Of a stretch of DNA of 64,000 nt, positions 1-64,000 are shown in pieces. Each line of letters starts with the position of its first letter. Position 1 is the first letter of the stretch. The stretch comes from Olleya namhaensis. GTDB taxonomy: Bacteria > Bacteroidota > Bacteroidia > Flavobacteriales > Flavobacteriaceae. The stretch covers positions 62,001 to 126,000 of the forward strand of contig NZ_FORM01000008.1 of assembly GCF_900114005.1 (NCBI RefSeq), written 5' to 3'. The notes under the pieces are model-generated. The model searched no databases. It was not told the origin of the DNA and saw only the letters and a list, made by a program, of their open reading frames with translations. Position numbers and translations under genes: made by a program.

Positions 1-1297
1 AGGAACTTACAGAAGAGACCGTTCTTCTACTCTACCAATAGAAAATAACACTTACGGATATTTTTCTGTAGCAAGTAGTTTAGTATTCTCTAAATTTATC
101 GATGCTGACTGGTTATCTTTTGGAAAACTTAGTGCCAACTATGCTGAAGTAGGATCTGACACTAACAACTATAATGTATTTAACACTTATGGTATTGGAA
201 CTCCGTTCTCAGGAACAGGAATTGCTTCAAACCCAGGATCTAAAAACAACTTAGAGCTTAAACCAGAAAGACAAGAAAACTACGAATTTGGTTTAGACAC
301 ACAATTCTTCAACAGAAGATTAGGTCTTAACGTATCTTACTACCATACTACCAACAGAGATCAAATTACAAGTGTACCAGTATCAAATGCAACAGGATAT
401 ACTTCAGTTTTATTAAATGCAGGTACAATGGAAAATAAAGGTTGGGAAGTACAATTAAGTGCTACACCAATTAAAACTGAAAACTTTAGCTGGGATGTTA
501 ATGTAAACTGGGCAAAAAACAAAAGTTTAGTTGTATCATTAGCTGATGGTATTGATAACTTACAGTTAGCTTCACCACAAGGAGGTATTTCAATAAATGC
601 AACACCAGGACAACCTTACGGAACAATTAGAGGTACAGACTTAGTATACAATGATGCGGGTCAACCAATCGTACAAGCAAATGGTTACTACGAGAGAAGT
701 GGAAGTAACGAAATTATTGGTGACATCAATCCAGAATGGACTGCAGGTTTAAACAATAGTTTTAACTACAAAAACTTCAACCTTAGCTTCTTAATCGATA
801 TGCAAAAAGGAGGAGATGTATTTTCTTTAGATACTTGGTATGGTTATGCAACAGGATTATATGACATTACAGCAGGAACTAACGACTTAGGAAACCCAGT
901 AAGAAACCCAGTTACAACTGGTGCTGATAGTGGTGGAGTTATTTTACCAGGTGTACAAGCTGACGGATCAGTAAACACAGTAAGAGCTAGCGCTAGTAAC
1001 TATGCAAACCCATGGGGTTATGCAAGAGCTGCAAATAGCCAACACATCTATGACGCTGGATTTATTAAATTAAGAGAAGCAAGTATTACTTATAAGTTTG
1101 ATGACAAAATTTTAAGCCAAGTTCCATTTACAGCAGCTTCAATTTCATTAATTGGAAGAAACTTATGGATCATTGATAAAAGTACTCCTTACGCAGATCC
1201 AGAAGCAGGATTAAGCTCAGGAAACATTCAAGGGTACCAATCAGGTTCTTACCCATCTATCAGAGAAATAGGTGCGTCATTAAAGTTACAGTTCTAA
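1..1297 (+). CDS. SusC/RagA-family TonB-linked outer-membrane protein, C-terminal part (5' end outside window)
   Basis: The reading frame is open from base 2 to the stop at 1295-1297, so this is the last ~430 residues of a longer protein. It has the alternating polar and aromatic strands of a TonB-dependent barrel and the usual SusC ending, a beta-strand closing in Leu-Gln-Phe at the C-terminus. The motif NPEWTAGLNNSFNYKNF is typical of late SusC barrel strands. A SusD-like gene follows after 12 bases, the standard SusC-SusD order, so the two should form one outer-membrane uptake complex with a SusD lid. The substrate cannot be read from this part. The internal ATG at 428 is not the real start. 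The family call is firm; the plug and carboxypeptidase-like N-terminal domains lie outside the window. Confidence 0.93.
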   Translation, partial: GTYRRDRSSTLPIENNTYGYFSVASSLVFSKFIDADWLSFGKLSANYAEVGSDTNNYNVFNTYGIGTPFSGTGIASNPGSKNNLELKPERQENYEFGLDTQFFNRRLGLNVSYYHTTNRDQITSVPVSNATGYTSVLLNAGTMENKGWEVQLSATPIKTENFSWDVNVNWAKNKSLVVSLADGIDNLQLASPQGGISINATPGQPYGTIRGTDLVYNDAGQPIVQANGYYERSGSNEIIGDINPEWTAGLNNSFNYKNFNLSFLIDMQKGGDVFSLDTWYGYATGLYDITAGTNDLGNPVRNPVTTGADSGGVILPGVQADGSVNTVRASASNYANPWGYARAANSQHIYDAGFIKLREASITYKFDDKILSQVPFTAASISLIGRNLWIIDKSTPYADPEAGLSSGNIQGYQSGSYPSIREIGASLKLQF

Positions 1298-1309
1298 AAA
1301 CAAAACATT

Positions 1310-2719
1310 ATGAAAAAAACATTTATAACAATATTATCAGTCGTAACATTGTTCGCTTGTCAATCAGACGAACAATATGAGGACTTAAATAGAGACCCTA
1401 AAAATCCAACGCAAGTTGATGCGGATTTTTTATACAACTCTGCTACAAAAAGTTTGTTTAATCAAATGACCAGTACTAACGTCAACAATAACGTATTTAG
1501 ATTATTAGGACAATACTGGACGGAAACAACCTATACTGACGAAAGTAACTACGACTTAGTTGGTCGTAATATTCCAGAAAGCCACTGGTCAGAAATGTAC
1601 AGAGATGTATTATTAGATTTACAAACAGCTAGAGCTCAATCTACATCTCCTGCAAGTATTGCACAAATAGATGTATTAGCTATCTACACTTGGCAACAAA
1701 TGGTAGATACATTTGGAGATATTCCTTACACGGATGCTTTAGGTTTATCAACGTTACCAAAATACGATGACGCTGAAACTATTTACCTAGATTTATTAGA
1801 TAGATTAAATGCTGCTATTCCTAATTTAGTAGGAACAGGATTTACTTCTGCTGACAAAATATACGGAGGTGACATGGTTGCTTGGAACAAATTTGCAAAT
1901 TCTTTAAAATTAAAATTAGGAATTCGTTTATCTGACTTCAATACAGCTTTATCTCAATCTACTGTAGAGTCTGCATATGCAGCGGGAGTATTTACTTCTA
2001 ATGCAGATAATGCATTATTAACTTACGAATCTGCTACACCTAATACAAATCCATTATGGGTTGACTTAGTGCAGTCAGGACGTACGGATTTTGTACCTGC
2101 TAACACTTTAGTAGATGTAATGAATACACTTGAAGACCCAAGAAGAATGACCTATTTTGATGAAAATATGGGTGCAGGAACTTACATTGGTGGAATATAC
2201 GGTGACAACAATACATTTGGTAACTATACTCATATCGTAGGATATGACGACGGTACATCTTTACACGACCCAACATTACCAGGTGTTTTATTAGACTTTT
2301 CTGAAGTATCTTTTTACTTAGCAGAAGCTGGTCATAGAGCATGGAATGTAGGTGGTACTGCTGATCAACACTATACAAATGGTATCACAGCATCTTTTGA
2401 TTACTGGGGAGCTGCAGACTTAGCAACTTACTTAGCTGATCCAGCTGTTGCTTACGCTACTGCTGCAGGTGACTGGAGACAAAAAATTGGTACTCAGTTC
2501 TGGTTAGCAATGTACAACAGAGGATTTGAAGGATGGACTGTTTGGAGAAAATATGACAATCCAACATTTAACCTTCCTGTCGTAACTTCTAATCCTGTTC
2601 CAACAAGATACACGTATCCTGTAAACGAACAAAACTTGAACGAAACAAACTGGTCTGCTGCTTCTGCTGCAATTGGTGGAGATAGTCAAACAACTAAAAT
2701 ATTCTGGGATGTAAACTAA
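1310..2719 (+). CDS. SusD/RagB-family nutrient-binding lipoprotein (SusD-like_2 type)
   Basis: The 469-residue protein starts with a short lipoprotein signal (lipobox VTLFAC, Cys17) followed by the sequence EDLNRDPKNPTQVDADFLY. That Asn-x-Asp-Pro-x-x-Pro pattern at the mature N-terminus is typical of the SusD-like_2 subfamily. The helical TPR-like body includes YTWQQMVDTFGDIPYTDAL, also a subfamily signature. It is predicted to sit on the outer leaflet as the ligand-binding lid over the SusC barrel encoded 12 bases upstream, with which it must be co-transcribed. A strong terminator follows. This subfamily is less clearly tied to glycans than classical SusD, so peptides or other oligomers are possible substrates. 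Confidence 0.93.
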   Translation: MKKTFITILSVVTLFACQSDEQYEDLNRDPKNPTQVDADFLYNSATKSLFNQMTSTNVNNNVFRLLGQYWTETTYTDESNYDLVGRNIPESHWSEMYRDVLLDLQTARAQSTSPASIAQIDVLAIYTWQQMVDTFGDIPYTDALGLSTLPKYDDAETIYLDLLDRLNAAIPNLVGTGFTSADKIYGGDMVAWNKFANSLKLKLGIRLSDFNTALSQSTVESAYAAGVFTSNADNALLTYESATPNTNPLWVDLVQSGRTDFVPANTLVDVMNTLEDPRRMTYFDENMGAGTYIGGIYGDNNTFGNYTHIVGYDDGTSLHDPTLPGVLLDFSEVSFYLAEAGHRAWNVGGTADQHYTNGITASFDYWGAADLATYLADPAVAYATAAGDWRQKIGTQFWLAMYNRGFEGWTVWRKYDNPTFNLPVVTSNPVPTRYTYPVNEQNLNETNWSAASAAIGGDSQTTKIFWDVN

Positions 2720-2740
2720 ACATTCCTAAAACATATTTAA

Positions 2741-2775
2741 AAGCCTCATAAGTTAATCTTATGAGGCTTTTTTTA
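2741..2775 (+). terminator. Rho-independent terminator after the first SusC/SusD pair
   Basis: A perfect 12-bp inverted repeat (AAGCCTCATAAG, loop TTAAT, CTTATGAGGCTT) runs from 2741 to 2769 and is followed by a T run. It lies 22 bases after the SusD stop codon and separates the first SusC/SusD pair from the second. Confidence 0.9.
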
Positions 2776-3087
2776 TTCAATTAAATTAAAAATAAAAACA
2801 TCATAAAAATTGTAGGAAAAATATTTAATATAATCTTAACATTAGCATGGGTAACACAATTGAAAAAGTAATTTAAGTATAAAAACCTTTAACATATTAT
2901 TAGCATTACTAGTTCACTATCAAATTATTAGGACAAAACAACGGAATACGCACAATAGAAATGCCACAACAAAAAAGCATACATTCCAATATAGCAAGAC
3001 AACAAACCTCCTATTGAATATATGCAAACACATTGCTCAAATCCTTGCATTATTCACTTATCTAAAACAAATATTATGATAAAAAAG
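2776..3087. other. AT-rich intergenic leader between the two SusC/SusD pairs
   Basis: This is the main part of a 427-base gap. It holds no open frame longer than about 18 codons, no tRNA and no clear repeat. Its likely role is as upstream control DNA for the second SusC/SusD operon. I saw no anti-sigma/ECF pair or hybrid two-component regulator next to it, so the regulator is probably elsewhere. Confidence 0.5.
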
Positions 3088-3118
3088 TTGTTTTATTAAG
3101 TTTTTATTATGATTTTTG
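3088..3118 (+). promoter_or_regulatory. Candidate Bacteroidota promoter for the second SusC/SusD operon
   Basis: TTG at 3088-3090 is followed after 20 bases by GATTTTTG (3111-3118), a 7-of-8 match to the -7 consensus TAnnTTTG. The spacing fits the known Bacteroidota -33/-7 arrangement. The start codon lies 28 bases downstream. Confidence 0.45.
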
Positions 3119-3146
3119 GCTCAGACTAATTCAAATAAAAATAAAA

Positions 3147-6100
3147 ATGAAAACAAAGTTTAGTGGAATTTTAACGCTATTTCTAGCGTTTGTTGTGCAA
3201 ATAACGTTTGCACAAGACAAAACAGTTTCAGGAGTTGTTTCTGACGAAAATGGTATACCATTGACGTCTGCTACAGTATTAGTAGTTGGAACTTCAAATG
3301 GAACATCAACAGATTTTGATGGTAATTACTCAATAAAGACTAAGGTCGGAGATAAATTACAATTCAGCTATGTTGGTTATGGTAACAAAGAAGTTACAGT
3401 TGGTGGTGCTAACACTATCAACATGACCTTAGCTCCTGATAACGCTTTAGACGAAGTTGTTATTACAGGTTTTGGTTCTAAGAAAAGAGATCAGTTAACA
3501 TCTGCAGTAACAACTTTATCTGCCGATGATATCACAAAACTATCTCCTTCAACTTCAATTGACAACATGCTTCAAGGTGTTGCTCCTGGTGTACAGGTAG
3601 TAGCAGGAAACGGTAAGCCAGGTCAAACTGCATTTGTAAGGATACGTGGTGTAGGTTCAATTAATGCTTCAAGTGCGCCTTTATACGTAATTGATGGTAT
3701 AATTGCTCCAGATCTAAATTCTGTAAACCCAGGAGACATTGAAACAATGTCTATCCTTAAAGATGCTGCAACAGCGTCTCTTTACGGTTCTAGAGCTGCC
3801 AATGGTGTAGTAATCATTAAAACTAAAACTGGAAACAAAAATAGAGATGCTAGAGTATCTATCAGCTCAAGAGTTGGTTATGGTCAAAGAATAGCTGACA
3901 ATTTTGAAATGATGAATGCTGCTCAAAAAATCCAGTATGAAAGAGAATTATCAGCTTTAGGTATTGGAAATGCAACTGCCCTTCCAGGAGCGCAAGTGTC
4001 TACTCAAGAAGAATATGACTTTTTAATAGCACGTGACACAGACTGGGAAGATGAGTTATTAAGAAACTCTTACATACAAAACAATTCTATATCAATAGAT
4101 GGTGGTACAGAAAAGTCATCTTACTTTGTAAGTTTTGCACATGATAGAAATACTGGTATTATACAAAGTATTAATGGTTTTGAAAGATTAAGTGGTAGAT
4201 TAAATTTAAATGTTCAAGCTAAAGATTGGTTACAAGTAAGCACTAATGTTAGTATTACAGGTACTTCTAGTGATGAGCCAAGAGATAGAAACAATGTTCA
4301 GAATCCTTTTAGAGCGATGTATGACTATAACCCATACGAAACAAAGTTTTTATTAGATGACGATAACAACCAAGTTTTAGATGGTGCTGGAAATCCTATT
4401 TTCAACCCTACTAGAGCTGGTTTCCCTATTTCTGAAGCTTTAATAAACAATCCAGAGTCAGATAATACGTTATTTATAATTGGAGGTATTAGTGCTATAG
4501 CTAACCTTTCTGACAAATGGACAAACACTTTTAAAGTAGGTGCTACAAATACAGCGTATAGAAGAGAGTATTTCTTAAAGCCAGGATCTGTCTTAGACGG
4601 ATTTGTAGGAGATGCTGACAACCCTGGTAGTAAAACTGACAGTGGATCTAATGAATTAGACCTTACAGTGACTAACTTATTAAATTACAGTACTACAATC
4701 GGAGATAAACATAATGTATCATTAACAGGTTTATTTGAGTTCAACAAAAGAACATTTAGAAACTACAGTTTATCAAGTGATGGATTTAGTAATGATTTTC
4801 AAAGTGTACAAGCAGTTGCAACAATTCCAACAGCAGCTTCTACAAACTTATTTACAAGATCTCTATTAGGTTACGGAGGTTTCTTAGACTATGACTATGA
4901 CAGTAAATATTTAGCTACTGCTTCTATTAGAAGAGATGGTTCTTCTACTTTTGGTATCAATAACCGTTACGGTGTATTCTGGTCAGGAAGTTTAGCTTGG
5001 AATTTATCTAAAGAAAATTTCTTAGCTGATAGTGATATAGTAGACGAATTAAAATTAAGAGCATCAGCTGGTACTTCAGGTAACAGTAATGGATTAGCTT
5101 CTTATGCATCAGTAGCAACATTAGACTTTGGAAGTTTAAACGGTGCTTCTACAGCTATTCCTACAGATAACGGAAACTCAGACTTAGGGTTTGAGAAAAA
5201 CTACATCTGGGGTGTTGGGGTTGAATTTGCAGGTTTTGATAGACGTATTAGAGGTGTAATTGACTACTACGAAAGAACAACTTCTGATTTATTATTAAAT
5301 GCGCCATTATCTAGTTTAGGTGGAGAACCAGATGGTTCAATTTTTAGTAACATTGGAGAAATGACAAATAAAGGTTTAGAATTAGAACTTTCAGCAGACA
5401 TCATTAGAGCTGAAGATTTTGGTGACTTTACATTAACTGTTGGTGGTAACATTGCATTTTTAGATAATGAAGTAACTAAATTAGTAAGTTCTTCAACAGA
5501 TCCAAACGGAGCAGATATTTTACTTACTACTAATGGAGATAATAACATCGTCCGTGTAGGAGAAGAAATTTACACGTATTACTTAGTACGTTATGCTGGA
5601 GTTAATCCTGCTAACGGTGAGCCTCTTTTCTACGATATAGACGGTAACATAACTAACCAATATAGCGCAGATGATGCAGTAGTATTAGATGGAAAGTCTC
5701 CAATAGCTAAATTTGATGGAGGTGCAAACCTAAACATGACTTATAAAGGTTTTGACTTTACAGCAGATTTATACTACAAAGTTGGTAACTACATTCAAAA
5801 CTACTTAGAAGGTAACATGTTAAGTAATGGTACGGGAGTAGATTCAAATCAAAGAGTTGATGCATTTAACTACTGGAAAAACCCAGGAGATACTAATGTA
5901 TTACCAAGCCCTTTATTTGGTAACGAAGCAGGTAACACATCTGATAGATTATTACAAAAAGGAGACTACGTAAGATTAAGAAACTTAACGATTGGATATA
6001 CTTTACCAAGTAAATTTACTGAAACATTAAATATTAGTTCTTTAAGATTGTTTTTACAAGGTCAAAACCTATGGACTTACGCACCACACTTTAATGGAGA

Positions 6101-6218
6101 TCCAGAAGTTGGTATTGGTTCAGGTGAAACTGATACTAGTGTTAATTTTGGTAACTACAACCTTTACAGTTACCCACAAACTCAGTCTTTACAGATGGGT
6201 GTTGAATTAAAATTTTAA
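3147..6218 (+). CDS. SusC/RagA-family TonB-dependent outer-membrane transporter
   Basis: This is a full-length 1023-residue SusC-type protein. Residues 1-22 form a Sec signal peptide (cleavage before Gln23). Residues ~26-95 are a carboxypeptidase-regulatory-like beta domain (VSGVVSDENGIPLTSATV). DEVVITGFG at 102-110 matches the TonB-box/linker signature, and residues ~115-225 form the plug, including IETMSILKDAATASLYGSRA. A beta-barrel with SusC-type repeats follows to a C-terminal Phe. It imports ligands through the outer membrane using TonB energy together with the SusD encoded 10 bases downstream. It differs in sequence from the partial SusC at the window start, so the two pairs probably serve different substrates. 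Confidence 0.96.
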   Translation: MKTKFSGILTLFLAFVVQITFAQDKTVSGVVSDENGIPLTSATVLVVGTSNGTSTDFDGNYSIKTKVGDKLQFSYVGYGNKEVTVGGANTINMTLAPDNALDEVVITGFGSKKRDQLTSAVTTLSADDITKLSPSTSIDNMLQGVAPGVQVVAGNGKPGQTAFVRIRGVGSINASSAPLYVIDGIIAPDLNSVNPGDIETMSILKDAATASLYGSRAANGVVIIKTKTGNKNRDARVSISSRVGYGQRIADNFEMMNAAQKIQYERELSALGIGNATALPGAQVSTQEEYDFLIARDTDWEDELLRNSYIQNNSISIDGGTEKSSYFVSFAHDRNTGIIQSINGFERLSGRLNLNVQAKDWLQVSTNVSITGTSSDEPRDRNNVQNPFRAMYDYNPYETKFLLDDDNNQVLDGAGNPIFNPTRAGFPISEALINNPESDNTLFIIGGISAIANLSDKWTNTFKVGATNTAYRREYFLKPGSVLDGFVGDADNPGSKTDSGSNELDLTVTNLLNYSTTIGDKHNVSLTGLFEFNKRTFRNYSLSSDGFSNDFQSVQAVATIPTAASTNLFTRSLLGYGGFLDYDYDSKYLATASIRRDGSSTFGINNRYGVFWSGSLAWNLSKENFLADSDIVDELKLRASAGTSGNSNGLASYASVATLDFGSLNGASTAIPTDNGNSDLGFEKNYIWGVGVEFAGFDRRIRGVIDYYERTTSDLLLNAPLSSLGGEPDGSIFSNIGEMTNKGLELELSADIIRAEDFGDFTLTVGGNIAFLDNEVTKLVSSSTDPNGADILLTTNGDNNIVRVGEEIYTYYLVRYAGVNPANGEPLFYDIDGNITNQYSADDAVVLDGKSPIAKFDGGANLNMTYKGFDFTADLYYKVGNYIQNYLEGNMLSNGTGVDSNQRVDAFNYWKNPGDTNVLPSPLFGNEAGNTSDRLLQKGDYVRLRNLTIGYTLPSKFTETLNISSLRLFLQGQNLWTYAPHFNGDPEVGIGSGETDTSVNFGNYNLYSYPQTQSLQMGVELKF

Positions 6219-6228
6219 AAAAAAAATT

Positions 6229-7662
6229 ATGAAAAACATATTTAAAACAATAATATTAGTTTTTGGTATATTACTTTTTAATTCTTGCGAGGATGAATTA
6301 GATCAATTACCAAACGACTCTGTTTCGCCAGACACTTTCTATAATAATATAGGAGAGTTCGAATCAGCAATGAGAGGAGTATACTCTGGTTTCTTAAGTG
6401 GAAACTACTATGGAGGTCAATTTTTAGCTTTACCGGACATTTTAACGGATAATGTAATAATTGCTCAAGAAGGAAGATTAAGTAATAGACTATTTTTCGA
6501 ATGGAGACATGCTCCAAACCTTGCTTACAGTTTTATGTACGCGCCTTATGTTGTTACTAACAGAGCTAATTTAATTTTATCTAATATAGATAATTTACCA
6601 GCTGGACCAGAAAGAAGTAATATAGAAGCAGAAGCAAGAGCAGCTAGAGCATTAGCTCTATTTGACTTAGTGAGAGTGTTTTCAGAAATTCCAACTCAAT
6701 CAGCAGGAGCTTCTCAAACATTAGGTATGCCTATAATTACATCTACAGATCCTACAATACAAGTATTAAGACCTACAGTAGAGACGTCTTACGACTTTAT
6801 TATTAGTGAATTAGAAGCTGTAAAAGCAACAATTAATGCAGACAATGGATCTGGTAGATTTAATAAAAATGCTGTAAATGGTTTATTATCAAGAGCATAT
6901 TTATATAACGGTGACTATTTAAATGCAATTACTGCTGCTAATGATGTTACAACAAGTGTTGCAACTAGCGCAAATTTCCCTGCTGTTTGGACAGACGGAA
7001 GTGAAGATGGTGTAATATTTAAAATAAATCAAGATAGAATCTTAGATGGTGTAAGTATAGGAACATCATGGAGTCAATCTAACGCTGGAGCAATTGTACC
7101 AGAATACGTATTATCTTTTGAACTTGCTAATTTATATGCTAGTACAGACGTTAGAAAATCATCTGGTGCTTATACACAAATACAAGCAGATGCTTCTGGA
7201 AACTTATATAATTCAATCACAAAAATGTTTGGTGAGTCTGGACAAAATAATGGTGTTGTAGACGCAAAAGTAATTAGAGCTGCAGAGGTACAACTTAACA
7301 AAGCAGAAGCGCATGCAATGCTAGGACAGTTTACGGAAGCTTTAACTGCTTTAGACGTGGTAAGAATGAACAGATATTCAGGATTTATTAGTCCTTCTGA
7401 AACTGGAGCAGCCTTATTAGATGCAATTAAATTAGAAAGAAGATTAGAGCTATTCGCTGAAGGTCATAGATTATTTGATCTTAAAAGATGGAATGAAGGT
7501 GTTGTAAGAAGTGCAACAGATGGTGACTTTTTTGATGGAACAGGAACACCAGTTCCAAGTACTTTCACAACATTGCCTGCAGGTAGCCACTTATTCCAAT
7601 TTCCAATACCTCAAACTGAAATAAATGCTTTCCCTGAATTCCAACAGAACCCAGGATATTAA
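6229..7662 (+). CDS. SusD/RagB-family nutrient-uptake outer-membrane lipoprotein
   Basis: The 477-residue protein starts with a lipoprotein signal ending in the lipobox LLFNSC (Cys20). It then shows the classical SusD N-terminal motif LDQLPNDSVSPDTFYNN. The C-terminal SusD domain contains IKLERRLELFAEGHRLFDLKRW, a very recognisable RagB/SusD signature (residues ~400-425). It should be the lid of the SusC transporter encoded 10 bases upstream. It belongs to the classical SusD branch, unlike the SusD-like_2 protein of the first pair, so the two pairs are not a recent duplication. Two lipoprotein genes follow at 21-base spacings and are probably in the same operon. Confidence 0.95.
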   Translation: MKNIFKTIILVFGILLFNSCEDELDQLPNDSVSPDTFYNNIGEFESAMRGVYSGFLSGNYYGGQFLALPDILTDNVIIAQEGRLSNRLFFEWRHAPNLAYSFMYAPYVVTNRANLILSNIDNLPAGPERSNIEAEARAARALALFDLVRVFSEIPTQSAGASQTLGMPIITSTDPTIQVLRPTVETSYDFIISELEAVKATINADNGSGRFNKNAVNGLLSRAYLYNGDYLNAITAANDVTTSVATSANFPAVWTDGSEDGVIFKINQDRILDGVSIGTSWSQSNAGAIVPEYVLSFELANLYASTDVRKSSGAYTQIQADASGNLYNSITKMFGESGQNNGVVDAKVIRAAEVQLNKAEAHAMLGQFTEALTALDVVRMNRYSGFISPSETGAALLDAIKLERRLELFAEGHRLFDLKRWNEGVVRSATDGDFFDGTGTPVPSTFTTLPAGSHLFQFPIPQTEINAFPEFQQNPGY

Positions 7663-7683
7663 TTTATAAAACATAAAATAAAA

Positions 7684-8493
7684 ATGAAAAAAATAATATT
7701 TCTTTTAGCCATAACGCTAGGTATGTTCTCTTGTGAAGAGGATGGTGCTTTAGATAACGAAGTAGACAACTACTCTGGGCCTGATGTAACTTATTTTACA
7801 GATGGTGCAAGTGGATCATATTTTGTAACACCTGCTGAAGAACCAGCAACAATACAGATTGGTTCTACCACAACAAGTGCTTCAGATAGAACATTTACAG
7901 TAGTAGTAGATGCTGCATCAACAGCTACTTCAGGTGTTGACTACAGTTTAGCAACAACTTCAGTAACTATTCCTGCTAACGAATATTTTGCAGAAATTGA
8001 TGTTCAAGGTATCTTTGCTGGTGTAACACCAGAAGGAACTAACTTATTACTTTCATTAGAAGGTAATGGACCAATTGAAGCTACTTACAACCTTAGCATA
8101 ATCCAATTATGTGAGTCTGATTTAGCTGGTATGTATAGTGTAACTACAACTTACGGGTACCATGATTTCTTACCAACTTTTTCTACAAACACACAGGATG
8201 TAGAAATTATGGAAGTTGATGATGCTACTTACTTTATCCAAGATTTTTCAGGTGGATTATATGACGGCGGACCTTATTCAGCTCCTTATGGTACTGGACC
8301 AGATAGTTTTGACGTAACATTTACCGAAAACTGTGGAACAATTGCTTGGGAAAACCAATCAGACCCATGGGGTTCTGTTGTTCAACAACCAGGTACTACT
8401 AGTACTGTAGATTTTGATTCAGGTGTTATTACAATATCTTGGTTCTGTAATGGATATGGTGAAAACGGAGTTTCTGTTTACACACCTCTTTAA
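7684..8493 (+). CDS. Beta-rich SPII lipoprotein of a SusC/SusD operon, Calx-beta-like
   Basis: The 269-residue protein has a short signal with lipobox LGMFSC (Cys17), so it is a lipoprotein. Residues ~40-140 look like a Calx-beta-type immunoglobulin-like fold: a strand pattern with TSGVDYSLATTSVTIPANEY and a closing strand that ends near LSIIQLC. The C-terminal half is a second beta-rich region beginning GMYSVTTTYGYHDFLPTF. It lies 21 bases after the SusD and 21 before a related lipoprotein, which puts it in the SusE/SusF position as a likely surface ligand-binding accessory. No catalytic motif is visible. The exact function is unknown. Confidence 0.8.
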   Translation: MKKIIFLLAITLGMFSCEEDGALDNEVDNYSGPDVTYFTDGASGSYFVTPAEEPATIQIGSTTTSASDRTFTVVVDAASTATSGVDYSLATTSVTIPANEYFAEIDVQGIFAGVTPEGTNLLLSLEGNGPIEATYNLSIIQLCESDLAGMYSVTTTYGYHDFLPTFSTNTQDVEIMEVDDATYFIQDFSGGLYDGGPYSAPYGTGPDSFDVTFTENCGTIAWENQSDPWGSVVQQPGTTSTVDFDSGVITISWFCNGYGENGVSVYTPL

Positions 8494-8514
8494 TAATTTT
8501 AAACTGATAAAAAA

Positions 8515-9339
8515 ATGAAAAACTTAAAAAATATTTTATATCTGTTTATGGTTGCAGCAGTAGTTACTTCTTGTAACAGGGACGTGGCGGACATAAATTT
8601 TAACAATATCCCAAACACTCTGTACTTTGCTAGTGATAGTGGGACGCTTTTAGTCGAAGACGGAGCATCTAACATGTTTAATGTACCTGTTTCTGCTACA
8701 GCTGTAGCAACTGCAGATACGCCTTATACAATGTCAATAGATGCATCATCTACAGCTGTTGAAGGTGTAGATTTTGAAATAACAACAACAAACACTGTAT
8801 TACCTACTGGAGATATAGTAACCTCTTACAGTATTGTAGCAGATTTTGATAATGCAGCCACAGAAGGAAAAACGGTAGTTTTTAATCTTACCAGTGATGC
8901 TAGTCAAGTTGCAGATTCAGACCAATATACTTTAAGCTTAATCAAGTTATGTCCGATTAATGCGCCTTTTACAGGAACATACACATTATCGACTGTATCA
9001 AATGGAATATTTGATTCACCAACATTTGGAGATGGTGTATACGAAGTAACAGTAGGAGCAACACCAACAGATAGAGTATTTACAAGTCAAGTATATCCAG
9101 GTTTAGGATCTTTTGGTGACGTAGAATTCAAGTTTAGCCTTATTTGTGGTAATGTAGTCGTACCAACTCTTCAAGAGACTGGCGTAGGTTGTGGAGGTAG
9201 TACAACACTAGGACCTGCAGCTACATTTGGTCAATTTGACGGTGATGACGATACTGTTATCCAAGTTATTTACATAGATGATGAAGCATCTCAATGTGTA
9301 GATGCAGTTACAGCTGAATTTACATTAACTAAAATGTAA
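8515..9339 (+). CDS. Beta-rich SPII lipoprotein, paralogue of the preceding gene product
   Basis: The 274-residue protein has a lipobox-like VVTSC (Cys20). Its architecture matches its neighbour: a Calx-beta-like N-terminal domain (STAVEGVDFEITTTNTVL), a strand ending in LSLIKLC, and a C-terminal region starting GTYTLSTVSNGIFDSPTF. The shared LS-x-I-x-LC and GxYxxxT...GxxDxxPTF patterns indicate paralogy within the operon. It is probably a cell-surface accessory to the SusC/SusD complex. A strong terminator directly after it ends the operon. No enzyme motif was seen. Confidence 0.8.
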   Translation: MKNLKNILYLFMVAAVVTSCNRDVADINFNNIPNTLYFASDSGTLLVEDGASNMFNVPVSATAVATADTPYTMSIDASSTAVEGVDFEITTTNTVLPTGDIVTSYSIVADFDNAATEGKTVVFNLTSDASQVADSDQYTLSLIKLCPINAPFTGTYTLSTVSNGIFDSPTFGDGVYEVTVGATPTDRVFTSQVYPGLGSFGDVEFKFSLICGNVVVPTLQETGVGCGGSTTLGPAATFGQFDGDDDTVIQVIYIDDEASQCVDAVTAEFTLTKM

Positions 9340-9356
9340 AATTTACATATACTATT

Positions 9357-9391
9357 AAAAGCCTTTGGTATTTACCAAAGGCTTTTTTTTT
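9357..9391 (+). terminator. Rho-independent terminator after the second SusC/SusD operon
   Basis: The stem AGCCTTTGGTA / TACCAAAGGCT (9360-9370 with 9373-9383) is followed by nine T residues. It lies 20 bases after the stop of the last lipoprotein gene and separates the operon from the peptidase gene. Confidence 0.9.
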
Positions 9392-9423
9392 GTTAAAAAA
9401 AATAAATTATGACCTAAATATTT

Positions 9424-9431
9424 TATATTTG
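9424..9431 (+). promoter_or_regulatory. -7 promoter box for the S8 peptidase gene
   Basis: TATATTTG is an exact match to the Bacteroidota -7 consensus TAnnTTTG, 17 bases before the ATG at 9449. No convincing -33 TTG lies at the usual ~20-base distance. With the terminator just upstream, it argues that the peptidase gene is its own transcription unit. Confidence 0.5.
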
Positions 9432-9448
9432 TTTAAAGAAAAATTTTT

Positions 9449-11404
9449 ATGAAAAGACTTATACTTTTAGCTGGTATTTTATTAACTACCAATACAATAC
9501 TTGCCCAAACAGAGACAGAAAAAAAAGCGATTACAAACGCATATAATACGTCAAAAATTGACGCTCTAAAAAAACGTTTGGAAGCTTCCAATAAAACCAT
9601 TGAAAAAGAAATTGTAGACTATATCACAGCGCACAATATTGAGCGAAAATACAAAGATGAAAATGGTACATTATTTCAAATAAAATATATTTTAGATGGA
9701 AAACCAGTTTATGTATCCACTGATAATGCTGCAGAGGCCATCTCTACACGTACCAACTTCCTACATAATGGAGGTGGATTAGGATTAAATTTAGAAGGAC
9801 AAAATATGCATGTAGCGACATGGGATGGAGGTCCTACTCTATCTACACATCAAGAATTTTTAGATGATGCAACAGTGCCTTCTTCTAGAGTAACAACACC
9901 AGATTCTTCTGCATCAAACGGAGAAAGTAATCACTCAACACACGTTTCAGGTACTATTGTGGCTAAAGGAACGCAGGCTGCTGCTAAAGGTATGGCTCCG
10001 CAAGCCACGTTAACCTCTTTTGATTGGGATAATGACAGTCTTGAAGCTTTAGACCAAGCAACTACAAACGGTCTACTATTATCAAATCATTCTTACGGAA
10101 TTCCTGTTTCTGTAAATGGCTCTCAAAATGCACCAACATGGATGATGGGGAATTACAACAGTGAAGCTGTAGCTTGGGATGAAGTTGCATATAATGCACC
10201 TTATTATCTAATGGTTGCTTCTGCCGGAAATGATGGTTCTAACACTTACACAGGCGGAACAGCAAACAATTATGACAAACTAACAACAAATAAAAACAGT
10301 AAAAACAATCTAGTTGTAGCCAACGCAAACAACCCTTTAATAAATCCAAATGGTAGTGGGCAAATGCTAAACTTGTTTATAAATACTAGTAGTAGTCAAG
10401 GACCATCTGATGATGGAAGAGTAAAACCAGATATTACTGCAGATGGAACAGACGTTTATTCTCCAATAAGCAGTACTAACGCAAGTTATGATTCTTACAC
10501 AGGGACGTCAATGTCTGCGCCTAATACTACGGGAACTTTATTATTATTACAGCAGTATTACAACCAATTAAATGGAAGATATATGAAATCTTCATCATTA
10601 AAAGGATTAGTTTGCCACACAGCAGATGACAACGGATCAAGCCCTGGTCCAGATCCTATTTTTGGATGGGGTTTATTGAATGCTAAGGTATCTGCTGAAG
10701 CAATTGAACAGGATGCTACTGATGGAGCTGCCAAAATATTTGAATCTACATTAACTCCTAGTCAAACCTTTACAACCCAAGTAACAATCCTTGACGGGGA
10801 AAAATTAAGTGCTACACTATGCTGGACAGATCCTGCGGGAACAGCAAAAGACAATCAAATAAATAGTACTACACCAGCATTAGTAAACGATTTAGACTTA
10901 AGAATAACCGATGCCTCTAATACGGCTTATTTACCATGGAAACTGCAATTAAGTAACATCCAAGGAGTGGCTGTAAAAGGTGATAATATTGTAGATAACA
11001 TTGAGCGTGTTGACATTAACAATGCACCTGCAGGAACGTATACGATAACAATTAGCCACAAAGGTGCGTTAACTAATGGTTTACAAGACTATTCTTTAAT
11101 TGTTACAGGAAAAAGCTTATCAAGTACTTTAAGTACAGATCAATTTGAAACGGCTAACAACTTATCTTTATGGCCTAATCCAGCTAACGAAACATTAAAC
11201 TATTCTTTTAAATCAGTATCTGAAGGAAAAGTAAAAATCTCGTTAATAGATATTCAAGGACGTGAAGTATTTACAAAAGAATCTATTGACAATACACCAT
11301 TAATTGATGGTCAATTAGATTTATCTGGATATTCTAAAGGACTTTACTTTTTTAGTATCCAACAAGGAACTTCTACAATCAATAAAAAAGTAATTATTAA
11401 ATAA
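9449..11404 (+). CDS. Secreted S8-family (subtilisin-like) serine peptidase with T9SS C-terminal sorting domain
   Basis: The 651-residue protein has a signal peptide (residues 1-19). The subtilisin triad can be placed at Asp126 (TWDGG), His165 (HSTHVSGT) and Ser354 (GTSMSAP), with oxyanion Asn261 (SAGNDG). Residues ~430-555 form a beta-sandwich of the kind that follows some S8 domains, with PALVNDLDLRI. Residues ~570-651 are a type A T9SS sorting domain (WPNPANETLNY... GLYFFSI... KKVIIK). It should be exported by Sec and then by T9SS to the surface or medium, where it degrades protein. It lies directly downstream of the SusC/SusD operon but has its own promoter box and terminator. Confidence 0.95.
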   Translation: MKRLILLAGILLTTNTILAQTETEKKAITNAYNTSKIDALKKRLEASNKTIEKEIVDYITAHNIERKYKDENGTLFQIKYILDGKPVYVSTDNAAEAISTRTNFLHNGGGLGLNLEGQNMHVATWDGGPTLSTHQEFLDDATVPSSRVTTPDSSASNGESNHSTHVSGTIVAKGTQAAAKGMAPQATLTSFDWDNDSLEALDQATTNGLLLSNHSYGIPVSVNGSQNAPTWMMGNYNSEAVAWDEVAYNAPYYLMVASAGNDGSNTYTGGTANNYDKLTTNKNSKNNLVVANANNPLINPNGSGQMLNLFINTSSSQGPSDDGRVKPDITADGTDVYSPISSTNASYDSYTGTSMSAPNTTGTLLLLQQYYNQLNGRYMKSSSLKGLVCHTADDNGSSPGPDPIFGWGLLNAKVSAEAIEQDATDGAAKIFESTLTPSQTFTTQVTILDGEKLSATLCWTDPAGTAKDNQINSTTPALVNDLDLRITDASNTAYLPWKLQLSNIQGVAVKGDNIVDNIERVDINNAPAGTYTITISHKGALTNGLQDYSLIVTGKSLSSTLSTDQFETANNLSLWPNPANETLNYSFKSVSEGKVKISLIDIQGREVFTKESIDNTPLIDGQLDLSGYSKGLYFFSIQQGTSTINKKVIIK

Positions 11405-11430
11405 TACTTTTAAAATTATAATTAAGTAAA

Positions 11431-11461
11431 AAAGAGCTTGCAATTTGCAGGCTCTTTTTTT
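11431..11461 (+). terminator. Rho-independent terminator after the peptidase gene
   Basis: A 12-bp stem with one G-T wobble (AAAGAGCTTGCA, loop ATT, TGCAGGCTCTTT; 11431-11457) is followed by T residues. Its tail runs straight into the rlmB promoter box at 11463. Confidence 0.85.
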
Positions 11462-11462
11462 A

Positions 11463-11470
11463 TACCTTTG
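11463..11470 (+). promoter_or_regulatory. -7 promoter box of rlmB
   Basis: TACCTTTG matches TAnnTTTG exactly and ends only four bases before the ATG at 11475. A TTG at 11438-11440 is 22 bases upstream, inside the terminator stem. Transcription would begin at or very near the start codon, so the mRNA is probably leaderless or nearly so. It also rules out the earlier in-frame ATG at 11445. Confidence 0.6.
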
Positions 11471-11474
11471 CGTC

Positions 11475-12209
11475 ATGGAAAAAACCACTCAAATATTTGG
11501 TCTTAGAGCTATTATTGAAGCTTTAAATGCAGGAGAACATGTAGATAAAGTCTTTTTACAAAAAGGACTTAAAGGCGACTTGTTTCAAGAATTAGAAACC
11601 GTTTTAAAAAGCAAAAGAGTAAACTCTTCTTATGTACCGGTTGAAAAATTAAACCGATTAACTAAAAATAATCATCAAGGCGCTGTAGCCCAAATTAGCC
11701 CTGTCAAGTTTTATGACATTGAAGAGTTATTTGAAATGGTATCTGCAAAAACAAAAACACCTCTTTTTTTATTACTTGACCAATTAAGTGATGTAAGAAA
11801 TTTTGGTGCTATTATCCGTACTGCAGAATGTACTGGTGTGGATGGTATAATTATACAAAGTAAAGGTGCCGCCCCTGTCAATGGAGACACAATTAAAACT
11901 AGTGCTGGTGCTGTATTTAAAGTGCCATTATGTAGAGTTGATCATATAAAAGACGCGGTATTCTTTTTACAGTCGTCAGACATAAAAGTAATTGCGGCTA
12001 CAGAAAAAACAGATAATACATTGTATGATGTTTCTTTTAAAGAACCTTGTGCTATAATAATGGGATCTGAAGGACGTGGCATAAATCCTTCTATTTTAAA
12101 AATAGCAAACGAAAAAGCTAAATTGCCTTTATTAGGAGAAATAGAATCTTTAAATGTAAGTGTAGCTTGTGGTGCGTTTTTATACGAAGCTGTAAGACAA
12201 CGTTTATAG
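11475..12209 (+). CDS. rlmB: 23S rRNA (guanosine-2'-O)-methyltransferase RlmB, TrmH/SpoU family
   Basis: The 244-residue protein has an N-terminal substrate-binding domain (residues 1-~75, starting with IFGLRAIIEAL) and a SPOUT knot domain with the family motifs NFGAIIRTAECTGVDGII, IIMGSEGRGI and LNVSVACGAFLYEA. It methylates the 2'-O of a 23S rRNA guanosine (G2251 in E. coli numbering). I chose the ATG at 11475 because the upstream ATG (11445) lies inside the preceding terminator and before the promoter box, and because family members start just before IFGLRA. The gene overlaps the convergent rhomboid gene by six bases. Confidence 0.95.
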   Translation: MEKTTQIFGLRAIIEALNAGEHVDKVFLQKGLKGDLFQELETVLKSKRVNSSYVPVEKLNRLTKNNHQGAVAQISPVKFYDIEELFEMVSAKTKTPLFLLLDQLSDVRNFGAIIRTAECTGVDGIIIQSKGAAPVNGDTIKTSAGAVFKVPLCRVDHIKDAVFFLQSSDIKVIAATEKTDNTLYDVSFKEPCAIIMGSEGRGINPSILKIANEKAKLPLLGEIESLNVSVACGAFLYEAVRQRL

Positions 12210-12956
12210 TTCCTTATTTTCTTTAAACGTATAAGTAATAGTTACTGGTAGAGTTACTTCTGGAAGATTACTTTCAGGTAACTCCTCCTCTACTACGGTT
12301 TCAATAAAATTACCGTTTTCATCAAAATGTTGTAAAAACTCGTCCTCCTCTTCATTGTAGTTTGGATCTTCCCACACATATCTTTTCGGCTTTGCTATTT
12401 GTTTTCTAAATACAAATGCAAATAGTAATCCTACTAATAAACCACTTAAATGGCCTTCCCAAGAGATGCCTTCTTCTAGTGGTATTGTATTCCAAATCAT
12501 ACTCCCATATAAAAAAGCCACTAATAAGGATAAGGCTATTAACCTATAGTGTTTTGCAAAGACACCTTTAAAAAAAATAAAACTAGCCAAGACATAAATT
12601 AAACCACTTGCACCTATATGGTAAGATGGTCTTCCAATACACCATGTTAAAAAACCTGATAATAAAATACCGTATAGTAAAACTTTAAAAGCTATTGGCC
12701 TGTAAAAATAAAACAGCGCTGTACTTAAAACAAATAATGGTATGGTATTATGCCATAAATGGGAAATTCCGGAATGTATAAACGGACTACATATAACACC
12801 AATCAAACCTGAGAGTTTTTGAGGATAAATACCTAGAAAATTTAATGGATATCCAAACCTTAACTCTAGAGCAAATATTAACCACAACAACATTACAAAT
12901 GCAATTGGATAGATTATAACATCTATGGTAAATTTAAAAGGCTCTTGTGGTTTCAT
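12204..12956 (-). CDS. Rhomboid-family intramembrane serine protease
   Basis: The 250-residue protein has about six membrane helices. The catalytic dyad is visible: Ser117 in GASG and His169 in the helix GHLSGLLVGLLFAF. An early HSGISHLWHN (residues 61-70) is the usual conserved His/Asn region. It cleaves substrates inside the inner membrane. The last ~65 residues form a soluble acidic tail (NYNEEEDEFLQHF) common in flavobacterial members. It is convergent with rlmB, and its upstream region holds the structured repeat at 13021-13125. The physiological substrate is unknown. Confidence 0.93.
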   Translation of the reverse strand: MKPQEPFKFTIDVIIYPIAFVMLLWLIFALELRFGYPLNFLGIYPQKLSGLIGVICSPFIHSGISHLWHNTIPLFVLSTALFYFYRPIAFKVLLYGILLSGFLTWCIGRPSYHIGASGLIYVLASFIFFKGVFAKHYRLIALSLLVAFLYGSMIWNTIPLEEGISWEGHLSGLLVGLLFAFVFRKQIAKPKRYVWEDPNYNEEEDEFLQHFDENGNFIETVVEEELPESNLPEVTLPVTITYTFKENKEL

Positions 12957-13020
12957 TCACAGTCAAGATAGCAAATAGTTATCCAATTTTACTGTATTGC
13001 AATAATGTCAGTCGCATACT

Positions 13021-13125
13021 GCGTGAAGGATTGAACGGGTTGTCTGAAATCCTTTTTGCCTAAGCAAAAAGATTGAGTAGTGAAAGCCTGACTTTTTTGT
13101 GAAGAATGAGCAAAAAAGGCACGCC
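13021..13125. repeat. Structured intergenic repeat, copy A
   Basis: It shares AAGGATTGA (13026-13034) and GTGAAAGCCTGAC (13080-13092) exactly with copy B at 21134-21231. Pairing potential: an outer stem GCGTG (13021-13025) with CACGC (13120-13124); AAGGATT with AATCCTT inside; a hairpin CTTTTTGC-CTAA-GCAAAAAG (13052-13071); and a hairpin CTTTTTTG/CAAAAAAG (13092-13118). Hairpin arms differ entirely from those of copy B while pairing is kept. It lies in the gap between the divergent rhomboid and rarA genes, 28 bases before the rarA start. The strand on which it acts is not known. Confidence 0.75.
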
Positions 13126-13153
13126 AAAACAAAATTTAATTTAATTTTACATT

Positions 13154-14431
13154 ATGAACACGCCTTTAGCAGAAAGATTACGTCCACAAACCCTAGACGA
13201 CTACATCAGTCAATCACACTTAGTAGGACCAAATGGGACTTTAACTAGCCATATTAATCAAGGAATTATACCTAGTATGATCCTTTGGGGCCCTCCTGGT
13301 ATTGGAAAAACAACATTAGCTAATATTATTGCGACTACTTCTAAACGTCCTTTTTATACTTTAAGTGCGATAAGTTCTGGTGTTAAAGATGTGCGAGAGG
13401 TTATTGAAAAGGCCAAAAATAGTGGTGGGCTTTTTACTGCTAAAAATCCCATATTATTTATTGACGAAATTCATAGATTTAGTAAATCGCAACAAGATAG
13501 TTTGCTTCAGGCTGTAGAGAAAGGTTGGGTCACATTAATTGGGGCTACTACAGAAAACCCAAGCTTTGAAGTTATCTCTGCATTATTGTCACGCTGTCAG
13601 GTTTATATTTTAAAAGCTTTTGAAAAAAGCGATTTAGAAGCCCTTTTAAAGCGTGCAATTGAAAAAGACGAGTTCTTGTCTAAAAAGAACATAAAACTAG
13701 AAGAAACTAGTGCTTTACTGCGCTTATCTGGTGGCGATGCCAGAAAATTATTAAACATCTTTGAATTGGTGGTTAATAGTGACGTTAAAGATATGATTAC
13801 TATTACTGATGCAATGGTTTTGGAGAAGGTCCAAAATAATACGGTACGTTATGATAAAACGGGAGAGCAACATTATGATATAGTATCGGCATTTATAAAA
13901 TCTATTAGAGGAAGCGATCCTAATGCGGCTGTTTACTATTTGGCTAGAATGGTTGAAGGTGGTGAGGATGTTAAATTTATTGCTCGACGTTTATTAATCC
14001 TGGCTAGCGAAGATATTGGCAATGCTAACCCGACTGCTTTGGTTATGGCAAATACAACGTTTCAGGCAGTAACCACAATTGGTTATCCTGAATCAAGAAT
14101 TATTTTAAGTCAATGTGCTACATATTTAGCATGTTCGCCAAAAAGTAATGCTGCTTATATGGCAATAAACCACGCGCAACAATTGGTTAAACAAACGGGC
14201 GATTTAAGTGTGCCTTTAAATATTAGAAATGCACCGACTAAATTAATGAAAGAGATTGGTTATGGCGAAGACTATAAATACAGCCATAATTATGAAAATA
14301 ATTTTACTAGCCAAGAATTTTTACCAAAAGAGGTTAGTAATACAAGATTATACGAACCCGGAAATAATGCTAGGGAAAATGCCCAACGTGACTTTTTAAA
14401 ATCACGTTGGAAAGAAAAATATGGTTACTAA
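13154..14431 (+). CDS. rarA: Replication-associated recombination protein RarA (MgsA), AAA+ ATPase
   Basis: The 425-residue protein has Walker A GPPGIGKT at 46-53, Walker B LFIDEIHRF at 101-109, a sensor region GATTENPSFEV and an arginine finger region ALLSRCQVY. The C-terminal MgsA domain (residues ~230-420) includes SIRGSDPNAAVYYLARMVEGGED and RRLLILASEDIGNANP. The length is standard. It is a clamp-loader-like ATPase acting at stalled replication forks. The start is the ATG at 13154, directly before LAERLRPQTLDDY, where family members begin. It overlaps the convergent secreted-protein gene by four bases. Confidence 0.97.
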   Translation: MNTPLAERLRPQTLDDYISQSHLVGPNGTLTSHINQGIIPSMILWGPPGIGKTTLANIIATTSKRPFYTLSAISSGVKDVREVIEKAKNSGGLFTAKNPILFIDEIHRFSKSQQDSLLQAVEKGWVTLIGATTENPSFEVISALLSRCQVYILKAFEKSDLEALLKRAIEKDEFLSKKNIKLEETSALLRLSGGDARKLLNIFELVVNSDVKDMITITDAMVLEKVQNNTVRYDKTGEQHYDIVSAFIKSIRGSDPNAAVYYLARMVEGGEDVKFIARRLLILASEDIGNANPTALVMANTTFQAVTTIGYPESRIILSQCATYLACSPKSNAAYMAINHAQQLVKQTGDLSVPLNIRNAPTKLMKEIGYGEDYKYSHNYENNFTSQEFLPKEVSNTRLYEPGNNARENAQRDFLKSRWKEKYGY

Positions 14432-15222
14432 AACTGGATATTAATTGCTTTAGTCACTAAAGTATCATTTTTATACTGTGCTAAAATCCATTGCGCATTC
14501 ATTTTATAAATAACAGCATCGGTTCCTTTTACAACATAAACATCTTCTTTTCCTGAAAACAAAATGGTGTAAGCGATAGTGTTATTATCCGTTTTTAATT
14601 GATAACAAAATACTGAACCTGGGATCAATTTAGCTGTATACAAATCCTTTTTAGAGACTTTTAAATTAGTGGTCTCAACCACTGTTTTTAATACTGTATT
14701 TGGTGTTTTTTCTTGAGGCTTAACTATTGTGTCAGGCGTATCTTCTTCCTCTAAAACTAATGGTTGACTTACCTTTTTTACTTTATAGTTGTGCTTAAAA
14801 TTTTGAAAGGTTTTAATTGTATTACGTAAAGCAATATTGTAGGCTACTTTATACTCTTTATCTGAAGAAATACCCTCTTCCGAAGTAAATACAACCTGAT
14901 TATTGCAATTTCTAAAATTAATTTTTAGCTTAGTTTTAAACATATTACTATGTTCCGTCACATCTGCATAAACCACTAAACATCCATTTTTAACAGCATC
15001 TTCTGGTAAACTTTCTGACTCCAAAAGAACTTTAAAATTTTGTTTCTGTAATAAAAACTGAGTTAATCCATTTAATTGGTAATCGTTAGCCTTTTTTTGA
15101 CAAGAAAACTGTTCTTGCACAACAATATATTTGTAGTCATTTAGTTGTTCTTGTGCATTTAACGCTATTGAAAAAGTAAACAAGAAGATTACTAAAGTTG
15201 TTATTTTGTGTTGAAATTTCAT
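14428..15222 (-). CDS. Secreted protein of unknown function
   Basis: The 264-residue protein has a clear signal peptide (residues 1-23, ending NAQ). The body starts YKYIVVQEQFSCQKKANDYQLNGLTQFLLQKQNFKVLLESE, a pattern seen in unnamed Flavobacteriaceae periplasmic proteins. It has a Thr/Pro-rich linker near residues 155-185 and a C-terminal beta-rich part that looks like a small lipocalin-like or WG-type fold. No catalytic residues are visible. It begins four bases after the YjjG-type nucleotidase stop codon, so the two are very likely co-transcribed. Function unknown. Confidence 0.8.
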   Translation of the reverse strand: MKFQHKITTLVIFLFTFSIALNAQEQLNDYKYIVVQEQFSCQKKANDYQLNGLTQFLLQKQNFKVLLESESLPEDAVKNGCLVVYADVTEHSNMFKTKLKINFRNCNNQVVFTSEEGISSDKEYKVAYNIALRNTIKTFQNFKHNYKVKKVSQPLVLEEEDTPDTIVKPQEKTPNTVLKTVVETTNLKVSKKDLYTAKLIPGSVFCYQLKTDNNTIAYTILFSGKEDVYVVKGTDAVIYKMNAQWILAQYKNDTLVTKAINIQF

Positions 15223-15226
15223 ACTA

Positions 15227-15919
15227 CTATAAATATTTTTTGATGTCTAATAAATGGTTTACAAATTTAATATCTGGTTGCTCTTGTACGTTGTGGTAAT
15301 TAAAACAGATGGCATCTAAACCTATGTTTAAAGCACCCAATATATCTGCTTCGTAATTATCTCCAATCATAATACTATTTTTTGTTTCGGCTTTAGCCGA
15401 ATTTAAAGCATGATTAAAAATTTGAGGGTTAGGTTTTTTAACGCCTGCGCTTTCTGCACTAGTCACCGTTTCAAAGTAGTGATCCAATTTGGAGCTTTTT
15501 AATTTATTGGTTTGCGCCTCTTTAAATCCGTTTGTTATTATGTGTAATTTATACTTTGTTTTTAGGTAATCCAAAATTTGATAAGTACCATCATAAACAT
15601 GATTAAAACTAGATAAAAAAGTAATGTAATCTTCTGATAAGTGATGGATTATTTGATCTTCTACAGTAAACTGTAACGCATCAAAAGTTTCCTTTAACCT
15701 ATTATAACGTAAATCTTCTTTGGTTACTTTTTCGTCTCTATATAATTTCCAATATTTAAGATTTATTGGCTCATAAAAACTTAAAAAATCAGTTAAACTA
15801 GCATTAACATCATGCTTTTTAAAAATAAACTCAAAGGTTAAGGCTGAGTTTTTATCAAAGTCCCAAAGGGTATGATCTAAATCAAAAAAAACGTGTTCTA
15901 CTTTATTTGTTTTTGGCAT
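15227..15919 (-). CDS. yjjG: YjjG-family noncanonical pyrimidine nucleotidase (HAD superfamily)
   Basis: The 230-residue protein has HAD motif I FFDLDHTLWDF (nucleophile Asp13, Asp15), motif II IITNG, a motif III lysine in SAGVKKPNPQIF, and motif IV IGDNYEADILGA. The DHTLWDF sequence is diagnostic of the YjjG branch, which hydrolyses pyrimidine nucleoside monophosphates, including damaged ones such as 5-fluoro-dUMP. The start overlaps the end of the polysaccharide deacetylase gene by 17 bases, showing co-transcription. Confidence 0.92.
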   Translation of the reverse strand: MPKTNKVEHVFFDLDHTLWDFDKNSALTFEFIFKKHDVNASLTDFLSFYEPINLKYWKLYRDEKVTKEDLRYNRLKETFDALQFTVEDQIIHHLSEDYITFLSSFNHVYDGTYQILDYLKTKYKLHIITNGFKEAQTNKLKSSKLDHYFETVTSAESAGVKKPNPQIFNHALNSAKAETKNSIMIGDNYEADILGALNIGLDAICFNYHNVQEQPDIKFVNHLLDIKKYL

Positions 15920-17201
15920 CCAATATTATATTAAAAAGGGTTTTAAAATGTTTCCAACGGTCTTGTTTGCTAAACGTATAATTATGAAATACGGGTACAA
16001 ATGTTCCGTTTACTTTTTTGATACTGCTTATTAGTCGTTTTAAAGCTTGTTCCTTATCTAATAACGAATGGTATTTTAAAAAAGCAAAATCTAACGCTTG
16101 ATAGGGCACTATTTTTAAAGGCGTCTGAACTTCAAAATCTAAGTCAAAAAATAAAAAAGGAGTACATGTTCCGGCTCTAAAGCCTAAGTGATTGACATAA
16201 CCCATGGTGTAATCTTCAGGGATTTCTAACTCTACTAAATTACGGTAAGACTCTGGTAAATTTACTTTAGAAAACGATTGCCTAGAGCCAACAATAGCCG
16301 TATTTATAATGGCTTCCATCCTAACTTTCTCTTCCTTTAACAACTCTAAATTTGTTAATGCGAAAAATGATGTTTTTATACCGACTTGGCAATAATCTGC
16401 CACGTGCTTTATAAGCGATACAAACTTTTGTTTTTGGGGATTTATATTTTTATCGTAGGTCGAAAAATCGCCTAACAAAAAGAAAAATACAAATTTATAT
16501 TTTGAAGATTTTTGTTTATTAATAATATATTTATAAGTATCAAAAGGGTCTCGTTTAAATCCACTTAACACAGAATAACGTTGATAAAATCGTTTAAATT
16601 TAAAAGTAAATACATCTTTAAACGTCCCACCTAAAGTACGCATGACGCCTTTTAACTTATACTCATAAGCCACAGGTACATCTATAACCGGTTTAACGGT
16701 ATATACTTGTTCTGGAAAAACAAAATCAGGATAATTACTTTCTAATAGATGTTTAAATTTATAAGCCCAAATATCTACGACTGGTTGATCCAGAAAATTA
16801 TTTTTAAAGGCTATACTCTCTTGTGCTGTAAAACGCCCATATTGATCCTTTACATGTGGTAAATACTCTTCATAGCGACTTAATAAATAAAACGAAGCTG
16901 CAAAAATATCAAATGGTAATGCACTTTTATCTCCTGCAGTAAAAAAACACTTGGTGTCCTCCCAAGGTAGCACAGCAATATCTATGTCTGACAAACCTTG
17001 TTCAAACAATAACTCATTACTACGTATAAAAATCTCGTTACTTAAAGGTTGTCTTGTGTAGGACATTTTTAGGCTATCGTGCGCAATAAAGGTTTCGATA
17101 GTTGTAGTAAAACTTACAGGTATGCCCAAAACACGAGTGCAAATTTGCTTAAAAACATATTTGACTCTTGGTGTTATTTTATGTGTGTAAACTAGTAGCA
17201 T
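15903..17201 (-). CDS. Polysaccharide deacetylase-family protein (flavobacterial 430-residue type)
   Basis: The 432-residue protein begins MLLVYTHKITPRVKYVFKQI, a start shared by a flavobacterial family annotated as polysaccharide deacetylase. The N-terminal ~190 residues are a distinct domain; the C-terminal half has the NodB-like elements, with a central beta/alpha region FFLLGDFSTYDKN, GIKTSFFAL and GFRAGTCTPF (residues ~355-365, the usual arginine motif). The metal ligands typical of NodB are not fully obvious, so activity on a glycan is not certain. It is first in a unit with yjjG and a secreted protein. Confidence 0.8.
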   Translation of the reverse strand: MLLVYTHKITPRVKYVFKQICTRVLGIPVSFTTTIETFIAHDSLKMSYTRQPLSNEIFIRSNELLFEQGLSDIDIAVLPWEDTKCFFTAGDKSALPFDIFAASFYLLSRYEEYLPHVKDQYGRFTAQESIAFKNNFLDQPVVDIWAYKFKHLLESNYPDFVFPEQVYTVKPVIDVPVAYEYKLKGVMRTLGGTFKDVFTFKFKRFYQRYSVLSGFKRDPFDTYKYIINKQKSSKYKFVFFFLLGDFSTYDKNINPQKQKFVSLIKHVADYCQVGIKTSFFALTNLELLKEEKVRMEAIINTAIVGSRQSFSKVNLPESYRNLVELEIPEDYTMGYVNHLGFRAGTCTPFLFFDLDFEVQTPLKIVPYQALDFAFLKYHSLLDKEQALKRLISSIKKVNGTFVPVFHNYTFSKQDRWKHFKTLFNIILDAKNK

Positions 17202-17365
17202 TTATTTTGAAAGTAGTATTCTGTATTTAGTAAGCAGTCTACTAATATCAAAAATATGAATTTCCAAAAGTAAAAGCCTTACATTATAAATATAAATGCA
17301 TAAACCAGGTCTTCTAATTATAGATATTTAATATTGGACAATACATTACACTTTAAACTAGTGTT

Positions 17366-18064
17366 TTAAAGCATACCCTCATCAGCAAAACTAAAATAAG
17401 CGTTTTCTGTAATAATCAAATGGTCCAATACTTTTATATCTAAGCTTTGTGCAGCTGTTTTTAGTTTTAAAGTCACATCCTTATCCGCTTGACTTGGCTT
17501 TAAAGTACCAGATGGATGATTATGTGATAAAATTAACCCTACTGCACCAACCTCTAAGGCTGTTTTTAAAACTAAACGCGTATCTACTAATGTTCCTGTT
17601 ATGCCACCTTTACTAAGTTGATTTTTGTAGATTACTTTATTAGAATTATTAAGATAGACTATCCAAAACTCTTCATGAGGTAGCTCTCCAATTACGGGTT
17701 GCATTAGCTCGAAAACAGACTTACTGGATTGGATTTTCTTTTTTTGTAGTGCTTCTTCACCTCTGCGACGTCTCCCAAGTTCTAAAGCCGCAATAATACT
17801 TATAGCTTTAGCCTCTCCAATACCTTTAAATTCCATTAATTGCTTTATGCTAAGTTTACCAAGATCGCTTAAGTTATTATCCACACTGGCTAAAATACGC
17901 TTGCATAAAGACACCGCACTTTCACTTCTGTTACCTGAACCTATTAATATAGCTACTAACTCCGCGTCACTTAACGTTGCTTTTCCTTTGTATAATAACT
18001 TTTCTCTAGGTTGATCGTCTTGAGACCAATTTTTAATTGAAAATGAAGTACTTTTATCTGACAT
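17366..18064 (-). CDS. radC: RadC-family JAB domain protein
   Basis: The 232-residue protein has a helix-hairpin-helix region (FKGIGEAKAISIIAALELGRR, residues 79-99) and a JAMM/MPN metal site, SHNHPSG...SQADKD, with His181, His183 and Asp194. The length is standard. RadC was first linked to DNA repair, but its molecular role is unsettled. It is separated from the deacetylase by 164 bases with no visible gene, and it is divergent from the PaiB-like gene 69 bases away. Confidence 0.95.
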   Translation of the reverse strand: MSDKSTSFSIKNWSQDDQPREKLLYKGKATLSDAELVAILIGSGNRSESAVSLCKRILASVDNNLSDLGKLSIKQLMEFKGIGEAKAISIIAALELGRRRRGEEALQKKKIQSSKSVFELMQPVIGELPHEEFWIVYLNNSNKVIYKNQLSKGGITGTLVDTRLVLKTALEVGAVGLILSHNHPSGTLKPSQADKDVTLKLKTAAQSLDIKVLDHLIITENAYFSFADEGML

Positions 18065-18133
18065 TTTATAAAATTACATAATATTTTGTGATTTTTAAAT
18101 GAAATTAAAAACATAACCTAACAGCCAACAACT

Positions 18134-18727
18134 TTGTATCCTCCTAAAAAACATCAAGATAGCGACAAAAAACACTTAATAGAAGTGATAAAAACGTATC
18201 CTTTAGCAACTGTTATTTCGGTTAAAGACAACACACCATTAATTACACACTTGCCTTTAATTTACAGAGCATCTGATGGTAAACTAGTTGGTCACATTGA
18301 CATTTATAATCCACAAACCGAATTACTAAAGGATTTAAATGAAGTGACACTTATTTTTTCTGGTCCACAATGTTATATCTCTCCAAGCATTTATACAACC
18401 ACTCAATTGCCAACTTGGAATTATATTAAAGTCCATTTAACTGGGACAGTACAACGTATTGAAAATAAAGCCGAATTAAAGCAATCTTTAATAGATATGA
18501 CATCTTTTTTAGAAGCGCCTGATCATAAATATGTATTAGAGACGGACAATCCAAGACTAGATAAAAATCTAGATTACATCAAATTATTTGAGATTACAAT
18601 AAAAACCTGGGAAGGAAAATTTAAATTGTCTCAAGATAAAAAACCAAAAGACACCGAAAACGCAAGAATAGAATTATTAAAGACTAATCTAGAACAAGTT
18701 AAAACGTTTTTAGATCAAGTCTTTTAA
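18134..18727 (+). CDS. FMN-binding PaiB-like split-barrel protein
   Basis: The 197-residue protein matches the PaiB family (FMN-binding split barrel, named for the Bacillus negative regulator): MYPPKKH at the start, TYPLATVISV, LITHLPLIY and GPQCYISPSIY...LPTWNYIKVHLTG, the last being very characteristic. The start codon is TTG (18134-18136), supported because family members begin with Met-Tyr-x-Pro at exactly this point and no ATG lies upstream in frame. PaiB proteins were described as transcriptional repressors, but many act as flavin-binding proteins, so a regulatory role is only inferred. Confidence 0.88.
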   Translation: MYPPKKHQDSDKKHLIEVIKTYPLATVISVKDNTPLITHLPLIYRASDGKLVGHIDIYNPQTELLKDLNEVTLIFSGPQCYISPSIYTTTQLPTWNYIKVHLTGTVQRIENKAELKQSLIDMTSFLEAPDHKYVLETDNPRLDKNLDYIKLFEITIKTWEGKFKLSQDKKPKDTENARIELLKTNLEQVKTFLDQVF

Positions 18728-18764
18728 AGTACCTATTTTACAATAACCAGCTTAAACTAAACTT

Positions 18765-19130
18765 ATGGATATACTAATTAAAATAATTATTGCAATTGTA
18801 GCAGCGCTACACCTCTACTTTTTATACTTTGAAATGTTTGCATGGGAAACTACCGGACGTAAAGTTTTTAAAAGCTTGCCGAAAGAGATCTTTAAACCCA
18901 CTAAAAGCATGGCAGCAAACCAAGGTTTGTATAATGGTTTTTTGGCTGCGGGGTTAATTTGGACCTTTTTTATAACTAATCAAGAATGGTATAGCAATAT
19001 TGCTATTTTCTTTTTAGGATGTGTTGCTGTTGCTGGTGTTTATGCAGCATTAACAGTCTCTAAAAAAATATTTTTTATACAAGCAGGACCTGCTTTAGTA
19101 GGTATTATATTGTTATTGATTGCTAATTAA
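18765..19130 (+). CDS. DUF1304 family small membrane protein
   Basis: The 121-residue protein has four hydrophobic helices. The family signature is visible: HLYFLYFEMFAW in helix 1, then an internal region with ANQGLYNGFLAAGLIW, and a C-terminal helix pair. It sits 37 bases after the PaiB-like gene on the same strand and is followed by a long terminator. The biochemical function of DUF1304 is not known. Confidence 0.9.
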   Translation: MDILIKIIIAIVAALHLYFLYFEMFAWETTGRKVFKSLPKEIFKPTKSMAANQGLYNGFLAAGLIWTFFITNQEWYSNIAIFFLGCVAVAGVYAALTVSKKIFFIQAGPALVGIILLLIAN

Positions 19131-19176
19131 GTATCGCGTTTAAAAAATAGAATTTACGACTTAAAAAGAAGCATAA

Positions 19177-19219
19177 AAAAACAGCCATTATTATACAAAA
19201 TATAATAATGGCTGTTTTT
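19177..19219. terminator. Bidirectional Rho-independent terminator
   Basis: A perfect 19-bp stem (19177-19195 with 19201-19219, loop CAAAA) starts with A residues and ends with T residues. It therefore works for the DUF1304 gene on the + strand and for the FKBP gene on the - strand, whose stop codon is 19 bases away. Confidence 0.9.
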
Positions 19220-19237
19220 AATTATAAAATAAGTGAC

Positions 19238-19666
19238 TTATTTAATACCTACAACTTCAAGGTCAAAAATAAGGTCTTTACCTGCTAACGGGTGATTTGC
19301 ATCTAACACGATAGTTTCGTCTTTTACCTCAACTACTAATAAATTAGTTTCGCGACCATCTTCTGTTTTAGACACTAAGCCCATACCTACTGCAGGAGTC
19401 ATATCCTCAGGTAAATCTGATTTGCTTACTTCTTGTATTAAAGCTGGGTTAACATCACCATAAGCTTCTTCTTTAGCTATTGTAATGGTTTTTTTCTCGT
19501 TTAACTTCATATCAATCACACCTTTTTCAAATCCAGGAATTAATTGTCCTTGACCTAAAGTAAACTCTAAAGGCTCTCTTCCTTCTGAGCTATCAAAAAT
19601 TTGCCCGTCCGATAATTTTCCTGTGTAATTTACTTTAACTGTGTTGTTTTCTTTTACTTGATCCAT
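19238..19666 (-). CDS. FKBP-type peptidyl-prolyl isomerase, SlyD-like
   Basis: The 142-residue protein has an FKBP fold interrupted by an IF (insert-in-flap) domain, as in SlyD: VNYTGKLSDGQIFDSSEGREPLEF, LIPGFEKGVIDM, then the insert (AYGDVNPALIQEVSKSDLPED) and LDANHPLAGKDLIFDLEVVGI. It should be a cytosolic prolyl isomerase and chaperone. The His/Cys-rich metal-binding tail of E. coli SlyD is absent, since the protein ends right after the FKBP strand. No signal peptide. It stands alone, with a shared terminator downstream. Confidence 0.95.
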   Translation of the reverse strand: MDQVKENNTVKVNYTGKLSDGQIFDSSEGREPLEFTLGQGQLIPGFEKGVIDMKLNEKKTITIAKEEAYGDVNPALIQEVSKSDLPEDMTPAVGMGLVSKTEDGRETNLLVVEVKDETIVLDANHPLAGKDLIFDLEVVGIK

Positions 19667-19991
19667 ACTATATTATAAAATTTAAAACGTGCATTCTGCA
19701 TAATTTTTATGCTGTAATTATTATAGATTAAATGCACTGACATGGTAAACGCCAAAATCAAGCCAAACCCTAAAATATTAATATTCAAACCAATATTATC
19801 TTATTTAGAAATAAAAAATTAACAGATCAGCCCTTTGATAGCAGTAAATTGATAAATTAAAATTGCTTTTGAAAGAAAAAATAAAGCCTAAATTAAAATC
19901 AGCAACTATGTCATGTTACCAATTAAAGTTAAGTATTTATGTGTCATAACTACAAAAAAACGAATTATAGATTACATGTATTTGTTATATC
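19667..19991. other. Intergenic region, no gene seen
   Basis: Together with the terminator that follows, this makes a 390-base gap between the FKBP and cysteine synthase-type genes. It contains no open frame above about 15 codons, no tRNA-like fold and no copy of the structured repeat. A short imperfect hairpin (GCATAA/TTATGC near 19700) lies upstream of the FKBP gene; I attach no function to it. Confidence 0.4.
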
Positions 19992-20026
19992 AAAAAAGCT
20001 CACAATTAAAATTGTGAGCTTTTTTA
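19992..20026 (-). terminator. Rho-independent terminator of the cysteine synthase-type gene
   Basis: Stem AGCTCACAATT / AATTGTGAGCT (19997-20007 with 20010-20020) flanked by A and T runs. Read on the - strand it lies 31 bases after the stop codon of the gene at 20057-21037. The flanking A run also lets it act in the other direction. Confidence 0.85.
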
Positions 20027-20056
20027 TATACTTAATTTGCTTACGCAACATTTGTG

Positions 20057-21037
20057 CTACTCTATGTAACCCATTTTACGCATCCAATCGTCATTAAACA
20101 TTTTTCCAACGTATCTACTTCCATGATCATGGAATAATACCACCACAACATCATCTTTAGTAAAGTGTTCTTTTAATTGTAACACACCTTTAATAGCTGC
20201 TCCTGCACTATTACCTAAAAACATACCTTCTTCTTTAGATAGTCTTTGTGTATACACAGCTGCGTCTTTATCTGTTACTTTAGTAAACCCATCAATAATA
20301 TCAAAGTCTACGTTTTTTGGTAGGATATCCTCTCCGATACCTTCTGTTACGTATGGATAAATTTCTTTTTCGTCAAAAATCCCTGTTTCATGGTATTTTT
20401 TAAATACAGAACCGTAAGTATCAACTCCCCAGATTTTAATATTTGGATTTTGTTCTTTTAAATATTTACCAACTCCAGAAATTGTACCTCCTGTACCTAC
20501 ACCAACCACAAAATGTGTGATTTTACCATCTGTTTGCTTCCAGATTTCTGGCCCTGTACTTTGGTAATGTGCTTTAGCATTACTTGGGTTATCATATTGG
20601 TTAACATACCAGCTATTTGGTGTTTCTTCTCCTAAACGTTTTGATACAGAATAGTAAGATCTTGGATCATCTGGCTCCACTGCTGTTGGACAAACCACTA
20701 CCTCTGCGCCTACTGCTTTTAATATATCTACTTTTTCTTTACTTTGTTTGTCCGCCATTACAAAAATACATTTGTATCCTTTTATTATGGCTGCTAATGC
20801 TAATCCCATTCCGGTATTACCTGAAGTCCCTTCTATAATTGTTCCTCCTGGTTTAAGACGTCCATCTGCTTCTGCGTCTTCTATCATTTGTAAAGCCATA
20901 CGGTCTTTAACGGAGTTTCCTGGGTTAAAAGTTTCGTATTTAGATAATACTAAACATGGTAACTCTGCAGTTAACTTGTTTAATTTAATTAGTGGTGTAT
21001 TACCTATGGTTTCTAATATGTTATTTGCGTATTGCAT
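20057..21037 (-). CDS. PLP-dependent cysteine synthase / cystathionine beta-synthase family enzyme
   Basis: The 326-residue fold-type II PLP enzyme has the catalytic lysine Lys44 in NPGNSVKDRM, the substrate loop EGTSGNTGMGLALAA and the phosphate-binding loop GVGTGGTISGVGKYL. It catalyses beta-replacement on serine or O-acetylserine to make cysteine or cystathionine. The C-terminal GSRYVGKMFNDDWMRKMGYIE resembles the end of the CBS catalytic core more than CysK, so cystathionine beta-synthase activity is a real alternative. There is no Bateman domain. It has its own promoter box upstream and a terminator downstream. Confidence 0.92.
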   Translation of the reverse strand: MQYANNILETIGNTPLIKLNKLTAELPCLVLSKYETFNPGNSVKDRMALQMIEDAEADGRLKPGGTIIEGTSGNTGMGLALAAIIKGYKCIFVMADKQSKEKVDILKAVGAEVVVCPTAVEPDDPRSYYSVSKRLGEETPNSWYVNQYDNPSNAKAHYQSTGPEIWKQTDGKITHFVVGVGTGGTISGVGKYLKEQNPNIKIWGVDTYGSVFKKYHETGIFDEKEIYPYVTEGIGEDILPKNVDFDIIDGFTKVTDKDAAVYTQRLSKEEGMFLGNSAGAAIKGVLQLKEHFTKDDVVVVLFHDHGSRYVGKMFNDDWMRKMGYIE

Positions 21038-21058
21038 CTATTGTTTTTTTTTCTTTTG

Positions 21059-21066
21059 CAAAAATA
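21059..21066 (-). promoter_or_regulatory. -7 promoter box of the cysteine synthase-type gene
   Basis: On the - strand this reads TATTTTTG, an exact TAnnTTTG match, 21 bases before the ATG at 21037. Copy B of the structured repeat lies 68 bases further upstream. Confidence 0.5.
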
Positions 21067-21133
21067 AGTTAAAAGTTAAAGCTTGAAAGTTAAAACCGAA
21101 ATTATTTATTTTGGAATGGAACTTTGGTTGGTT

Positions 21134-21231
21134 GCGTTAAGGATTGAGCAATCTGTTTGAGCTCCTCGCAGAGAGCGAGTTGTGAAAGCCTGACGGTTGT
21201 CCTGATCTAAAATCAGGATAACAGTAACGCC
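21134..21231. repeat. Structured intergenic repeat, copy B
   Basis: It shares AAGGATTGA (21139-21147) and GTGAAAGCCTGAC (21182-21194) with copy A at 13021-13125. Pairing: an outer stem GCGTTA (21134-21139) with TAACGC (21225-21230); a hairpin CTCGC-AGAGA-GCGAG (21165-21179); and an 11-bp hairpin GTTGTCCTGAT/ATCAGGATAAC with one wobble (21196-21222). The outer stem changes a G-C pair of copy A to T-A, a compensatory change. It sits between the stop codon of the permease gene (21240) and the promoter of the cysteine synthase-type gene. Confidence 0.75.
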
Positions 21232-21239
21232 CAAATTAT

Positions 21240-22475
21240 TTAATCAAATCTAATAGCCTTTACAGGCGAAATTTTAGAAATTATATAAGATGGTATTAAC
21301 AGCATTAATAGGCATAATACAAATGTCCCAATATTTAACGCTATTATATAACCTAAGTTTATATAAACCGGTACTGCCGATACATGATAGGTTTTTGGAT
21401 CTAATGGAAATAGTCCAAAATACTTTTGAAGCATTAGTAAACTTATCCCAATTAAATTACCCCAAAACAGTCCTTTTAATATAAGATATGCCGCGTTATA
21501 AAGGAAAATTTTACGGATGCTATTATTGGCGCTTCCTAAGGCTTTTAAAATTCCAATCATTTGTGTACGTTCTAAAATTAGCACTAATAATGCGGTTATC
21601 ATGTTTATCCCTGCTACTAAAATCATGATACCAATGATAGCGTATATGTTATTATCAAAGATTTTAATCCACTCAAAAATCATTGGGTATTCTCTGTCTA
21701 CCGTTTTGGCATTTAAGGTAGATGGGACTTCTTTAAAAATTGCATTTCCTGTGGCTTCTAATGTATTAAAATCTTCTATAAAAACTTCGAAACGTCCAAC
21801 TTGATTGCTATCCCATTTGTTTAAACGCTGGATTTGTTTGATATCTCCGATAACATAAAGCTGATCCATTTCTTGCAAACCAGAATTGTAAACTCCAACT
21901 ATATTATATGTTACTACGCGCGGTGGTTTGGTAGAGTCTTCCCTTAAAAAGTAGGTATTTATACGGTCGTTTAATTTTAATTGTAGCCTATTAGCCAGAT
22001 ATTGCGATACTAAAACATCGGTACTAATATCCTTTGTGTAATCGGGTAATTTACCTTCTATTAAAAATTCTTTAAAATATTGCCAATCATAATCTGCACC
22101 AACACCTTTTATTACAATATATTCAAAATCGTTTTCTAATCTTATTATTCCTGATTTTGTTGCTGTACCTTGGACATGTGTTACTTCTGGAATATTTTTA
22201 AACTCGGGATAAAAATCTTGTTGGGTAGTTATTGGTCTTATGCTTTCTTGTGAGTTGTTGGTATCGTAATTTTCGATAATAGTGTGTCCATTAAAGGCTA
22301 TTACTTTTTCTCTAATTTTTTGTTGTAAACCAATTCCTGTCGCAATAGCTATCATCATTACAATAATACCCAATGCAATTGCTACGATACCAATTTTTAT
22401 TATTGGTGCCGATATACTACTTTTATACGCTTTACTATCAATTATGCGTTTAGCTATAAAAAACTCGAAATTCAA
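21240..22475 (-). CDS. LolC/LolE-like ABC transporter permease (FtsX/MacB fold)
   Basis: The 411-residue protein has one N-terminal membrane helix (IGIVAIALGIIVMMIAIATGIGL), a periplasmic domain of ~220 residues, and three C-terminal helices with the FtsX motif ALLVLILERTQMIGILKALGSANNSIRKIFLYNAAYL. This is the topology of lipoprotein-releasing and MacB-type permeases. In many Bacteroidota one such protein serves as LolC/E. The start codon is TTG at 22473-22475; an in-frame stop lies three codons upstream, and MNFEFFIAKRI is the family N-terminus. The partner ATPase is not adjacent. It is divergent from the NamZ-like gene with only eight bases between starts. Confidence 0.9.
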   Translation of the reverse strand: MNFEFFIAKRIIDSKAYKSSISAPIIKIGIVAIALGIIVMMIAIATGIGLQQKIREKVIAFNGHTIIENYDTNNSQESIRPITTQQDFYPEFKNIPEVTHVQGTATKSGIIRLENDFEYIVIKGVGADYDWQYFKEFLIEGKLPDYTKDISTDVLVSQYLANRLQLKLNDRINTYFLREDSTKPPRVVTYNIVGVYNSGLQEMDQLYVIGDIKQIQRLNKWDSNQVGRFEVFIEDFNTLEATGNAIFKEVPSTLNAKTVDREYPMIFEWIKIFDNNIYAIIGIMILVAGINMITALLVLILERTQMIGILKALGSANNSIRKIFLYNAAYLILKGLFWGNLIGISLLMLQKYFGLFPLDPKTYHVSAVPVYINLGYIIALNIGTFVLCLLMLLIPSYIISKISPVKAIRFD

Positions 22476-22483
22476 ACTAGATT

Positions 22484-23764
22484 ATGCGATTTAATGTTTT
22501 CAAAAATACAGTTTTATTATTTGTTTTAGTATTAATTTCTTGCGGAATGAAAAAGCAAGATTCAAGTTTAAATACTAATGAAAAAACACCAGTTACTACA
22601 ACTTTAAAAGCAGAGGTACAAAATCCGATTCAGGAAGTCAAATCCTTAATAGTTGGCGCTAATCAAACCGAAGCATATTTACCTTTACTAAAAGGACAAC
22701 GTGTTGGTATTGTGGCTAATCAAACTAGTGTGCTTTTTAATGTTTTAACTGATAACGCTTCAGGTAACAATTACACACACCTTGTAGACTCTTTAGTGCG
22801 TTTAAATATTGACGTCAAAAAAGTGTTTGCTCCAGAACATGGCTTTAGAGGTAAAGCTGATGCAGGTGAAGTTGTTAAAGATGGTTTTGATACTAAAACA
22901 GGGTTACCAATTGTGTCTCTTTATGGTAGTAACAAAAAACCAAGTGTTGCACAATTAAAAGACCTTGACATCGTGATTTTTGATATCCAAGATGTTGGAG
23001 CGCGTTTTTATACTTACATTTCTTCTTTACATTATGTTATGGAAGCTTGTGCTGAACAAAACAAAACTTTAATAGTTTTAGACAGACCTAATCCAAATGG
23101 ACATTATATTGATGGTCCTATTTTAGAGGAAGCACATACTAGTTTTGTAGGCATGCATCCTATACCTGTTGTACACGGTTTGACTATTGGAGAGTATGCA
23201 CAAATGATTAATGGCGAAAACTGGCTTAAAAACAACGTACAATGCGCCTTAAAGGTTATTACTGTTAAAAACTATACTAGACAAATGGCTTACGACTTAC
23301 CTATTAAACCATCTCCAAACTTACCTAATGCACAAGCTATAAACTTATATCCTAGTTTATGCTTTTTTGAAGGTACAAATGTAAGTGCTGGACGTGGTAC
23401 GGATTTGCAGTTTCAAATATATGGTTCTCCTTTTTTATCAAAAACAGACTACACATTTAAACCTAAACCAAATGAAGGTGCAAAATATCCAAAACATGAA
23501 AATAAAGTCTGTAATGGCTATAATTTAAGTGACGTTAAACACCAAAGTACATTAAATTTAAGTTATCTAATTACTGCTTATAAAAACACGACAAACCCAT
23601 CTACATTTTTTGTTAGTAATGGCTTTTTTACAAAACTTGCTGGAACTAAAAAACTGCAACAACAGATTGAAGCTGGTTGGAGTGAAGACAAAATAAAAGC
23701 CACTTGGACAAGTGGCTTAAATGATTTTATGGTTAAACGAAAACCTTATTTGTTATACAAATAA
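22484..23764 (+). CDS. DUF1343 / GH171-type exo-beta-N-acetylmuramidase (NamZ-like) lipoprotein
   Basis: The 426-residue protein has a lipobox LVLISC (Cys20). The DUF1343 domain then begins GQRVGIVANQTSV, with the conserved KVFAPEHGFRGKADAGE, PIVSLYGSNKKPS, FDIQDVGARFYTYISSLHYVMEA and VLDRPNPNG. Characterised members are exo-N-acetylmuramidases that remove terminal MurNAc from peptidoglycan fragments. As a lipoprotein it would act in the periplasm or at the outer membrane in wall recycling. Length and motifs are standard. The eight-base gap to the divergent permease start means control DNA must lie inside one or both coding regions. Confidence 0.92.
   Translation: MRFNVFKNTVLLFVLVLISCGMKKQDSSLNTNEKTPVTTTLKAEVQNPIQEVKSLIVGANQTEAYLPLLKGQRVGIVANQTSVLFNVLTDNASGNNYTHLVDSLVRLNIDVKKVFAPEHGFRGKADAGEVVKDGFDTKTGLPIVSLYGSNKKPSVAQLKDLDIVIFDIQDVGARFYTYISSLHYVMEACAEQNKTLIVLDRPNPNGHYIDGPILEEAHTSFVGMHPIPVVHGLTIGEYAQMINGENWLKNNVQCALKVITVKNYTRQMAYDLPIKPSPNLPNAQAINLYPSLCFFEGTNVSAGRGTDLQFQIYGSPFLSKTDYTFKPKPNEGAKYPKHENKVCNGYNLSDVKHQSTLNLSYLITAYKNTTNPSTFFVSNGFFTKLAGTKKLQQQIEAGWSEDKIKATWTSGLNDFMVKRKPYLLYK
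22501..22508 (-). promoter_or_regulatory. Candidate -7 box for the LolC/E-like permease
   Basis: On the - strand this reads TATTTTTG (exact TAnnTTTG), 25 bases before the TTG start at 22475. It lies inside the first codons of the divergent NamZ-like gene. No clear -33 element was found. Confidence 0.35.
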
Positions 23765-23770
23765 TATCGG

Positions 23771-24757
23771 TTATTCGTCATACTTTTTACCGTTAGGTCT
23801 TAAGTTTTCTTTTCTGTATTCTTCTCTGGTTTGCTTATCTAAACCACCGTTGTTTATATCAGAAATATTGTACTTAACTTCTTTTACCTCTATTGGGTCA
23901 CTAGATCGGTCTGAGTTATGCTCTGCAACATCACGCTCTTGCTTTTTTCTTTCGGCATCAGCTAAAGCAAGTGCTCTTTGCTTTTCACGTTTTGCTTCTG
24001 CAATTTCTCTATCTTTAATTGCTTGACGGTTAGCTTCTATTTGGGCTAATTGTTTGTCAGCTTTATCTTTTGCTGCTTTCGCTCTGTTGGCTTCTGCTAG
24101 TGCGTGTTCTTTTCTAGACTTATCCGCAGCTTCTTTTTTAAGACGCTCTTTTAATTCTCTTTCTTTTACCTCAGCTACTGCACGCTCTTTTTTAGCTTTA
24201 GCATCACCCTCTCTTTGAATACGTTCTCTTTCAGCTCTTTCTTTAGCTTCTTTTTCTGCTCTGCTTGGTTTAGAATTTGCACTAGCTAAACGTGTATCAT
24301 CTTTTTTATATCCTCTTGGCTTAATATTTCTTTTAAGTAATTCTTCCGCAGGTAAACTTGCACGTAAAACATCTTCCTCCAAATCCGCAATGGCATTTGT
24401 TGGTTTAGCTATAGATTCTATTCTGTTTAAAGAAATTGGATATACAGCATCTTCTCTATACGCTACAACAGTGTAACGTCCTACTTCAAAATGGTGAAGC
24501 GGAATCCTAGCTTCTTTACTTCCTAAATCCATTAAAACAGATTCTTTTTGACTATGGAATAAAAAACTAAATCTAAAAATTTGAGTGCTACTTTTAAGAA
24601 TGATCGTATCTCCAGTTTTATTTAGAACATGGACAAGACCAGCTTTAGTTGCATTTACGTTTTCTGTAATAGTAGTTCTGCTTCTTGATTGCGCTAACGC
24701 AGAAGTAGTTACCATAAGTAAAACAAGGAGTGTGTATGTTATTTTTTGCCTAATCAT
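23771..24757 (-). CDS. Secreted protein with long charged coiled-coil region, unknown function
   Basis: The 328-residue protein has a Sec signal peptide (residues 1-22). Residues ~25-130 look like a compact beta domain (IILKSSTQIFRFSFLF, RIPLHHFEVGRYTVVAYRED). Residues ~165-300 are an almost continuous run of Lys, Glu, Arg and Ala heptads (EKEAKERAERERI, AKAAKDKADKQLAQIEANRQ), a predicted long single helix or coiled coil. The tail has KYNISDINNGGLDKQTREEYRKENL. It is not a known family to me. It may be a periplasmic spacer or anchor, perhaps TolA-like in shape, although no membrane anchor other than the signal is present. It stands alone with its own promoter box. Confidence 0.85.
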   Translation of the reverse strand: MIRQKITYTLLVLLMVTTSALAQSRSRTTITENVNATKAGLVHVLNKTGDTIILKSSTQIFRFSFLFHSQKESVLMDLGSKEARIPLHHFEVGRYTVVAYREDAVYPISLNRIESIAKPTNAIADLEEDVLRASLPAEELLKRNIKPRGYKKDDTRLASANSKPSRAEKEAKERAERERIQREGDAKAKKERAVAEVKERELKERLKKEAADKSRKEHALAEANRAKAAKDKADKQLAQIEANRQAIKDREIAEAKREKQRALALADAERKKQERDVAEHNSDRSSDPIEVKEVKYNISDINNGGLDKQTREEYRKENLRPNGKKYDE

Positions 24758-24803
24758 AATTTTAAATTATATCGATACGCTAAAAATCAGTTGTAAGGGA
24801 GTA

Positions 24804-24811
24804 CAAATTTA
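24804..24811 (-). promoter_or_regulatory. -7 promoter box for the coiled-coil protein gene
   Basis: On the - strand this reads TAAATTTG, an exact TAnnTTTG match, 46 bases before the ATG at 24757. The following 200 bases (24812-25019) are AT-rich with no gene seen. Confidence 0.45.
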
Positions 24812-25019
24812 AAATGAATTTGTGTTAATACATATTAAACTCCCTTTAATTTACTTAAAATTAGCTGAACGTCACAAAATATTCGACGAATAGTTAATTT
24901 ATCTGATTATCAATGATTTAGAGATATATCGCTTATTTGATTAGTATATATTCAAATAATGTACCAAGTCTATATAGTATCAACACTATTTAACAAAATA
25001 TTACAAAAACCCTTTAATA

Positions 25020-25220
25020 TTAGTCTGTTGTTGGGTTTCTATACTTATAAAAAGGTTGCTTTAACAAGTGTGATAGCTCACTGTTTTTGGCTTCGTCCGG
25101 AAAGGTATCTACACCATAAATAATTTGATCTCTATCCAAAGTCATATAAGTCCCAAAAAGACGATCCCAACTATTAATATTTACACCTATGAGAAGATGG
25201 AATCGTTTCGAAGTATGTAA
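25020..25220 (-). pseudogene. C-terminal remnant of a fatty-acid hydroxylase / sterol desaturase-family gene
   Basis: A - strand frame with no start codon and an in-frame stop just upstream (25221-25223) encodes about 66 residues. It contains NINSWDRLFGTYMTLDRDQI, then IYGVDTFPDEAKNSELSHLL, ending at a stop at 25020-25022. WDRLFGTY followed by a YG about 12 residues later is the well-known C-terminal signature of sterol desaturase/fatty acid hydroxylase proteins. The rest of the gene, including the histidine boxes, is missing in the 486-base gap. It is a decayed fragment left by a deletion, not a functional gene. Confidence 0.7.
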
Positions 25221-25243
25221 TTATAGATTCCATTAATGATATG

Positions 25244-26137
25244 CTATTTGTTTACAATAAACTTAACTTTATTTAAATCTGATTGTAACACTTGTGCTTT
25301 CCATGGAAGTGCCTCCTCAATATTATCTAAACTTCTGTAGGTTGCATAATTTAAAAATGCGAACAAAGCAACATTAATCTTATCAATGTCTTCCTCTGTA
25401 TATTTTTTCAACATTCGGCGTGCCTTATTATCTTTACCAAGTATTAAAGCTTCCTTTATCTTTAATAATTCGTGCTTTTGTAATAATGCTTCTTTTGTGG
25501 CATAATCACTATTTTGCAATAAATTTTCCGCTTCAAGCATATATATGTCTGACAACATAATAATTTCTTCTTTTACAAAATCTTCAGCATATATAGCAAA
25601 ATCTAAATATTTATTAGCTAATCTAAAAGTTGTTGCGTAATTTTTATTTTCGAAATAACTATTTAATTCTGCCTCCAAAAAAGAGGTGTCTAGTGCATAT
25701 TTTTTAATAATTGCAGTCAAGTCTTGCGTCATAAACTCGTCCGCAGTCCTCAAATCTAAAATATTACCATTAGGATCCATAACCTTTACATTATCGTCAT
25801 TAAAACGATTAATATAGCTCATGTTACGTTTACCATCTATTTTATCAAATAGTTGCTGATACATAGACTCGTTAATAATAACAGGTACAAAATATTTCCA
25901 TACTAACGTTTTTACAGCATCACTTTCAAACAATTCTGTAACCACTTTAGTCCCATCAGCATCTTCTAATATTATGGGATAAGAATAATTTGCTGAATCT
26001 TCCCAAATAACCAATAGCATCTTATTTTTAGACAATGCTAATTTTTTTGCTAAGGTTAAAGAGGTCAACCATTCTTGTGCCATAGCACTTGTAATGGTTG
26101 CAACGCTTAATAATAGGGTAAATAAAAGCTTTTTCAT
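25244..26137 (-). CDS. Secreted thioredoxin-fold-like protein without an active-site CXXC
   Basis: The 297-residue protein has a signal peptide (residues 1-20). Residues ~21-150 resemble a thioredoxin-like domain of the type used in flavobacterial periplasmic proteins: ALSKNKMLLVIWEDSANY where an active-site CXXC would usually be, then a later KVMDPNGNILDL strand. No cysteine pair is present, so it is unlikely to be a redox enzyme. The C-terminal half is helical, with TPR-like packing (ATKEALLQKHELLKIKEALIL). Function unknown; it may bind or present a partner. It lies 27 bases after the YkgJ-like gene on the same strand and is probably co-transcribed. Confidence 0.75.
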   Translation of the reverse strand: MKKLLFTLLLSVATITSAMAQEWLTSLTLAKKLALSKNKMLLVIWEDSANYSYPIILEDADGTKVVTELFESDAVKTLVWKYFVPVIINESMYQQLFDKIDGKRNMSYINRFNDDNVKVMDPNGNILDLRTADEFMTQDLTAIIKKYALDTSFLEAELNSYFENKNYATTFRLANKYLDFAIYAEDFVKEEIIMLSDIYMLEAENLLQNSDYATKEALLQKHELLKIKEALILGKDNKARRMLKKYTEEDIDKINVALFAFLNYATYRSLDNIEEALPWKAQVLQSDLNKVKFIVNK

Positions 26138-26164
26138 AATACTTAAAAATACAAAATAATTGTA

Positions 26165-26659
26165 TTAATATTTAATTCGTTTTTTCATCTCTTCCACAAT
26201 ATTAAATGCTGCGGGACAAATAGCGACGTTTTTTAACGTTAAATTAGATATTTGCTGAAATTTTTTACGGTCAGTATGCGGGAATTCGGCGCAAGCCTTA
26301 GGACGCACATCATAGATAGAACAGTAGTTATCTGCTCCTAAAAAGGTGCACGGTACAGACTGTAACACGTAATCGTTTTCTTCGTCTAGACGTAGGTAAG
26401 TGTCAATAAATTGTTGTGGTTTTTGTCTAAAATGCTTAGCAATACGTTGCACATCTTTATCTGTAAAAAGAGGTCCCGTAGTTTTACAACAGTTGGCACA
26501 CGTTAAGCAATCCGTTTTTTTAAATTCGGCTTCATGCAATTCTTGCATAATATAATCCAGTTGCTTTGGTGCTTTCTTTTTTAGCTTAGTAAAAAAGGTT
26601 TTATTTTCCTTATGCTTATCTTTGGCAAGCTTTGGGAGATCATTTAAAAATTCTTCCAT
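26165..26659 (-). CDS. YkgJ-family cysteine-cluster protein (putative Zn/Fe-binding)
   Basis: The 164-residue cytosolic protein has the family cluster CLTCANCC (Cys51, 54, 57, 58) followed by GPLFTDKDVQRIAKHF and later cysteines in VPCTFLGADNYCSIYDVRPKACAEFP. These match the UPF0153/YkgJ pattern, thought to bind zinc or an Fe-S cluster. No enzyme activity is established. The promoter box at 26664-26671 lies five bases from the start codon, suggesting a leaderless transcript. It is divergent from the methyltransferase gene. Confidence 0.93.
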   Translation of the reverse strand: MEEFLNDLPKLAKDKHKENKTFFTKLKKKAPKQLDYIMQELHEAEFKKTDCLTCANCCKTTGPLFTDKDVQRIAKHFRQKPQQFIDTYLRLDEENDYVLQSVPCTFLGADNYCSIYDVRPKACAEFPHTDRKKFQQISNLTLKNVAICPAAFNIVEEMKKRIKY

Positions 26660-26663
26660 GTTA

Positions 26664-26671
26664 CAAAAATA
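26664..26671 (-). promoter_or_regulatory. -7 promoter box for the YkgJ-family gene
   Basis: On the - strand this reads TATTTTTG (exact TAnnTTTG), ending four bases before the ATG at 26659. The transcript would start at or inside the first codons. Confidence 0.5.
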
Positions 26672-26680
26672 GTATTTTAA

Positions 26681-27379
26681 ATGAAAGACCTTTTCGGAAA
26701 AGCCTTATTAGATTATCAGAATAATAATTATACAGTAGACCTAATGACGTCTACTAACATATCTGATGAGGATGAGTTACCTCTTCCTTATCTTTTTAGA
26801 GATTATAAAGCTATGCCTAAGTTAGAACAACAGGCGTTAAACTTAGCAAAAGGTAAGATTTTAGACGTTGGTTGTGGTTCTGGAAGTCATAGTCTATACT
26901 TACAAAGTAAAGGGCTTAGCGTTAAAGCTATTGATGTCTCAGCTGGTGCTGTTGCAGTTAGTAAAGCACGAGGTGTAATTACTATTGAAGAAAAAGCGCT
27001 TTTAGATGAAACCGATACTTTTGATACTATTTTATTATTGATGAATGGTACCGGAATATTTCAAACCTTAGATCAAGTCTCTACTTATTTGTTGCATTTA
27101 AAATCTTTATTAAATAAAGGTGGTCAAATATTAATAGATTCTAGCGATATAAAATACATGTATCTAGATGAAGATGGTGGCTTTTGGCAAGATATGAATG
27201 CTAATTATTATGGCGAATTAGATTACTTTTTAAGTTATAAAGGTGAAAAAGAAGCCGCAATGAAATGGTTATATCTTGATTACAAACTATTACTTGATGC
27301 GTGTACTGCTATTGATTTAAAATGCGAAATGCTCGCGGAAGGCGAGCATTATGACTATTTAGCTAAGTTATCGATTTAA
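26681..27379 (+). CDS. Class I SAM-dependent methyltransferase
   Basis: The 232-residue protein has motif I ILDVGCGSGSHSLYLQSKG (SAM-binding glycine loop), followed by the acidic residue in VKAIDVS and a motif IV-like FDTILLLMNGTG. The acceptor substrate cannot be read. It has no signal peptide and acts in the cytosol. The start is ATG at 26681, 21 bases from the divergent YkgJ-type gene. It overlaps the convergent DUF2059 gene by four bases. Confidence 0.92.
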   Translation: MKDLFGKALLDYQNNNYTVDLMTSTNISDEDELPLPYLFRDYKAMPKLEQQALNLAKGKILDVGCGSGSHSLYLQSKGLSVKAIDVSAGAVAVSKARGVITIEEKALLDETDTFDTILLLMNGTGIFQTLDQVSTYLLHLKSLLNKGGQILIDSSDIKYMYLDEDGGFWQDMNANYYGELDYFLSYKGEKEAAMKWLYLDYKLLLDACTAIDLKCEMLAEGEHYDYLAKLSI

Positions 27380-27903
27380 AGATCGTATCCTTTTTCTGAT
27401 AATTTAGCGATCATTCTTTTGTATAAATCACCACTCCACATTACTGAAATATCACCCATTGATGCATTCATAGAGTCTTGAGAGCTTACAATTTTTTGAC
27501 CTGTATCACTTTTATAAAATTCGGTTAAAATAATTTTATCGCCTTCTGTTAATACTTCTGGCTTAAACATGTTTTTACCTGCTTTTGTTGCGTATAACGC
27601 ATTCATATTTTTAACATCTTTATGTGTAAAATGCGCTCTGTAAGCAGACACTACCATTTGCGCTAACTCATCCATAGCACCAGTTCTTTCTTTTTTTAAC
27701 TCTGTCCAAACAGTTGTAGGTACTGCTTGAGACTCAAACTGTTCCTCTAACATTGTAAACATCTGATCTATTACACCTTCGTAATACGTCATTGTTCCAT
27801 TACTTTTTATACACGTCTTAACATCTTCACTGTATTGATCTACTTGAGCAAAACTTGATGTCCCAATTGCTAAAAAGCAAACTAATGCGATAATTTTTTT
27901 CAT
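27376..27903 (-). CDS. DUF2059 family secreted protein
   Basis: From the ATG at 27903 the product is 175 residues with a clean signal peptide (MKKIIALVCFLAIGTSSFAQ). I prefer this start to the in-frame ATG at 27936, because the earlier one adds 11 residues in front of a standard signal sequence. The DUF2059 core is recognisable: YEGVIDQMFTMLEEQF, HFTHKDVKNMNALYATKAGKNMF and FYKSDTGQKIVSS. It is periplasmic; its function is unknown. It lies 33 bases after the amidohydrolase gene and is probably in the same operon. Confidence 0.88.
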   Translation of the reverse strand: MKKIIALVCFLAIGTSSFAQVDQYSEDVKTCIKSNGTMTYYEGVIDQMFTMLEEQFESQAVPTTVWTELKKERTGAMDELAQMVVSAYRAHFTHKDVKNMNALYATKAGKNMFKPEVLTEGDKIILTEFYKSDTGQKIVSSQDSMNASMGDISVMWSGDLYKRMIAKLSEKGYDL

Positions 27904-27936
27904 TTTAAATAAGTTTATGTGATTACAAAATAGCAA

Positions 27937-29559
27937 CTACTGTGCCACGCCATTAATATATGTTTCTTTTACCTTTATGTTTGGGATTTCTTTTTGATCA
28001 ATGGTCATAATATTATCGCCTAAGATAATAAAATCGGCATATTTACCAACTTCTATGCTTCCTTTTTCCGTGTCTTCAAAATTAGAATATGCTGCCCAAA
28101 TGGTCATTCCTTTTAACGTTTCTTCTCTTGTTAATCCGTTTTCTTTATTAAAACCACCTTTAGGATATTGATTAGTATCTTGTCTTGATACAGCTGCGTA
28201 AAACGTTAAAAATGGACTTACTCTTTCCACCGGAAAATCTGTACCTAAAGCGACTCTTCCACTTTTTTCTAATAATGTTTTGTAAGCATAAGCTCCTTTA
28301 ATTCTATCTTTTCCTAAACGGTCCTCTGCCCAATACATATCACTTGTTGCATGTGTTGGTTGTATAGAAGGTATAATGTTTTCGTTTTTAAAATATTCAA
28401 AATCATTATCTGTAATCACTTGCGCGTGCTCTACTCTCCAACGTCTATTACTTTCAGATTCTAAAGTTTTAGCATACGTTTGTAACACAAAACGGTTAGC
28501 CGAATCTCCAATAGCATGCGTGTTCATTTGGTAACCCGCTTTCTCAATTCTTTTTGCTAAATCTTTATACGCTTCCACACCAATAACTAAAGCTCCAAAA
28601 TGGTCGTGTTGATCAGAGTAATCTTGCTTTAACGCTGCACCCCTAGATCCTAGCGCTCCATCTGCATAAACCTTTACCGATTGCACATTTAAACGGTCTG
28701 TCTTAATTTTTCCTTTATTTAAATAGTAATCTAAATTTGCTTCTCTGTTACTAATCATCGCGTAAATACGCATATCCAAAGTCCCTGCTTGTTGCAAGCT
28801 GTCAATCAACTCTATGACATGTTTGTCTAAACCTGCATCAGATACCGTAGTTAATCCTAAATCTGTACATATTTTTTGAGCCTCTAATAAGGCGTCTATT
28901 TGTTGCTGTTTTGTTGGCTCAGGAAAAACTGCTTCTACCAACTCCATTGGATTGTCAATTAAAACACCGGTAAGTTTACCATTTTCTTTTAAAATCTCTC
29001 CACCTTCTGCAATTGTGTTTTCTGTGATTTTAGCTAAATCTAATGCTGCTTGATTACAAATCATAGCATGACCATCAATTCTAGTTAATGCCACAGGTAT
29101 ATTTGGAAATAATTTATCTAGTTCTGCTTTAGTAGGATATGTTTTAACCTCCCAATCGTTTTGATCCCAACCTCTACCTATTATAAATTTAGAAGGTTTC
29201 TTTTTCTGAAATTCGACAACCTTACTTATAACGTCATCATAACTTTTTGTATCCCTAAGATTAACTTGTAATTGGTTTAAACCAAGTCCATAAAAATGGC
29301 AATGTGCATCAATAAAACCAGGTAAAACAGTTTGACCAGCAACATCAATAAGTGCTTTTGCTTTATATTTATTTTTAATATCTGCTGCTTTACCCACCGC
29401 CACAAACTTACCGTCCTTGATAGCAAAAGCTTCTGCGTTAGAAAAGTTAGCATCTACAGTATACACATTAGCATTAGTGATAATAGTATCTACATCTGTC
29501 TTATCTACACCACAAGATGTTATGACTAAAAATAAGAATAGGATTTTGGTGAATTTCAT
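27937..29559 (-). CDS. Amidohydrolase-3 family (YtcJ-like) lipoprotein
   Basis: The 540-residue protein has a lipobox FLVITSC (Cys16), so it is membrane-anchored, probably facing the periplasm. Metal-binding motifs are DAHCHF (His86, His88) and later His residues in QMNTHAIGD and RWRVEHAQVI. LGTDFPVERVSPF carries the final catalytic aspartate of the amidohydrolase barrel. Family members hydrolyse C-N bonds in N-acyl or formamide-type compounds; the substrate here is unknown. The length is typical. It is likely co-transcribed with the DUF2059 gene. Confidence 0.92.
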   Translation of the reverse strand: MKFTKILFLFLVITSCGVDKTDVDTIITNANVYTVDANFSNAEAFAIKDGKFVAVGKAADIKNKYKAKALIDVAGQTVLPGFIDAHCHFYGLGLNQLQVNLRDTKSYDDVISKVVEFQKKKPSKFIIGRGWDQNDWEVKTYPTKAELDKLFPNIPVALTRIDGHAMICNQAALDLAKITENTIAEGGEILKENGKLTGVLIDNPMELVEAVFPEPTKQQQIDALLEAQKICTDLGLTTVSDAGLDKHVIELIDSLQQAGTLDMRIYAMISNREANLDYYLNKGKIKTDRLNVQSVKVYADGALGSRGAALKQDYSDQHDHFGALVIGVEAYKDLAKRIEKAGYQMNTHAIGDSANRFVLQTYAKTLESESNRRWRVEHAQVITDNDFEYFKNENIIPSIQPTHATSDMYWAEDRLGKDRIKGAYAYKTLLEKSGRVALGTDFPVERVSPFLTFYAAVSRQDTNQYPKGGFNKENGLTREETLKGMTIWAAYSNFEDTEKGSIEVGKYADFIILGDNIMTIDQKEIPNIKVKETYINGVAQ

Positions 29560-29591
29560 ATTTTAAATTTTTCCGTAAATATAAGCATAAA

Positions 29592-29618
29592 AAAAAAGCC
29601 TCTAATTGAGGCTTTTTT
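29592..29618 (-). terminator. Rho-independent terminator after the barrel-protein gene
   Basis: Stem AAAAAAGCCTC / GAGGCTTTTTT (29592-29602 with 29608-29618, loop TAATT). On the - strand it lies about 40 bases after the stop codon of the gene at 29660-31387, in front of the amidohydrolase gene. A second palindrome, TTCGGTTT-T-AAACCGAA, at 29634-29650 lies between that stop codon and this terminator. Confidence 0.8.
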
Positions 29619-29659
29619 AAACTTTTATTTGTGTTCGGTTTTAAACCGAATTATTTTAA

Positions 29660-31387
29660 CTAAAAATCAAACTTATACGTCGCACCTGCCAAAAACTGAA
29701 TGCCTTGTACTGGTGTATTTTGCCATTTTGTATAAGATTCGCCTACTAAATTATTTCCTTTAGCAAATACAGAAAAACGATCATTAATATGATATCCTAC
29801 ATGTGCGTTAGCATCAAAATAAGCATCCAAAGTAACCACTCCTGTCATTGGCGTTATTAAACTTGGAATATTAAATTGGTCTTTACGTTCTCCGATATAA
29901 TATAAATTTGCTCCAGCAAACCACTGTTGATTTATTTGATAATCTACAAATACAGATCCTTTTATATCTGGTAAATTCCATGCTTCCATTTGATTTTTTG
30001 CATCATATGAAAAGTATTCTCCTTTTATCCCTAGCGTGAAATTACGATTAATGTCCACGTTTAATTCTGCAGCAACACTTAACGTTGTTACATCATCATA
30101 AGCAATACCAAAAGAGTTCCCGTAGGTATAAGCTTCTGACGTTTGCGTGATATCATTATTAACAAATAACGCTTTATTTTTCTCTGATTTGTAGCTTCCG
30201 CTAACTGTGTAACTCATAGCGTTAGACAATTTCCCTTTTAACCCTGCAAATCCATTATATTGTTGGTCTGTAGGTGCTATAAATAAATTAGGTGACACAA
30301 ATTGGTTCTCGTCAGCAAAGTCATAATAAGAGTTTTGTATTAACCCACCTTTTACGCCTCCGAACACAATTAAAACATCATCCACTAATCTGTAACTAGC
30401 TGCAATATTTGGATAGATAAAAAATTTGCTTTGACTAGCTTCTGTATCATTTAAATAAACCGCTTTAACACCTAAACTTACTGATAAGTCATCATTATTT
30501 AATTTAAAAGTTGGCGCTACACCTACTATAAAATTACCATAATTAAGCGCTGTAGGTACTGCGTAAGCTTTATCAAAACTACCGCCTAGGTAATCTGCAA
30601 AGACTTCTACATCTACTTCGTTATCTCTAATCTCTACTGTTCCTAAAGCATTAACTTTTAATCTATTTTCTCCAGAACCATAATCGTCACCAAAACGTCT
30701 AAATAATAGGCTTCCTGATTTAAAAACTGAATCTTCAAACATAATATCTCCACCAACATGCGCAGTAGTAAAACTATGACCAACATCTAATGTATCTGCT
30801 GTTGCTTGATTAAATAAAGGCTGTTGTAAACCATACCAATTATAGGTTTCATGTTGAAAACCTCCTAAAAGAGACCATGTGTAATCCCTATTGTTTTTAG
30901 TATAGTTTAAATTAAGCTTAGAGTCTGAAAAACCACTATCCGTTAATACATCATCTATATCTCCTTGAGAAGAGTGATGCCCAATATAAGCACTAAACGC
31001 CTGGTCTCTACCAATCGCATGATTTAAATAAGCCTCTCCTAAAATAGTAGTATAAGTCCCCACACCCAATGTAGCATAGTTGTTATATAATTTTACTTTT
31101 TTAGCTTTATCTACTACCGCTGCTTTTCCTTTTGCAGGCGTAAATGTTGATGCCACAGGAAAAGAGAAAATATTATATTTAACGTCTTTTTTTGTTGCGG
31201 TATCTGTATCATCCAACGATGGTGTTTCTTTAACTTTAAAAGCATCAGAAATTGTTGGTGTATATGGTTTTACTACATCAATAACACCTGTCTGTATAGT
31301 ATCTCCTTCCCTTTCTTGTGCTAATGCAAAGACCGAAATTAATATCGATGGTATTAATAAAGTGATTTGTTTTTTTGTAATAAACAT
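29660..31387 (-). CDS. Outer-membrane beta-barrel protein, TonB-dependent-receptor-like, without plug
   Basis: The 575-residue protein has a signal peptide (residues 1-23). The mature N-terminus starts with an unstructured segment containing IDVVKPYTPTISDAFKV, like the N-terminal region of this flavobacterial barrel type. From about residue 95 to the C-terminal Phe it is repeated amphipathic strands (YNNYATLGVGTYTTILGEAYLNHAI, SVFAKGNNLVGESYTKWQ). The plug domain is absent. It lies 40 bases after a large TPR-protein gene on the same strand, an arrangement I recognise in related genomes, so the two probably work together in the envelope. The transport role is not established. Confidence 0.85.
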   Translation of the reverse strand: MFITKKQITLLIPSILISVFALAQEREGDTIQTGVIDVVKPYTPTISDAFKVKETPSLDDTDTATKKDVKYNIFSFPVASTFTPAKGKAAVVDKAKKVKLYNNYATLGVGTYTTILGEAYLNHAIGRDQAFSAYIGHHSSQGDIDDVLTDSGFSDSKLNLNYTKNNRDYTWSLLGGFQHETYNWYGLQQPLFNQATADTLDVGHSFTTAHVGGDIMFEDSVFKSGSLLFRRFGDDYGSGENRLKVNALGTVEIRDNEVDVEVFADYLGGSFDKAYAVPTALNYGNFIVGVAPTFKLNNDDLSVSLGVKAVYLNDTEASQSKFFIYPNIAASYRLVDDVLIVFGGVKGGLIQNSYYDFADENQFVSPNLFIAPTDQQYNGFAGLKGKLSNAMSYTVSGSYKSEKNKALFVNNDITQTSEAYTYGNSFGIAYDDVTTLSVAAELNVDINRNFTLGIKGEYFSYDAKNQMEAWNLPDIKGSVFVDYQINQQWFAGANLYYIGERKDQFNIPSLITPMTGVVTLDAYFDANAHVGYHINDRFSVFAKGNNLVGESYTKWQNTPVQGIQFLAGATYKFDF

Positions 31388-31427
31388 AATTTATATTTAT
31401 GAATTGCGATTGTCTTGATTGCTGATT

Positions 31428-34400
31428 TTAGTCTTCAGTAATTACTGATGAATTTGTTTTAGCTTCTTCTGCTTTTATTCTAGTCAATTCTGTTTGTGCT
31501 TCTGTTTTCACATCCTCAAAATTGCTAAAGTTTTTGATTACACTTTCAAGTATATACGTTGCTTGAAAAGCATCTCCTAAAGCATAAAAGTTTTTAGCCA
31601 TTATAACTAATCCTTTTGCTCCGTAATATTTATACCCAGAATAATCTTTTGCTAAACGCTGTGTTACCGTGTTAGACTGGTTATACAATCCGTCTTTATT
31701 TTTAAAATAAGCATTGTAGTATAAGGCTTCTGCTGCAGTTTCGCCTGTTGCAAATGTTTCGACTTGTGCATACGCTGTTCTTGCTTTAGCTTGATCATTT
31801 GTTTTAATAGCAGAACGGGCAATTATAACATAAGCATCACTTCTTATTTTATTATCTAAATTAAGGTTACTAAGCACTTTTTCCGCGTAAGCGACCGCTT
31901 GATTATAATTATCTAATTGGTAATTAGCCTGCATTAAATTAGATTGTGCAAACAAACTATTTTGCGGAAAGTTAGCCTCTACTTCTAATCGTTTTAAGGT
32001 TGGAATTACTGCATTCCAATCTTTTTTATCTAATTGAATTTGAGACAAACGTAATAATGCTTCTTCAGAGAATTCGCTTTGCGACTTACCAACAACAAAT
32101 GCATAATGCGGCTCTGCATTAGACTTTAAATCTTTTTTAAAGTATAGCTGTCCTAAGTAAAAATGTGCTTGTGTGGCATGCAATCCGTTTGCAAACTGGT
32201 TTAAATACCCATTAAATTGTTTGATGGCTGCGTTTACGTTTTCGTCTAAATATTGTTTCTCTGCAGCCTCGTAAGTTGCATTATCTAAATCGGCATCTGT
32301 AACCTCAACAAAATCCAATGTTCTAACCCAAGTAGCATACTCATCTACTTGACCTAAATCTATATAAATTAAACGTGCTGTTGCTACCGCTTGATTTGCT
32401 TCTGGCGTACTTGGATAATCTTTTGCAACCGCTTTAAAGGTTGTTAATGCTTGTTGATTTTTATTAGCGTTATAATAGACTAAACCCTGACGTAATTGCG
32501 CTTTGCTTGTAAAAGGACTTGTACTATACTCCTTTTTTAATTGGTTATAAATACCAATAGCTTTGTCATCTTTACCTGCTTTTACATAACTATTACCCAA
32601 TGCATACATCGCATCATCACGCAATTTAGAGGTTGGATATTTTGCAATAAATTGTTCTAATTGACTGGTCTGATTACTCTCATTACCAATGTAACCATAA
32701 CTCATTGCTTTTTGGAAAAAAGCATAATCGTTTTCAATTTTTCCAACTTGCATAGCGTTATCGTAAGCAGCAATCGCTTCGTTATAACGACTGGACACAA
32801 AATAACCATCCGCTAAACGTAAATATGCATCATTCAATCTAACTTTATCTGTTTTGTTTTTTTGAATAAACTGATTAAAATATGTGGTTGCTTGACCATA
32901 ATTTTTTTGTTTAAAGTACGTGTAAGCAATATTGTAATCTAAATTTTCATACTCTACAGTCTCAGACGCACCGCTTTGTTGTGCAAATTGTTTAAACCCT
33001 ATTAAAGCATCATCATAATTTGTTAAGTTATAATCTGTCTCTGCTTTCCAAAAGGTTGCTCTAGCGGTATATTTTTGATCTTGCTGTTCTTTTAAAGAAC
33101 TATCAAAAAGGTCTTCTGCATCTTGATATTTACTATCATTAAACAACTCTAAACCTCTATAAAAAGCTACTTTTTGATAAGCAACTTTACTTTCAAAACT
33201 GTTTTTATTTTTTAATAAAACTAGTGCTTCCTTATAATTTTTAGAGGTAATGTAAGAGTCTATTAACAACCCTTCTACTTCTTCTTTATATTGTGTGTTT
33301 GGATATTTTTCTAGATACCCATTTAAAACCTGCGGTACAGATTGATACGCATTACCAATTTGGTAACTAATTTTAGCATAGTTTAACCAAGCATCTTCTT
33401 GGATTTTTAAATCATAATCCATTTGCGATGCATTTCTGAAGGCATTTAATGCTTCTTGTTTTTTACCAACATTAACATAACTTTCTCCTAAGTGATAGTA
33501 AGCATTTTGGGCAACACTATTATCTGCACTTACAATTTTATTAAATTCTGAAATGGCTTTATCATAATCCTTTTGCTTGTAATACGCATATCCTAATTGG
33601 TAGTAATCCGTATTACTCCACTTTCCTTTTTTACCATTATAATCTGTTAAGTACGGAATAGCTTCGTCATACTTTTCTAGGTTGAAATAACTTTCTCCTA
33701 TAATTTTATTTAATTCCGAAACTTCATTTCTATCGCTAGTTTCTAATTTAGACTTAGCCAACGCTATCGCTTTATCAAATTTTCCTAATTTAAAATTTAA
33801 ATCTGCCTGATAGTAACTTAGTTTTTCCTTATACTTTTCTTCATCTCCAACCTGCTCAAAATACTTATTAGCTCCGTCGTAGTCATCTCCTTCATAAGAC
33901 ATAAATCCTAAATAATATTTGGCTTGTGACCCGTATTTTTGAGACGTCTCGACGCGTGTTAAATACTTTCTGGCGTCTTTATAGTTTTTGGTAGTAAACG
34001 ATGCATATCCGTTATTAAAGTTATAGGCTTCTTTATCCGCTCTAGCCAAAGACCCTTCGTCCACTTTTGCATACCATTTTTGTGCATAAGCATATTTACC
34101 ATTGGTAAAGTAATATTCTGCAACATCTACAAATGCAGTATTACGTTTTGTACTAGTTGGATAATCTTCCACAAAACGCTCCATTAATACATCTGCATTT
34201 TGCTGGTTTAATCTAATAGCAGCATTTGCAATATAAAAAGCACAATTACTTTGTACATTCTCGTCATCCGTCGTTTTATTGATTTGACTAAACAAATTTT
34301 GAGACGCTAAATATTGCTGACTATTATACAACTGAAGTGCTTTTTGGTAATCTCCAAGACTACTTGTATACACCGCGGATTGTTGCCCAAATAATTGGAA

Positions 34401-34448
34401 ACAAAACGCTAAGATTATAAAAAATGTAAGCTGTTTTTTTACTAACAT
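31428..34448 (-). CDS. Large secreted tetratricopeptide-repeat protein
   Basis: From the ATG at 34448 the product is 1006 residues, starting with a signal peptide (LVKKQLTFFIILAFCFQLFGQ). This start is chosen because the upstream in-frame ATG (34475) lies over the promoter box at 34473-34480. Nearly the whole length is TPR and Sel1-like repeats, with pairs such as YYQLGYAYYKQKDYDKAISEF, AYYHLGESYVNVGKKQEAL and DAMYALGNSYVKAGKDDKAI. It is periplasmic or on the inner face of the outer membrane and is likely a scaffold for the barrel protein encoded downstream. It resembles PorW/SprE-type T9SS proteins in overall form only; I do not claim identity. Confidence 0.88.
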   Translation of the reverse strand: MLVKKQLTFFIILAFCFQLFGQQSAVYTSSLGDYQKALQLYNSQQYLASQNLFSQINKTTDDENVQSNCAFYIANAAIRLNQQNADVLMERFVEDYPTSTKRNTAFVDVAEYYFTNGKYAYAQKWYAKVDEGSLARADKEAYNFNNGYASFTTKNYKDARKYLTRVETSQKYGSQAKYYLGFMSYEGDDYDGANKYFEQVGDEEKYKEKLSYYQADLNFKLGKFDKAIALAKSKLETSDRNEVSELNKIIGESYFNLEKYDEAIPYLTDYNGKKGKWSNTDYYQLGYAYYKQKDYDKAISEFNKIVSADNSVAQNAYYHLGESYVNVGKKQEALNAFRNASQMDYDLKIQEDAWLNYAKISYQIGNAYQSVPQVLNGYLEKYPNTQYKEEVEGLLIDSYITSKNYKEALVLLKNKNSFESKVAYQKVAFYRGLELFNDSKYQDAEDLFDSSLKEQQDQKYTARATFWKAETDYNLTNYDDALIGFKQFAQQSGASETVEYENLDYNIAYTYFKQKNYGQATTYFNQFIQKNKTDKVRLNDAYLRLADGYFVSSRYNEAIAAYDNAMQVGKIENDYAFFQKAMSYGYIGNESNQTSQLEQFIAKYPTSKLRDDAMYALGNSYVKAGKDDKAIGIYNQLKKEYSTSPFTSKAQLRQGLVYYNANKNQQALTTFKAVAKDYPSTPEANQAVATARLIYIDLGQVDEYATWVRTLDFVEVTDADLDNATYEAAEKQYLDENVNAAIKQFNGYLNQFANGLHATQAHFYLGQLYFKKDLKSNAEPHYAFVVGKSQSEFSEEALLRLSQIQLDKKDWNAVIPTLKRLEVEANFPQNSLFAQSNLMQANYQLDNYNQAVAYAEKVLSNLNLDNKIRSDAYVIIARSAIKTNDQAKARTAYAQVETFATGETAAEALYYNAYFKNKDGLYNQSNTVTQRLAKDYSGYKYYGAKGLVIMAKNFYALGDAFQATYILESVIKNFSNFEDVKTEAQTELTRIKAEEAKTNSSVITED

Positions 34449-34472
34449 TGACACTGTTTTTAAATTATAAAT

Positions 34473-34480
34473 CAAAGATA
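34473..34480 (-). promoter_or_regulatory. -7 promoter box of the TPR/barrel operon
   Basis: On the - strand this reads TATCTTTG (exact TAnnTTTG), 24 bases before the ATG at 34448. Its position decides the start of the TPR gene. Confidence 0.55.
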
Positions 34481-34600
34481 AATTAATCTATAGGTCTAAC
34501 GCTGAATTTTACTAATAATTATAAACGGAGTTATTAAAAGCAGAAAATCTACTCTATTTTTTCCAAATAACTATCCGCAAGAGATGCGGTAATAAATTAT

Positions 34601-34608
34601 TACTTTTG
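34601..34608 (+). promoter_or_regulatory. Candidate -7 box upstream of ftsE
   Basis: TACTTTTG is an exact TAnnTTTG match. It would leave an mRNA leader of ~90 bases before the ATG at 34704, longer than usual here, so a second start site may exist. A small hairpin CCGCA-AGAGA-TGCGG lies just upstream at 34575-34589. Confidence 0.4.
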
Positions 34609-34703
34609 ACCTCCTTTTTTTACTATTAATTGTTTACTTTGTCATCTACAATTTTCTGCAATACAAAAGCGTTATAATAACTTAAGAATATTAAAATTAT
34701 TTT

Positions 34704-35390
34704 ATGTCTGACACTGTTTTAGAATTAAAAAATGCTTCAATTTTTCAAGGTGAAAGCTTAGTCCTTTCTGACATTAACTTAGAGGTTAAAAAAGGTGATT
34801 TTGTTTATCTAATTGGTAAAACTGGTTCTGGAAAAAGTAGTTTTATGAAAACGCTTTATGGCGATTTAAAACTAACTAAAGGAGAAGGTCATATTGTTGA
34901 TTACGACTTACTAAAACTAAAAGAAAAAGAGATTCCGTTTTTACGTCGAAAGCTAGGTATTGTATTTCAAGATTTTAAATTACTTACAGACCGTACTATT
35001 AACGACAATTTATTATTTGTTTTAAAAGCTACAGGCTGGAAAGACAAAGCTAAAATGACGGAGCGTGTCGCTTCTGTTTTAGATAAGGTAGACATGAAAA
35101 CTAAAGGTTTTAAATTTCCGCATGAATTATCAGGAGGAGAACAACAGCGTATTGCTATTGCACGTGCTTTGCTAAATGATCCAGAATTGATATTAGCAGA
35201 TGAGCCTACAGGAAACCTAGACCCACAAACTAGTATTGAGGTTATGGAAGTCCTGCAAGAAATAAATAAAAATGGAAATACCATTTTAATGGCTACCCAT
35301 GATTATGCTTTACTTTTAAAATACCCAAGCAAAACATTAAAATGTGATGACAATAAGGTGTTTGAAGTTGTACAACGTAAGGCTAATTAA
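34704..35390 (+). CDS. ftsE: ABC transporter ATP-binding protein, FtsE type
   Basis: The 228-residue protein has Walker A GKTGSGKS (38-45), Q-loop GIVFQDFKLL, signature LSGGEQQRIAIARAL, Walker B LILADEPTGNLDP and the H-loop MATHDYALLLKY. DFKLLTDRTINDNLLFVLKATG is typical of FtsE, which with FtsX controls wall hydrolases at the divisome. No ftsX lies next to it; separation of the pair is common in Flavobacteriia. It is followed after 11 bases by glycosyltransferase genes, so its transcript may run into the polysaccharide cluster. A LolD-type role is a weaker alternative. Confidence 0.88.
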   Translation: MSDTVLELKNASIFQGESLVLSDINLEVKKGDFVYLIGKTGSGKSSFMKTLYGDLKLTKGEGHIVDYDLLKLKEKEIPFLRRKLGIVFQDFKLLTDRTINDNLLFVLKATGWKDKAKMTERVASVLDKVDMKTKGFKFPHELSGGEQQRIAIARALLNDPELILADEPTGNLDPQTSIEVMEVLQEINKNGNTILMATHDYALLLKYPSKTLKCDDNKVFEVVQRKAN

Positions 35391-35401
35391 TCCCTATTTG
35401 T

Positions 35402-36292
35402 ATGCTTTCTGTTTTAATACCGACCTATAATTACAACGTCACCACATTAGTTAACAGTCTGCATGCACAATTACTACAATCACAAATTAATTTTGAGATT
35501 TTAATATTAGATGACGGATCAAACCATGTTATAAATACAACCAATCAAGTATTAAACACATTAGCATTTGTAACATTTAAAACCAATATTAAAAATGTTG
35601 GATTAAGTAATAACCGTAATCTTTTAGCTGAAGCGTCCATCTATAACTATATTTTATTTATTGATGGTGACTCTCTAGTTATATCGGACCAATACATTGC
35701 CAATTATCTTAGTAATATTACACCTGAAACTGGTATCATTTATGGTGGACGTATCCATCCAAAACAAGTCTCTAAAAAAAGAGAATTACGCTTAGTTTAC
35801 GGAAAAAAAAGAGAAGATTTAAGCGCCAAGCAAAGATCTGAAAAACCGCATAAACGCATGTTTTGTAATAATACGTTAATGACTAAAGTAACATTTAACG
35901 CTATTACGTTTGAAAAAACATTAAACCAATATGGTCATGAAGACACATTATTTGCATACAAAGCAAGTGTTTTAAAAACAGCCATTTTACATATTGACAA
36001 TCCTATTTTACATGGTGATGTTGATTTTAATAACGTCTTTTTAAACAAAACAGAAAAAGGATTAAAAAACTTAGATTATATTTATAAATCAGAACTTATA
36101 CCACAAGATTTTATTCCTTTTTTAGAGTATTTCTCTAAATTAAAGCGATTTAAATTAAATTATCTTTTAGCCTATTCTTACTATTTTACTAATCCGATAA
36201 CTAAGTATTTATTAACCAGCAAACTGACCTCTTTAGCATTATTTGATATCTTTAGAATTAGTTACTTTTGTCATATTAACCTCAAAAAATGA
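35402..36292 (+). CDS. Glycosyltransferase family 2
   Basis: The 296-residue GT-A protein starts MLSVLIPTYNYNVTTLVNSL. Nucleotide-sugar binding is shown by ILILDDGSN and the metal-binding region NYILFIDGDS. The C-terminal part (YGHEDTLFAYKA) carries the acceptor-site acidic residues. It transfers a sugar in surface polysaccharide assembly; sugar and acceptor cannot be read. It is the first glycosyltransferase of the cluster on the + strand and overlaps the next by four bases (ATGA). Confidence 0.92.
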   Translation: MLSVLIPTYNYNVTTLVNSLHAQLLQSQINFEILILDDGSNHVINTTNQVLNTLAFVTFKTNIKNVGLSNNRNLLAEASIYNYILFIDGDSLVISDQYIANYLSNITPETGIIYGGRIHPKQVSKKRELRLVYGKKREDLSAKQRSEKPHKRMFCNNTLMTKVTFNAITFEKTLNQYGHEDTLFAYKASVLKTAILHIDNPILHGDVDFNNVFLNKTEKGLKNLDYIYKSELIPQDFIPFLEYFSKLKRFKLNYLLAYSYYFTNPITKYLLTSKLTSLALFDIFRISYFCHINLKK

Positions 36293-37227
36293 GTCCTTTC
36301 TTCTCTGTTGTCATACCGCTTTATAACAAAGAAAGTTATATTTCAAAAACATTAAACACGGTTTTAAATCAGTCGTTTAAAGATTTTGAAGTTATTATAG
36401 TTAATGATGGCTCTACAGACCAAAGTGTTTCCGTTATAGATACTTATACAGACAAAAGGATAAAACTTATACATCAAACAAATCAGGGCGTTTCCGTTGC
36501 ACGTAATACTGCAATAACAGCTTCAACCGGAATGTATATCGCGACATTAGACGCAGATGATATTTGGAAACCAAATCATTTAAAAGCATTAAAAAAGTGC
36601 ATTGATACTTTTAAAAACGCTGTCTTATTCTGTAATAATTACGAAATTAAAAGACGTGATGGTTTTGTAACAAAAGCTAAATTTAATTTTGAATACCACT
36701 CCGACTGTCTTTTAGTAGACAATTTTTTTGAAGCTAATATTATAAACTACATTCCGCACTCTTCTTCTGTTGCATTTAAAAAAGATACGTTCTTTAAAAT
36801 AGGAGCTTACAATACGCAATTACGTACAGGACAAGATATTGATTTGTGGATTAGATTTGGCTTACATGGTGCCATAGCATTTAACCCCGTGGTTACCATG
36901 CTTTACAACTTTTTTGACCCTAATAGTTTATCTAATAGTAAACTGAATGATAATAGGTTATTATTGATTAGTCAGTATACTACTGAAGAACAAACTAACC
37001 CGTCTTTAAAACGCTACATGGACATTAAGCGTTATGCTTTAGCCATTAGATACAAGTTTAATAATGAAGATAAAAAAGCGACGTTTTTAATTAATGAAAT
37101 TAACGTCAACAATCTTAATTTCAAGCAGCGTGTGATATTAAATTGTCCAAAAATACTTTTAATAAAACTGAAACAATTTCAAGAGTTTTTGATAAAAAAG
37201 AATATTTATTTATCAGCTTTTAGATAA
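36289..37227 (+). CDS. Glycosyltransferase family 2
   Basis: The 312-residue GT-A protein has FSVVIPLYNKESYISKTLNT at the start, EVIIVNDGSTDQSV for nucleotide binding, and YIATLDADDIWKPNHL as the DxD metal site. The region RTGQDIDLWIRFGL is the usual acceptor-site ED motif. It is translationally coupled to the preceding glycosyltransferase through a four-base overlap. Its end overlaps by 15 bases with the convergent FdtA-like gene. It is part of the polysaccharide cluster. Confidence 0.93.
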   Translation: MSPFFSVVIPLYNKESYISKTLNTVLNQSFKDFEVIIVNDGSTDQSVSVIDTYTDKRIKLIHQTNQGVSVARNTAITASTGMYIATLDADDIWKPNHLKALKKCIDTFKNAVLFCNNYEIKRRDGFVTKAKFNFEYHSDCLLVDNFFEANIINYIPHSSSVAFKKDTFFKIGAYNTQLRTGQDIDLWIRFGLHGAIAFNPVVTMLYNFFDPNSLSNSKLNDNRLLLISQYTTEEQTNPSLKRYMDIKRYALAIRYKFNNEDKKATFLINEINVNNLNFKQRVILNCPKILLIKLKQFQEFLIKKNIYLSAFR

Positions 37228-37629
37228 TACAAATTGATTATAATCCCTGATGTAATCTAACTCTTTATAGACATCGGAAGCCAACACCAAACATACAGAC
37301 CCTGCTGAAAAATTCTCAAGCTCTCTCCAAATACCTGGCACAATCAACAAACCTTTATCGGGTTTATTAAGTGTTACGGTTTTAGTAGACTTACCATCTT
37401 TTAATATAACATCAAAACTACCACTTAACGGAATCAAAAATTGATATAATGCCTTATGTGCATGACCACCGCGATAAGCATCACTTGGAACATCGTATAA
37501 ATAATAGACACGTTTAATATCAAAATCCAAACAGTCTTTTTCAATAACCGAAAGATTACCTCTCCCTTCTTCGTCAGAAATTTTAGGGATATTAATTATT
37601 TGGACGTCGTCAAGATTAGTTTGTTTCAT
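37213..37629 (-). CDS. fdtA: FdtA/WxcM-like dTDP-sugar 3,4-ketoisomerase (cupin)
   Basis: The 138-residue single cupin domain has RVYYLYDVPSDAYRGGHAHKALYQFLIPLSGSF; the GGHAHK histidines are the catalytic/binding motif of FdtA, QdtA and WxcM-like enzymes. It isomerises dTDP-4-keto-6-deoxyglucose to the 3-keto sugar, a step towards 3-amino-3,6-dideoxyhexoses. The FdtB-like aminotransferase (41212-42315) and an acyltransferase lie in the same cluster, which supports that pathway. It is coupled to the upstream GT4 gene by a 14-base overlap. The exact stereochemistry (Fdt versus Qdt) cannot be told. Confidence 0.88.
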   Translation of the reverse strand: MKQTNLDDVQIINIPKISDEEGRGNLSVIEKDCLDFDIKRVYYLYDVPSDAYRGGHAHKALYQFLIPLSGSFDVILKDGKSTKTVTLNKPDKGLLIVPGIWRELENFSAGSVCLVLASDVYKELDYIRDYNQFVLSKS

Positions 37630-38728
37630 TTATACGTTTTAAATAGTTGCTCCATTGTGCTCCAATAACTTCTTCAGATAAATGGCTTACGCTAGATTTA
37701 GCCGAAGCTTTACACGCGCTGTATAGATCTGTATCAAATATAAAAGTATTTAATGCAACCGCTAAAGTTTCTGTATTAAAATTTTCAACTAAAAGCCCAT
37801 TCTGCTTATCAAGAATAATTTCACTTGGTCCCGATTGACAATCTACTGACACGACAGGAGTTCCCATAGATAAGGATTCCAACAAAACCATCGGAAAACC
37901 TTCATATCTACTTGTTAATACCGTGTATTTTGCGTCTTTTATAAACTTAGCTGGGGCTTTAGTAAAGTTATAAAATAAAACATACTCTTCTAACTTTAAT
38001 GCAGACGCTAATTGTTGTAATTCAACTTTGTCCTCACCATCACCCAAAATTACCAACTTGACATTCTGCATTGGTAATTTAGACTGACTGTAAGCATTTA
38101 TTAATAAAGTAATGTTTTTACTTTTATTGACTAACCGTCCAAAATATAAAATATATTGTTCTGGTAAATTCAAATTTACATCTGTCGCATAATTTAAGAA
38201 GTCTTTATCAAATGCGTTATAAATGGTTGTGACATTTGTAAAACCGTAGTTTTGCTTTATTTTTTCATTTATAGCCTGACTAACAGTAATAAAGTTAGTG
38301 TCTGATTTATAAATCAATCGCGCTAAAAATCTTGCTTTTGGAATATAAGTCTCCGTATTGTAATTATGTACCCAGTATACCACATTTAGCTTTGTGTAGA
38401 CTAGCTTGTTAATAAGCCACTCTTTAATAAAAGTAGGTCGAGATCTAGAATCAACAACTATTGAAATATCATGCTTTTTAAGATATTGTTTAAAAGCAAT
38501 CAACCGTTGCAGTCTTCCAAATATAGGCGTCCCTTTTGCTTTTAAAATGCCTAAATCAAAACGCTGTCCCGAAAATTTAAAATCTTCTCCAGACAATACG
38601 GTAATGACATGCACGTGAAAACCAAAACCCTCTAAAATCTGAGATAATTTTGCACTTGTACGTTCTGCGCCTCCGCCTGCCAATGACGACGCAACAATCC
38701 CTACATTAATTTTATTATTAGTTTGCAA
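37616..38728 (-). CDS. Glycosyltransferase family 4 (GT-B)
   Basis: The 370-residue GT-B protein starts with GIVASSLAGGGAERTSAKL, the glycine-rich N-terminal loop of GT4 enzymes. The C-terminal donor site is shown by YILYFGRLVNKSKN and the EX7E region SRYEGFPMVLLESLSMGTPVVSVDC. The start codon is TTG (38726-38728), 19 bases after a perfect -7 box (38748-38755), with no ATG in frame upstream. It acts on the cytosolic face of the inner membrane in polysaccharide assembly. Confidence 0.92.
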   Translation of the reverse strand: MQTNNKINVGIVASSLAGGGAERTSAKLSQILEGFGFHVHVITVLSGEDFKFSGQRFDLGILKAKGTPIFGRLQRLIAFKQYLKKHDISIVVDSRSRPTFIKEWLINKLVYTKLNVVYWVHNYNTETYIPKARFLARLIYKSDTNFITVSQAINEKIKQNYGFTNVTTIYNAFDKDFLNYATDVNLNLPEQYILYFGRLVNKSKNITLLINAYSQSKLPMQNVKLVILGDGEDKVELQQLASALKLEEYVLFYNFTKAPAKFIKDAKYTVLTSRYEGFPMVLLESLSMGTPVVSVDCQSGPSEIILDKQNGLLVENFNTETLAVALNTFIFDTDLYSACKASAKSSVSHLSEEVIGAQWSNYLKRINETN

Positions 38729-38733
38729 ATGGT

Positions 38734-38741
38734 TAGTTTTG
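38734..38741 (+). promoter_or_regulatory. -7 promoter box for the 38760 glycosyltransferase
   Basis: TAGTTTTG is an exact TAnnTTTG match, 18 bases before the ATG at 38760. It overlaps the leader of the divergent gene (start 38728, box 38748-38755), so the two promoters are interleaved in 31 bases. Confidence 0.5.
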
Positions 38742-38747
38742 GATAAT

Positions 38748-38755
38748 CAAATATA
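38748..38755 (-). promoter_or_regulatory. -7 promoter box for the GT4/fdtA pair
   Basis: On the - strand this reads TATATTTG (exact TAnnTTTG), 19 bases before the TTG start at 38728. Confidence 0.5.
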
Positions 38756-38759
38756 GTAA

Positions 38760-39902
38760 ATGAAAATCTTATTATTGGGTGAATATAGTAGATTACACAA
38801 TTCTTTAAAAGAAGGTTTAGAAGCTTTAAATCATGAGGTTGTTATAATTGGCTCTGGAGATGGATTTAAATCCTTTCCGGTTGACTATAAAGTGTATTCT
38901 GTTTTTAGAGAAAAAAAAGCCCTACTATTTTTATCCAAAGCTATATTAAAAGTGTTTAGAATTAATATTATAAAAATAGAGCTTGCCATTAAATACTATT
39001 TAGTGTTTAACAAATTAAAGCAGTTTGATGTGGTACAACTTATTAACGAAGCCTCACTTAAAACAACTGCACGCTTAGAGATAGCACTACTAAAAAAACT
39101 TTTTAAGAAAACAAAAAAGGTGGTTTTACTGTCCTGTGGAGAAGATTATTACAACATCTCTTATGCCTTAAAAAACAAAGAAAACTATAGCCTTCTAACA
39201 CCTTATCTAAATGACAACACTTTAGCAAAAGACTATGCTTTTACTTTAGAATATGTCACAGAACGACATAAAAAACTACACACCTTTTTAGCACGTAATT
39301 ACGACGGGATTATTGCTTCAGATTTGGATTACCATTTACCTCTAATTAACACGCCTAAATACCTAGGTGTGATAGCTAATCCAATAAATACAGATATTAT
39401 AAATTACACACCTTTAGATTTAGATCAAAAAATTAAAATATTTTTGGGTATAAATACTGAAAATTCAATAAAAAAAGGCGTCTTATTTTTTGAGAAAGCT
39501 TTAAAAATTATAGCGTCAAAATATCCTGATCTAGTCGAAATAACAATCACTAAAAATCTACCATACAACACATACATAAATAGCTATAACCAAGCACATA
39601 TAATTTTAGATCAAGTCTATGGTTATGATCAAGGTTATAATGCTTTAGAAGCAATGGCTAAAGGTAAGGTGGTATTTACTGGCGCTGAGCAACAATGGTT
39701 AACATATTATAATGTAAAAGAAGATACAATAGCTATTAATGCATTGCCCGATGTAGACTATTTAGTCAAAAAAATAGAATGGTTAATTACTAACCCAAAT
39801 ATTATTAAGACAATATCTGTAAATGCTAATGCTTTTATAACAACACATCATAACTATAAAAATATAGCAGCACAATACGTTAAAACCTGGAATACATTAT
39901 AG
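38760..39902 (+). CDS. Glycosyltransferase, GT-B fold (GT1/GT4-like)
   Basis: The 380-residue protein starts MKILLLGEYSRLHNSLKEGL, an N-terminal GT-B strand and helix. The C-terminal half has KIFLGINTENSIKKGVLFFEKAL and the donor-site region VYGYDQGYNALEAMAKGKVVFTG, an EX7E-like motif (Glu in LEAMAKG). It is less typical than the GT4 at 37616, but the fold call is sound. It is the only + strand gene inside an otherwise - strand block, and its stop lies one base from the convergent flippase stop. Confidence 0.82.
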   Translation: MKILLLGEYSRLHNSLKEGLEALNHEVVIIGSGDGFKSFPVDYKVYSVFREKKALLFLSKAILKVFRINIIKIELAIKYYLVFNKLKQFDVVQLINEASLKTTARLEIALLKKLFKKTKKVVLLSCGEDYYNISYALKNKENYSLLTPYLNDNTLAKDYAFTLEYVTERHKKLHTFLARNYDGIIASDLDYHLPLINTPKYLGVIANPINTDIINYTPLDLDQKIKIFLGINTENSIKKGVLFFEKALKIIASKYPDLVEITITKNLPYNTYINSYNQAHIILDQVYGYDQGYNALEAMAKGKVVFTGAEQQWLTYYNVKEDTIAINALPDVDYLVKKIEWLITNPNIIKTISVNANAFITTHHNYKNIAAQYVKTWNTL

Positions 39903-39903
39903 A

Positions 39904-41211
39904 TTACTCTCCTTCTAAATTATCCGGTAGCACACCAAATAAAGACGAATAAAAAATTAGTAGTATTATGGCGTAATACATAACATTAGTTATAAAATAG
40001 GCCATATTTGCCCCGACTACCCCAAATTCGTCAATCAATAATGTACTTGTAAAATATAACGTGGTTACAGAAAAAGCTTCGGTAATAATATAATGCCAAA
40101 ACATGCGTTTAGCCAAAAACTGATAAGCAATGACTACTGACAGCACTTTAATAAAATCACCCATTAATTGCCATAAAAACAAATCTTCAACAGGTGTAAA
40201 CTCGTCCGTCAACACAACCTGAACAATAAAATGTCTCAAAAAATAGATGACCACTAATCCAACAGCAAATATTGGAATAATAGACTTATAAAAACCAAAA
40301 ACTTCTTTTCTAAAATCCTTGATATTATCAATCTCTGAAAATCTAGGTAAGATATACATGGTCAAAAGCGTGGTTACAAATAACAAGTAATACTTTGATA
40401 TTCTATTCATGGCTTCCCAAAAACCGGCTTCTTTTAATCCAATATTATCTATAATATAGCTTCTAATTAGTATCGCTATTAATGGTAATATTATTGCAGA
40501 AAACAAAGCCATACCGGAATACGAACTTAACTTTCTAGCAAAACTTAAACTAAAGTTACTTGACTTTATTAATGGTGCAAAATTTCGACGATTAATAATT
40601 CCAACCAATGTGATTAAAAATATAAGGGATTCTGCCACTACCACAGCTATCAAAGCCCCATCTACTTTTTGTTGCCAAATCAACAAAATAGTAACTGTAG
40701 CCCCTAAGATTTGTCCAAAAATATTGAATATTATCAAGTACTTGTATTTACCAAACCCATTTAAAATAGAAAAGGCAAACATGTTTAGGCAATAAAAAGG
40801 TATTGCTACAGCAAATATCCTAATGATATAGGCATAATTATTATAGTCTTTAAATATTAAATCACTAATATAATCCGCTTTCAGGTAAACCAGAAAAGAC
40901 ATTAATAAACTGGAGATAAAGCCTAAATAGAATACTGTAGATAATACTTTACTAAGTTGAACGGTATCTTTTTTAAATTGAGCGATATACTTTACAACCC
41001 CTTTATATAACCCAAGTATAGATATGGATTGTATAGACCCTGTAAAGTTTCTTAAATTACCAACTAATGCCATCCCTTCTGACCCAACAAATAAAGCTAG
41101 TGCTTTTGATGTTAAGAATCCTGCTATTATTTTTACAATAACAGAGATTGAGTTAAGTGAAGCCACTTTAACTAAAACATTAGTATTTATGTATTCTAAA
41201 AAATTTTTCAA
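39904..41211 (-). CDS. O-antigen translocase / polysaccharide flippase (Wzx-like, MOP superfamily)
   Basis: The 435-residue protein has ~12 membrane helices. The N-terminal KIIAGFLTSKALALFVGSEG is the signature of flavobacterial and enterobacterial WzxE-like O-antigen translocases. It flips lipid-linked oligosaccharide across the inner membrane. The start codon is TTG at 41209-41211, directly after the TAA stop of the aminotransferase (TAATTG), implying translational coupling; the next in-frame Met is ~46 residues in and would lose the first helix. Confidence 0.9.
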   Translation of the reverse strand: MKNFLEYINTNVLVKVASLNSISVIVKIIAGFLTSKALALFVGSEGMALVGNLRNFTGSIQSISILGLYKGVVKYIAQFKKDTVQLSKVLSTVFYLGFISSLLMSFLVYLKADYISDLIFKDYNNYAYIIRIFAVAIPFYCLNMFAFSILNGFGKYKYLIIFNIFGQILGATVTILLIWQQKVDGALIAVVVAESLIFLITLVGIINRRNFAPLIKSSNFSLSFARKLSSYSGMALFSAIILPLIAILIRSYIIDNIGLKEAGFWEAMNRISKYYLLFVTTLLTMYILPRFSEIDNIKDFRKEVFGFYKSIIPIFAVGLVVIYFLRHFIVQVVLTDEFTPVEDLFLWQLMGDFIKVLSVVIAYQFLAKRMFWHYIITEAFSVTTLYFTSTLLIDEFGVVGANMAYFITNVMYYAIILLIFYSSLFGVLPDNLEGE

Positions 41212-42315
41212 TTAATATCCGTTAAGTATTGCTATTACAGTATCGACCTGAAGTTTAGTCATAACTGGACTAATAGGAATACTCACACAAGTTTCGTGAA
41301 TTTTTTCTGTTATCGGAAATTTTAACTCGTTAAATCGATGAAGTGCTTTTTGTTTGTGCGGCGGAATTGGATAATGAATCCCTGATTGAATCTTATGTGA
41401 CTCTAAATAATTAATAAAATCATCTCGATTTTCTACCAAAACAACAAACAGATGAAACACATGATTGCGTAAACCATTAAACACCGGTAATTTTATCTTT
41501 ACATTTTTTACTTCTAACAAATAACGTTTTGCAATAGCTACACGCTGTACATTATCCGCATCCAAAAATTTAAGCTTAACATTTAAAAACAAGGCTTGAA
41601 TTTCGTCCAATCTATTATTTACTCCCAATACATCATTTACATATTTAGATGATGTGCCGTAATTTCTTAATTTAAAAATAACATCAGTTAATGCTTTATT
41701 ATTAGTAGTGACCGCTCCTGCATCTCCTAAAGCCCCTAAGTTTTTACTTGGGTAAAAGCTAAAAGCTGCTGCATCGCATAAGTTTCCCGATCGTTTTGAT
41801 GTTAGACTATCGATAGCTCCTGTGGATTGTGCAGCATCTTCAACAACTAATAACTGGTTACGCTTGGCTAACGCATTAATTTCAGAAACATCACACAATT
41901 GCCCATATAAATGAACAATCAATATCGCTTTTGTTGTTTCGGAAATATGTTTTTCAATTTCCGATGCTTCTATATTAAAGCTATCCGTATTAGGTTCAAT
42001 CAAAACAGGTTTTAAGCCCACTTCCATAATAGCCAATATAGATGCAATAAATGTATTAGCAGGCACAATAACTTCATCCCCCTTTTGCAATACGCCTAAT
42101 TCTAAATAGCCTTTAAAGATTAAAGCTAAAGCATCAAACCCATTACTGACACCAATACAATATTTAGTTCCACAATAATCCGCATAGTTAGCTTCAAATG
42201 TTGTTACACCTTGTCCTAAAACATATACTCCTGAATTTAAAAATGCATTGAACTCCGATTTGAATTCTGACTCAAAACGTGCATTAATTTTTGGTAGATC
42301 TAAAAACTTTATCAT
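41212..42315 (-). CDS. fdtB: DegT/DnrJ/EryC1/StrS-family sugar aminotransferase (FdtB/QdtB-like)
   Basis: The 367-residue PLP-dependent aminotransferase starts MIKFLDLPKINARFESEF. The PLP lysine is in SFYPSKNLGALGDAG; other family signatures are GVSNGFDALALIFKGYLELG, ANTFIASILAIMEVG, HLYGQLCD and VVEDAAQSTGA. It transfers an amino group from glutamate to a nucleotide-linked keto sugar. With the FdtA-like isomerase in the same cluster, the 3-keto-6-deoxyhexose is the likely substrate, giving a 3-amino-3,6-dideoxyhexose. It overlaps the acyltransferase by four bases. Confidence 0.9.
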   Translation of the reverse strand: MIKFLDLPKINARFESEFKSEFNAFLNSGVYVLGQGVTTFEANYADYCGTKYCIGVSNGFDALALIFKGYLELGVLQKGDEVIVPANTFIASILAIMEVGLKPVLIEPNTDSFNIEASEIEKHISETTKAILIVHLYGQLCDVSEINALAKRNQLLVVEDAAQSTGAIDSLTSKRSGNLCDAAAFSFYPSKNLGALGDAGAVTTNNKALTDVIFKLRNYGTSSKYVNDVLGVNNRLDEIQALFLNVKLKFLDADNVQRVAIAKRYLLEVKNVKIKLPVFNGLRNHVFHLFVVLVENRDDFINYLESHKIQSGIHYPIPPHKQKALHRFNELKFPITEKIHETCVSIPISPVMTKLQVDTVIAILNGY

Positions 42316-43184
42316 ATCAATACCGTGTCTAAAATTTTATAACTGTTAGTATCCACCGTATAAAAATCTTGTGTTACCGTTCTTGCTCCAAAACCTTCCT
42401 TCCAATATTGCAAACCTTGATTAACTTGTCTTCCGTTATTTACATTAGACACTCCAAAATCAAAAAATCGTTTCTTATTAAATACAGACGTAATTAAATA
42501 ATGATGCAAAAAATCTAAACTTCCTAATTCATTCTTTTGATTATTACCCGATATATATTGCGAATGCGCAACATATTTGCTCTCAAAAATTGTAGTCCCA
42601 GCTACTATCTGATTATTTTGATAGACATTAAATTGACGTATTTGTTTTTCAAAATTAGTTTTTAATGCTGTTATTTCGGCTAAACTATGCACCGGTTTCA
42701 CATTATGCTTTTCATTTAAATTAGGTTCAAGCACTGTAGACCAAAAAGATTCAAAACCACCTTCTTCCTTAATAACTAAACCGTGTTTTTTACCTCGTTT
42801 AACGCCTTCTAACCTATCTTTAGAAAATTTCAAGGCCTGTCTGTAATCAATTACAGATAATGCATCCCGTCTATTAAGTTTTGCATTTAGCAAAAACATG
42901 ATATAAGACTGCTCATCGTTTGGCAATGTATTATAAATAGAAGGCAATATTTTTAATTGTAATTCTGATATTTTAGCTTCATTTAAAAATTTTAAAAGTG
43001 CTTTATAAATTAATAAAACGCTATTCAATTTTAAATTTTCTTTAAACACTAAGCCGCCATATGTTAACCCTTGATGAGAATAAACACAATCTTCAACCCT
43101 GTTTGCTGGTAGTATAGCAACTAATTTTTCATCTTTAAAAACAAGCAATGAGAAATCATTAAATCTGTCGTTATGGTACTCCAT
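42312..43184 (-). CDS. FemAB-like GNAT-family acyltransferase (N-terminus probably longer)
   Basis: From the ATG at 43184 the product is 290 residues of a GNAT/FemAB-like protein: LVFKDEKLVAILPANRVED, YSHQGLTYGGLVFKENL, and a second half with RGKKHGLVIKEEGGF and SGNNQKNELGSLDFLHHYLI. Members acylate amino sugars or similar acceptors, which fits a cluster making an amino-sugar; transfer of an acetyl group to the FdtB product is my inference. The family normally has ~35 more residues before this Met. That sequence is present in frame (43185-43286) but lacks an ATG, GTG or TTG. It overlaps the aminotransferase by four bases. Confidence 0.82.
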   Translation of the reverse strand: MEYHNDRFNDFSLLVFKDEKLVAILPANRVEDCVYSHQGLTYGGLVFKENLKLNSVLLIYKALLKFLNEAKISELQLKILPSIYNTLPNDEQSYIMFLLNAKLNRRDALSVIDYRQALKFSKDRLEGVKRGKKHGLVIKEEGGFESFWSTVLEPNLNEKHNVKPVHSLAEITALKTNFEKQIRQFNVYQNNQIVAGTTIFESKYVAHSQYISGNNQKNELGSLDFLHHYLITSVFNKKRFFDFGVSNVNNGRQVNQGLQYWKEGFGARTVTQDFYTVDTNSYKILDTVLI

Positions 43185-43286
43185 AAAGTTTCGATTAAAT
43201 AAAAACGTTGCGTTCTTGGAGGCGACAACAAAATCGTTCCAAACGTTAAAGTATTCGGGGTTGTATGTTTGTATTGAAAAAATAAT
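43185..43286 (-). other. In-frame N-terminal extension of the GNAT gene with no standard start codon
   Basis: Read on the - strand in the frame of the gene at 42312-43184, this encodes 34 residues including QTYNPEYFNVWNDFVVASKN and then ATFLFNRNF immediately before MEYHNDRF. This is the conserved N-terminus of the family. The frame is closed by TAA at 43296-43298, and the only possible initiators are ATT (43284-43286 or 43281-43283) or ATA (43272-43274). Either a rare start codon is used, a base is missing in the T6 run at 43275-43280, or the start has been mutated. Confidence 0.65.
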
Positions 43287-43340
43287 ATTACAATTTTAGG
43301 CCAGCCTAAATTACTAATTAAAAAAGCAATTGTAGTACAT

Positions 43341-44819
43341 TTAATTAGATAATGGCTCAAAAACCGTTTCTCCTTGGTTATCAATATATTTATAGACTCC
43401 AAACGGCGCGCCTTGATTGATCATAATATAACTACTATCATCTTCAAGATGATCCAAATAACTCTCATTTTCAACTAAATAAGAAAAAAGGATTCTAAAA
43501 AAATTAACTGGAGTTTTAAATTTAGTATCAAAGTCTGGAGGCATACCATTCCATTTAATTGCCAACATAGCAGTATAAATAGAATATATTAGATCCGGAT
43601 CTGTTTGTTTAATTCGCGCTTCTAACGTGGTATTAAAACCAACAAACCCACCATGATCTGCAGTTATAATAATTAGCGCATTTTTATCCTGACTATCTAT
43701 CAACGTAATAATCTCTTGTAACCATAGATTAGCTTGTTGTAACTTATTTAAGTAGTTTTCTTTTTCGGTTATTTTATTTACAGACTCACTTGAACTGTTA
43801 GTAACATGAGAAGGCAATAGCTTTTGAATAAAGTAAAAATTAGAAGTCAAAGTATCTTTTGGCAATACCGTTTTTAAATCAGAAATAACATCTCTAACGG
43901 GTCCCAGTCCTTTATACCTAAACGGTACGTCTTTATATTTTATGTTACTATAATCAAATCCTAAAGTTGGTCTATTTAGCAAAAAATAATACTTGTCCAT
44001 CAAAAGATGTGTTTTATACGTATTGTTTTTAAAAATCTCTAAAACAGAGTTTTTAGAGACAATATTTTCTCTAGCATGAGACAACTCTGCAAAAGAGTGA
44101 TCCGGACTAGAATAGTAATGGTGCTTCATTGCTAAAAGTGAACTATTAGAACTTAAAGTCGAATAATAATTACTTCGATAGTCTGAATAATTTTTAAAAC
44201 CAGCTTCTTTTAAATAGCTGTTAAAACTAGAATTGTCATAGCCATAAGGTCCTTTGCTTAACTTATCCACATTAGCATATCCATCTACTTGAATAAAATA
44301 AACATTAGGAGTTGTCTTAAATATAACCTTGGTAATAGCATCAGGCTGCTCTAACCATTGTTTAGAATACGTGACGTGTTTAAAAACAGTAGGAATAAGT
44401 GATACTAAAGCCATAACCACCAACAGAAACTGAAAGACCACTATTTTTTTTAAATGTTTACTAAAAAATAATGCGCAACACAGTGCCACAATAATTAGCG
44501 GAATGATATAAATTAACTGAAACCTAAAGGTACTTATCAAAATAAAACTGCCAAAAAAGCCAATATCTAATAAAACAAAAAGCTTGAATTTATTAGCTTC
44601 TAAAAGTTTAATTTTTTTTGAAAAGTAATTAAAAATACTAAAGATTAAAACTGGAACAACAATAAAGAAAAAACTAAAAAACAGTAATTGACTTACCGAA
44701 TTTGCTTGTGTGTAATTAGCATTAAAATAATATAACATGGGATACAAACCCGAAGCTATACCGACTAAGAGTGGAAGATTATTTTTATTATTTATAAAAT
44801 TGGCAAGATGTTTTTTCAT
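43341..44819 (-). CDS. Membrane-anchored sulfatase-fold / LTA-synthase-like hydrolase or transferase
   Basis: The 492-residue protein has four to five N-terminal membrane helices (residues ~15-165), then an extracytoplasmic alkaline-phosphatase/sulfatase domain beginning FKTTPNVYFIQVDGYAN (metal-binding Asp). A second metal site is ALIIITADHGGFVGFN. This topology is that of phosphoethanolamine and lipoteichoic-acid transferases. In a polysaccharide cluster it may modify the glycan at the periplasmic face. The substrate is unknown. It overlaps the NoeA-like methyltransferase by four bases and follows the small membrane protein in one unit. Confidence 0.87.
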   Translation of the reverse strand: MKKHLANFINNKNNLPLLVGIASGLYPMLYYFNANYTQANSVSQLLFFSFFFIVVPVLIFSIFNYFSKKIKLLEANKFKLFVLLDIGFFGSFILISTFRFQLIYIIPLIIVALCCALFFSKHLKKIVVFQFLLVVMALVSLIPTVFKHVTYSKQWLEQPDAITKVIFKTTPNVYFIQVDGYANVDKLSKGPYGYDNSSFNSYLKEAGFKNYSDYRSNYYSTLSSNSSLLAMKHHYYSSPDHSFAELSHARENIVSKNSVLEIFKNNTYKTHLLMDKYYFLLNRPTLGFDYSNIKYKDVPFRYKGLGPVRDVISDLKTVLPKDTLTSNFYFIQKLLPSHVTNSSSESVNKITEKENYLNKLQQANLWLQEIITLIDSQDKNALIIITADHGGFVGFNTTLEARIKQTDPDLIYSIYTAMLAIKWNGMPPDFDTKFKTPVNFFRILFSYLVENESYLDHLEDDSSYIMINQGAPFGVYKYIDNQGETVFEPLSN

Positions 44820-46195
44820 TTAACCTTCATTAAATACAACACACGATGCGTGTCTTGGATAGCTAGCTTTTCTATGATATCAAAATAAGAGCTGTATTCT
44901 TTTTCAAAATTACTAATGTTATAAAAATCGAAGTAATCCTTAAAATCAGTCTTACTATCTAATAATCTTTGCACCCAAGAATCTTCTCGTTTAGGGAATT
45001 CGATAATTAAATATTTAGAAAACGATTCAAAAAATTGTGCAGACATTTTAAACGACACATTTCCACTAAGTGACATATGGTGTATAACTGCTAGAGCTAA
45101 AGTAGCTTCTGGCGCAAAAGCTTGTATGCGATTTAAAAACGATAGACGCTCTGTATTATTAAACCCGATACTTGCAGAAGGATTTAAAACATCCAACACA
45201 AACGGCGTCATGTAAGTCTCTTTGTTTTCTTTAATTGTTTTAAAGTTAAAATCTACCGCGTTATTATCAATATCACAAACCAAGGCCTGCTGTAATTGAC
45301 GTTCTATTTTTCTAACAAACGTACCATCATTGCCACCAATATCAATAATAGTATTAGTCTTTAATGTATCAATCCATTGATTAATAATTGTCGCCTTTTT
45401 AATAAAAGCACTAGCACTATAATTTGTTTTATCATAATAATCCCCCCACTCACTATGCTCTTTAAGTGTTAGGTTTTTTATATAATCATATAAGCTTTGA
45501 ACAATATTTAACTGTGCTTTTTTAGATAATATAGACGCTTTAGATTCGCCTTTATAATCTTGACTATGCTTGTCTTCAAACTTTGCTAATAAATGAATAT
45601 TAGTATACAAAAACGGGTTAAGTTTAGTTTTAAAAGGCAACATAGATGCCAACATTTTTATTGGAATACCGTCTATAAAATTACTTATTAATTTTATGGA
45701 TTGCGCACCATGATAATGTGATAATACTAAAGGTCCTAAAAAATGAGATATAAATTGTTTGTATCCTCGCCAGGGTGAATCTTCGACATAAAAATCAAAA
45801 GAAAGCGTATCAATAAAAATAGCTTTTCCCTTGTAAAACGCAACATTAAAGGCACTAGCATCTTTTAAAGAAAACCCATGCTCTAAGGCGTACTTCTGAA
45901 GTTTTAATGTTAATAATGCCGCTTCTTTGTATTGATTAAAACTCCACTCGTATGGATAAGTAATAAACGGAATGTGTTCTGGTTGGATTATAATTTTTTC
46001 AGCTGTAGCTGAAACTTCTTTATGGGCAACCAAAAGCTTGTTATCAAATAAGGCTTTAAAAAATCCAGAAGTATTTAAGGCTTCATACTGCTTAAAATAA
46101 ATAGGATTAATGGTTCTTTTAATAACACCATCGTCTAGAAACACATATCCAGAAGGATCCCTAAATGAAGCACTATGTTTAGATATGGTAGTCAC
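44816..46195 (-). CDS. NoeA-like SAM-dependent methyltransferase
   Basis: The 459-residue protein starts with a ~260-residue N-terminal domain (FRDPSGYVFLDDGVIKRTINP, ITYPYEWSFNQYKEAALLTL) like that of nodulation protein NoeA and relatives. It is followed by a class I methyltransferase with motif I TIIDIGGNDGTFVRKI and acidic motif II VCDIDNNAVDFNF. NoeA relatives are linked to modification of surface or signalling glycans. The start codon is GTG (46193-46195), sharing its G with the TAG stop of the 66-residue gene, showing coupling. The same order of small membrane protein, methyltransferase and sulfatase-fold gene is familiar from other glycan clusters. Confidence 0.87.
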   Translation of the reverse strand: MTTISKHSASFRDPSGYVFLDDGVIKRTINPIYFKQYEALNTSGFFKALFDNKLLVAHKEVSATAEKIIIQPEHIPFITYPYEWSFNQYKEAALLTLKLQKYALEHGFSLKDASAFNVAFYKGKAIFIDTLSFDFYVEDSPWRGYKQFISHFLGPLVLSHYHGAQSIKLISNFIDGIPIKMLASMLPFKTKLNPFLYTNIHLLAKFEDKHSQDYKGESKASILSKKAQLNIVQSLYDYIKNLTLKEHSEWGDYYDKTNYSASAFIKKATIINQWIDTLKTNTIIDIGGNDGTFVRKIERQLQQALVCDIDNNAVDFNFKTIKENKETYMTPFVLDVLNPSASIGFNNTERLSFLNRIQAFAPEATLALAVIHHMSLSGNVSFKMSAQFFESFSKYLIIEFPKREDSWVQRLLDSKTDFKDYFDFYNISNFEKEYSSYFDIIEKLAIQDTHRVLYLMKVK

Positions 46196-46395
46196 TATTT
46201 AGACGTTTTATCCGTATCAGAATCTTTTACATTAATATCATCAAAAAGATCATCATTCTCCTTTTTGTCCATTCCCAAAAAGACTTTAACTTTATACATG
46301 ATATTTTTTGAAAATAAAAGAATAGCCGCAACTGCAGCCACGATAGATTGAATAATCATCGCACCTAAACCCGGATCAAAATAGAGACTATACAT
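46195..46395 (-). CDS. Small single-helix membrane protein of the glycan-modification trio
   Basis: The 66-residue protein has YFDPGLGAMIIQSIVAAVAA at residues 5-24, one membrane helix to about residue 28, and a charged cytosolic tail (KKENDDLFDDINVKDSDTD). The DPGxGxMIIQ start is a conserved pattern of small proteins encoded next to NoeA-like methyltransferases and sulfatase-fold proteins. It is translationally coupled to the methyltransferase. It probably recruits or anchors it; this is inference. It has its own -7 box upstream and is the first gene of the long - strand polysaccharide unit. Confidence 0.85.
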   Translation of the reverse strand: MYSLYFDPGLGAMIIQSIVAAVAAILLFSKNIMYKVKVFLGMDKKENDDLFDDINVKDSDTDKTSK

Positions 46396-46425
46396 TTGTG
46401 TTTTTTGTAAATATAAACATTGTTA

Positions 46426-46433
46426 CAAATTTA
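46426..46433 (-). promoter_or_regulatory. -7 promoter box of the polysaccharide unit on the - strand
   Basis: On the - strand this reads TAAATTTG (exact TAnnTTTG), 30 bases before the ATG at 46395. It is the only candidate I see for the tightly packed genes from 46395 down to 39904. Confidence 0.45.
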
Positions 46434-46471
46434 TATTAAGAATATAATGTAATTATTAAATCAGAGAAACT

Positions 46472-47245
46472 TTAACCTAACTCTCCTTTTGTCTTTTTAA
46501 CATCGCCATTAATACGCCAATCAAAAAAAGTAAGTATTGAATTTATGATGTAAAACACATATTTAACAATGTTTGCAACATTACCTTGTATTACATTTTT
46601 AATAATCTGCGCTAGGTTATAAAAAGACCACGTTAAAAAAGTCTGCTCGTATTTAAAAGCGGTACTTATATTACCCACTAATGATATTCCAAAAATAATA
46701 GCAACGGTGTGTTTAAAAAATTGATTTTTAATAGTTGTTCCAAACCAATAAAAACCTAAAAACACTAATGTATAAGAGGCTATAAAGGCCAAAAGTATGA
46801 GTAACCAATATTTGGTATCTGCTTTTTTAACCTGCTCACCCTCACTCCATTTTTTGGTAGCAATAATGGCTATAATAAATGTTAAGGGGTAGGTTATAAT
46901 GGCAGAATGATTTCCAAATAGGTAATCAATAATACCTGAATTAACAGTAGTAAACACGCCAATCCAATTTCCTAGATTTTGTTGTTTAACAATCATTCTA
47001 GCAGCTAATAAAGATACTACAGCTCCTATTGTAGACAATAATCCAATTGGAAATGCGCCTTTAGATATGTAATCACTAAAACCAGAAAGAGGTACCCCAA
47101 ATTGGATACCTCCCTGATAATATATTGTTTCATGAAACCCTCTGTAAAAACAGATAGCGGCTACCAAAATTACACCAACTATATCTATATATTTAGAGTG
47201 TACTACACGTCTAAGTGTTGGATTTGGTAACTGTAAGTGCTTCAC
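46472..47245 (-). CDS. Multi-pass membrane protein, PnuC-like (nicotinamide riboside transporter family)
   Basis: The 257-residue protein has ~6-7 membrane helices. Residues ~68-135 (GLLSTIGAVVSLLAARMIVK, NLGNWIGVFTTVNSGIIDYLFGN, YPLTFIIAIIATKKW) have the spacing and the N..G..N pattern of PnuC transporters, although the match is not strong enough to be sure. It may import nicotinamide riboside or another small molecule. The start codon is GTG (47243-47245), three bases after the typA stop codon, so it is co-transcribed with typA. Confidence 0.6.
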   Translation of the reverse strand: MKHLQLPNPTLRRVVHSKYIDIVGVILVAAICFYRGFHETIYYQGGIQFGVPLSGFSDYISKGAFPIGLLSTIGAVVSLLAARMIVKQQNLGNWIGVFTTVNSGIIDYLFGNHSAIITYPLTFIIAIIATKKWSEGEQVKKADTKYWLLILLAFIASYTLVFLGFYWFGTTIKNQFFKHTVAIIFGISLVGNISTAFKYEQTFLTWSFYNLAQIIKNVIQGNVANIVKYVFYIINSILTFFDWRINGDVKKTKGELG

Positions 47246-47248
47246 GTA

Positions 47249-49048
47249 TTAAGCAATCTTGTTTCTCTTACGATCGTTTTCTGTTAAATAGATCTTACGT
47301 AAACGAATATGGTTTGGTGTAACCTCTACATACTCATCTTTTTGGATATATTCTAATGCTTCTTCTAAACTAAACTTGATAGCTGGTACAATCTTAGCTT
47401 TATCATCTGCTCCAGAACTACGTACATTACTTTGCTTTTTAGCTTTAGTAATGTTTACAGACATATCATCTTGACGAGAGTTCTCACCAATTACTTGACC
47501 TTCGTAAATATCTTCACCTGGCTCAACGAAAAACTTACCTCTATCTTGTAATTTATCGATAGAGTAAGGTATAGCTTTACCATTTTCCATAGAAATTAAA
47601 GATCCAGAAATACGTCCAGCAATAGCACCTTTTAATGGTTGGTATTCTTTAAAACGGTGTGCCATAATTGCCTCTCCAGCAGTAGCTGTTAATAACAAGT
47701 TACGTAAACCAATAATACCACGAGAAGGAATTAAGAATTCGCAAATCATACGATCTCCTTTTGCTTCCATACTTAATAATTCACCTTTACGTAAAGTTAC
47801 AAACTCTACAGCTCTACCAGAAACAGTTTCTGGAAGGTCAATTGTTAATTCTTCAACTGGTTCACATTTAACACCATCAATTTCTTTGATAATTACCTGT
47901 GGTTGCCCAATTTGTAATTCATAACCTTCACGACGCATCGTTTCAATTAAAACTGACAAGTGTAATACACCACGTCCAAAGACCATAAATTTATCTGCAC
48001 TACCAGTTTCACCTAGTTTAAGTGCTAAATTCTTTTCTAATTCTTTTTCTAAACGATCTTTAATGTGACGAGACGTTACATATTTACCATCTTTTCCAAA
48101 GAAAGGAGAATCGTTAATTGTAAATAACATACTCATTGTAGGCTCATCAATTGCAATTGATTTTAAACCCTCTGGGTTTTCAATATCTGCAACAGTATCT
48201 CCAATTTCAAATCCTTCGATTCCTACAATTGCACAGATATCTCCTGTTTGTACGCTGTCTACTCTTTTACGTCCTAAACCTTCAAATATAAATAATTCTT
48301 TGATTTTACTTTTTGTAACAGAACCATCTCTTTTTACAAGAGATATTTGTTGTCCTTCTACTAAACTTCCTCTTTGTAACCTACCAATCGCGATACGACC
48401 TGTAAAAGAAGAGAAATCTAAAGAAGTAATAAGTAATTGAGTTGTTCCTTCATCAAAAACAGGTGTAGGAACGTGCTCTATAACCATATCTAATAATGGC
48501 TCAACATTTTCAGTTTCTACTTTCCAGTCATCACTCATCCAGTTGTTTTTTGCCGAACCATAAACGGTTGGGAAATCTAACTGCCACTCTTCTGCTCCTA
48601 ATTCGAACATTAGATCAAAAACTTTTTCATGTACTTCATCCGGAGTACAGTTTTCTTTATCTACTTTGTTTACAACAACACAAGGTTTTAAACCTAAGTC
48701 AATCGCTTTTTGTAATACAAAACGCGTTTGAGGCATTGGTCCTTCAAAAGCATCCACTAATAATACAACACCATCAGCCATGTTTAATACACGCTCTACT
48801 TCTCCTCCAAAATCGGCGTGACCTGGTGTATCAATGATATTAATTTTTGTGTCTTTGTAAATTACAGAAACGTTTTTAGAAGTAATTGTAATTCCTCTTT
48901 CACGTTCTAAATCATTGTTATCCAAAATTAAGTCTCCTGTGTTTTCGTTTTCACGAAACAATTGACAGTGGTACATGATTTTATCAACCAACGTAGTTTT
49001 TCCGTGATCGACGTGTGCAATAATTGCAATATTTTTAATATTAGCCAT
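47249..49048 (-). CDS. typA: Translational GTPase TypA/BipA
   Basis: The 599-residue protein has GTPase motifs IIAHVDHGKTTL (G1), a G2 region in RERGITITSKN, DTPGHADFGGE (G3), VNKVDKE (G4) and YGSAKNNW (G5). It also has EF-G-like domains II-V and the TypA-specific C-terminal region (LLTATAGEAIMAHRFKEYQP). It binds the ribosome and is needed for assembly and stress growth. The length is standard. A perfect -7 box lies 25 bases upstream. The ATG at 49048 is the only reasonable start. Confidence 0.98.
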   Translation of the reverse strand: MANIKNIAIIAHVDHGKTTLVDKIMYHCQLFRENENTGDLILDNNDLERERGITITSKNVSVIYKDTKINIIDTPGHADFGGEVERVLNMADGVVLLVDAFEGPMPQTRFVLQKAIDLGLKPCVVVNKVDKENCTPDEVHEKVFDLMFELGAEEWQLDFPTVYGSAKNNWMSDDWKVETENVEPLLDMVIEHVPTPVFDEGTTQLLITSLDFSSFTGRIAIGRLQRGSLVEGQQISLVKRDGSVTKSKIKELFIFEGLGRKRVDSVQTGDICAIVGIEGFEIGDTVADIENPEGLKSIAIDEPTMSMLFTINDSPFFGKDGKYVTSRHIKDRLEKELEKNLALKLGETGSADKFMVFGRGVLHLSVLIETMRREGYELQIGQPQVIIKEIDGVKCEPVEELTIDLPETVSGRAVEFVTLRKGELLSMEAKGDRMICEFLIPSRGIIGLRNLLLTATAGEAIMAHRFKEYQPLKGAIAGRISGSLISMENGKAIPYSIDKLQDRGKFFVEPGEDIYEGQVIGENSRQDDMSVNITKAKKQSNVRSSGADDKAKIVPAIKFSLEEALEYIQKDEYVEVTPNHIRLRKIYLTENDRKRNKIA

Positions 49049-49072
49049 AATGGTGCCTTATTTTAAGCGTGC

Positions 49073-49080
49073 AAATGTAC
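49073..49080 (-). promoter_or_regulatory. -7 promoter box of typA
   Basis: On the - strand this reads TACATTTG (exact TAnnTTTG), 24 bases before the ATG at 49048. Confidence 0.55.
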
Positions 49081-49226
49081 TCAATTTTTATCTAAAAACC
49101 CGTTTTAATTTATATTTGATAAATTCCTCTTTAAAATTTGTAACATTTTTAAACAAACACACACAGATAGTTATGTTTAAATATAGAAATTTACTATAAA
49201 ATATTTCCTACAAAACATTATATTAT

Positions 49227-49234
49227 TAGATTTG
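49227..49234 (+). promoter_or_regulatory. -7 promoter box of the DUF4836/ABC operon
   Basis: TAGATTTG matches TAnnTTTG exactly, 40 bases before the ATG at 49275. Confidence 0.45.
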
Positions 49235-49274
49235 TTAACTTATTAATCAACCCGTTAAAAAACCAATCATAACC

Positions 49275-50930
49275 ATGAAAAAAATCCTTTCCCTATTAGT
49301 CGTCTCTATTTTATTAGCCAGTTGCGGTACTAAAAATGAAGAATCTTACTTTATCCCAAAAGACGCTGTTGGCGTCATGTATATTAATTTAAAATCCTTG
49401 TCTGATAAAAGTAAAGATTTGGACATAAATAATTTAAATATAAACACCCTTATTAAAGAGAAAGCTCCTAAAGAAATAAAAGATTTTGTTTCTGAATTTA
49501 TGACCTCAGAAAACTTAAACAACACCTTTAGAAAAGAATTTATTCTTGGATTTGGATCTATTAAAAGACTATCTGGGTTTGGAGGCTTAGCCCTACCAAT
49601 TAAAGATGCAAGTGCTTTTGAAACTTTTATAACACCAATGCTAAATAAAATTCCAAATTTAGAAAAAGAAACTAATGTTGGAAAAGATAACAATTTTACA
49701 ATATATTCAACTAAAGAACTTGCTATTGGTTGGAACAATAAAACTGCGTTAATTATTGGAGCAAAAAACTATGCAGCAGCAGAATTAATAGATTTAACAA
49801 ATTTAGATAGGCAAGAAACTATATTAGCTACTAATTATTTTGACAACTTTTTTGACACAAACCAAGACATAGGCTTACATATTACTTCTTCTCCACTAGG
49901 CGATGCTTTGGATGGTATTTTGAGTGCATTTGCCGGAATGAATATTAATTTAGAAAACAACAATCTGAGCTACTATAGCACTTTTGAAGATGATAACGTA
50001 CATAGCGCTACTAAACTAAAATTAAACAATGACATTAAATCGTTAGTAGGTTATGACAAATGGATGACTACTTCATATGACAAAAAACTTCTAAACGTTT
50101 TGCCTAGTAATCCTGTCATGCTAACAAAACTATCTGTAGATACTGAAACAATTTACGAACACATTTTAAGCTTAAAAGACAACAAATCTTTACCTATTTC
50201 GGTAAGAGAAGAATTGAAAAAAAACACCAAAAGAGCTAATCGTGAACTTGAAAAAGACTTAGGAATGGACACTCAAGATTTTTCAAAAATATTTACCGGA
50301 ACAGTAATACTTACGGCTGACAAAAATGATTCTCCTGAAAAAAAATCTCCAAATATTTATACTGCAATAGCTATAAAAGATAAAGCTAAATTTGATAGGT
50401 TTTTTAATGCTATTAAAGAAAAAAAATCACGAATTAAGGAAATTAGCAAAAATTATTATCAATTGGAAGAGGATATTTTAATGGTGGTTACTGATGATTT
50501 AATTTTTATAACAAACGATGGAAATAAAGCTGATGAAGTTAAAAATAGTGGGAAATTAGCAAAAAACTTATCAGATTTTAAGCACATCGATAAATTATCA
50601 CATAGTCTTTACTTTTACAGTAAAGGTGATTTTAATAGTATCGTTTCAAAGCTATATCAAACTAGTCAGTACGATAGATCTAGTCGTTACACAAGCTTTG
50701 ACAATTATGACGACTTTAATAGTTTTTCTAGAGGCAGAAAAAAGAATCCAATAGATAACATAACAGATAAAAGTGCTGAATTGTACGAAAAGTATTTTGA
50801 AGAAAATCATTTCTACATGGATATTAATGGAGCTGAGTCCTTTATAACTACAAAAGGTGATAAAAACTCACTTATTCAGACAATTTTATACGGTGATGAA
50901 ATAGCTAAACTTACTTCTGAAAAGAACTAA
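49275..50930 (+). CDS. DUF4836-family lipoprotein
   Basis: The 551-residue protein has a lipobox LLASC (Cys17). The mature start ESYFIPKDAVGVMYINLKSL matches the DUF4836 family found in Bacteroidota, whose members are envelope lipoproteins of unknown function. The body is rich in Lys, Asp and Asn, with no enzyme motif seen. It lies five bases upstream of an ABC-ATPase gene that is coupled to an FtsX-like permease gene, so it may be the third part of that transporter. Confidence 0.88.
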   Translation: MKKILSLLVVSILLASCGTKNEESYFIPKDAVGVMYINLKSLSDKSKDLDINNLNINTLIKEKAPKEIKDFVSEFMTSENLNNTFRKEFILGFGSIKRLSGFGGLALPIKDASAFETFITPMLNKIPNLEKETNVGKDNNFTIYSTKELAIGWNNKTALIIGAKNYAAAELIDLTNLDRQETILATNYFDNFFDTNQDIGLHITSSPLGDALDGILSAFAGMNINLENNNLSYYSTFEDDNVHSATKLKLNNDIKSLVGYDKWMTTSYDKKLLNVLPSNPVMLTKLSVDTETIYEHILSLKDNKSLPISVREELKKNTKRANRELEKDLGMDTQDFSKIFTGTVILTADKNDSPEKKSPNIYTAIAIKDKAKFDRFFNAIKEKKSRIKEISKNYYQLEEDILMVVTDDLIFITNDGNKADEVKNSGKLAKNLSDFKHIDKLSHSLYFYSKGDFNSIVSKLYQTSQYDRSSRYTSFDNYDDFNSFSRGRKKNPIDNITDKSAELYEKYFEENHFYMDINGAESFITTKGDKNSLIQTILYGDEIAKLTSEKN

Positions 50931-50935
50931 TTAGC

Positions 50936-51568
50936 GTGCAAATTACAATCCAAAATATAACACCAAACTTTTTTACTCCAGCTTCATCCGAAGTCTGGAG
51001 TAAAAATTTTGAATTACTTCCAAATTCAAAATATTTAATAAAAGCCGTTTCCGGAAGTGGAAAAAGTTCATTTTTCAACTTTTTATATGGCTTAAATAAT
51101 CGCTATTCTGGTTCTATTATATTTGAGAAAACGACAATTGCTTCATTTTCTGAAAATGATTGGACGTCTTTAAGACGAGAAAAAATTTCGATTGTATTTC
51201 AAGGTCTTCGACTATTTCCAGAATTGACAGCTTTGGAAAATATTCAACTTAAAAACACACTAACCAATCATAAATCTGAAACTGAGATTTTGGCAATGTT
51301 AGCACAATTGGATGTAGATCAATTAGCACACAAAAAAGCAGAAACTTTATCTTACGGTCAACAACAACGTGTTGCTATTGTTAGAGCTTTATGCCAACCA
51401 TTTAAGATCTTATTATTAGACGAGCCCTTTAGCCATATAGATCAAACTCAAATAACAAATGCAGTTAACCTTGTCTCTCAAGAAGTAGAACAAAACAAAG
51501 CAACTTTAATAATTGCAAGTTTAGGTGATACTTATAATATCAATTATACAAAAATACTACTGCTATGA
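50936..51568 (+). CDS. ABC transporter ATP-binding protein (MacB/LolD type)
   Basis: The 210-residue protein has Walker A AVSGSGKSSFF, Q-loop IVFQGLRLFPELTALENI, signature LSYGQQQRVAIVRAL and Walker B ILLLDEPFSHID. The signature is LSYGQ instead of LSGGQ. The start codon is GTG at 50936-50938, five bases after the DUF4836 stop and with no upstream ATG in frame. It is coupled to the permease gene by a four-base ATGA overlap. It likely powers the FtsX-like permease in mechanotransmission or lipoprotein handling. Confidence 0.9.
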   Translation: MQITIQNITPNFFTPASSEVWSKNFELLPNSKYLIKAVSGSGKSSFFNFLYGLNNRYSGSIIFEKTTIASFSENDWTSLRREKISIVFQGLRLFPELTALENIQLKNTLTNHKSETEILAMLAQLDVDQLAHKKAETLSYGQQQRVAIVRALCQPFKILLLDEPFSHIDQTQITNAVNLVSQEVEQNKATLIIASLGDTYNINYTKILLL

Positions 51569-52758
51569 TTGATATACTTCTAAAAAAACAAGTTGATAAA
51601 TCTCAACTCCTATTTTTTGCACTCAGTTCTAGTTTAGGATTAGCCATATTACTAATTGTGATTCAGTTATTTATTGACACAAGACCGGTGTTTAGTTCAG
51701 AAAACGATTTGTTAGGCAATCAAAACTTAATTATTTATAAAGACTTAGGACGAGATAACGCTTTTACTACCGACGAAATAGAAGAACTTAAACAACAACC
51801 CTTTATTAATAAAACGGGTGGTTTTACACATGGCACCTATCGTGTACTTGCAAGTGTAACATTACCCAACTACACTGGGATATCTACAGAAATGTTTTTA
51901 GAAGCTGTTGGAGACGAATTTATTGACATTAAAAGTGACGATTGGAAATGGCAACCCGGAGATCGAGAAGTCCCGATTATAATTCCTAAAAACTATATTA
52001 ACCTTTATAATTTTGGATACGCAGCAAGTACTGGAATGCCTCAGATTAATGAGAAAATTATAAGACAAATTCCTATTGACCTAAAACTTACTGGTTCAAG
52101 TAAAACAGAACTATATCCTGCCTATATTTTGGATGCTTCCGAAAAAATAAATTCTATATTAGTTCCAGAATCCTTTTTAAGTTATACCAACAAAACACTA
52201 AGCCCTTTAAAAGAATCTAAAATATCTAGAATTATTCTTGATGTTATCAATCCATCAGATCCTAAATTATTACAATTTCTAGCTTCAAAAAAGTACAATT
52301 ATTTATCAAATGATGTACAAAACTCAAAACTGAGTTATGTCTTAAAATTAATACTTAGTATTGTTTTAGGTATTGGGTTATTAATTACATTCTTATCCAT
52401 TTACTTAGTCATAACAAACATTAACTTGTTGATATTAAAAAACAAACAGACCATTACGCAACTTCACTTTTTAGGCTATTCTAAAGCTCAAATTGCTAAA
52501 GTATACCATACCATTGCTTATAAAATTTTAGCTATTTCCATTGTCGTTGCTTTAGTATTAAGTGTTATTAGTAAAATAATTATTTCGCCTTACTTAGCAC
52601 TTTTACACGTCGAAAAAACAATGACTTCTATTATTTATCTAGTTGTAATAAGTATTGTTCTTTTTATTTTATTAGCCTTGTATTATCGTAACCATACAAA
52701 TAGTAAAATACAGCAAATGTTAAGACCCAATACAAGCCTACTAACTACTGAAAATTAA
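51565..52758 (+). CDS. FtsX/MacB-fold ABC transporter permease
   Basis: The 397-residue protein has one N-terminal membrane helix (SLGLAILLIVIQLFI), a periplasmic domain of ~220 residues, and three C-terminal helices with the FtsX-type segment LLILKNKQTITQLHFLGYSKAQIAKVY. It is the partner of the ATPase encoded upstream (four-base overlap). The periplasmic domain lacks recognisable LolC/E features, so a specific substrate cannot be named. It ends just before the kdsA promoter box. Confidence 0.88.
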   Translation: MIDILLKKQVDKSQLLFFALSSSLGLAILLIVIQLFIDTRPVFSSENDLLGNQNLIIYKDLGRDNAFTTDEIEELKQQPFINKTGGFTHGTYRVLASVTLPNYTGISTEMFLEAVGDEFIDIKSDDWKWQPGDREVPIIIPKNYINLYNFGYAASTGMPQINEKIIRQIPIDLKLTGSSKTELYPAYILDASEKINSILVPESFLSYTNKTLSPLKESKISRIILDVINPSDPKLLQFLASKKYNYLSNDVQNSKLSYVLKLILSIVLGIGLLITFLSIYLVITNINLLILKNKQTITQLHFLGYSKAQIAKVYHTIAYKILAISIVVALVLSVISKIIISPYLALLHVEKTMTSIIYLVVISIVLFILLALYYRNHTNSKIQQMLRPNTSLLTTEN

Positions 52759-52760
52759 CT

Positions 52761-52768
52761 TATCTTTG
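52761..52768 (+). promoter_or_regulatory. -7 promoter box of kdsA
   Basis: TATCTTTG matches TAnnTTTG exactly, two bases after the permease stop codon and 20 bases before the kdsA ATG at 52789. Confidence 0.55.
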
Positions 52769-52788
52769 CATCATAAATTATTACAATT

Positions 52789-53607
52789 ATGATACTTCAA
52801 GATATTCCTAAAATAAAACATACAGACAGTAACAATTTCTTTTTGCTTTGTGGGCCTTGTGCTATTGAAGGAGAAGATATGGCGTTTAGAATTGCCGAAA
52901 AAGTTTTAACTATTACTAACAAACTTGAAATTCCTTATATTTTTAAAGGAAGTTTTAAAAAAGCTAACCGCAGTAGAATTGATAGTTTTACGGGTATTGG
53001 AGACGAAAAGGCTTTAGAAATTTTAGCTAAAGTTTCTGAAAAATTTGATGTCCCAACCGTTACTGATATCCATGAAGTAAGTGATGCTGCAAAAGCTGCG
53101 CAGTATGTTGATGTATTACAAATTCCTGCTTTTTTAGTTCGCCAAACAGATCTTGTTGTTGCTGCTGCCAAAACAGGTAAAGTAGTCAACCTTAAAAAAG
53201 GGCAATTTATGAGTCCTGAAGCTATGAAGCATGCGGTACAAAAAGTAAAAGATGCTGGAAGTGATAAGGCTTGGATTACGGATCGTGGAACTATGTTTGG
53301 CTACCAAGATATGATTGTAGACTTTAGAGGTATTCCAACAATGCGTCAGTACGCACCAACGGTATTAGATGTAACGCACTCTTTACAACAACCAAATCAA
53401 AGTGCAGGTGTAACAGGTGGACGTCCAGATATGATCGAAACTATTGCACGCGCAGGAATTGTAAATAACGTTGACGGTTTGTTTATAGAAACACATTTTG
53501 ACCCTGCTAATGCTAAAAGTGATGGCGCAAATATGCTACATTTAGATAACTTAGAAGCGCTATTAAGCAACTTAACGGCTATTAGAAAACTAGTCACTAC
53601 TTTTTAA
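52789..53607 (+). CDS. kdsA: 3-deoxy-8-phosphooctulonate synthase (KDO-8-P synthase)
   Basis: The 272-residue TIM-barrel enzyme has FFLLCGPCAIEGEDMAFRIAE, FKGSFKKANRSRIDSFTG, PTVTDIHEVSDAA, LQIPAFLVRQTDL and VFDVTHSLQQPNQ-type sequence (here VLDVTHSLQQPNQSAG), all diagnostic of KdsA. It condenses phosphoenolpyruvate with arabinose-5-phosphate to make Kdo-8-phosphate for the LPS core. The length and motifs are complete. It has its own -7 box and is followed by a barrel-protein gene after 26 bases. Confidence 0.98.
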   Translation: MILQDIPKIKHTDSNNFFLLCGPCAIEGEDMAFRIAEKVLTITNKLEIPYIFKGSFKKANRSRIDSFTGIGDEKALEILAKVSEKFDVPTVTDIHEVSDAAKAAQYVDVLQIPAFLVRQTDLVVAAAKTGKVVNLKKGQFMSPEAMKHAVQKVKDAGSDKAWITDRGTMFGYQDMIVDFRGIPTMRQYAPTVLDVTHSLQQPNQSAGVTGGRPDMIETIARAGIVNNVDGLFIETHFDPANAKSDGANMLHLDNLEALLSNLTAIRKLVTTF

Positions 53608-53633
53608 ATACATACAAAAATTATTATTTTACA

Positions 53634-54494
53634 ATGAAAAACAAAACGCTAAACACATTAGCATTGTTATGTCTTACCCTATTTTCAATATCTACAATAG
53701 CCCAAGACACCAATACAGAAAAATATACTGCACACAACAAGGGAAAATTTTATGTAAGCTGGGGAGGAAACAGAGAAACCTTTTCTAAATCTGATATTAG
53801 ATTTGAAGGTGAAGGCTACGACTTTACCATACAAGATGTTACTGCAAAAGACAAACCAAAAGGTTGGCATATAGATTATATCAACCCAACTAGTATGACC
53901 ATACCACAGACTAATTTTAAGGCTGGATATTTTATTTCTGACAAGTATAATGTTGCGCTTGGAGTAGATCACATGAAGTATGTTATGAACAGAAACAGAA
54001 CTAGAACTGTGACAGGATATATTGATTTACCTGCTGACGAAGACGGTAGTATTTATAATCAAGAATTTAATGGTGATCCCTATTTTTTATCAGAAGATTT
54101 TTTAAAATTTGAACATACAAACGGATTAAACTACGTGTATTTAGAATTGAATAGATTTGATGATATTTCGTCTTTATTTAAAATCAACAATACAGATATC
54201 TTTCAATTAAATGTAACTGAAGGTTTTGGTGCTGGAGCTTTATATCCTAAAACAAATACTACTTTATTAGCAAAAGATCGCTATGACGAGTTTCATTTAG
54301 CAGGTTACGGAACCCACTTAAATGTTGGTCTTAACCTTACGTTTTATAAATACTTTTTTATTCAAGTAGACTTAAAAGGTGGTTATATAAACATGCCAGA
54401 TATTAGAACAACAAGCAATGCTAATGAGAGTGCATCACAGCATTTTTGGTTTTTACAACGTGTTATCTCTTTTGGTGGTCGCTTTAGGTTATAA
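53634..54494 (+). CDS. Outer-membrane beta-barrel-like protein, unknown function
   Basis: The 286-residue protein has a signal peptide (residues 1-23, ending IAQ). The body is a set of amphipathic beta-strands (KFYVSWGGNRETFSKSDIRF, YNVALGVDHMKYVMNRNRT, LNVGLNLTFYKYFFIQVDLKGGYI), ending in an aromatic-rich strand FGGRFRL, so it is probably an 8- to 12-strand outer-membrane barrel. I do not recognise a named family. It follows kdsA on the same strand and is directly next to the convergent DUF1801 stop codon. Confidence 0.82.
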   Translation: MKNKTLNTLALLCLTLFSISTIAQDTNTEKYTAHNKGKFYVSWGGNRETFSKSDIRFEGEGYDFTIQDVTAKDKPKGWHIDYINPTSMTIPQTNFKAGYFISDKYNVALGVDHMKYVMNRNRTRTVTGYIDLPADEDGSIYNQEFNGDPYFLSEDFLKFEHTNGLNYVYLELNRFDDISSLFKINNTDIFQLNVTEGFGAGALYPKTNTTLLAKDRYDEFHLAGYGTHLNVGLNLTFYKYFFIQVDLKGGYINMPDIRTTSNANESASQHFWFLQRVISFGGRFRL

Positions 54495-54842
54495 TCAATA
54501 CAAACTATACGCCTCTTGCAATATTGCTATTATAACAGCATCATTGACCTCTTCTAAAGACTGATATCTTAAAGACATCATTTTTTTTCGCTTCTCAGTA
54601 ACGTGATGCGATTTAAAGACATTAATTTGATTGCCTTTTACAAAAGCAACATCTACAAATTGTCCTTTATGACTCGCATTAAAATAACAAAAGGGTTTTC
54701 CGTTTATATAATAAAACGGAAGACCCCACTTGTACTTTAATTCTGCAATACTAATAGTATGCTCAACAATGACCTGCAAATGCAGCAAAATAGAACTGTA
54801 AGGTTCTGGTTGCTTTAAGATATAATCTTCAGCAGGATTCAA
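54495..54842 (-). CDS. DUF1801 family protein (YdhG-like)
   Basis: The 115-residue cytosolic protein matches DUF1801: NPAEDYILKQPEPYSSILLHL, HTISIAELKYKWGLPFYYIN and FVDVAFVKGNQI. The start codon is TTG (54840-54842); the family begins exactly at Met-Asn-Pro-Ala-Glu-Asp, which supports it, and no ATG lies upstream in the six-base gap to the preceding gene. The structural fold is known in relatives but the function is not. Confidence 0.9.
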   Translation of the reverse strand: MNPAEDYILKQPEPYSSILLHLQVIVEHTISIAELKYKWGLPFYYINGKPFCYFNASHKGQFVDVAFVKGNQINVFKSHHVTEKRKKMMSLRYQSLEEVNDAVIIAILQEAYSLY

Positions 54843-54848
54843 TTGTTA

Positions 54849-55223
54849 TTATAATATATGTAATAAACTTAATACGCCAATTGCTAATAAAGCAATACCT
54901 ATAATAGCTTTAAAAGGCATAAGCTTGCTTGATACTTTTCTTAATGTTTCTTCCAAAGCTGGTACTTTTCCAAAGACGTGCGTTAGTAACAATAAACCTC
55001 CAACAATACTTACTAATCCGTAGATACTAAATCCTCCTGAAAATATTCCTAATATTGGTAACACCAATAACGCACCTCCAATTACTGTTTGAAAAGGCGC
55101 TAATACACCAGCAATTTTATTAAAAAAGTTAGCTTCTCCATCCCATTTATCTAAAGTTGCTAATCCTAATAACAACCCTCCTGAGATGTTTGCAATGTCT
55201 AAAAGTAAACTTGTCAATGCCAT
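54849..55223 (-). CDS. Small four-helix membrane protein, unknown function
   Basis: The 124-residue protein has four hydrophobic segments rich in Gly, Leu and Ile (ISGGLLLGLATLDKW, FQTVIGGALLVLPILGIF, GLVSIVGGLLLLTHVFG, AIIGIALLAIGVLSLL). No family is recognised with certainty. It lies six bases upstream of the DUF1801 gene on the same strand, probably co-transcribed, and is divergent from the operator-controlled gene at 55371. Confidence 0.8.
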   Translation of the reverse strand: MALTSLLLDIANISGGLLLGLATLDKWDGEANFFNKIAGVLAPFQTVIGGALLVLPILGIFSGGFSIYGLVSIVGGLLLLTHVFGKVPALEETLRKVSSKLMPFKAIIGIALLAIGVLSLLHIL

Positions 55224-55319
55224 AATAATTTTTGTTTTTAAATAGTTAGATTATAAATCTATGAAAAATAAATAGCACTTCCCCCTAAATGTTAAAATGA
55301 ATATTAAGAAACTTTTAAC

Positions 55320-55350
55320 TTGCATATTTAAACGATTTACGGTTACTTTG
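55320..55350 (+). promoter_or_regulatory. Promoter of the winged-helix/membrane-protein operon
   Basis: TTG at 55320-55322, then 20 bases, then TTACTTTG (55343-55350), a 7-of-8 match to the -7 consensus. Spacing matches the Bacteroidota -33/-7 layout. The palindromic operator at 55344-55362 covers the -7 box. Confidence 0.5.
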
Positions 55351-55362
55351 TAATTCAAAGTA
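55344..55362. promoter_or_regulatory. Palindromic operator, copy 1
   Basis: TACTTTG-TAATT-CAAAGTA is a perfect 7-bp inverted repeat with a five-base spacer, followed by CTTTTA. The same arrangement, with spacer AAAAA, occurs at 56556-56574. It overlaps the likely -7 box of the operon that contains the winged-helix gene at 56243, as expected for repression and autoregulation. Confidence 0.65.
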
Positions 55363-55370
55363 CTTTTACC

Positions 55371-55979
55371 ATGAGCGACAAAGATTATTTAAAAGACATT
55401 AGCACGATTAAAAATTTAATGAATAAGTCTTCAAGGTTTATATCATTAAGTGGTTTGTCAGGTATATTAGCAGGTATCTATGCTTTAATTGGCGCAGCTC
55501 TAACCTACTATTTAGTCACAACTTATAGCTACGGAACATTAACTTTAGATGGTTGGGTTTTTAGATACGTCTTTTTTATCCTATTTATGGTTGCTTTTTT
55601 AAGTGTGGTTACCGGAATTTATTTAACTACAAAAAAAGCAAAACAAAATGGAGAAAGTATATGGGACGGTTCTTCAAAACGGTTACTATTTAATTTTCTA
55701 ATTCCGTTAGTGGCAGGTGGTTTATATATTTTAATAATACTTAGCCAAGGACGCTACGGACAAACCGGAGGCTTAATGCTTATTTTTTATGGATTAGCAT
55801 TAGTTAGCGCTTCAAAGTATAGCATAGGTGATATCAAGTATTTAGGCTTTACAGAAATTATCTTAGGTCTTATCGCAAGCTTATATCCTGGATACGGATT
55901 CTGGCTTTGGGTTATTGGTTTTGGTATTATGCATATAATTTATGGGACTTATATGCATTTTAAATATGATGTTAAATGA
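55371..55979 (+). CDS. Multi-pass membrane protein, first gene of the winged-helix operon
   Basis: The 202-residue protein has a short cytosolic N-terminus (residues 1-25) and five to six membrane helices, e.g. LSGLSGILAGIYALIGAALTYYLV and VFFILFMVAFLSVVTGIYLT. The last helices contain GFWLWVIGFGIMHIIYGTYMHF. No family is recognised with confidence. It overlaps the next gene by four bases (ATGA), followed by the winged-helix gene, so all three are one unit controlled by the palindrome eight bases before this start. Confidence 0.82.
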   Translation: MSDKDYLKDISTIKNLMNKSSRFISLSGLSGILAGIYALIGAALTYYLVTTYSYGTLTLDGWVFRYVFFILFMVAFLSVVTGIYLTTKKAKQNGESIWDGSSKRLLFNFLIPLVAGGLYILIILSQGRYGQTGGLMLIFYGLALVSASKYSIGDIKYLGFTEIILGLIASLYPGYGFWLWVIGFGIMHIIYGTYMHFKYDVK

Positions 55980-56218
55980 AATTAAAGAATCATATTTATT
56001 TAGGAATTGGTATTTTATTAACTGACTTTATATTTATTTTTATCGCCCTATTTATTCTAGAAGGTTATAAATATTCTCATAATGTAAATACTATTAAATA
56101 CTTCCATTTTACGAGTATGACCATTAAAGAAAAATTAGCCTATTCATCCATATATGCGATAATCGCTTTAAACGTTGCTTTAATAATATATGTAATTTTA
56201 AAAAATAACAAAAAATAG
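55976..56218 (+). CDS. Two-helix small membrane protein
   Basis: The 80-residue protein has hydrophobic segments at residues ~5-30 (IYLGIGILLTDFIFIFIALFIL) and ~55-75 (IYAIIALNVALIIYVIL). It is translationally coupled to the 202-residue membrane protein by ATGA and lies 24 bases before the winged-helix gene. No known family. Its size, coupling and membrane helices make it a real gene. Confidence 0.75.
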   Translation: MKLKNHIYLGIGILLTDFIFIFIALFILEGYKYSHNVNTIKYFHFTSMTIKEKLAYSSIYAIIALNVALIIYVILKNNKK

Positions 56219-56242
56219 ATTCCTACATTCCCGGAAAATATT

Positions 56243-56536
56243 ATGAGCATAATAACTAACATCAATAAAGTATTTGACCACAGGATAAGACTTGGTATCA
56301 TGTCTGTTTTGATGGTTAATGAATATGCCGATTTTAAAACACTAAAAGAATTGCTTGGTGCCACAGACGGAAACCTAGCAAGTCACAGTAAAGCCTTAGA
56401 AAAAGCAGAATATATTACAGTAGAAAAACAATTTATAGATCGTAAACCCAATACACGTTACAGTGTTACTAAATTAGGTCAAGCCGAATTTAAAAAGCAT
56501 ATTAACGCACTTGAAAAATTAATTAAAAAACAATAA
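56243..56536 (+). CDS. Small winged-helix transcriptional regulator (HTH_34 type)
   Basis: The 97-residue protein is a single winged-helix DNA-binding domain: FDHRIRLGIMSVLMVNEYAD, FKTLKELLGATDGNLASHSK (recognition helix region), ALEKAEYITVEKQ and the wing NTRYSVTKLGQAEFKKHI. This matches the PF13601-type winged helix, related to MarR/PadR and ArsR proteins. It probably binds as a dimer to the palindromes at 55344 and 56556, which flank its operon and the next one. No effector domain is present, so a membrane partner or small ligand may control it; that is inference. Confidence 0.93.
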   Translation: MSIITNINKVFDHRIRLGIMSVLMVNEYADFKTLKELLGATDGNLASHSKALEKAEYITVEKQFIDRKPNTRYSVTKLGQAEFKKHINALEKLIKKQ

Positions 56537-56555
56537 CACTATTTTTTTATCAATC

Positions 56556-56574
56556 TACTTTGAAAAACAAAGTA
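56556..56574. promoter_or_regulatory. Palindromic operator, copy 2
   Basis: TACTTTG-AAAAA-CAAAGTA, a perfect 7-bp inverted repeat followed by CTTTTA as in copy 1 (55344-55362). TACTTTTA (56573-56580), a 7-of-8 match to the -7 consensus, begins in its right arm and ends 10 bases before the ATG at 56591. Confidence 0.65.
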
Positions 56575-56590
56575 CTTTTAAATAACTATT

Positions 56591-57982
56591 ATGAAGCACC
56601 TAACCTTAATTATCGCCGCGCTATGTTTTAGCACACTTTTTTACCAACAACAAATTGGTTTAAACCTAAGTCTGTTTTCCATAATCAGTATTGGCATATT
56701 ATGGTGGCACAACAAATCAAAGTTTAAGAATCAGAGGACTATAATCTATGCAACTATTTATTTAGTAACTGCAGTTCTAGTATTTATACATGGCTCTGCT
56801 TTGTCTGTATTTGTTAACCTGTTTTCATTTTTCACCTTAGTAGGTTCAGTCTCTTCCAACAAAAACGCAATTTATGTCCAATGGATTAACGGATTATACT
56901 CTGTGATTGCAGGTTATTTCCAACGTAGATTTGATGCTCCAAAAACTACTGAAGTGTCTACGACAAAAAAAGATATTGACATTATACATTGGATAAAACT
57001 GATTGGCATTCCGTTAGTATTTGTTATCATCTTCATGTTGCTTTATAAAAATGGAAACCCAATATTTGAAGATTTAATTACCGAAATTAATTTCGACTTC
57101 ATCAATATGCAATGGATACTACTTACTGTATTGGGGTACTTCCTATTTAATAACATTAATCAACCTGTCACTGTAGAGCCTGCTACAACTTTAGATAGTA
57201 ACACCTCCAACTTATTAATTGAGAGCGAGAATACTTCCGAAGAAAAAAATAAAAAAGATAACCAATTAGGGACTACTCTACTGGCTTTTCTTAATGTGCT
57301 TATTATATTTTATATTATTACGGATGCAACCTATTTATTAACTAACATAGTAGACACTGCAAACCACTTGTCCACTCAAGTCCATAATGGGATTAATGCA
57401 TTAATAGCTTCCATTATAATAGCCATACTTACTATTTTATTCTTTTTTAGAGGCGATCTTAATTTCTACAAAAAAAACAAAACCACTAAACAGCTCTCTT
57501 ATTTATGGATAGGATTAAACATTATACTGATTGTTTTGATTTCCATAAAAAACTACCAATACGTCTCTGCTTTTGGATTTACCTATAAACGCCTTGGTGT
57601 ATTTGCTTATTTACTTTTAACTTTTTCAGGTTTGATTACCACGTTTATAAAAGTATTTAAGATCAAAAACCTATGGTATTTATTCAGAATAAATACTCAA
57701 GTCGCTTTTGCTATTTGCATAATGTCTGCTACCGTAAACTGGGATTATTCAATAACAAAATATAATATTAATAATGCCAAGGTATTAGACTTAAACTATT
57801 TAATTCACTTAAAAGGTAATAATGCTAAACTACTCCAAACATATGCTGTACAGTACAAATTATCTGACCGTACAACTACACGCATTAATAAAAAATGGGA
57901 CAAACATAATCAAGAACTACTAAATAGAGATTGGCAAGCATACAGTTTAGAAAACTTTACTAATATGTCTAAATCTAAATAG
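56591..57982 (+). CDS. DUF4173 family multi-pass membrane protein
   Basis: The 463-residue protein has ~11 membrane helices. YKNGNPIFEDLITEINFDFI (residues ~155-175) and the later YVSAFGFTYKRLGVFAYLLL and AFAICIMSATVNWDYSITKYN match the DUF4173 family; the RLGVFAY segment is very typical. A cytosolic loop at ~195-230 is acidic. The function is unknown, but members often lie next to small winged-helix regulators. It starts a second block of the cluster under operator copy 2. Confidence 0.9.
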   Translation: MKHLTLIIAALCFSTLFYQQQIGLNLSLFSIISIGILWWHNKSKFKNQRTIIYATIYLVTAVLVFIHGSALSVFVNLFSFFTLVGSVSSNKNAIYVQWINGLYSVIAGYFQRRFDAPKTTEVSTTKKDIDIIHWIKLIGIPLVFVIIFMLLYKNGNPIFEDLITEINFDFINMQWILLTVLGYFLFNNINQPVTVEPATTLDSNTSNLLIESENTSEEKNKKDNQLGTTLLAFLNVLIIFYIITDATYLLTNIVDTANHLSTQVHNGINALIASIIIAILTILFFFRGDLNFYKKNKTTKQLSYLWIGLNIILIVLISIKNYQYVSAFGFTYKRLGVFAYLLLTFSGLITTFIKVFKIKNLWYLFRINTQVAFAICIMSATVNWDYSITKYNINNAKVLDLNYLIHLKGNNAKLLQTYAVQYKLSDRTTTRINKKWDKHNQELLNRDWQAYSLENFTNMSKSK

Positions 57983-57984
57983 TA

Positions 57985-58347
57985 ATGAATTTTATAACTA
58001 ACACAGCAAAAAGTGCCCTCTTGGCGACTATTATCTTTTGGTTACTTAATCTAAATCAAATTACTTTAAGTAGTGCTTTCTTCTTTATAGGGATTTCATT
58101 ATTACCTATATTTTTATGTAGTTTAATAACAATATCAGCTACCATTTACCCAATTTTTGTAATAGGAGGAAAAACAAAATTAGCTAGAAAAAAAACTTTC
58201 AAAAGATACTTTCCGTATTACGCAATGGTCCTTTTTAGTGTTTCGATAATACTACTTTCCGCAACACAATTCGATCCTTTTTTACTGTCCTTTTTAACCT
58301 CAGCATTTATAACAACAAGCCAATCGTGGTTATGGTTTTCAAAATAA
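57985..58347 (+). CDS. Small membrane protein, unknown function
   Basis: The 120-residue protein has four hydrophobic segments (LLATIIFWLLNLNQI, FFFIGISLLPIFLCSLITI, YYAMVLFSVSIILLSA, LLSFLTSAFITTSQSW). It starts two bases after the DUF4173 stop and ends seven bases before the Coq4-like gene, so it is part of one tight operon. No family assigned. Confidence 0.78.
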   Translation: MNFITNTAKSALLATIIFWLLNLNQITLSSAFFFIGISLLPIFLCSLITISATIYPIFVIGGKTKLARKKTFKRYFPYYAMVLFSVSIILLSATQFDPFLLSFLTSAFITTSQSWLWFSK

Positions 58348-58354
58348 TAAATCT

Positions 58355-58828
58355 ATGCAAAAACAACGTAAACAATTAATAGCTTGGCTTTTTAAAGTCA
58401 CACAACATATTTACACGACCTACTTTAAAACCAACACACCTTGGAATATTAAAAAAGAACAATTACTAGAATACAGTCCTAGCACTTTTGGCTACCATTT
58501 AGGATTGTTTTTAGACAGTAATGGCTTTGAATTAATCCCTAAAGTAGAACGTCACGACGCATACCATGTAATAACCGGGTACAATAGTAACGAAGAAGAC
58601 GAAATTGCTTTGCAATACCTCTGCTATGGTAATGGAAAACGCAGTATTTACCTCTTTGGCGTTATTACAATTGGCACTATTATTTTGCCAGAATACTGGA
58701 AATATTATCTCAAATCATATCGTATTGGAAAAAGCGCCAACATGTTTTACAACTTAGATTACAAAAGGTTACTTAATACATCGATAAGTACTTTACGCGG
58801 TTCCATATTTGTTAATTTAAACTACTAA
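58355..58828 (+). CDS. Coq4-like protein
   Basis: The 157-residue protein carries the full Coq4 metal-binding motif HDxxHx11E: His in ERHDAYHVITGY (the HD and H) and the Glu 12 residues after the second His. The preceding YHLGLFLDSNGFELIPKVERHD and the following ALQYLCYGNGKRS fit the family. Coq4 acts in ubiquinone ring decarboxylation/hydroxylation in eukaryotes, yet Flavobacteriaceae normally make menaquinone, so the substrate here must differ or is unknown. It is co-transcribed with the neighbouring membrane-protein genes. No signal peptide. Confidence 0.88.
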   Translation: MQKQRKQLIAWLFKVTQHIYTTYFKTNTPWNIKKEQLLEYSPSTFGYHLGLFLDSNGFELIPKVERHDAYHVITGYNSNEEDEIALQYLCYGNGKRSIYLFGVITIGTIILPEYWKYYLKSYRIGKSANMFYNLDYKRLLNTSISTLRGSIFVNLNY

Positions 58829-58830
58829 AC

Positions 58831-59463
58831 ATGAAAAAACTAATCAAACGTGGTATTAAATTAGGGGTTATATTAATCCTTGCTATTTTACTAGCCAATT
58901 ATCATATAAACTATAATGCCAAAGGAAAACTGTATAACTCCATTGAGAATATCCCTAAAAACAGAGTAGGTTTAGTGTTAGGCGCAGGTAAATATGTTGG
59001 CAGTGGTAATCATGTTAATTTATACTACAAATACCGTCTAGAGGCTGCCTTTTTACTATATCAAAACAAAAAGATTGACTACCTTTTAATAAGTGGCGAT
59101 AATAGTACCGTTGATTATGATGAGCCTTCTACATTTAAGCAAGACTTAATAGATCTAGGTGTTCCCGAAGATAAAATAATATTGGACTATGCTGGTTTTA
59201 GAACATTAGACTCCGTTGTAAGAGCAAAAAAGATATTTGGACTAGACAGTTTTACAATTATATCGCAACAATTTCATAACCAACGTGCCATTTACCTTGC
59301 AGAAAACAACAACTTAAATGTCATAGCCTTTAACGCTAAAGCTATTAAAGGGCGCTATGGATTTAAAACAAAAATTAGAGAATATCTAGCTCGAACAAAA
59401 GCTATTATAGACGTTGTAATTAATAAGCAGCCTAAATTTTTAGGACCAAAAATAAAACTGTAA
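58831..59463 (+). CDS. SanA/ElyC/YdcF (DUF218)-family envelope protein
   Basis: The 210-residue protein has one N-terminal membrane helix (GVILILAILLANYHI), then the SanA-type domain: VGLVLGAGKYVGSG, NLYYKYRLEAAFLLYQNKKID, LLISGDNSTVDYDEPSTFKQDLIDLGVPEDKI and TIISQQFHNQRAIYLAE. SanA relatives affect envelope permeability and vancomycin exclusion; the catalytic role is unknown. It starts two bases after the Coq4-like stop and is adjacent to the DUF2809 gene (no gap). The name is by family; a chromosomal sanA orthologue is not proven. Confidence 0.92.
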   Translation: MKKLIKRGIKLGVILILAILLANYHINYNAKGKLYNSIENIPKNRVGLVLGAGKYVGSGNHVNLYYKYRLEAAFLLYQNKKIDYLLISGDNSTVDYDEPSTFKQDLIDLGVPEDKIILDYAGFRTLDSVVRAKKIFGLDSFTIISQQFHNQRAIYLAENNNLNVIAFNAKAIKGRYGFKTKIREYLARTKAIIDVVINKQPKFLGPKIKL

Positions 59464-59847
59464 ATGACACTAAAATTCAACCCGCTATTTACTGTCTTAA
59501 CAGTGGTATTACTAATAACCGAAATTGCTATTGCCTACTTTTTAAAAGATGGCTTTGTACGCTATACTGTTGGAGACGTCCTTGCTTCTATTTTAGTGTA
59601 TTGCGCCATAAGGAGCTGTTGTAGTACAAAAGCTGTGCGGGTAGCACTAACTGCTTTAATTATTTCTTTTACAGTAGAATTTGCACAACTGTTTAACCTA
59701 CTTGATCTTTTAAATTTAAGAGCAAACAAAATAGCCTCTATAATCCTTGGAAGTCATTTTAGTATTGAAGATTTAATCGCTTACGCTTTTGGCATCATAA
59801 CCATCTATTTTATAGATATAACCTACATTTCAAATGAAAACCATTAG
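59464..59847 (+). CDS. DUF2809 family membrane protein
   Basis: The 127-residue protein has four membrane helices. The start MTLKFNPLFTVLTVVLLITEI, an internal FVRYTVGDVLASILVYCAIRS and the C-terminal GSHFSIEDLIAYAFGIITIYFID match DUF2809; the last segment is typical. The function is unknown. It starts on the base after the SanA-like stop and overlaps the DUF1361 gene by 14 bases. Confidence 0.92.
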   Translation: MTLKFNPLFTVLTVVLLITEIAIAYFLKDGFVRYTVGDVLASILVYCAIRSCCSTKAVRVALTALIISFTVEFAQLFNLLDLLNLRANKIASIILGSHFSIEDLIAYAFGIITIYFIDITYISNENH

Positions 59848-60505
59848 ACAATTTATCGCTGCTGAAACAAAAACTATTTCAGTACTAATATTACTATCTG
59901 CATTTAGTATTCTATTGCTTCTATTTAGAATAAAACTAACACAATCTCACTACTTTTTATTTTTAGTGTGGAATCTTTTCCTTGCAGGAATTCCATATGC
60001 TATTACTAGTTATTTAAAAACTTTAAAGCATATAAACACACTGTCTCTTTTAATTATTGGTAGTGTTTGGTTAGTCTTTCTACCTAATGCGCCATACATA
60101 ATTACGGATTTATTTCATCTCCGTTATAGCAGTGCACATCTAGTTTGGTTAGACACTTTAATAATTATTGTGTTTGCAATAACTGGTCTAATCTTTTTTT
60201 ATAAATCGGTATTAACTATGGAGTCTATTATTAAGACTTACGTCGAAAAAAGAGTCGTTGCTTTTATGCTACCTGTATTATTTATACTAGTAGGTTTTGG
60301 TGTTTATTTAGGTCGTTTTTTAAGGTTTAATTCTTGGGAAATTATTAATAAGCCTTGGACCATAATAACTACCATTTTAGAAATAATAACACACCCCAGA
60401 ACACATAGTGCTGCATGTTTTTTTACAATTTGCTTTGGTTTGTTTTTAGGTGTATTTTATTATATAGTTAAAACCACTACAATTGAAAACAAAAAGAGAC
60501 TCTAA
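59834..60505 (+). CDS. DUF1361 family membrane protein
   Basis: The 223-residue protein has ~6-7 membrane helices. It has the family sequences FLFLVWNLFLAGIPYAI, LVFLPNAPYIITDLFHL and FGVYLGRFLRFNSWEII. The function is unknown. It is the last gene of the nine-gene run; its stop codon lies inside the stem of a terminator (60492-60520). Confidence 0.93.
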   Translation: MKTIRQFIAAETKTISVLILLSAFSILLLLFRIKLTQSHYFLFLVWNLFLAGIPYAITSYLKTLKHINTLSLLIIGSVWLVFLPNAPYIITDLFHLRYSSAHLVWLDTLIIIVFAITGLIFFYKSVLTMESIIKTYVEKRVVAFMLPVLFILVGFGVYLGRFLRFNSWEIINKPWTIITTILEIITHPRTHSAACFFTICFGLFLGVFYYIVKTTTIENKKRL

Positions 60506-60520
60506 AACAGAGTCTCTTTT
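60492..60520. terminator. Rho-independent terminator closing the membrane-protein run
   Basis: A 12-bp perfect stem AAAAGAGACTCT / AGAGTCTCTTTT (60492-60503 with 60509-60520, loop AAAAC). It overlaps the end of the DUF1361 gene and lies 19 bases from the stop codon of the - strand lipoprotein gene, so it can serve both strands. Confidence 0.85.
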
Positions 60521-60539
60521 ACAAAAATATCTTAAAAAT

Positions 60540-62936
60540 TTAATCGTTATCCTGTATCGTTATTGTCGCAAAGTTTATAGAACCTACTGAACCAAGTAAT
60601 ACTGAAGGATATATTATCATTGTTTCAACACCTTCTACTAAAGCATCGTCAAAAATTTCTACATCTAAAACACCTGCAACCTCACCTTGTTGGATGGTAA
60701 CGGTAAAGAAATTACCCACATAATCACTAAAGCTTGCGCTACCTCCAATAACACTGTATTCTAAAACTATATCATCTATTGCAGGACTACTTAAAGACAC
60801 ATTACCAAAACCAGTATTACCTTCTATAATTGTAAAATCATCTAAAGTCACATCTGGAGCTATTGGATAATCAGAGGCATCATTTGGATCTGTTCCTTGT
60901 TGTGCTTCGACGCAATCATCAAAGCCATCACCATCACTATCCGCATTATTAGGGTCCGTTATATTCCCATTAGGACTGCACGTTCCAAAACCATTATCTA
61001 AACCAGAGACCTCATCACAATCTGCAATACCATCTTGATCACTATCCATAAACTCTAGTCCCAATAAAAGTAATTGGCCTATTGCCGACTGATTACTAAT
61101 AGTATTTGTTGCTACCACAAAAACCTCATTAAACAGGTTAGAATTAGTATAAATACTAGTATTTATTATAGCATTAGTGGAAGCCTCCGCATCAGCTTGT
61201 GTTTCAAAATAACTAAAGACCGTGTTCGGGTATACCACACCGTAAGTATCCGTTAAATTATATTGTGCACTATCAGCATCACAATTTAAAGCCCAAATTT
61301 CAGAATTATAAACAATAACATCCTGTGCGTCTAAATAATCAGGAATCATATCTCCATCACTATCTTCATTCATTGGACTACCATCATTATTATAATCTTC
61401 ATCTATTGTATCTATTCCATCACCATCATCATCTGTATCTAAATAATTTGGTGTTCCGTCTTGATCTGTATCATCATCATCAAGATTATTATTTCCATTA
61501 AGGTCTTCATTTAAATCTATAACTCCATCAGCATCACTATCTGATAGATCTGTACAAGACATTTCCGTACCTAAATCCGTTATTCCTATAGTAAAATTAC
61601 CAGTAACCGCATCCGTACTTTGGCCACTTTCTAAATCAAAAAACTGAGCAGAAAATGCAGTATCTGTACTACAATAATCAATTGCAACATCCAACTGTCC
61701 ATTTGTTATTGGTACTATGGAATAGGCGCTATTATAAAACAATTGCACATATCCGTTTACTGCTGCAACTCCATTACAATCGTTAAATATTCCTATTAAA
61801 TTAGTTGTAGGTCCACTACCAACAGTAATAGTGATATTTGCGTCTTCAGAAAAAGGCCCAATGTTTTCAGTAAAATTATTTCCTACACAACCAAAATCCT
61901 GAATAGTTAGCGTTAACATTTCATCCGCAGGAATCAAACCACAAACTAATCCATTTTGATTTGTATAACCGCTAGTAGAGGAATACCAACCCGAGGTACT
62001 GCGCTGTAATTGCACAAAATTATTAGGCAACGGATTACCATCAGTATCTTGTAAAGTCACACAAAATGGTACTGCAGCAAAAGGCGCGTCACAATTCCAG
62101 AAACTAAAATGAGAGACCTCTCCAACATATTTGTTTCCTACTAACTCAGCAAAACCTTCTTCCTTCCAATACCCATAAACCTCATCAAAATACCATAATG
62201 GTATTGTTGCAGGCGGATTAGTAGCGTTTGTGGGCACTGGAACACTAATTAAAGCTACCGAATCTTCTCCGATAGTTAAATCTTCTCCATTTTGACCAAT
62301 TAACTCTACTGCTATCATTCCGTAGGTTTCCAAAACACGTAAATCGCCGCTTTCATTTTCAGCAATTAACGCTCCTGGCATTTGTAAAGCCATGTTTTGA
62401 TTATCAGGGTTTAAATGTTTTATAACCACAGACACATCACCTTGGTATTCAAATCCAAACTTAGTTTGATACGTCCCAGGTAAATCAACAGAAACACCGC
62501 CAGGTAAATCAAATGTTAATGGTTGCCCTGAAGCTACTGTTGCTATTGGCTCTGAATCCAATAACATTATAGAAACTTGATTAACACCATCTGTTGGGAC
62601 TAACGCTCTAGATCCATCTATAAAACCAAATTTACTAGCTTTTACGTAAGCAAACTGCTCATACACGACAGCTTCCTCTATAGAAAACACACCATTAGAA
62701 TCAGTAATAGCCATAGTGGATCCAATAGTAATAGTAACTCCAGAAATAGGACCACCTTCCTCATTAACTACCGTACCAATAAAACGTGCTGTTATATTGT
62801 CTCCAAAATTATCTAAAAACGGATTACTAGTTAAACCATCTACCTGCTGCTGATTAAGGGGGATATTATTATCTTTTTCGCAAGAAAATATCAATAATAG
62901 GGCTACTGCCGAAAGTATCAAATTTATTTTTTTCAT
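60540..62936 (-). CDS. Large multidomain lipoprotein: carboxypeptidase-like, thrombospondin type 3 and Calx-beta domains
   Basis: From the ATG at 62936 the product is 798 residues with a lipoprotein signal (MKKINLILSAVALLLIFSC, Cys19). The in-frame ATG at 62972 would put 12 odd residues in front, so it is rejected. Domains: a carboxypeptidase-regulatory-like beta domain (FIGTVVNEEGGPISGVTITI, ~55-130), a beta-rich middle, thrombospondin type 3 calcium repeats in two blocks (DSDADGVIDLNEDLNGNNN; DSDQDGIADCDE and DSDGDGFDDCVEAQQGTDPND), and a C-terminal Calx-beta domain ending in TITIQDND. It is a likely calcium-stabilised surface protein, with no enzyme motif. Confidence 0.9.
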   Translation of the reverse strand: MKKINLILSAVALLLIFSCEKDNNIPLNQQQVDGLTSNPFLDNFGDNITARFIGTVVNEEGGPISGVTITIGSTMAITDSNGVFSIEEAVVYEQFAYVKASKFGFIDGSRALVPTDGVNQVSIMLLDSEPIATVASGQPLTFDLPGGVSVDLPGTYQTKFGFEYQGDVSVVIKHLNPDNQNMALQMPGALIAENESGDLRVLETYGMIAVELIGQNGEDLTIGEDSVALISVPVPTNATNPPATIPLWYFDEVYGYWKEEGFAELVGNKYVGEVSHFSFWNCDAPFAAVPFCVTLQDTDGNPLPNNFVQLQRSTSGWYSSTSGYTNQNGLVCGLIPADEMLTLTIQDFGCVGNNFTENIGPFSEDANITITVGSGPTTNLIGIFNDCNGVAAVNGYVQLFYNSAYSIVPITNGQLDVAIDYCSTDTAFSAQFFDLESGQSTDAVTGNFTIGITDLGTEMSCTDLSDSDADGVIDLNEDLNGNNNLDDDDTDQDGTPNYLDTDDDGDGIDTIDEDYNNDGSPMNEDSDGDMIPDYLDAQDVIVYNSEIWALNCDADSAQYNLTDTYGVVYPNTVFSYFETQADAEASTNAIINTSIYTNSNLFNEVFVVATNTISNQSAIGQLLLLGLEFMDSDQDGIADCDEVSGLDNGFGTCSPNGNITDPNNADSDGDGFDDCVEAQQGTDPNDASDYPIAPDVTLDDFTIIEGNTGFGNVSLSSPAIDDIVLEYSVIGGSASFSDYVGNFFTVTIQQGEVAGVLDVEIFDDALVEGVETMIIYPSVLLGSVGSINFATITIQDND

Positions 62937-63001
62937 CTTTTTAATATTGTAATTATTACATAAGTATAACATCTTAAGACTTAAAAGTCCTAGTCATTAA
63001 A

Positions 63002-64000
63002 TTACTCTTTACCATCTACATAGTCTTGTAAATAACTAAAACGCTTTGTTAATTTACCCTTTTCAGTAATCTTTGCGCGTTTTAAAACACCATCCGCATC
63101 ACCATTAAAAAATGCAGGAATGACATGTTTTAAAAACATATCTCCAAAACCTTCACTGGCATCCTTTGGTAACTCACAAGGTAAATTATCTACTGCCATT
63201 ACGGTAATAGCATCTTTAGCATTAAAAGCAACTTCTTTTTCAGTTTTAGCATTGTAACCATAAAAAGGATCTGCAATAGTGGACGGTCTAATTGTAGTGG
63301 CTACAGGCCCATCAATATCACAAGATATATCTGCGACTAAATTTATTCTAAACTCAGGGTCCTTAGCATCTTCTCTGGTAAATAAATACGGTGCTCCATC
63401 TCCAAAAAAGTGACCTGCTATAAAAAAGTCTGTTTGTTTAGCATACGGCATAAAATTACTTTCGTAACCTGATGCATCTTTATAAAATGCCCATTTATCT
63501 CCAACTTTTCCATCTTTACGCTTACTATATTCCATAACATCAACCATACAGTACACAGGCTCTGTAAATTCTGATGTTAAATATAATGCATCACTAACTT
63601 CCTTTATTTTTAAATGGTCTAAAATCTCTTTAGCACCTTTTGCAACTTTTCCTGTTCCTGATAGTAAAATTTTAATATTTGGTAGCGTAATTTTATCAAG
63701 CTCACTTTTAACCTCATCTAAATCCTTTAAATTCTCAACTTTAGGCAATTCAAATAAATTATCGCGTAATCCTAATGCTCTAAAACCATTATAAGCACCT
63801 ACAAGTCCTGCATAACGCCCAAAACCAATTAACCTTGCTCCACTTTGCTTAACAATTGTTTCGTGATCATACATTTCTATATTCTTATCTAGAATAGCTT
63901 TTAAAAGTTTTCTATTGTAAGGTTGCTTTTTAATAGTATGACTAAAGAAAAAGTATTTTTTATTGGGTATAAGTGCATCAAGTGGCACTTCTTTTACACC
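63002..64000 (-). CDS. Saccharopine/lysine dehydrogenase-like NAD(P)-dependent oxidoreductase (5' end outside window)
   Basis: The - strand frame is open to base 64000; the GTG at 63988 is internal, as Gly-Val-Lys-Glu is encoded before it. The visible part has VPLDALIPNKKYFFFSHTIKKQPYNRKLL, then QSGARLIGFGRYAGLVGAY, a Rossmann loop ILLSGTGKVAKGAKEIL and DISCDIDGPVATTIRPSTIADP, the pattern of the alanine dehydrogenase/PNT-related lysine-forming saccharopine dehydrogenase group. It should catalyse NAD-linked oxidative deamination or saccharopine formation in lysine metabolism. The first ~70 residues are missing. The exact activity in Bacteroidota is not certain. Confidence 0.85.
   Translation of the reverse strand, partial: GVKEVPLDALIPNKKYFFFSHTIKKQPYNRKLLKAILDKNIEMYDHETIVKQSGARLIGFGRYAGLVGAYNGFRALGLRDNLFELPKVENLKDLDEVKSELDKITLPNIKILLSGTGKVAKGAKEILDHLKIKEVSDALYLTSEFTEPVYCMVDVMEYSKRKDGKVGDKWAFYKDASGYESNFMPYAKQTDFFIAGHFFGDGAPYLFTREDAKDPEFRINLVADISCDIDGPVATTIRPSTIADPFYGYNAKTEKEVAFNAKDAITVMAVDNLPCELPKDASEGFGDMFLKHVIPAFFNGDADGVLKRAKITEKGKLTKRFSYLQDYVDGKE

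Follow-up and report, generated by a model that had tools for sequence, protein, structure and literature searches.

The two structured repeats that stand out in the Olleya namhaensis window (the whole stretch of 64,000 nucleotides analysed here), copy A at 13021-13125 and copy B at 21134-21231, both on the + strand, belong to a large family of scattered folded cassettes that forms a sister type to the Flavo-1 motif. The original prediction, made from the two copies, of a selected, covarying structure present in many copies was borne out: the family is dispersed, and its covariation lies far above that of shuffled alignments. We call the kind of cassette found as A and B type I. Our preferred reading, which we give about an even chance of being right, is that A and B belong to a Flavo-1 superfamily of REP-like, non-autonomous cassettes, copied or exchanged by way of a folded strand and situated at the borders of transcription units.

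Structure and folding strand of the cassettes

Much of the predicted architecture was confirmed by a sequence check. Both exact boxes, AAGGATTGA (box 1) and GTGAAAGCCTGAC (box 2), occur in A and B in the same order, together with the outer stems (P1) GCGTG/CACGC in A and GCGTTA/TAACGC in B, and the P4 hairpins CTTTTTTG/CAAAAAAG in A and GTTGTCCTGAT/ATCAGGATAAC in B. The proposed inner hairpin stands for copy A (CTTTTTGC/GCAAAAAG) but not for copy B, where CTCGC/GCGAG has to give way to the supported stem GCTC/GAGC. The boxes had been described as single-stranded; they are in fact paired with each other (AGG-A-TT against AA-G-CCT, then a tandem G.A), and these pairs covary. Two features are additional to the prediction, a four-base helix, P2b, and a conserved TGTYTGA stretch. 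The order of elements in the refined fold is P1, P2 (box 1 against box 2), a tandem G.A, P2b, the bulge, a U.G or G-C pair, a second tandem G.A, P3 and P4.

In copy A, the 5' arm of P1 (GCGTG, 13021-13025) pairs with CACGC (13120-13124), which is followed by a terminal C at 13125. Box 1 (13026-13034), terminating in the tandem G.A, pairs with box 2 (13080-13092), the 3' side of P2; the P2b 5' arm ACGG (13035-13038) lies opposite TAGT (13078-13081), and P4 spans 13092-13118. The conserved stretch TTGTCTGA (13040-13047) is a type I signature, and the P3 hairpin AAATCCTTTTTGC..GCAAAAAGATT (13048-13074) is a Flavo-1-like stem, judging from its sequence and its alignment to Flavo-1; all of these parts are on the + strand. 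Since copy A combines the signature TGTCTGA with the Flavo-1-like stem AATCC..GATT, we regard it as an intermediate between type I and Flavo-1. Of the Flavo-1 inner arm it retains only the ATCC..GAT stem, and its nearest relatives are the cassettes at the same site in other genomes. Copy B is a type I cassette, likewise read on the + strand: P1 pairs GCGTTA (21134-21139) with TAACGC (21225-21230), P2b pairs GCAA (21148-21151) with TTGT (21180-21183), P3 is GCTC-CTCGCAGA-GAGC (21161-21176, from the type I alignment), and box 2 and P4 occupy 21182-21194 and 21196-21222.

The covariation is overwhelming in two alignments made in different ways. In an alignment of 55 distinct rows fitted to the covariance model, 93.3% of the cells were paired and 104 both-sided changes were counted, against 25.5 in shuffles; pairing fell to at most 46.2% when the partners were slid. 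When 35 type I sequences, hand-picked for short arms, were aligned with MAFFT and without fitting to the model, the refined structure had 95.2% pairing and 75 both-sided changes against 22.6 in shuffles, with at most 43.6% pairing after sliding. In the same 35 sequences GCTC/GAGC, taken together with the U.G or G-C pair beyond the tandem G.A, is 97.7% paired and includes two both-sided pairs, whereas the alternative CTCGC/GCGAG is 80.7-82.9% paired and shows zero both-sided changes. P3 also occurs as GCAC/GTGC (L042) and GCGC/GCGC (L253). The four pairs of P2b occur in 22 arm combinations in 71 sequences, among them AAGG/CCTT, ATGG/CCAT, GTGG/CCAC, GGCA/TGCC and GCAA/TTGC. Past the second tandem G.A, 23 of the 35 sequences have a U.G pair and 12 a G-C pair; in the 71 sequences, where the search pattern allowed T or G facing G or C at this place, we observed 57 T.G, 14 G-C and neither of the two remaining combinations.

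The + strand is the folding one, because the wobble cells of P2b comprise 43 G.T and 0 A.C in the 71 sequences, collected with a descriptor that permitted G.T and barred A.C in P1 and P2 and left P2b free; the helix contains, in addition, 37 G.A cells and 6 of other non-standard kinds. The fitted alignment has 15 G.T against 1 A.C, a ratio that the model fit itself favours. Single-sequence folding gave z values of -2.74 (copy A) and -3.45 (copy B) for the + strand and of -2.43 and -3.10 for the - strand, which folds nearly as stably, so folding energy is no guide to the strand. Tandem G.A and U.G pairs are equally typical of RNA and of folded DNA.

Distribution of the family and its relation to Flavo-1

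The proposed search of the genome and of its relatives with a covariance model recovered further copies in which the stems are kept. The model (R1) was built from four copies, including copy B and excluding copy A, and some of its matches are Flavo-1-type copies. In the O. namhaensis genome it found 22 matches at E<=0.001, a number that rises to 26 at E<=5; the held-out copy A was recovered at E=1.3e-10 in the whole-genome search, and copy B, itself part of the model, at E=6.8e-25. Matches occur in 22 of 40 genomes of the order (own genome included): in all 10 genomes of the genus, with 8-27 matches each, in 11 of 15 other genomes of the family and in 1 of 15 from other families. Across the class, under stricter filters, 8 of 198 genomes (own included) have a match at E<=1e-6. 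The cassettes are about 75-150 nt long. One type I copy of 75 nt had no blastn match in phage or plasmid collections.

Comparison with Rfam, also proposed at the outset with Flavo-1 as an example, upheld the relation to that motif, while copies A and B fall short of its score. No Rfam family matched the 64-kb window at gathering score. Copy A reaches 21.1 bits (E=0.019) against the Flavo-1 model (RF01705), whose cut-off is 42 bits, and neither copy B nor its type I counterpart in G007 matches it at E<=0.01. A and B, both below the gathering score, were thus rejected as Flavo-1 proper. Among 20 own-genome loci compared with Flavo-1 at E<=0.01, the type II copies matched and no others; part of the own-genome copies, such as L050, L052, L053, L054, L055 and L058, are Rfam Flavo-1. 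Flavo-1 itself has 33 matches in the O. namhaensis genome at E<=0.001 and is present in 26 of the 40 genomes, own included. The two types share the P2 frame GGAT..AGCC with its covarying pairs, type I and many Flavo-1 copies share the outer ends GCGTTA..TAACGCC, and both types are found in the same genomes and, by exchange, at the same orthologous sites. They differ in the inner part, where type I has P2b, the TGTYTGA bulge and GCTC/GAGC, and Flavo-1 has an arm GTGGCATCC/GATATAAC with symmetric loops.

Flavo-1 is listed for Bacteroidetes in the excerpted text of its description in 2010 (Weinberg et al., PMC2864571), is named without a function in an excerpt of a later paper (PMC9029176), and is reported, in the extracts consulted, as widespread in Flavobacteriaceae and so far function-less. 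Titles and opening lines of abstracts, few of them from subscription journals, contained no account of the type I form, of cassette exchange or of the stop-codon rule described below.

Several further forms of cassette were noted in passing. Some high-scoring Flavo-1 copies are without P1 and are framed by TAGCCC..GGAAATAGCTCC, a second architecture (L117-L123 and several of L332-L346, from G028, G036 and others). Cassettes of a third type, GATTGCAGTGAAAAGCCC..GAGGACTTGCAACGG, have the same ends (L167, L171 and L142), and two of these (L167 and L171) sit upstream of rarA in two Tamlana species. Box 1 of three different cassettes is interrupted after GATT by an extra hairpin, similar in all three (..TTCATTCTTATTT.. 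or ATGAATACTATTT.., then TCGTGA..; L242:9906-10096, L258:14272-14479 and L279, the last being the region upstream of rarA in G001). Long, A+T-rich P3 arms occur in type I cassettes at L237:5068-5219, L239:9952-10104 and L240:9925-10075, each some 515 nt ahead of a 16S rRNA gene, and also at L261:235-386, L047 and L048. At L044:1501-1595 (G000 C22:662108-662202) the inner arm is a near-perfect long palindrome, GGTCAGGCTATCGC..GCGATAGCCTGACC, and the orthologues differ. In the own genome, some 620 nt separate a Flavo-1 copy (L035:804-878, - strand) from one of type I.

Fixed sites with changing cassettes

We located the sites of A and B in the other genomes through the neighbouring gene, independently of the element. 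The copy B site is occupied by a cassette in all 10 genomes of the genus. In eight it is a Flavo-1 match at E<=1e-5, seven of them over the cut-off and the one in G008 at 41.6 of 42 bits; 7 of these 8 cassettes were missed by the typing script and were typed by eye and by their match to the Flavo-1 model. Only O. namhaensis and G007 have type I here, with the P2b arms GCAA/TTGT and AAGG/CCTT, respectively, and because the arms of the two type I cassettes differ, the sequences point to probably two separate replacements at this site. At the copy A site a cassette was recognised by eye in 8 of the 10 genomes; it is decayed in G004, carries the box 1 insert in G001 and G009, and is missing from G007 and G008.

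Such exchange extends to other sites. Of the 32 sites that two or more genomes share, 10 carry mixed types, and none of these depends on an 'H' label of the script, of which 4 in 9 were wrong (L050, L260, L298 and L076); 2 of 141 cassettes were left unassigned. The type differs in 3 of 20 pairs with flanks at least 90% identical, in 14 of 75 at 80-90% and in 17 of 41 below 80%, the pairs sharing sites and so being not independent. In the closest swap, a type I cassette in G004 (L231) and a Flavo-1 cassette in O. namhaensis (L294) lie between flanks that are 96.0% identical. Homology of the flanks extends up to the cassette or P1 ends, for example at L128 and L228. Among 247 flank comparisons, in a set of sites biased towards filled ones since most loci were fetched for holding a copy, there was no clean empty site and no target duplication, so it is from copy number alone that mobility is deduced. 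At first sight 17 of the 247 looked near-empty; by eye, the only real absences are at rarA in G007 and G008 and at one site in comparison with G028, from another family, and these gaps hold other sequence. The intergenic sites are old and fixed, while the type of cassette at them changes.

Placement relative to genes

The placement of the cassettes was analysed on 137 copies, a subset made up of the best or listed matches from the genus genomes and some others, which flank similarity grouped into 68 sites, 65 of them usable. Copies without a recognisable P1 starting with G were excluded, genes were taken as mechanical open reading frames of at least 60 amino acids, and each site was counted by one representative. 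The genes next to A and B are, by Pfam, rarA, a rhomboid gene, an FtsX-like permease gene and that of a PALP enzyme. At 30 of the 65 sites, that is at 30 of the 41 with a facing gene, at most 20 nt separate the 3' end of the cassette from that gene's stop codon, and in 27 of the 30 the distance is 4-11 nt; for copy B, it is 8 nt to the stop codon of the FtsX-like permease gene (minus strand, 21240-22475). Uniform random placement gave a mean of 11.0 and a maximum of 21 such sites in 20,000 runs. The 5' end is within 20 nt of a stop codon at 9 of 32 sites, so that 30 of the 39 stop-adjacent ends are 3' ends (one-sided p=0.0005); the split is 24 against 6 within the genus and, less clearly, 6 against 3 in other genera. 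An earlier variant of the count (median per site, counted by hand) gave 33/46 against 6/32. In the most frequent arrangement (24 of the 65 sites), the folding strand is antisense to the gene on either side.

Beyond the 3' end the flank goes on as C[A/T]AA, perhaps an additional piece of the cassette, and the base before GCGTTA is commonly T or C; the 3'-end motif matches at a third place, 63813, where no cassette precedes it. Promoter-like boxes TAnnTTTG occur within 60 nt downstream of 24 of the 137 copies, against 6.5 in shuffles; by eye, they are partly promoters of the next gene, at several sites with a sense gene farther off. A hand count by replication strand in G004 gave about 19 against 10, a bias too weak to convince.

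These placements bear on an explanation that we consider unlikely, namely that the cassette is a one-way transcription boundary. Polymerase arriving from the 5' side would make the + RNA, whose fold would stop or destabilise that transcript and so keep antisense transcription away from the 3' end of the facing gene, or read-through away from the next promoter. Selection for the + strand fold (G.T without A.C in P2b), the position of the 3' end directly at the stop codon of the facing gene and the TAnnTTTG boxes past the element at several sites with a sense next gene would all fit such a role. However, TTTTT occurs within 15 nt 3' of the element in just 8 of 137 copies, so the cassette is not an intrinsic terminator, a candidate function that we rejected for lack of the T-run after the hairpin; moreover, a boundary role leaves copying and swapping unexplained and has no known factor to act through. 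A bolder combination, which we put forward as doubtful, would have a dedicated machinery swap the cassettes like-for-unlike at fixed border sites, where they would serve the host as interchangeable one-way borders. Such a machinery would recognise the folded + strand and the common ends, which would amount to homing without a target sequence of its own.

Copy A and the region upstream of rarA

Copy A ends 28 nt before the ATG of rarA (13154), as originally stated, and the gene name is supported by the Pfam domains MgsA_C and AAA. Its implied role as a rarA leader found no support. Across the 80 named rarA loci that we examined, some of them shortened by contig ends, a cassette is found upstream of the gene in 14 at E<=0.1 and in nine at E<=1e-5, always within about 160 nt and in 14 of 14 cases on the + strand. 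P1 takes the forms GCGTG/CACGC, GCATG/CATGC (L192, L198 and L221) and GCGAG/CTCGC (L151) at these loci. The constant strand, the compensatory changes of P1 in several genera and the short distance from copy A to the start codon would suit a cis-regulatory mRNA leader; so would the excerpted data from F. psychrophilum, in which several 5' transcribed regions overlap Flavo-1 (PMC9723704). The same excerpts record these overlaps in sense and antisense alike, with many Flavo-1 matches outside transcribed regions and no functional clue (PMC9723704). Against a leader, too, the next gene is in sense at only 24 of the 65 sites, and both neighbours are antisense at another 24. Furthermore, a promoter-like TAATTTTAC or a close form is found at 53 of the 80 rarA loci, including all 14 with the element (a raw count without shuffle control), and at 40 of these 53 loci it begins 12-13 nt ahead of the start codon of rarA, that is past the element. 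Because this box lies between element and gene, we think from the sequence that copy A is situated upstream of the promoter of rarA. We therefore consider an ordinary mRNA-leader role unlikely and see little chance that the family as a whole acts in this way.

Two cassettes at rarA lie on the other side of the gene: L159 (E=0.0004) and L170 (E=0.07) are on the - strand about 6 nt past the rarA stop codon (hand count), consistent with the stop-codon border rule. In some cassette-free rarA loci (L284 and L285, and similarly L179), this gap contains a different short hairpin, GATTCCTGTTTTCACAGGAAT or a near form of it, upstream of the gene.

Comparison with REP elements and other repeats

Like the REP and BIME elements of enterobacteria, the cassettes are numerous, folded, intergenic and often placed a few bases past a stop codon; E. 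coli REPs lie within 15 nt of stop codons according to the part of the report consulted (PMC12306157). They are unlike these elements in their bigger, three-armed fold and in their direction, biased towards the stop codon, and they are without the REP foot GT[AG]G, only T or C being common before GCGTTA. The want of a GTAG or GTGG foot speaks against a classical REP moved by a RAYT (Y1/HUH) transposase, although subclass 2.6 RAYTs of Bacteroidetes are described, in the excerpt at hand, as having atypical structures that lack the GT[AG]G tag (PMC6006769). The repeats of these subclass 2.6 (group 5) RAYTs agree with the cassettes in phylum, in being folded and in having no such tag.

The distribution of the transposase is at odds with such a mover. 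Matches to Y1_Tnp (RAYT/IS200) occur in 14 of the 40 genomes, and none was found in 6 of the 10 genomes of the genus, all six of which carry copies. They are associated with Flavo-1, being present in 13 of 26 genomes with and 1 of 14 without it (p=0.013), an association behind which genome size may lie. In a REPtron the RAYT gene is flanked by copies, whereas the type I model at E<=0.1 found 0 copies within about 1.5 kb on each side of 30 Y1 loci (of 46 listed matches), including both of the own genome. The RAYT was accordingly rejected as the mover, and we hold a classical REP origin to be improbable. The own RAYT-like gene (L033:1237-1809), assigned to subclass 2.6 by motifs alone, has a partly duplicated 5' part and another repeat, GCTAGCGCTCGTCTGTGACGAGTGACG, adjoining it, and no cassette copy.

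The BOX elements of pneumococcus are modular intergenic repeats, as the cassettes are, and differ from them in sequence and build. A likeness of the cassette ends to integron attC sites, which we had considered, was dropped. A family of trans-acting sRNA genes, the Rfam type label of Flavo-1 being Gene; sRNA, is very improbable: the conserved structure has RNA-like G.A and U.G features and the 60 nt upstream contain a loose promoter box slightly more often than in shuffles (23/137 copies against a mean of 13.2 and a maximum of 21), but the strict upstream box TAnnTTTG is within the shuffle range (17/137; mean 9.6, maximum 20), a -33/-7 promoter pair was found upstream of 0 of 137 copies, the downstream T-run is as rare as stated above, and tens of copies are mutually replaceable at a site.

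Implications

In the non-autonomous, REP-like reading that we prefer, a machinery acting on the folded + strand and on the conserved P1 ends would copy or exchange the cassette in the form of a folded single strand. The cassette would persist at the borders of transcription units because it does little harm there, or because it helps to separate neighbouring units. Added to the picture of Flavo-1 are the folding strand, the outer stem, a sister type, sites that are fixed while their cassettes are exchanged, and a directed placement at gene borders. An RNA motif that had stood unexplained thus becomes a testable question about gene-border elements and their replacement in place.
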